A stretch of DNA of 20,890 nt from a virus: the IMG/VR virus record IMGVR_UViG_3300030060_002071, positions 4,291-25,180 of that record. The stretch is one strand, 5' to 3'. Shown piece by piece: positions 1-20,890 of this stretch (position 1 is its first letter; each line of letters begins with the position of its first letter). The notes under the pieces are model-generated. The model saw only the letters and a program-made list of their open reading frames with translations. It made no database searches and was not told the DNA's origin. Position numbers and translations under genes: made by a program.

Positions 1-3000
1 TGAGCTTTATTCCTAGGTTTAAAAAACTCTTTTGTTTTAGCACTATCTACAAATTCTTTTAAAGCTTCTGTAAAACTCTTACCTTTAGTATTTATTAAAT
101 TTCTTATTCCTTTTAACATAGCTAAAGTAAATCTTCTAGCTGCTTCAGCCGCTGCAACCGCGCCGAATGGATCACTAAACGCTGCGTCTGGAGCTTTTGA
201 TTCTAAAAAGTCTATTGCTTTGTCAAGATTAGCTATAACATCTTCAACTATATCTAATGAAGTATCTTCTTTAGTTCTTTGATCAGCATCTTTTTGTAGC
301 TGATCCATAAACTGTTCAGCGTTTAATTTAGAACCTTTCAATTCTAATACATCGTTTAGTTTATTCATAAACTCAGCATCGCCTCGCATAGTCTGTACTT
401 CTTCTACTATTGCACCTTCAGCTAATAAGCTAAACAAAGACTGTGATCTTTTTTCATTAGCTTTAAAATAATCTTTTATTTCTTGTAGTTTTTCAGGTGT
501 TGTTTGAGGTATTCTAAATACTTGCTTTTTAAAGTTAGAATCCTTTTTACCTTCTCTTACGTTTTTAGTAGGTGTTTTACTAATTTCTTCAATACCAAAT
601 AACTTACCAAATCTACCTTTTATAGTAGACACTGGTAATGAGTTTATAAAGTCTTGATTTACAACGTCATCTACAAATTGATTATATTGTGGTGAACCAA
701 ATCTACCAACAGCACTTTTAATAACGTTTCTAATTTCTTTTTCTCTAGTCTTACCTATAAGATCTGTAGCTACAGCTTTAGGATCAACACCTTTATCGTT
801 AATTGATCTTATTATTTCGTCTTTTACTTTAGCGTTTTGTGTCTCTCTCACTTCAGGTGTAAGAACTTTTGCTACAGCTTCTAACTGTGAAGGATATACT
901 TTAGGTCTTTGTGGTATATCTTGTTGAGTGTCTTGTTCACTTTGTGTATCAGCTACTTGCATAGCACCTTCAGCATCTAAACTAATATTTTGTTGACCAA
1001 TACCAGCTTCACTATATATTTCTTGTCTTTTCTTATTCAGTGAATCAGTTACATATGTACTCCATGTAACACCTTTTGAAGGATCAAAGTTTTTAATTAT
1101 TGGTCCTAATCTAGGTCTTATAGCGTCCATAACAGCTTTACCAGATATATCACCTCTTTCAGGATTAAAACCTACAGCATTGTAATAAAGAGCTTTATTG
1201 TTTTCTATTAACGCATCAGTTGCTTGATTAATATCAGCTTTTTTAGTATTGGGATCTTTAATAGTTTGTAACAATAATTCATTTATACCTGAATCTTTTT
1301 CTAATTCTCTTTTTTTAAACTTAGTTTTTTTATTATTTTCTGCTAAGTCTATCACTTTAGTAATACCAGGTATTATAGTTGCAGTTGCTATACCGCTAGA
1401 ACTAGACATTGCTTCAGTAGTTAAATCACCTAATCTAGTATCTATTTGATCAACTCTAGCTTGTAATTTTGAAGCAGCAACAGGACTAACTTTTTTTAAC
1501 TCTTCTATTTTTTCTTCAAGTTTTTTCTTTTCAACCATTAAGTTAACCGCTTCAACATTTGTTTCTAAACCAGCTGGTTTTAAAAGATTTGTTGCTCCTT
1601 GTATGTCTCTAAAGTTTTTTCTAATATTATCGCCTTCAAGCATAGTTATATCACCTGCAGCAACTTTTGACTCTACTTCACCTTGCAATCTGTATTCTGA
1701 ACCTGGTATTTGCGCAAATAATATTTGACCCTCGTTTATACTAGTGTTTATTTGACTTTCAGCATCTATTTCAGCTACTGTATCGGTTTGATCAAATATA
1801 TTATCTTTAAAAAGATCATAAGAGTTTTGTAGATTAACTTCTTTTAAAATACGATTTTGTGCATTTTCTCTTACTGTTTGTGTGACTATATTCATACCTC
1901 CAGTACTACCAGTTACAAGACCACCTGAAGTACCTCCAATAAGTCCTGATTCAATAACTTCTTTTAATGCTTGTATAAATTCTACTTCTTTACCTTGTAT
2001 AGCATATTCAGATAATTTTTCAAGAGCTGTTTGTGTTGCTTCTGTGCCCATTTCACCACCGGTACCCATAACAACTTTGTTTAAATAAGATCTTAAACCT
2101 TTTTCAACAACTTCTTTTGTTTGACCCTTCGCCGCAGCGAAAAAGTTTCTACCTAATTTACCAGAAAATCTTTCAAGAACACTATTAACAGTACCAACCA
2201 CCATAGAATGAGCTAGATTACGACCGTTTATATCACCAGCAGCTATTACTTTTTGTAATTCTTTTACTTGCTCTTCATAATTTTCTGCTTCAGGGTCTAA
2301 TTTTTGAAGCTGGTTGAAAGCTTCTGAAGCCGCATTGTTGTTTTCGTATTCAGTATTTGTAGCTGTACTAGTACCTATAGCTATTAATCCTACAGGAACA
2401 CCATATGCGTTTAAACTTGAGACTACCATATATGGTAATGATTTTACAGTTTCATTTGTAAGTCTAGCAGCAACATCAGCAACATCATTAAAATTAAAAT
2501 CACCACTCATCATGTTATCTAACATACCACCTCTATATTGATATGTAGATTCAGTTATATTATCTGCTGTTTCTCTAACTACATTAGATATATCAGGAGC
2601 AATATTAGCAAATAACATACCATTGACCGGATTACCAAAACTTAACTTACTAGCTCCTAGCATGTTTAATGCTTTAGTTTCAGCTACAGTATCACCAGCA
2701 TACTTATCTTCAATAGCTTGGACTTCATCTGGAAAAAATGTTTGTAGAAGAAGTTTATTTACATATCCTGGTGTATCTATTAAACCAGCTGTTATATCTA
2801 AAACAGTACCAGTAAATCCTTTTATTAAATCTCCATAGTATTTAGCATCAGTAAAACCAGGAGCGTATTTAGCATCCCATATAGCTTGATCTGCATCACT
2901 ATAATCTTCTTGTAGTGCAGATAATGATTTTACTCTTTTTAATATTTTTTCTCTTTGTTCTTCCGATATGTTTGGATTTTTTAAAACTTGTCTATAAGCA

Positions 3001-4139
3001 AATATTTTTTCAGCTAAATCATGTTCTGCATTTTCTGGAACATCAAAAGGTTTTAAATTACCTTTTTCAGATTCATCTTTATATCGCTTATAGTAGTTTA
3101 ATATATTACCGTATTCGCTTAATTTTTTGTTTCCTAATACTTCTTCTAGTTCATCATCTGATAAGTTTTCAGGATTTTCATACCAATCTAGATTTACTTT
3201 GTCAGGATCTATACCTGTTTTTTCTATTATAAGCTCTCTTAATTTTTCAACACTATTTTCTTTGTTATTTAAATAATTAAATAAGTGTGGATTATTTTTA
3301 ATAAATATTTCTTCTTCTTCAGGAACTCTACTTAAATCAAATAATTTTACTGTGCTTTTTTCTAATCCTTCATCAGAAATATCTACTAGTTCTGTATAAA
3401 GCTTGCTAGCGTCTATAAGCTCTGGCTTTTTTTCTCTAATATCTTTTAGTAAATCTCTAATTGTTTGATTAGCTATTTTATCACCAAACGTAGCTTTACT
3501 TACAATATTAAATAAATTATAAGGAACATCTAAACCTACTGATTTCGCTAAACCTGTTAATTCATCAGTTTTAGCTTGTATAGCTTCGTCGTATTCATTT
3601 CTAGCCTTAGTATATTCTTCACCTCCAGTATTTGCCGCCTCTGATAATTTACGAGCGGCTTCTGTTGGATAAAAACCATAATCTACTTTAGTAGTTGTAT
3701 CTTCATCTGATGCTAATGATGTTTGAGAATATGGATCACTTGCGCCAGTCGCATCCATTAGTTCTTGTTCTTCCGCTTCTTCAAACTCTTCTACAGTTGT
3801 ATCACCTAATACTACTGGTTCTAGTTCTTCTTGAACCGTATACACATCGTCTACAAAAGCAGGTTCATCTTTATCACCAGTTAAAATTGTTTCTTCACCA
3901 CCACGTACTTGAATCTCTGTTTTTTTACCTCCAAGGTCTAAATATTCTTTAGAAGTTTTAAACACAGCGATCTGCTCTTGAAGAAAACCTTCAGGAGGTG
4001 CTGAGGTAGGATAAGATCTATCAGCTTCTGATAACGTACCGTCTTGTATCTGAGCATTTTCTTGCTCATGCTTTAAAGCATATTCATTTTTTATTTCATT
4101 TATAAATATACTTAAAAGCTGTTTCTGTTGTCTATTCAT
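1..4139 (-). CDS. Giant putative virion ejection protein (large polyvalent-protein type), 5' part; runs off the left edge
   Basis: The frame is open from an ATG at 4139 to the window edge: 1379 full codons plus two bases, with no stop seen on translating it through. The start overlaps the end of the preceding gene by 8 bases, which suggests translational coupling. The N-terminal ~300 residues are acidic, Glu/Asp/Lys-rich and probably helical. Around residues 560-580 is a hydrophobic stretch (containing YMVVSSLNAYGVPVGLIAIG), and near 730-750 a Gly-rich one (GLIGGTSGGLVTG). Residues 1018-1030 read FDPSKGVTWSTYV, like the end of region 2 of sigma-70 factors. The visible C-terminal end is Ala-rich and helical (AAVAAAEAARRFTLAML). 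Size, position at the end of the structural module and helical makeup suggest an internal head protein ejected with DNA, comparable in place to T7 gp16. I saw no lytic transglycosylase motif and no DxDxD polymerase motif in the visible part. The function is inferred; the open frame is certain. Confidence 0.85.
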   Translation of the reverse strand, partial: MNRQQKQLLSIFINEIKNEYALKHEQENAQIQDGTLSEADRSYPTSAPPEGFLQEQIAVFKTSKEYLDLGGKKTEIQVRGGEETILTGDKDEPAFVDDVYTVQEELEPVVLGDTTVEEFEEAEEQELMDATGASDPYSQTSLASDEDTTTKVDYGFYPTEAARKLSEAANTGGEEYTKARNEYDEAIQAKTDELTGLAKSVGLDVPYNLFNIVSKATFGDKIANQTIRDLLKDIREKKPELIDASKLYTELVDISDEGLEKSTVKLFDLSRVPEEEEIFIKNNPHLFNYLNNKENSVEKLRELIIEKTGIDPDKVNLDWYENPENLSDDELEEVLGNKKLSEYGNILNYYKRYKDESEKGNLKPFDVPENAEHDLAEKIFAYRQVLKNPNISEEQREKILKRVKSLSALQEDYSDADQAIWDAKYAPGFTDAKYYGDLIKGFTGTVLDITAGLIDTPGYVNKLLLQTFFPDEVQAIEDKYAGDTVAETKALNMLGASKLSFGNPVNGMLFANIAPDISNVVRETADNITESTYQYRGGMLDNMMSGDFNFNDVADVAARLTNETVKSLPYMVVSSLNAYGVPVGLIAIGTSTATNTEYENNNAASEAFNQLQKLDPEAENYEEQVKELQKVIAAGDINGRNLAHSMVVGTVNSVLERFSGKLGRNFFAAAKGQTKEVVEKGLRSYLNKVVMGTGGEMGTEATQTALEKLSEYAIQGKEVEFIQALKEVIESGLIGGTSGGLVTGSTGGMNIVTQTVRENAQNRILKEVNLQNSYDLFKDNIFDQTDTVAEIDAESQINTSINEGQILFAQIPGSEYRLQGEVESKVAAGDITMLEGDNIRKNFRDIQGATNLLKPAGLETNVEAVNLMVEKKKLEEKIEELKKVSPVAASKLQARVDQIDTRLGDLTTEAMSSSSGIATATIIPGITKVIDLAENNKKTKFKKRELEKDSGINELLLQTIKDPNTKKADINQATDALIENNKALYYNAVGFNPERGDISGKAVMDAIRPRLGPIIKNFDPSKGVTWSTYVTDSLNKKRQEIYSEAGIGQQNISLDAEGAMQVADTQSEQDTQQDIPQRPKVYPSQLEAVAKVLTPEVRETQNAKVKDEIIRSINDKGVDPKAVATDLIGKTREKEIRNVIKSAVGRFGSPQYNQFVDDVVNQDFINSLPVSTIKGRFGKLFGIEEISKTPTKNVREGKKDSNFKKQVFRIPQTTPEKLQEIKDYFKANEKRSQSLFSLLAEGAIVEEVQTMRGDAEFMNKLNDVLELKGSKLNAEQFMDQLQKDADQRTKEDTSLDIVEDVIANLDKAIDFLESKAPDAAFSDPFGAVAAAEAARRFTLAMLKGIRNLINTKGKSFTEALKEFVDSAKTKEFFKPRNKA
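1051..1088 (-). other. Sigma-70 region-2-like motif inside the giant virion protein
   Basis: Residues 1018-1030 of the giant protein read FDPSKGVTWSTYV. The pattern of a Phe/Tyr-Asp-Pro-Ser-Lys/Arg-Gly stretch followed by Ser-Thr-Tyr is the familiar end of sigma-70 region 2 (compare FDPSRGFKFSTYA in bacterial sigma factors). It is preceded by a helix-like segment (AIRPRLGPIIKN) and followed by basic residues (NKKRQEIY). The similarity is visible by eye. Whether it is a functional RNA-polymerase-binding helix or a recurrent fold in large polyvalent phage proteins cannot be decided from one sequence. Confidence 0.5.
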
Positions 4140-5313
4140 TAGTTTTAGCCGCTGCTCTTTTTGAAGCCATGTTGTTTAAAACTTCATCATAAAATAATTG
4201 ATTCTTTTTACTAAGTTTTGAACCTATATCTTTTAATTGATCCGTTGTTGTTTCCAATGTAATCTCCTGTATTGCTCCTTCAGCACCTTCAGGTATTATA
4301 TTTTCTGTAAATGCTTTTAAATAATTATCAAAGAAATATTCTTTATATCCTTCGTAAAAATCTCTTTTATGTTTAGCATCTAGTGGTAATATATCATAAG
4401 ACCAGCTATTATCTCCTGCCGTAGCGTCTATTTCTCTTTGAGCATCATCTTCACCTGTTATTTTAGAACCAATAAACATATTCCATGCCGCAACAGCACT
4501 ACTTTCGTTTTCCATTATACCAGCTATTTCAGCTCTTAAAAACGGATCAACTTTTTGAAGTATTTTATCTTTATCAAATTTATGAAACTTTCTTTTTTGT
4601 TTATCATTTATTTGAACTTCTTCAAATTCAAACTCACCTCCTGGACCTCTTAACGCGTATGTATCTATATCTAATAAAGCGCTAGGTTTTAATTTATCTC
4701 CTTCAATCATACTGTCTTCAAATATACCTGAGCTAGCAGCGACAGCTTGCATGTCTGTAGGTATATCAGGTGTTACAGAAACAGGTTCTATACCTGCTTC
4801 AAGCATATCGTTTAATGATGCACTATTAACTATAAACTCGCCACCGTCAAAAGGTTTACCATAAGCAATTAAATCTTGTGATCCATCTTCTTTCATTTTC
4901 ATTTCAACACTATAACCTTGATTTTCACCAAAACCTGGAGCACCTTTAAATATTTTATTTGCTAAAGCCCATTCATAGTTGTTGTTAGGATCATAATATT
5001 TTTCTTCTGTACCATCAAATACAGAATATAAATTTTCTAAAAAGTTTTTAGTAACACCAGGTGCTTGATCTAAAGCTCTTAATCTATTTTGAGCTATTTG
5101 ACCTTCAGGTCCTGATATTTTACCAGATTTTAAAGCCTGTGTTAAATCAGCATATTCCTGACTAGTACCTTGATACATAGCGTCGACTGCGGGAGTATCT
5201 TGTAAACTACCACCATTAACAGACTCTTTGAATGCCTCTATTTTAAAACCAATAGCATCGCTTTGAGAATATTCTTTTATTGTTTTATTTACGTATTTAT
5301 TATCTAGTCTCAT
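4132..5313 (-). CDS. Putative internal virion / ejection protein, 393 aa
   Basis: I do not recognise a domain in this 393-residue protein. It has no signal peptide or membrane segment, is rich in Asp, Glu and Lys, and reads as a soluble, mainly helical protein. A central basic, charged stretch lies around residues 230-255 (NDKQKRKFHKFDKDK), followed by a helical part with aromatic residues (RDFYEGYKEYFFDNYLKAF). It sits second in a run of three genes of rising size behind the tail genes, the place where podoviruses such as T7 keep their internal core proteins, so a head-internal or ejected protein is the best guess. The start follows the TAG of the upstream gene by 7 bases through a TAATAATATG context. 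Its own stop is a TAG lying inside the start region of the giant gene; read-through would add only 11 codons before a TGA. Confidence 0.8.
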   Translation of the reverse strand: MRLDNKYVNKTIKEYSQSDAIGFKIEAFKESVNGGSLQDTPAVDAMYQGTSQEYADLTQALKSGKISGPEGQIAQNRLRALDQAPGVTKNFLENLYSVFDGTEEKYYDPNNNYEWALANKIFKGAPGFGENQGYSVEMKMKEDGSQDLIAYGKPFDGGEFIVNSASLNDMLEAGIEPVSVTPDIPTDMQAVAASSGIFEDSMIEGDKLKPSALLDIDTYALRGPGGEFEFEEVQINDKQKRKFHKFDKDKILQKVDPFLRAEIAGIMENESSAVAAWNMFIGSKITGEDDAQREIDATAGDNSWSYDILPLDAKHKRDFYEGYKEYFFDNYLKAFTENIIPEGAEGAIQEITLETTTDQLKDIGSKLSKKNQLFYDEVLNNMASKRAAAKTNE

Positions 5314-5320
5314 ATTATTA

Positions 5321-6034
5321 CTATTTACCTATTTCAGCTATACCTATATTTGCTAAACTACTAAACATACCTGTTAAAGCGCTAGATCTATCAGCTTTAG
5401 CTTGTGCCATTTGATTTTGAGCGTTTTGTAATTGAGCAGCTGTTCTATTAATTTTACCTTGTTCTCTAGACTCTCTAGCATTAAATGCAAATTCTTTACC
5501 TCTAGCTTGATTGTCTTGAAATCTACCAGTTTCACTAATAGCAAGTTGTTGTACTCTTTGTTGCTCTTGCATTTTAGCTTGCTGCAATTGTTGTTCGCCT
5601 TGAGCTCTTAATTTTTCATTATCAGCTTCTTGAGTTTCAATAGATGATGCTACTTCTTTTTTAGATTTTAAAGCAGCTTGAGCTAAAGCAGTTGCGCCAC
5701 CAGCGCCCGCACCTGTTGCTCTTAATGTGTCTAATGTATTTGCTAATGATATATCAGCTTCTTCTGCTTTCATTTCAGCAGCTTGCGTAGCTACTCCTAA
5801 GTTAGCATAGGGATTACTTAATTGTCCAGATAGATCTTGAGCCATACTAGCTAAATTAGTTGACTGATCAAAAGGATTTATTATAGCTTGCCTATTGTTT
5901 TCTAAATCTGTTAGTTTTCTTTGTAGAGCTCTAGCTTTTCTAGCGGCTGCTCTAGCTCTACGTCTAGCTGCACCACCACCTATTAGCCCTCCAATGATAC
6001 TAACGCCTGCTGATATTAAAGCTGGACCTGGCAT
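5321..6034 (-). CDS. Putative ejection protein with Gly-rich hydrophobic N-terminus and long coiled coil, 237 aa
   Basis: Residues 5-22 form a hydrophobic, glycine-zipper-like segment (ALISAGVSIIGGLIGGGA), followed at once by an Arg/Ala run (ARRRARAAARKARAL). The remainder is rich in Gln, Ala, Glu and Lys and looks like a long coiled coil (residues ~85-220), with a short Gly/Ala loop near 107-114. A membrane-active N-terminus plus a Gln/Ala-rich helical body is typical of small podovirus internal proteins, such as T7 gp14 or P22 gp7, which enter the host envelope during DNA ejection. It directly follows the muzzle-like gene (one base between stop and start) and precedes the 393-residue and giant genes, consistent with a three-protein ejection set. 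A tail chaperone or minor coiled-coil tail protein is the alternative. Its stop is TAG, immediately backed by TAA TAA. Confidence 0.78.
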   Translation of the reverse strand: MPGPALISAGVSIIGGLIGGGAARRRARAAARKARALQRKLTDLENNRQAIINPFDQSTNLASMAQDLSGQLSNPYANLGVATQAAEMKAEEADISLANTLDTLRATGAGAGGATALAQAALKSKKEVASSIETQEADNEKLRAQGEQQLQQAKMQEQQRVQQLAISETGRFQDNQARGKEFAFNARESREQGKINRTAAQLQNAQNQMAQAKADRSSALTGMFSSLANIGIAEIGK

Positions 6035-6035
6035 A

Positions 6036-7433
6036 TTATTGAGTATTAGTTGTTATATATTCAGAACCCACAGCAAATAATTGTTTTAAACCACCATTAT
6101 CTGTAGTAGCATCAGTACTTAACGTAACGGTAGCATAGTAAGCTTTTATACCCGTCATTGAGTTACCAAATACTACTTCACCCGCCATAGGAGTTGAAGT
6201 ATTGTTTATTATTGAAGCTTGGTAGTTATTTTGTTTTCTATAAAAACCAGCTCTATATTGTATGTTGTTTTCTACGTAAGCACCTTCATCATAGCTATAT
6301 ATACGAGCACCAGTATCAGCGTGATTAGTACCGCTTGGTGTTGCACCTGTATTTTCAGATATAATAGAAGTTGCCTCCCAACCATTGCTACCTTCATAGC
6401 TAACAGTCTTAAATGTTTTCATTGTTTGTGGCTCAGGGTTAAATATAAATTTAATCTGAGAAGGTTCTTTAGTTCCGTAAAAATTATTCCTATCAGTATT
6501 AGTGTAGTGTTTATATATTTTAGAACCAAAAGCTGTGTAATATTGACCTTGTAAACTAAATATTTGATCAGGCTTGTATTTAAAAAAACCGTTCCAACCT
6601 TGTATTCTAGAATCATAAGCTAATGTTTTATAACCAGAGTTATCAGAATCATTAAACTTATAAGTTGAACCATGTAAAGACAGTACATAGTTATTATTGT
6701 AAATATCATATCCACCTACCGCTTTGCCTGTAGATGATAAACCTATAGCAGCTAATTGATCTCTAAAGAAATCTGTCATACCTGTATTAGATATTTCTTC
6801 TATTTGATTACCAGCTAGTTTTAATACAGCGTTTCTTGATCTGTCTGTAAAATATTTATCAAAACCGTAATAAGCAAAAGATTCTGGGTTTTTACTAATA
6901 CCCCAGTTACCTAATATAGGTGTAATTTGACCTATAACTAAGTTACTACTTGCGGTTATTGGTTGACCCTCAGCTGTAAACACAGCGTCTTTATCTATCA
7001 ATGCTATATTAACTTTACGTTCTTGAAATATAGTTAAATTAGTATCTTCAGCAAACAACTTTTGTATTGATCCACCTACTGGGTCTACAGATCTAGTTAT
7101 TTCTTCTGCAACACTAAATTGATTTGTTTGATTTATACCTGTTCTAGAATTAAATATACCTGAATATATTAAAGAGTTTTGTCTTCTAGTTTGTTTATCT
7201 TGTTCTTCAACTATATATGCTTTTACACCAAAATCTACACTAGTATTGTTGTAACCACCTCTAATTCTAGACTCTTCTATATACCAGTCTTGATCTTGAT
7301 CAGCCGTAGGACCTGGCCATTGTGGATTAGTATTTGGATTACCAACCGCAACTATCACACTTCCTGGATCTGAGTTTTGCAACTTCTTCACATAAAATGA
7401 GTTAAAATATGATATTTCTAAAGTGACAGGCAT
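6036..7433 (-). CDS. Tail protein resembling the C-terminal part of a crAss-like muzzle/nozzle protein, 465 aa
   Basis: The protein is beta-rich, without a signal peptide. Its best-conserved-looking stretch is about residues 86-230: NSLIYSGIFNSRTGINQTNQ, then EEITRSVDPVGGSIQKLFAE, then TIFQERKVNIALIDKDA, then GNWGISKNPESFAYYGFDKY. I recall this series (spontaneous dominance of 'SLIYSG...FNSRT', 'GSIQKL', 'FQE..V' and 'GISKNPESF') from the C-terminal portion of large tail muzzle proteins of crAss-like and other Bacteroidota phages, where it probably forms beta-propeller-like blades. The C-terminal ~150 residues look like a beta-sandwich addition. The gene starts 30 bases after the 1402-residue tail gene and is likely its structural partner. 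It may therefore be the detached second half of one ancestral protein. A receptor-contact role for its C-terminus is possible but unsupported. Confidence 0.75.
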   Translation of the reverse strand: MPVTLEISYFNSFYVKKLQNSDPGSVIVAVGNPNTNPQWPGPTADQDQDWYIEESRIRGGYNNTSVDFGVKAYIVEEQDKQTRRQNSLIYSGIFNSRTGINQTNQFSVAEEITRSVDPVGGSIQKLFAEDTNLTIFQERKVNIALIDKDAVFTAEGQPITASSNLVIGQITPILGNWGISKNPESFAYYGFDKYFTDRSRNAVLKLAGNQIEEISNTGMTDFFRDQLAAIGLSSTGKAVGGYDIYNNNYVLSLHGSTYKFNDSDNSGYKTLAYDSRIQGWNGFFKYKPDQIFSLQGQYYTAFGSKIYKHYTNTDRNNFYGTKEPSQIKFIFNPEPQTMKTFKTVSYEGSNGWEATSIISENTGATPSGTNHADTGARIYSYDEGAYVENNIQYRAGFYRKQNNYQASIINNTSTPMAGEVVFGNSMTGIKAYYATVTLSTDATTDNGGLKQLFAVGSEYITTNTQ

Positions 7434-7463
7434 ATTATTAGTATTACGTGTTTTTATTAATTA

Positions 7464-10400
7464 TTACAATGGTCCAGCGCTACAATTGCTTGTTCCGTAA
7501 GTAGCATCACCAAATATAACTTTAAAATTAGCCGCGCCTCCTCCTTGACATATTTCACCTGTTGTGAAATCATTGAATATTCTATATTCACCAACAGCAC
7601 TAACATCGTATGTAACTGTGCCAGGAAATCCATTACTAGCAGCTAACTGTCTATTGTATGAAATAGTATTACCAGCTGTATCTGTAGCGTTAGTCCAAGA
7701 TGATGACGCGTTTGGTCTATATTGTAAACTAACATAAGTAGTAGCTGAACCAGTTCCAGACGTAACAGTTAATGTTGGTGTTAATCTCATAACTCCTTGT
7801 GTTAACGCACCTGTTGTTGAACCTGCAGCAGCATTACCTCTAACGTTATAAACTTTTCTTGTTCCAGTTCCAACATATAATCTACTAGTGGCGTGGTTTA
7901 ATCCAGTACCATTAAGTGTAAGAGAAGATGAAAGAACTTCTGTTCCAACTGGATTTGTCGCGGTAGTTAAAAATAAATACTGTATAGACTCGGTACAGTT
8001 AGCTTGAAAACTACTAGTTTGTCCATTACATATTGCTCTTGGCACGTGTTGAGTACCAGCTGTAAAAGTAATACTACAAGTACTATGCTCACCATTACCA
8101 GCAACATCTGTTAATCTAGTTACTACTGTATAAGTTGTATTTTGAACTAGTTGACCTACACCGGCAGTCATAACGCCCGCGCTACTTACGCTAAATATAT
8201 TTTGTATAGCAGCTGAGTTTGAAGAATCTAAACTATATACTAGTTCTCTAGTGTTATTAGCAGGTGTGCCAGTAGTATCAACACTACCATTAGTTCCACC
8301 TGTAAATGTTTTTATAGTTGTACTACCTGTAGTTATTGAACCAGCAGATGGATTACTACAGTTACCAAATGTTGGCACACAATTTTGCAGTGTAGCTGTT
8401 AAACCTGATACAGTAGAATTATAATCACTAGCACCGTCATTATAGTCTACAGTAAATGTAAACGTATAAATATCTGTTGAATTACCAGGATCGGCTGAAT
8501 TAGTACTATACCAGAAATACTTATCTGCGCTACCTTGCGCTGCTGAATTAGTAAATATTTGAAACTCTTTGTTACCACCAATTGGTCCAGCTAATCTAAA
8601 TAAATTTTCATTAGTTCTGTCTGCACCTGTTTGATCTTCTACTTTTAATATACTAGCTGTAATAGTACCTGTAGTTATTTGAGTACCCGCGCCGTCTACA
8701 AAATTCCAATTAGTACCAGTTGTTTGTTGAGTACCATCGTTCCAAGAACCTAATTGTGTATTTGGAGCAGAGTTTTCACCAAAATCTAAATTAGAAACCT
8801 CTGTTGTAACTGCTCCACCAAACTGAGCATTTATAACTTCATTAAGTCTAGATATTAATCCCACTTGATTTGTTTCATAAAATAAACCAAGCCTAGAAAA
8901 AACTGGTTTAGTTTCGGCAACACTTAAAAAAGGTTGCATAGTAATTAACTTTTGTCCACTACCAGGAATATTAGCAGAGCATTCAGCACCGATTTGACCA
9001 GGTATTGTAGTTCCAGCGCTTATTGGAGTACCACCGTTTTCAGTAGTATCAATTTTCATTACAAATGGATTTAAATCAGAGTTGTAAAAAGGTTGTATAC
9101 CTGGAGAAGCTCCCCATGGTATTGAACCTATAGATACCGGCGTTACATTGTTACCATTTGTTAATGTACCTGTTGCGCCGTATGTTCCTTGAGGAGCATT
9201 CGCTACAAAAGGTATCGCAGCAACTTCTAAATCTCTAACCGTTCCAATAGCTAAAACTTCTTGTGATAAAAAGTTAGGATAATATTGATTATTCCAAGGG
9301 TCTTCTGTTTGTGGAAAACCAGCTGGTCTACCAGCAGCGTTATTTATATTAGGATTATTTACTCTAATAGTTAATATTTCACTACTAGCAAAATCCGTAT
9401 CATTAGGACCTACTTCTTGTAAATCTCTAGGTACTTTGTTTATATTATCACTTAATAATATAGAATACGAATATTTTTCTGATTCTGTGTTACCAGTTTT
9501 TATAGGATCACCTGATACAAAACCAGGTAAATAAACATTGTAATATTCTTGCTCTTGTTGTTTTACAACTATTTTATATGAATACCAACCCAGCGGGTTA
9601 GTTGCGCTGTATATTCCAGGTTCTCCAGATGCTGAAGGTGGATTTGATATTACACCTATTTGAGTATTTAATCTAATATTTAAAGCATCACCTATCCAAT
9701 CAAACACAGGTTCAGCGCCACCAGCAGCTGCTTCAGCTCTAGTTTTATAAGAAGCAAAAACAGTAGAACCTTCTGTTGTAGGATCATTATCATAAGATGA
9801 TAAAATTACATCTGATTGTCTACCAAATTTATCTGCTAATATAAAACCTACTTGATAAGTTCTATTATGTTTTAACGTGTGATAAGGATATTCTACTAGG
9901 TTATTAAATTTTGCAGACTTTTCTTGAACACTAACACTATAATCTATAGAATCAGGACCAGTATGCTTATCAACATAGTTTCCATAAACAACTCTATTAC
10001 TTATTAATTCTTGACCTAAAGCTTTTATAGGAACTTTATCGTATACTCTTGTTGTTTGACCTTCTGGTAATGTTTTATATGGCTTAGAAGACTTATATTG
10101 ATACTCGTAATAATACCAACTTACATTAGCTCCATAAATTAAATCATTAGATACTAAGTTTGGAAAAGCACCTTGTTGAGGTAAAGAACTTAATTCTACT
10201 GTATCTAAAACTTTAACAGCTAAAGCGTCTGATTCTTTATATAAAACATCTATTGCTTTAACTTTCAATCCTGTTTGTATATCTGCAGGTGTTCTATAAT
10301 AAGTAGGAACTTTTAAAGCTATATTATCTACATTGTTTTCAAACCAAGTTATTATAGTAGATTTATAAGTATTATCCATGTCACCTATTAAAGGTCCTTT

Positions 10401-11672
10401 TGTATTATCAGTTTGTGGTCCAGCACCAAATTCACTGTGGTGCTTAGGAATAAATATAGGTTGTGAAAACGGAGCCATTAACGAATATTCATTGTCTTCA
10501 AATTGATACCTATAACTAAATCTTACAAACTTGTCATCTAGTAAAGCTGCATCACCTTTCCAATTAGCATCGTAAAAAGGATTATCTCCTATACGTAAAG
10601 TCACTGGTGTATTAGGTTGGGCAAAAGTCATTGTTTTTGAAACAGTTATAACATATTCCCAAGTAGTAAGTGTAGCATAATTAGCAGCTACACCAACTAT
10701 TGTCGTGCCAGCTGGTATTTTTGACTCCTGACCCACGGTAGTACAAACAACTGAATCACCAACTCTAGGTATTGCTTCACTGCGAGATTGTGTGTATGTT
10801 ATTGTTTTAGCAGCGTTATCTATTTTATTTGCTAAAACACTAGGTGTAGTGTGATTAGCTAAGTATGGATTAGATTTATTTTGAGCTGTTACTCTTAAAA
10901 ATTTTAATTTTTCTCCATTACCAACTGTTATAGCTTTTGATAATATCAATGTATTTGCATCAACTATACCTAATACTTTTATTAAATCTGTTATATCTGA
11001 AACAGCATTAAAAGTAGTTCCTCTTTCTTGATTAACTAGAACATCTCCTGGTAAAACGTTACTAGTATTATCATCTATCACTAGTGTTGGACTATTGTTT
11101 ACCGCTCCATTAGCTCTAGTAGCAAACTCTTGATATATTTTTATTTTATCCCATGGATAAAATTTAGCTACAGATATTTGATCTTCAGAACTATAGTGAC
11201 TACTATCAGAGTAAGCTTTATTTACATTTATTTTTCTAGGTTGATTTAAATTATCTGTAAAAAATAATAATTCTTGAACTAAGTTAGCTCCATATATAGG
11301 AAATGATTGATTAAAATTTAAAAAATGACCTGATACTAACGTGGTTAGGTTGTCAGCGTCAACATCGTATCTATATATTCCCATGTTAGCAGAGTTAGTA
11401 GCTCTAACACCAGCTGCATTATTATAATCTGTAGCAAAAACATATATTAAATTTTCACTTTCATTAGTAACATAACCTATTATTTTTTTACTACCACCAG
11501 TATCAAACAACTCTGTATTACCTAACACATTTTCAAACTCACCTACAGTATCACTTTCAGATCTACTAATTTGTAAATTTATGGCTTCTCTGTATTCACC
11601 GTTAGGTATAATACGAGAGTCAAGATCTTGATTCATTTTGCCTTTTAAAAAAGCATTTTTAATCTGTGCCAT
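7464..11672 (-). CDS. Large tail muzzle/nozzle-type protein with C-terminal Ig/cadherin-like region, 1402 aa
   Basis: The first ~55 residues (AFLKGKMNQDLDSRIIPNGE, then YREAINLQISRSESDTVGEF and ENVLGN) match, from memory, the start of large tail proteins in crAss-like phages and uncultured marine Bacteroidota phages, where the protein forms the distal muzzle or nozzle. The fold is beta-rich throughout, with repeated YxY and Asn/Gly turn segments. From about residue 1060 the composition changes to Thr/Ser/Gly-rich sequence. Around 1130-1195 there is a cadherin/Ig-like pattern (VYSLDSSNSAAIQNIFSVSS, AGVMTAGV, then YTVVTRLTDVAGN). Cysteines, rare before, become frequent from ~1096 to the end (about ten). 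This C-terminal third could be a surface-exposed adhesion or host-contact region. It starts 3 bases after the upstream ring-protein gene and ends in tandem TAA TAA. The second half expected of a muzzle protein appears instead in the next gene. Role known by resemblance only. Confidence 0.82.
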   Translation of the reverse strand: MAQIKNAFLKGKMNQDLDSRIIPNGEYREAINLQISRSESDTVGEFENVLGNTELFDTGGSKKIIGYVTNESENLIYVFATDYNNAAGVRATNSANMGIYRYDVDADNLTTLVSGHFLNFNQSFPIYGANLVQELLFFTDNLNQPRKINVNKAYSDSSHYSSEDQISVAKFYPWDKIKIYQEFATRANGAVNNSPTLVIDDNTSNVLPGDVLVNQERGTTFNAVSDITDLIKVLGIVDANTLILSKAITVGNGEKLKFLRVTAQNKSNPYLANHTTPSVLANKIDNAAKTITYTQSRSEAIPRVGDSVVCTTVGQESKIPAGTTIVGVAANYATLTTWEYVITVSKTMTFAQPNTPVTLRIGDNPFYDANWKGDAALLDDKFVRFSYRYQFEDNEYSLMAPFSQPIFIPKHHSEFGAGPQTDNTKGPLIGDMDNTYKSTIITWFENNVDNIALKVPTYYRTPADIQTGLKVKAIDVLYKESDALAVKVLDTVELSSLPQQGAFPNLVSNDLIYGANVSWYYYEYQYKSSKPYKTLPEGQTTRVYDKVPIKALGQELISNRVVYGNYVDKHTGPDSIDYSVSVQEKSAKFNNLVEYPYHTLKHNRTYQVGFILADKFGRQSDVILSSYDNDPTTEGSTVFASYKTRAEAAAGGAEPVFDWIGDALNIRLNTQIGVISNPPSASGEPGIYSATNPLGWYSYKIVVKQQEQEYYNVYLPGFVSGDPIKTGNTESEKYSYSILLSDNINKVPRDLQEVGPNDTDFASSEILTIRVNNPNINNAAGRPAGFPQTEDPWNNQYYPNFLSQEVLAIGTVRDLEVAAIPFVANAPQGTYGATGTLTNGNNVTPVSIGSIPWGASPGIQPFYNSDLNPFVMKIDTTENGGTPISAGTTIPGQIGAECSANIPGSGQKLITMQPFLSVAETKPVFSRLGLFYETNQVGLISRLNEVINAQFGGAVTTEVSNLDFGENSAPNTQLGSWNDGTQQTTGTNWNFVDGAGTQITTGTITASILKVEDQTGADRTNENLFRLAGPIGGNKEFQIFTNSAAQGSADKYFWYSTNSADPGNSTDIYTFTFTVDYNDGASDYNSTVSGLTATLQNCVPTFGNCSNPSAGSITTGSTTIKTFTGGTNGSVDTTGTPANNTRELVYSLDSSNSAAIQNIFSVSSAGVMTAGVGQLVQNTTYTVVTRLTDVAGNGEHSTCSITFTAGTQHVPRAICNGQTSSFQANCTESIQYLFLTTATNPVGTEVLSSSLTLNGTGLNHATSRLYVGTGTRKVYNVRGNAAAGSTTGALTQGVMRLTPTLTVTSGTGSATTYVSLQYRPNASSSWTNATDTAGNTISYNRQLAASNGFPGTVTYDVSAVGEYRIFNDFTTGEICQGGGAANFKVIFGDATYGTSNCSAGPL
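7490..8390 (-). other. Cysteine-rich Ig/cadherin-like C-terminal region of the large tail protein
   Basis: This covers roughly residues 1095-1395 of the 1402-residue protein. The sequence is low-complexity Thr/Ser/Gly/Asn with beta-strand alternation, a cadherin-like stretch near its start, and about ten cysteines (for example LQNCVPTFGNCSNPS, RAICNGQ, QANCTES, GEICQGG, SNCSAGPL). Ig-like additions on phage tail proteins commonly serve weak binding to carbohydrate or cell surface. That function is inferred here. Confidence 0.5.
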
Positions 11673-11675
11673 GTA

Positions 11676-12899
11676 TTAATGTTTTATCCATTTAGATTTG
11701 TTACGCATAACTTGTACGATTTCATCTAACTTAATATTAGATAATCTAATTTTAGCATTACGTAAAGCTGCATATCTTTGTTTTTTATATTGTGGTGCAA
11801 TAGCTGCAGTAGCTGTTCTAGTTGACATTATACTATATAGTAAATGCTGATACATAGCTTCTTCAGCTAACTTAGGAACTTTAGTATCTAAATCGTACGC
11901 AAGTCCATCAGAAATATATTCTAATATAATAAGTTTTTGACTTAAATCACTTGAAAAATTAAAAGTACCTCTTTTATAATCAATATTAAACCAACCATTC
12001 ATCTGCATGTTTACTGGATCGCCACCATATCTTTGACCATACCAAGCAAAAGGTCCGCCAGGCTCACCCCACCAATCATACATAAATAAATCTGGATTTG
12101 TATAATCATTAGGATATAAACCTGTTATATTACTTGGATTTGATTTTTGCCATTTTTCATTTATCTGTGGAGTACCTTCAATGTTGTCTCCAAAATTATC
12201 TTGTACTATTTCACCATCAGCTGCTTGAACTGGTGCTTCCCATGGACTACTTGTTAACTGTGTAGGATATATAGTGTGTTTCACACCATTACCATCTACC
12301 CAAGATAATTTAACATAATTAACATAATCTTGCGGTATTGTTAATGAAAGGCTATCTGGTATTGTTAATTCTTGAGATTTTATACTTTTTAAAGTGTCAT
12401 AACTAAACTCCTGCAAACCTCTTTTAGCATGAAAAATAACATCTGTTCTATTAACTCTAGGTATTAATTTGTCTTGACCCACATATCCAACTATAAAATT
12501 ATTTATTATTTCTCTTAATTTTATATATTCATAACCACCATAGTTGTTCTCAACAGCACCTTCTTTTAATTGTATTTTTACATAAGTACCTATTCCTTGA
12601 CCAGCTCCTAATGTAACTCTACTTGTTGTTCTGTAACCTTGCTCTATATAAGTTATTGTATAAGCTGTTGTATATTCAGTCCAGTTGCTTATACCATTAG
12701 GACTAGTGTATATTTGAAAGTTATTAAGCGTGTAATCAGGATCTGTAGTCGCGTAACTTGTTGTGCTACCTAAAGCTAATTTAGTGTTAAATGTAAAATC
12801 ATATACAGTAGTTGCAGCTACTGACGTATATAATATCTGCGCTCCGGCGTAATACTGAAAATTATTTTCACGGATTAATCCGCCATCTGGTTTAGGCAT
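11676..12899 (-). CDS. Tail stabilisation / ring (tail tubular A-type) protein, 407 aa
   Basis: The N-terminal ~120 residues are beta-rich (VAATTVYDFTFNTKLALGST). They lead into a helical segment at about 127-171 (LREIINNFIVGYVGQDKLI, then RTDVIFHAKRGLQEFSYDTL), followed by LTIPDSLSLTIPQDYVNYVK and a Trp/Gly/Pro/Tyr-rich stretch near 260-290. The helical 'FVGYVG...RTDVI..AK.G.QEFSYD.L' pattern is what I recall of the stabilisation protein of crAss-like phages, related in role to the tail tubular or adaptor proteins that join portal and nozzle in podoviruses. The last ~60 residues are basic and helical (KKQRYAALRNAKIRL). The gene begins 3 bases after the upstream gene and ends 3 bases before the muzzle-like gene, so the three are surely co-translated. 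Assembly into a 12-fold ring under the portal is inferred from family role. Confidence 0.78.
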   Translation of the reverse strand: MPKPDGGLIRENNFQYYAGAQILYTSVAATTVYDFTFNTKLALGSTTSYATTDPDYTLNNFQIYTSPNGISNWTEYTTAYTITYIEQGYRTTSRVTLGAGQGIGTYVKIQLKEGAVENNYGGYEYIKLREIINNFIVGYVGQDKLIPRVNRTDVIFHAKRGLQEFSYDTLKSIKSQELTIPDSLSLTIPQDYVNYVKLSWVDGNGVKHTIYPTQLTSSPWEAPVQAADGEIVQDNFGDNIEGTPQINEKWQKSNPSNITGLYPNDYTNPDLFMYDWWGEPGGPFAWYGQRYGGDPVNMQMNGWFNIDYKRGTFNFSSDLSQKLIILEYISDGLAYDLDTKVPKLAEEAMYQHLLYSIMSTRTATAAIAPQYKKQRYAALRNAKIRLSNIKLDEIVQVMRNKSKWIKH

Positions 12900-12902
12900 G
12901 TG

Positions 12903-13628
12903 TTATGAGTTTTGCGTTTGTTGTTCTTGTTGTTGTTCCATTTGTGCTACCTGTATAATGGTAGGATCATTTATTATTACTCCTGCATATGCTAGTATTT
13001 GTATTATAACATTTGTTTGCTCTGATACACTTAAATCAAAATCAACTGATGTAACAGAATTGTATAAATATTGACCAACACCACCAATTGTATAATTCCA
13101 CTCTATATCTACTGGTTTAGCAATATAAGAAATAGTTACATTTGGACGTTCAGCAGTGCTGACGAGTGTTGTAGGATATACAAATATCTTATCTTTCTCA
13201 TATAAATATATTGGAAAATTACTTGTGGGTTGAGTTAGTGGAGATAATAATAACTGAGTTATTTCGTTTCTTTGAGCATACTGAGTAAGCTCTGCTTCTT
13301 TATAAAAAACAGAGCCTAATCTGTATATTACATCTGTACCGTCAGCTGTTAAAGTGTAATGAGCAGGTGGTCCTGCAACATAAGCAACGGTTCCAGTTCT
13401 TTGAAAATACTGTAACTGCTTTTCTATGTTTTCAACACGGTTAGCATATTCAGTATCGTTTTGAGGCAATCTATACTGTTGATTAAGTGTATCAAAATAA
13501 CCTTGAAATATATTTAACTGCACCTGAGTACCAACTCTGTTGAACTCATCAGGTGTCATATATCCTCTTTGTTGTTGGTTAAGTATTAATAAAACTGTTT
13601 TGTATACAGTATCAACATTTATTGCCAT
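12903..13628 (-). CDS. crAss-like tail ring/connector structural protein, 241 aa
   Basis: Residues 17-33 read NQQQRGYMTPDEFNRVG, followed by AQ-type helical sequence ending in FQGYFDTLNQQ. I recognise 'N..Q.GY.(T/S)P.EFN' as the recurring N-terminal motif of a small structural protein found in crAss-like and other Bacteroidota phages between head and tail genes. The middle and C-terminal parts are beta-rich (PIYLYEKDKIFVYPTTL, then VTISYIAKPVDIEWNYT). A final helix contains VIIQILAYAGVIINDP and a Gln-rich tail (QMEQQQEQQTQ). The protein probably forms part of the collar or a tail ring between portal and muzzle; the precise ring cannot be named from sequence alone. It starts in an A/T-only context (ATTATAATG), 18 bases behind the preceding gene, and is 3 bases from the next start. 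Confidence 0.75.
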   Translation of the reverse strand: MAINVDTVYKTVLLILNQQQRGYMTPDEFNRVGTQVQLNIFQGYFDTLNQQYRLPQNDTEYANRVENIEKQLQYFQRTGTVAYVAGPPAHYTLTADGTDVIYRLGSVFYKEAELTQYAQRNEITQLLLSPLTQPTSNFPIYLYEKDKIFVYPTTLVSTAERPNVTISYIAKPVDIEWNYTIGGVGQYLYNSVTSVDFDLSVSEQTNVIIQILAYAGVIINDPTIIQVAQMEQQQEQQTQNS

Positions 13629-13646
13629 TATAATCTATTTTTATTG

Positions 13647-14417
13647 TTAAATAAGCTTTTTAGCTACGTTCTTATAAATTTCTACTCCTTCATCAGTTTT
13701 AAACCACGCTGCTAGTGCTGCATATGGGTTTTCATCAAAAGGAACACTAAATAGTTTTCTTTTGTTTTTACCAATAGTAAAACTTCTTTGATCGTTAGCT
13801 AATTCTATTAAGCCTTGTTCTACAGCTTTGATACCAAAGTTTCTTAACTGTACGTTTTCATCGTTAGCTAATTCAATAAATAATCTTGAGTTATCTCTAG
13901 CGAATTTTAACAAGTCTCTTTTTATTTCTTTTGAAGCCATTTTATTTACTTCAGAACCAATTTCAGTTCTTAATATTGCCTCTGCTTGATCTACATCTAG
14001 CGTTTTAGCTATATTTAATGCTTCAATTTGATATTCTATTTCATCAACCTCATATTCTGCTTGTTGCAAAGGTTTAAGTTCTCTATATCTTTTTTCTCTA
14101 TCAGGGTGATATAATGAAAGCAGTTTTTGTAAAGCTTGTTCTTGTTTTGGAACTGTTAGTGAACCATCTGTAAACATAATATGTTTTAAAGTTACTTCAC
14201 CTTTTTGTTCATCTGTAAAACAAGAAGATTGATTTGTAGCATATCTTAATGCTCTTTGTGAGTTTTTATTTGTATCAAAATATAACAGAGGATATTTTTC
14301 TGTATGTCTTGATTTTATTGTATATGTTAAAGGGTTTTTGTCACCTCTTAAAACATATGTTCTATCTTTTATTTCCCAACCTTCTTCAGCTGGGTTTACT
14401 TTTACTTTTTTTGTCAT
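13647..14417 (-). CDS. Unrecognised protein encoded directly downstream of the capsid gene, 256 aa
   Basis: I cannot assign a function. The N-terminal ~90 residues look beta-rich (WEIKDRTYVLRGDKNPLTYT, then YPLLYFDTNKNSQRALRYAT) and carry the only cysteine (NQSSCF). From about residue 90 the protein is helical and charged, with coiled-coil-like Glu/Lys/Leu segments (LQQAEYEVDEIEYQIEAL). It ends in a compact 'ENPYAALAAWFKTDEGVEIY' segment. There is no signal peptide or membrane segment. Genes in this place in related phages are often head-completion, capsid-decoration or connector proteins, and that is my best guess. It is separated from the capsid gene by 63 bases that carry a strong hairpin, so it is probably made at a much lower level than the capsid protein. 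The HPD triplet near residue 104 is not accompanied by a recognisable J-domain. Confidence 0.75.
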   Translation of the reverse strand: MTKKVKVNPAEEGWEIKDRTYVLRGDKNPLTYTIKSRHTEKYPLLYFDTNKNSQRALRYATNQSSCFTDEQKGEVTLKHIMFTDGSLTVPKQEQALQKLLSLYHPDREKRYRELKPLQQAEYEVDEIEYQIEALNIAKTLDVDQAEAILRTEIGSEVNKMASKEIKRDLLKFARDNSRLFIELANDENVQLRNFGIKAVEQGLIELANDQRSFTIGKNKRKLFSVPFDENPYAALAAWFKTDEGVEIYKNVAKKLI

Positions 14418-14442
14418 GATATAATATAATTAAATAAGTTAA

Positions 14443-14471
14443 AGGTATTGGGCGCCGAAGCGCCCTTACCT
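14443..14471 (-). terminator. cUUCGg stem-loop behind the major capsid gene (terminator or RNA-stabilising hairpin)
   Basis: On the minus strand the RNA has a 5-bp outer stem (AGGUA with UACCU), a small internal loop (A opposite AA), a 6-bp GC-only inner stem (GGGCGC with GCGCCC) and a UUCG loop closed by C-G, the exceptionally stable tetraloop. It starts 9 bases after the capsid stop codon. The sequence after it (UUAACUUAUUUAAUUAU) is U-rich but has no continuous U-run, so it may be a leaky terminator or a 3' end-protecting hairpin that raises capsid mRNA over the genes downstream. It is the only strong GC hairpin I see in the window. Confidence 0.7.
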
Positions 14472-14480
14472 ATATAAAAA

Positions 14481-15959
14481 TTAAGCTGTAAATAATACAA
14501 AATTATTTCTAGCTTGAACACATAAACATCTTTCAGATAAGAAGTTTACTTCCATCGCGTCTAATGTAGAACTAAATGCTCCACCAACAGAACCTGTTAG
14601 CCAAGATTTCATTCTTCTATCATCAGCTTGAGAAGCTCTATATCTTACATGTAAGAAAGGTCTTCTAATGTTTGTTCCAAGTAATTGATCGTATACTGTA
14701 GAAGTTCCAGCAGGTACTAATACACCATCGATGTTGTCACCGTTAACAAAGTTAGCAGATCCACCTCTTAATGAAGCGTCGTTTAAGTATTTCCAAGAAG
14801 TCTTATAGAAGTCATATGAACCTCTTCTAAATCCAGAGAAACCTAAGTTAAGCGCCATATCTTCAGAGTTTTCAAATACACCGTAAGATGTACCACCAGC
14901 TCCGTAAGAGTTTTGTTGTGCTAACATGTTATCAAATAATAACTCAGTTTTTCTGTCTAAGAATAACATATTCTCTTCAATAGCTCCTTGGCTATCTAGT
15001 AATTGTAATACAGAATCAAAATCCTGTAATGAACCAGCAAATCCAGAAAGTACATTACCGCCATTGTTGATAGCAGCAAATAAACCTTCAGTACCGATTT
15101 GTCCAGCACCAGCAGTTCCAGGGAAACCTAAAGCTGCAACACCACGTATAGCAGTTGCTTGTGCACCATTAGCTAATTCACCTTCGATCATTGCCATTTC
15201 TAAATAATCTTCAAATCTTAATCTAGTTTCACCTTCAGCTTTTAGATACCATAAGTATCCAGAAGTTCCATCTTCAGCAGCTACTTCAACCCAGCCGATT
15301 TGTGCTGTATCAGATCCAGATACTGCGTATCTATCTCTAATAATAATTGGTTTGTTGCTAAATACAGATAATTGTGGCTCAACAGATTGACCTGTAGAGT
15401 TATCTAATGTAGATCCTTTTCCAAATTCAGAACCATAAACAAACATTTTTAATCCAGTCATACCAGCGGCTACATTAGCATTAATTTTAGCTCTAGTATA
15501 AGGAACAGCGTCGATAACTAAAGCACCTAATGCTGAACCAGTGTTTGCACCTGAATCAGAAACGATACATTTTACAGTAAATGAAGGATCATTTGGATCC
15601 ATAATTACGATTGTTTGGTTAATAAATACCGCGTTGTCTGCACCTACGATAGTTAATCTACTACCGTTATTTGCACCTGAACCAGAAACTGATACATTAT
15701 CATAAGAGATATGTAATCTGTTTTGCTCAGACCATACAACTTGGTCAGACATCATTGGCATTTCAGCACCAACCATTCTCAAGAAGCCTCCAATCGTTCT
15801 GTTTCCATAACGCTCTACCTCGGCTTCATAAATTTCAGGTAGATATTGTTGCGCGAAATCATTACCTCCACCGTCAGCAAAGTTTAAGTAGTTGTCTACT
15901 AAAGTTTGTTTCTTAGGCGATGGTATAAGACTTCCGAACTGAGGACTTAATACACCCAT
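14481..15959 (-). CDS. Major capsid protein (HK97-type fold inferred), 492 aa
   Basis: Several things mark this as the coat protein: its position after portal and scaffold genes, its length, the Gly/Ala/Asn/Ser-rich composition, and clearly more GC-rich, expression-adapted codon use than its neighbours (Ile mostly ATT/ATC, whereas other genes use ATA heavily). An N-terminal arm (residues 1-45) contains a helix-forming 'NDFAQQYLPEIYEAEVERYG' segment. The middle is beta-rich with an Asn/Gly-rich insertion (90-160). A long helix follows (LRFEDYLEMAMIEGELANGA, ~245-265), and the end reads VNFLSERCLCVQARNNFVLF. From memory, the 'SERCL.VQ..N.FVLF' ending and 'FLHVRYRASQADDRRMKSWL' resemble capsid proteins of crAss-like and marine Bacteroidota phages. 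No N-terminal delta domain or protease gene is visible, so scaffold rather than cleavage probably guides assembly. The ATG at 15959 is preceded by TTTAAA; the scaffold stop is 11 bases upstream. Confidence 0.92.
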   Translation of the reverse strand: MGVLSPQFGSLIPSPKKQTLVDNYLNFADGGGNDFAQQYLPEIYEAEVERYGNRTIGGFLRMVGAEMPMMSDQVVWSEQNRLHISYDNVSVSGSGANNGSRLTIVGADNAVFINQTIVIMDPNDPSFTVKCIVSDSGANTGSALGALVIDAVPYTRAKINANVAAGMTGLKMFVYGSEFGKGSTLDNSTGQSVEPQLSVFSNKPIIIRDRYAVSGSDTAQIGWVEVAAEDGTSGYLWYLKAEGETRLRFEDYLEMAMIEGELANGAQATAIRGVAALGFPGTAGAGQIGTEGLFAAINNGGNVLSGFAGSLQDFDSVLQLLDSQGAIEENMLFLDRKTELLFDNMLAQQNSYGAGGTSYGVFENSEDMALNLGFSGFRRGSYDFYKTSWKYLNDASLRGGSANFVNGDNIDGVLVPAGTSTVYDQLLGTNIRRPFLHVRYRASQADDRRMKSWLTGSVGGAFSSTLDAMEVNFLSERCLCVQARNNFVLFTA

Positions 15960-15970
15960 TTTAAATAGTT

Positions 15971-17212
15971 TTAATTGTTAAATTTACTTCGTTTTATTCT
16001 AAGTTTTGAACTATCTACTCCGTCAATAGCTTTAACCTTAAGACCACCAATAAAAATATCACCGCCAGCTGTCTCACGAGTAGCTGTTGTAGGATTTTTT
16101 GAATTTTCCATTACGGTTTTAATTCCATCAGTTTTGCCTTGCTCATAAAAATGATTTACGATCTTGTCTATATTTTGAGCAGCGTACATAGCTTTGTGAT
16201 AACCTTTCGTATCTTTAACATTGCCTTCATTGTCTAAGAACCTCTCGACGAAGTTGTTAATGTTTGATTGATTTTCTGCAATTGAGCTAGGATCTTTTAC
16301 ACCATATCTAAACTTTTTTTCACCAACTTCGAAATCAAAACCTTTGAATTCATCAGTAAATAGTTGCTTAGTATCAGTTACAAAAGTTTCATGCCTTTGC
16401 GTAGCTATTTCTTGTTCTTTGCTATAACGGTTAAAAAAATCTAAAGCTTTTTGTTGTTCTTGATTAACACCAGGACGTGTTTTAATTTCATCATAGTATT
16501 GTTCTTTCAAGTCTTCTAAAAAATCTTTAGCTTCCGCTATAGCTTCTTTTTTAGCGAGTTGTTTTTTCTTGATGTCTCGCTGTTCATCAACATCATCATC
16601 ATAACTAAAACTTTCTTCCATAATGAATGAAACTTCTTCGTCATTTAAATGAGGTTTTGTTTGCTTGTAGTATTCTTTTAATAAAACATCATCGTTTACT
16701 TTTGAATAATCAGCATTTAATCTTACGTAGTCTTCAACTGTACCACCAGTTTCCTCCATAAAATCAACAAGCTTTTCAATGTTTTCAGGTAGTTGCCTAC
16801 CTAATACTTGCTCATCTCTTTTAGCTTCTTTTACTTGTTGCTCTAGTTTTTTTACTTCAGGTTTGGATTCTTCGGTAACTTCGACAAGAGGCGAGTTGGA
16901 CTTTTGTACTTCATCTTTATCGCTGACCCGTACTTCTCCGTCCACTTTTTTGCCAGTTTCGGGTTTGTCGCCCACAGGTACCTCCTTTGTTTCTCCGATT
17001 TGAATGGCATCTTCTTCTGGTTTTTTAGTTAAATCTACTTTAATATCTTCTTCAAGTTTAACGTTTGGATCTTTACTAAGATCAACCTTTACAGGTTCGT
17101 TTTTCTTTTCGCTAAACTTTTTTACTTTTGGCTTTGATTTAATTTTCATATCTCCACCTTCTGATTTGACCTCTTTAGTCACCTCAGGCTTTTTTGTTTC
17201 TTTTTCTGACAT
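15971..17212 (-). CDS. Putative capsid scaffolding protein, 413 aa
   Basis: The gene lies between portal and capsid genes, the usual scaffold position. The first ~145 residues are highly charged and disordered, almost all Lys, Glu, Asp, Val, Pro and Thr, with an imperfect 16-residue repeat (KVDLSKDP at 42-49, KVDLTKKP at 58-65). Residues ~150-290 are helical and acidic (KKQLAKKEAIAEAKDFLEDL, then LKEQYYDEIKTR), ideal for rod-like dimers. The C-terminal part contains GFDFEVGEKKFRYGVKDPS and an amphipathic helical stretch. It ends in a basic peptide (SSKLRIKRSKFNN), as in scaffolds whose C-terminal helix binds the coat protein. No serine protease motif is seen. About bases 16880-17010 are markedly GC-richer than the rest, with different codon choices. 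Assignment rests on position and composition rather than on a recognised family, although the DPS-to-C-terminus region looks familiar from Bacteroidota phages. Confidence 0.8.
   Translation of the reverse strand: MSEKETKKPEVTKEVKSEGGDMKIKSKPKVKKFSEKKNEPVKVDLSKDPNVKLEEDIKVDLTKKPEEDAIQIGETKEVPVGDKPETGKKVDGEVRVSDKDEVQKSNSPLVEVTEESKPEVKKLEQQVKEAKRDEQVLGRQLPENIEKLVDFMEETGGTVEDYVRLNADYSKVNDDVLLKEYYKQTKPHLNDEEVSFIMEESFSYDDDVDEQRDIKKKQLAKKEAIAEAKDFLEDLKEQYYDEIKTRPGVNQEQQKALDFFNRYSKEQEIATQRHETFVTDTKQLFTDEFKGFDFEVGEKKFRYGVKDPSSIAENQSNINNFVERFLDNEGNVKDTKGYHKAMYAAQNIDKIVNHFYEQGKTDGIKTVMENSKNPTTATRETAGGDIFIGGLKVKAIDGVDSSKLRIKRSKFNN
16881..17010 (-). other. GC-rich, codon-atypical patch in the scaffold gene
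   Basis: By hand count 16921-16980 is 33/60 G+C (55%), against roughly 30% for the window, with 16861-16920 at 24/60 and 16981-17040 at 21/60. It encodes about residues 68-111, a disordered acidic/basic linker (GETKEVPVGDKPETGKKV, GEVRVSDKDEV) using GGG, CCC, GTC and CGG-type codons scarce elsewhere. It may be a recent replacement in a tolerant linker, or simply local drift. Confidence 0.45.
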
Positions 17213-17239
17213 AATAAAATATTATAAAATTGGTTGTTG

Positions 17240-19594
17240 TTATTTCTGGAAATTAGTAGGTAGTAAATCAAATTTTCTTTGATCTATCATTTTACTCTGT
17301 TGAGTACCTTCTAATTTCGTTCTATTATCTTTACGATCTTCAATATACTTTTCACGCTGTATCATTTGATCAACTTCCATTTCTTTTAGTTGTTTATCAA
17401 AATCAAATTGAATTTGCATTTCTTGTTGTTTAATTTGAGAAGCAACCTGCATGCGTTGTATATCGAATTGACTTTTAGCTTTTTCGTAATTTAAATTTTG
17501 AGCAGATAAAGCTTCTTGTTTTTGTACTTCAGCCATAGCAGCTCTTTCAGCAGTTTGTGCGTTAGCATCTGCTTGTGCTTGAATATTCATTTGAGCTTGC
17601 TGCTGCTCCATAGCTTGACGTTTTTTACGTTTCTGCTTTAATAAATCATTAGCAAGTTTTAAATTATGAATTTGTCTTATGTCTATAGCATCTTCTAAAT
17701 CTATACCACCTTGCTGAAGAGCCATTTGAATATTTTGTTCAAGCTGTGCTTTTTCTTCTTCTTCTGGTTCTAATTGTAAATACAAACCAAAGTCATGTAA
17801 ATTTAAGTTACCTATTTCTTGTAAAGTACCTACATTGTAAGTAGATATAGAACTTTTAAGAGAATTTAAAGTTAAAGGATAACTTAATGAATCAGCTACT
17901 TTTAAAGATATATTTTCACATGTTCTAAGCGTAAGCCATAAACTAGCTTGTAATATATGTTTTGTAGCTGTATTAGATGCGTTAGCAGCCATTTTTTGTA
18001 AACCTACTAAAGAATCTTTATCTGGCATACTACCATCTCTAGCTTCATTTAATCCGGTCACATCTCTTATTAACTGTAAATAGTATTGATAAGTACTAAT
18101 TAAACTTTGTATTTTACCTTGACCACTAGATGTTTGTAGTTCTTGAATAGGAACTTTACCTGGATTCATATCACCTTCTTGAGTTAGTGATCTACCTACA
18201 ATACTACCAGTTTGAAAATACATATTTAATGCCTCTGCTGGATTATAATTAGTACCATTACCTAAATCAACTTCAGCAAGACCGTCCATATCTAAGTAAA
18301 CACCATCTGGCACCATACGCGACATAACTTGTTGTAGTTTTAAATGAGTTAACTGTATCATATCAGCAAATCCAGTTATTCTATTTACTATAGAATCTAT
18401 CCTACCTTTATACATACGAGGCGCACATATAGCATAGCTCATTTCTACTTTTGTAGTATCAGCAAAAGGTCTAGTCATGTTTTCAGATAATCTCCACTCA
18501 ATAAGCTCGTTATTACCTATTACTTTTACACCTTCATATAATACTTCTATTTTTCTACCAACTCTTTCAAAATTATCACTAGGTTCAGGATTAAAAGTAT
18601 CTGGTTTTTCAATAGCTTTCTCTAAACCATTTTGACCTTGTTTAATTTTAAACACTTGAGTATTATAAGTTTTATATTCAAAAAATAAAACTTGTATAGT
18701 ATTTTCATCGTAAGTCTGCCAGCCGTATAGCTGGTTTCTAATACCTTTTGTCTTTTGTATTTTATCTAATTGCTCCTCAGTTAAATGTGGAAACTTTTTA
18801 GCAATTTCACCTATAGTTAATTGTTTTACCTCACCTACATAATATATATCTTCAAAATTTGGATCTTCTGTGTAAGAATATATTAATCTTGCTGGATCCA
18901 CATAATCAACTGTTACACCATTAGCTAAATTCCAGTCTGTTTTAACAGCACCAATACCTAATGTAACTAAATCATAGTTAAATCTTTTCTTTATATTTTC
19001 AAATCTATTTTTAGCAAGAGTATTATCTATAACTTCTTCTTCAGCTATTTCTATAGACTGTTTGTAACTCAACTGCATGTGAAGATCTAATTCTTCTTGG
19101 TTTTCTGGTAAAGCAGCGGGTGTTGTACTTTTATAATTATTTACACCTAAATTAGCTTCTAAATTTTGTAAATAAGGTTGAGCTAACATATCATGCATAA
19201 TAGCATTAGCATAATCAGTTCGCTTTTTTAAAGATACTGGATCTTGTGCAAATGCTTTTACTTCAAAAGATTTATTAGATAAACCATTTACTACTATATC
19301 TACAAATTTAGATATTACAGGAACTGGTTTCCAGTCTAAATTTAAATAAGACATATCACCATTAATAGCTAATTCATCTTTATATTTTTGGACTGGTTGT
19401 TCACCTCTCGCGTATAATCTTAAACTATGAAACCTATTAAATGATGTAGCAAACCTAGTGCCATTACCACCTTGTCTCCACCACTCGCCTTCAATAGCTT
19501 GTGCTACTTGTCTTCCATATTCTAAAGAAGATTTTTCTGCATCCGGCACAACTTGGCTAGGAAAAGCGCTATAGGCATTTGTATATATATTCAT
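17240..19594 (-). CDS. Portal protein, 784 aa
   Basis: The portal forms the 12-subunit ring at one head vertex through which DNA passes; it docks TerL during packaging and the tail afterwards. The core has the expected portal features: an N-terminal WWRQGGNG and aromatic/basic region, then 'YLNLDWKPVPVISKFVDIVV' (~80-105), a strand-rich wing (150-420), and 'DVTGLNEARDGSMPDKDSLV' (~512-531) leading into the long 'GLQKMAANASNTATKHIL' helix. From ~609 the protein becomes a long Gln/Glu/Lys coiled coil (barrel/crown), including 'IDIRQIHNLKLANDLLKQKR'. That segment and the overall ~780-residue length resemble portals of crAss-like phages, from memory. The start codon directly follows the TerL stop (TAA ATG, no gap) with no Shine-Dalgarno, implying coupled translation. 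The hydrophilic C-terminal tail could equally point into the head. No frameshift or missing part is apparent. Confidence 0.93.
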   Translation of the reverse strand: MNIYTNAYSAFPSQVVPDAEKSSLEYGRQVAQAIEGEWWRQGGNGTRFATSFNRFHSLRLYARGEQPVQKYKDELAINGDMSYLNLDWKPVPVISKFVDIVVNGLSNKSFEVKAFAQDPVSLKKRTDYANAIMHDMLAQPYLQNLEANLGVNNYKSTTPAALPENQEELDLHMQLSYKQSIEIAEEEVIDNTLAKNRFENIKKRFNYDLVTLGIGAVKTDWNLANGVTVDYVDPARLIYSYTEDPNFEDIYYVGEVKQLTIGEIAKKFPHLTEEQLDKIQKTKGIRNQLYGWQTYDENTIQVLFFEYKTYNTQVFKIKQGQNGLEKAIEKPDTFNPEPSDNFERVGRKIEVLYEGVKVIGNNELIEWRLSENMTRPFADTTKVEMSYAICAPRMYKGRIDSIVNRITGFADMIQLTHLKLQQVMSRMVPDGVYLDMDGLAEVDLGNGTNYNPAEALNMYFQTGSIVGRSLTQEGDMNPGKVPIQELQTSSGQGKIQSLISTYQYYLQLIRDVTGLNEARDGSMPDKDSLVGLQKMAANASNTATKHILQASLWLTLRTCENISLKVADSLSYPLTLNSLKSSISTYNVGTLQEIGNLNLHDFGLYLQLEPEEEEKAQLEQNIQMALQQGGIDLEDAIDIRQIHNLKLANDLLKQKRKKRQAMEQQQAQMNIQAQADANAQTAERAAMAEVQKQEALSAQNLNYEKAKSQFDIQRMQVASQIKQQEMQIQFDFDKQLKEMEVDQMIQREKYIEDRKDNRTKLEGTQQSKMIDQRKFDLLPTNFQK

Positions 19595-20890
19595 TTACTT
19601 AATTATTTTTGATAACGAACCTCGATTATCATATTTTTTAATTCCAAGATCAATTGGATCTCGCTTTCTTCTGCTTACTGGAGCATATCTATTTTTATTA
19701 CACGCCATTAAAGCAAGACCAGAACTAATAGAAGCATCATGCGTTGTTCTATTATTAATATCAAAAGCAGCCCAGTCTTCAAGTGTACGTTGAAAATAGA
19801 CGTCACCATAAGTATCACCATTAAACCCTACAGTTGTTTCAATATAAGATTCAATAGCAGCAGCATGAGCTTGTTTTATATCTTCACTAGAATTAGGTAT
19901 ACCACCTATTTCTCTTTCAGTAACTGATAATTTATTTCTAAGTTTATCAGGTCTATTCATTGCAAAACCTCTATAACCTCTACGTTTGAAGTGATATAAA
20001 AGTCTTGGTTTATTATTTTCTGCAAGTATTGGCATACCATAAAATACACAAGCCATTAATACATCTTCAAAAAATATTTCAGCAGTTTGAGGTCTTGCTA
20101 TGTATTCTAAAAAAAAGTGATCAGCTGGTGCGTTTTCCATACTAAACTTTGTAAGTCCGTGTAATGCTCCATTAGAACCTCGCTTGTCTACTGTACCTGA
20201 TATATCATATGGATCACAACCAAAAGCTCCTATATGATCATTGCCAGGATATTTAATACCATTTCTTTCTATGTATCTATTTTGTAAATGTTTATCAGGA
20301 ACCCAAGTTACATAAAATCTACCTTGATTACTAGGAAAAAATACTACTCTTGTATCTTTAACTCCTTTCTCCCACATAAAATTACCTTGTGTAACTAATG
20401 TTTTATTATTTTGATCTTCGTTAAAATCTATTTGTTGATATATTTTTGTTAGATTAAATAAAGAAGATTTAGATTCATCTCTAAATGCATGTTTTGTAGT
20501 TCTTGGAAACTGTCTATAAAACTCATTTAAAGCGTCTTGATTATCTTTTAAGCCATCGACTTCATTTTCCCAGTATTCAATAACCCCAAGGTCGATAGAC
20601 TCGTTTTGTGGTCCGAGTATTTCTGTGTCGGGAGTGTCGAAGACAGGTATGCCATAAGAATCAATGTAGCCTTCGTAGTTCCATTCCATAGGTATGAACA
20701 AAGAATATAATCCCGAACTAGTCTGTCCGTTGCGGTTTCTTTTTGTAACATCTGATTCATCATATAATTTTTTAAAGTTTCTACCACCTTTATCTAAAGC
20801 GTTTGATGTTGATCCCATCATACATTTACCAATAATTCTACTACCTAATCTTAATGTGGTTTTCGTGACCCTCCAGTTGTTGAGGATGTT
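19595..20890 (-). CDS. terL: Terminase large subunit, C-terminal part; 5' end beyond the right edge
   Basis: TerL is the ATP-driven packaging motor and DNA-cutting nuclease. The frame is open to the window edge, 23 codons beyond the first in-window ATG (20821), so that ATG is internal: the upstream codons read RLGSRIIGKCMMGSTSN, continuous with the protein. What is visible is the end of the ATPase domain (GGRNFKKLYDESD, then SGLYSLFIPMEWNYEGYID) and the RNase H-like nuclease. Counting from that ATG, 'GAFGCDPYD' puts a catalytic-type Asp at 203, and 'THDASISSGLALMA' gives Asp 362 in the place of the last metal ligand. Walker A and B motifs must lie outside the window. The 'GS..NALDKGG..FKKLYD.SD' style resembles TerL of crAss-like and other Bacteroidota phages. 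Bases about 20560-20760 have unusually high G+C for this genome. It ends in TAA immediately before the portal ATG. Confidence 0.93.
   Translation of the reverse strand, partial: NILNNWRVTKTTLRLGSRIIGKCMMGSTSNALDKGGRNFKKLYDESDVTKRNRNGQTSSGLYSLFIPMEWNYEGYIDSYGIPVFDTPDTEILGPQNESIDLGVIEYWENEVDGLKDNQDALNEFYRQFPRTTKHAFRDESKSSLFNLTKIYQQIDFNEDQNNKTLVTQGNFMWEKGVKDTRVVFFPSNQGRFYVTWVPDKHLQNRYIERNGIKYPGNDHIGAFGCDPYDISGTVDKRGSNGALHGLTKFSMENAPADHFFLEYIARPQTAEIFFEDVLMACVFYGMPILAENNKPRLLYHFKRRGYRGFAMNRPDKLRNKLSVTEREIGGIPNSSEDIKQAHAAAIESYIETTVGFNGDTYGDVYFQRTLEDWAAFDINNRTTHDASISSGLALMACNKNRYAPVSRRKRDPIDLGIKKYDNRGSLSKIIK
20560..20760 (-). other. GC-rich, codon-atypical patch in the terminase gene
   Basis: Hand counts give 30/60 G+C for 20581-20640, 24/60 for 20641-20700 and 22/60 for 20701-20760, whereas 20401-20460 of the same gene has 9/60. 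The patch encodes the conserved-looking stretch from NGQTSSGLYSLFIPMEWNYE to IPVFDTPDTEILGP and the following residues, and uses GTC, GAC, CTC, CTT, GGG and CCC codons uncommon in the rest of the gene. The reading frame is intact. Recombination with a relative, or past visit of an intron or homing element common in terL, could explain it. Confidence 0.45.

Follow-up and report, generated by a model that had tools for sequence, protein, structure and literature searches.

A capsid-junction RNA hairpin that keeps its place but not its sequence, probably a leaky terminator in a group of mostly uncultured phages

Hairpins closed by a cUUCGg loop are reportedly found between the cistrons of phage T4. 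In T4-like phages, PeSL cassettes, which are said to combine an early host-type promoter with a terminator stem-loop, reportedly occur at many places. In phage T7, the terminator T-phi is located directly downstream of the capsid gene 10A and terminates transcription incompletely, and the scaffold and capsid genes, with promoters of their own, are the highest-expressed genes (PMC6068830). A terminator at the capsid gene of the vibriophage phiA318 is termed a potential T-phi analogue (PMC4099482). The late promoters of T4, of which fifty are listed, are characterized by a TATA-box, an AT-rich downstream part, the lack of a conserved -35 region and a phage sigma-like subunit (PMC2988020).

The stretch of DNA analyzed here (the window) comprises 20,890 bases out of a viral contig of 25,180 bases and has a G + C content of 32.7%. 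The genes of its virion module are all located on the minus strand, in the order terminase, portal, presumed scaffold, capsid candidate, hairpin, a 256-aa gene and more virion genes (Table 1). The capsid gene is a candidate by its PHROG match and the gene order. For the 256-aa protein, hereafter the product of the next gene, the predicted fold (pLDDT 76.8, pTM 0.48) gave no PDB match at E ≤ 0.001.

Table 1. Features of the capsid junction and the adjoining genes, with positions in the window.
Feature	Positions	Strand	Remark
Terminase	19595-20821	minus	
Portal	17240-19594	minus	
Degenerate AT-block copy between portal and scaffold genes	17213-17236	minus	PSSM 10.4 bits, cut 10; proposed scaffold-capsid promoter
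Presumed scaffold gene, between portal and capsid	15971-17212	minus	by position, without family match
Major capsid protein candidate	14481-15959	minus	phrog_13704 (head and packaging, virion structural protein), E 4.5e-86
RNA hairpin cUUCGg	14443-14471	minus	inner stem 14450-14455/14460-14465, outer stem 14443-14447/14467-14471
Tail behind the stem as scored, UUUAACUUAUUUAAU	14429-14443	minus	first U is the last outer-stem base; d-score +7.6
Conserved AT block TAACTTATTTAATTATATTATATC and ATG of the next gene	14415-14441	minus	proposed second-unit phage promoter
Conserved 256-aa gene 3' of the hairpin	13647-14417	minus	phrog_34748; without known function
Gap 3' of the 256-aa gene	13629-13646	minus	18 nt, without second hairpin

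Read from 14471 to 14443 on the minus strand, the hairpin has the sequence AGGUA-A-GGGCGC-UUCG-GCGCCC-AA-UACCU and is built of a 6-bp all-GC inner stem, a cUUCGg loop, a 1x2 internal loop and a 5-bp outer stem. Its MFE of -17.5 kcal/mol (z -4.05) was equaled in 0 of 200 shuffles, and it has the top stability among the 30-nt stretches of the window, taken on both strands in steps of 3 nt. The window contains one perfect 6-bp all-GC stem with a loop of 3-8 nt; 300 dinucleotide shuffles gave none. Upon refolding of the minus strand, the coordinates, the stems and loop and the start 9 nt past the capsid stop were reproduced as given in the original prediction, which had also placed the hairpin in the largest gap; with 63 nt, this gap is the largest among the 11 junctions listed. 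The hairpin was not among the calls of a consensus terminator scan of the window, presumably owing to its internal loop and weak tail, and the search of Rfam at 14300-14600 gave only a sub-threshold match to sau-66 on the plus strand (23.2 bits vs. 80).

Related loci were fetched from IMG/VR with the capsid protein; out of at least 600, the best 80 were taken, and 76 of these were testable (left out of the counts were L019, L054 and L070, where a gene runs off the contig, L042 with a truncated gene, and L081, which equals the window). In all 76 of these relatives and in the window, a hairpin with a folding energy between -15.5 and -26.1 kcal/mol starts 7-30 nt past the capsid stop. When junctions were compared by their best hairpin at or below -14 kcal/mol inside about 80 nt, this threshold was reached after the capsid gene in 77 of 77 cases, but after the portal gene in 0 of 80 (lowest -12.0), after the scaffold gene in 0 of 80 (lowest -13.5) and after p241 in 0 of 54 (lowest -9.6). 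The hairpin had been predicted to be a single one, which holds within the window but not for the relatives, where a second strong hairpin follows the next gene in 60 of the 65 junctions tested; it is absent from the window as well as from L001 and L002. The cUUCGg loop is used by 28 of the 77 capsid-junction hairpins and is therefore one loop solution among several. GC hairpins with this cap in intergenic regions of a phage resemble those reported for T4, from which the present ones differ in having been seen at one junction and in the share that uses cUUCGg.

At the same junction, a hairpin with a U-rich tract could be identified in seven named phages, namely elemoE, elemoF, Calle_2, phi38:1, phi13:2, the Maribacter phage Panino and Manatee Spring podovirus, which represent five distinct capsid junctions and whose capsid proteins are more distant (24-48% identity). 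The U-tract is strong in all seven, with 6-8 consecutive U in six of them and UUAUUUUUU in Panino (d-score 37-51). Based on the named relatives and on 6 of 12 genome-bin matches, the hosts of the clade are probably Bacteroidota. Besides these six, the 12 genome-bin contigs with capsid homologues (L337-L348) are labeled Aliivibrio, Pseudomonadales, TMED88 and, in two cases, as archaeal bins; the mixed labels are probably in part binning errors. Genes for a GroEL-like chaperonin and for the two subunits of ribonucleotide reductase are present in one relative, G003 (L086:15305-16858, L088:14762-16480, L088:17149-18117).

Taken together, we consider it fairly probable that the hairpin closes a scaffold-capsid unit at its 3' end, acting as a Rho-independent, presumably leaky, terminator of transcription. 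A stable G + C-rich RNA hairpin is present on the transcribed strand, and its place just behind the capsid stop, with the AT block directly downstream, is that of the 3' end of a transcription unit if the AT block starts transcription, as we infer. The position immediately 3' of the major capsid gene is also that of T-phi. A possible difference from T7 concerns the polymerase: T-phi is read by a phage single-subunit RNA polymerase, and PF00940 (T7-type RNA polymerase) was detected in 0 of 11 records here, a result of little weight because the 14 control genomes gave none either.

The third hallmark, the U-tract, was evaluated by the d-score formula, with the best sub-hairpin chosen each time. 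The original prediction had called the U-tract weak, and indeed the tail in the window (d 7.6) was equaled by 38% of its shuffled versions (p 0.38). The plus-strand reading scored 8.1 vs. 7.6 for the minus strand, and another site in the window, at 3405, outscores the hairpin with d 13.3. Across the clade, where the U-tract is short, d was positive in 63 and negative in 14 of the 77 loci (median 9.6); real tails exceeded their own shuffled mean in 47 of 77 loci, in 8 of 77 with p < 0.05, and the clade mean was 12.4 vs. 5.9 for shuffled tails. The U fraction behind the stem amounts to 0.64-0.80 at positions +1 to +4, 0.36-0.56 at +5 to +11 and again 0.57-0.62 at +12 to +14, with 0.51 in the 5' flank; this U-richness is confounded, because the tail overlaps the AT block. 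Since the tail is no better than shuffled ones, termination in the window would be argued from place, structure and homology and not from the U-tract, and the word "leaky" is apt. The further claim that partial termination sets the capsid protein apart is backed by homology, i.e., by the hairpins in all testable relatives and the U-tract terminators of the seven named phages. It has to be modified in that the unit set apart is probably scaffold and capsid together, because promoter-like blocks flank this pair and no strong hairpin lies between them.

As an alternative, the hairpin might be an element of RNA stability or processing, in which case read-through or otherwise longer transcripts would be cleaved or trimmed back to the hairpin, which would block 3' exonucleases and keep the capsid mRNA abundant. 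The window's very stable cUUCGg stem with its poor U-tract is in line with such a role, as are the negative d-scores of 14 of the 77 loci, as is the internal loop between inner and outer stem, present in the window and many relatives. Many of the second hairpins past the next gene also have no evident U-tract, as judged by eye and not by score. The named relatives, however, carry U-rich terminators at this very junction, a promoter-like block follows immediately, and the hairpin classes have no evident sequence in common, which a nuclease site might need. Processing or 3'-end protection is the strongest competitor to termination, though in our view the less likely of the two.

The AT block has the consensus TTAAcTATTTAATTATATTATATY and is located directly 5' of the start codon of the next gene, with a conservation of 0.76-1.0 at positions -19 to -2 (59 distinct sequences). 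The two best matches adjoining an ATG, in the window as well as in five long relatives, are located 3' of the capsid gene and, by distance, 5' of the scaffold gene, while matches without a following ATG reach up to 18.0 bits in G001 and 14.0 bits in G002. No match over the PSSM score cut was obtained 5' of the capsid gene. Between the scaffold and capsid genes, the 11 nt of the gap (15960-15970) read AACTATTTAAA on the coding strand; they resemble the first part of the AT block and likewise do not reach this cut. Two pooled scans yielded 249 exact copies in 229 loci among the matches listed, of which 140 are located 3' of the capsid gene and 102 3' of the portal gene, 6 were recognized by the downstream gene only and 1 lies at a contig end; the pooling of loci from the scan for the window-type hairpin with those of the AT-block scan (L105-L333) favors the capsid side in these counts, and L021 and L045 were omitted. 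Among the capsid-side copies, 84 of 84 distinct cases, which were partly preselected, have a hairpin of -12.9 kcal/mol or below upstream of the block. The block was also noted in L017, L030, L040, L072 and L073. An additional stem of about 42 nt (TGACATTAGCC...GGCTATTGTCA) with conserved loop letters lies between hairpin and AT block in L025, L028, L039, L045, L065 (a variant) and L078 as well as in 77 scanned stretches, all 77 scan matches being located 3' of the capsid gene; it is possibly a protein-binding or regulatory RNA.

Relatives encode a sigma factor of phrog_351, and the AT block is probably a late promoter, perhaps for this phage sigma factor. Of 35 records tested, 14 contain the 255-aa protein (E 2.2e-21), as do all 11 contigs larger than 60 kb, two of these copies being broken (loci L335, L336, L349-L353, L355 and L542-L547; contigs G001, G002, G015, G016, G018, G019, G024, G028-G032 and G034; broken in G017, L354, L356 and L357, and split in G032, L547 and L548). 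Pfam region 2 was under the cut-off in one search and over it in another, and region 4 gave a weak match below the cut-off, which distinguishes the clade sigma from gp55 of T4. In G001 and G002, about 30 kb separate the gene from that of the capsid, so that it can be missed on shorter contigs; it is not on the 25-kb fragment of the window, and no match at E ≤ 0.01 was obtained in the named relatives. The contig G018, with 129,537 bases about twice as long as the others, contains two different sigma copies (L352, L355) 62 kb apart; it may be chimeric, consist of two phages joined together or represent a larger genome.

With regard to the T4 late promoters, the AT block is similar in being TATA-box-like without a conserved -35 region, its upstream neighbor being the replaceable hairpin, and in that the relatives encode a phage sigma-like subunit. 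It differs in that two clear gene-start copies are present per genome, each abutting the start codon. Because the block abuts the ATG, a translation signal or a leaderless start is also possible. Compared with T7, the promoter-like block here is located 5' of the scaffold gene, with none over the cut 5' of the capsid gene, and the sequences are unrelated.

The motif TAnnTTTG, which we take to be the host-type promoter motif of Bacteroidota, was found in 0 of 76 clade gaps 3' of the capsid gene, where the AT block takes its place. All 7 of the named relatives have it 5' of the scaffold gene, and 3 of the 7 have it 5' of the next gene. Of 88 portal ends taken together with their gaps, 8 contain it. 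In four long relatives, this presumed host-type consensus in its TTTG form showed no excess; the laxer TTG form was found 15 times in G002 vs. 8.6 expected (sd 2.5), with no clear excess in the other three. A stem-loop terminator joined with a promoter and exchanged among related genomes is reminiscent of the PeSL cassettes, but the block here is AT-rich and without the host -7 element, the cassette was seen at one junction, and an early host-type promoter, by which we presume such cassettes to be defined, is lacking in the clade gaps 3' of the capsid gene.

Hairpins can themselves serve as promoters, as those of the N4 virion RNA polymerase do, and the hairpin might belong to the promoter that lies downstream. 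Its end is found 23-36 nt before the start codon of the next gene in 66 of 74 loci, adjacent to the AT block. Of 88 distinct portal-side copies of the AT block, however, 87 are located 6-17 nt past the portal stop (the 88th being mis-measured), which leaves no room for a hairpin; even with the portal coding sequence included, -14 kcal/mol was reached in 6 of 88. Furthermore, the AT block is nearly fixed while the adjoining hairpin is replaced wholesale, and the overall spacing ranges from 23 to 81 nt. A promoter role of the hairpin was rejected as very improbable because of the portal-side copies.

The replacement of the hairpins was followed in four classes, set by hand-written patterns. On the capsid tree (76 rows, L023 left out) at least 26 class changes are needed, compared to a least possible number of 3 and a shuffled mean of 34.0, a value as low being obtained in 1 of 200 shuffles; for the next gene, whose tree has 69 rows, the number is 21, vs. 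a shuffled mean of 30.6. By these counts, the classes are partly clustered, yet turnover is frequent. Co-inheritance of the hairpin with the next gene is not supported, since the classes also change 21 times on its tree. The 16-nt core of the window's hairpin recurs in loci whose capsid genes, over their last 300 nt, are down to 77.7% identical to that of the window. In pattern scans of IMG/VR that were blind to genes, the window-type hairpin had at least 120 copies, of which, among the matches listed, 117 are located 3' of a capsid homolog and the other 3 near the end of a stretch, 5' of the next gene. A second type likewise had at least 120 copies, 118 of those listed being 3' of the capsid gene and the remaining 2 recognized by the next gene alone. 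Both types do not look like general mobile terminators; the hairpins have been swapped between phages or rebuilt at one homologous junction.

Such turnover would also be expected if the site were mainly a DNA recombination joint for the exchange of modules among related phages, without a role as RNA. A general shuffling site would, however, also occur elsewhere, and the two hairpin types and the extra stem are found at one junction, as recognized by either flanking gene, among the matches listed (at least 120, at least 120, and 77). In addition, cUUCGg loops are located on the coding strand in 28 cases and on the opposite strand in none, folding favors the coding strand in 53 of 77 loci (the other strand in 10, about equal in 14), and 107 of 1165 pairs are G-U; these strand-specific features point to an RNA of the coding strand and make a pure recombination joint hardly credible.

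Across the relatives, whole stems are replaced while pairing, strand and place persist. In class B, analyzed with 16 of 17 distinct 41-nt hairpins (L067 dropped), 96.3% of the cells are paired and pairing is maintained through double changes. The covariation score was 0.154 vs. 0.094 and as high in 0 of 500 shuffles, a control that relatedness can inflate; three doubly changed pairs were matched by 21 of 500 shuffles, and 1 of the 17 pairs is unpaired in 9 of the 16 hairpins. The inner stems of the cUUCGg hairpins differ while pairing is retained. Compensatory stem changes in relatives, which the original prediction had proposed as its check, could thus be found in class B and in the varying cUUCGg stems. 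A chance GC-rich patch in an AT-rich genome is refuted by the stem's absence from all 300 shuffles and by the hairpin's presence in all 76 testable relatives.

Taken by itself, the hairpin represents a known kind of element, conserved in position, replaceable in sequence and located in a place like that of T-phi. As far as sequences can tell, the conservation of place and pairing while the letters are swapped wholesale shows that selection maintains this putative terminator position in a large, mostly uncultured phage group. Searches of open-licence papers yielded no terminator or promoter map for these phages and no description of such a hairpin together with two AT-block copies and a phage sigma factor.

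Capsid proteins are needed in great excess over the neighboring structural proteins. According to the proposed termination mechanism, RNA polymerase would start at the AT block 5' of the scaffold gene and transcribe scaffold and capsid. Behind the capsid stop, GGGCGC-UUCG-GCGCCC would fold and let the polymerase pause, and the short U-rich tail would release a part of the polymerases. The next gene would be initiated anew from the AT block just past the hairpin, so that capsid mRNA could be made in excess without co-producing the following genes. More tentatively, and with less confidence than we place in termination itself, a private late-promoter system of one phage sigma factor and two AT blocks bracketing scaffold and capsid may have replaced the host-type promoters of the virion module, the hairpin acting as a swappable, tunable leak valve. 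If so, leak strength would evolve by the swapping of whole hairpins and not by point mutation, and the near-invariant AT blocks of 22-24 nt, which abut the start codons, would possibly give rise to leaderless mRNAs. Combined with the phage sigma factor and the two copies of the AT block, the hairpin would provide a compact model, open to testing, of how these phages control their late genes.
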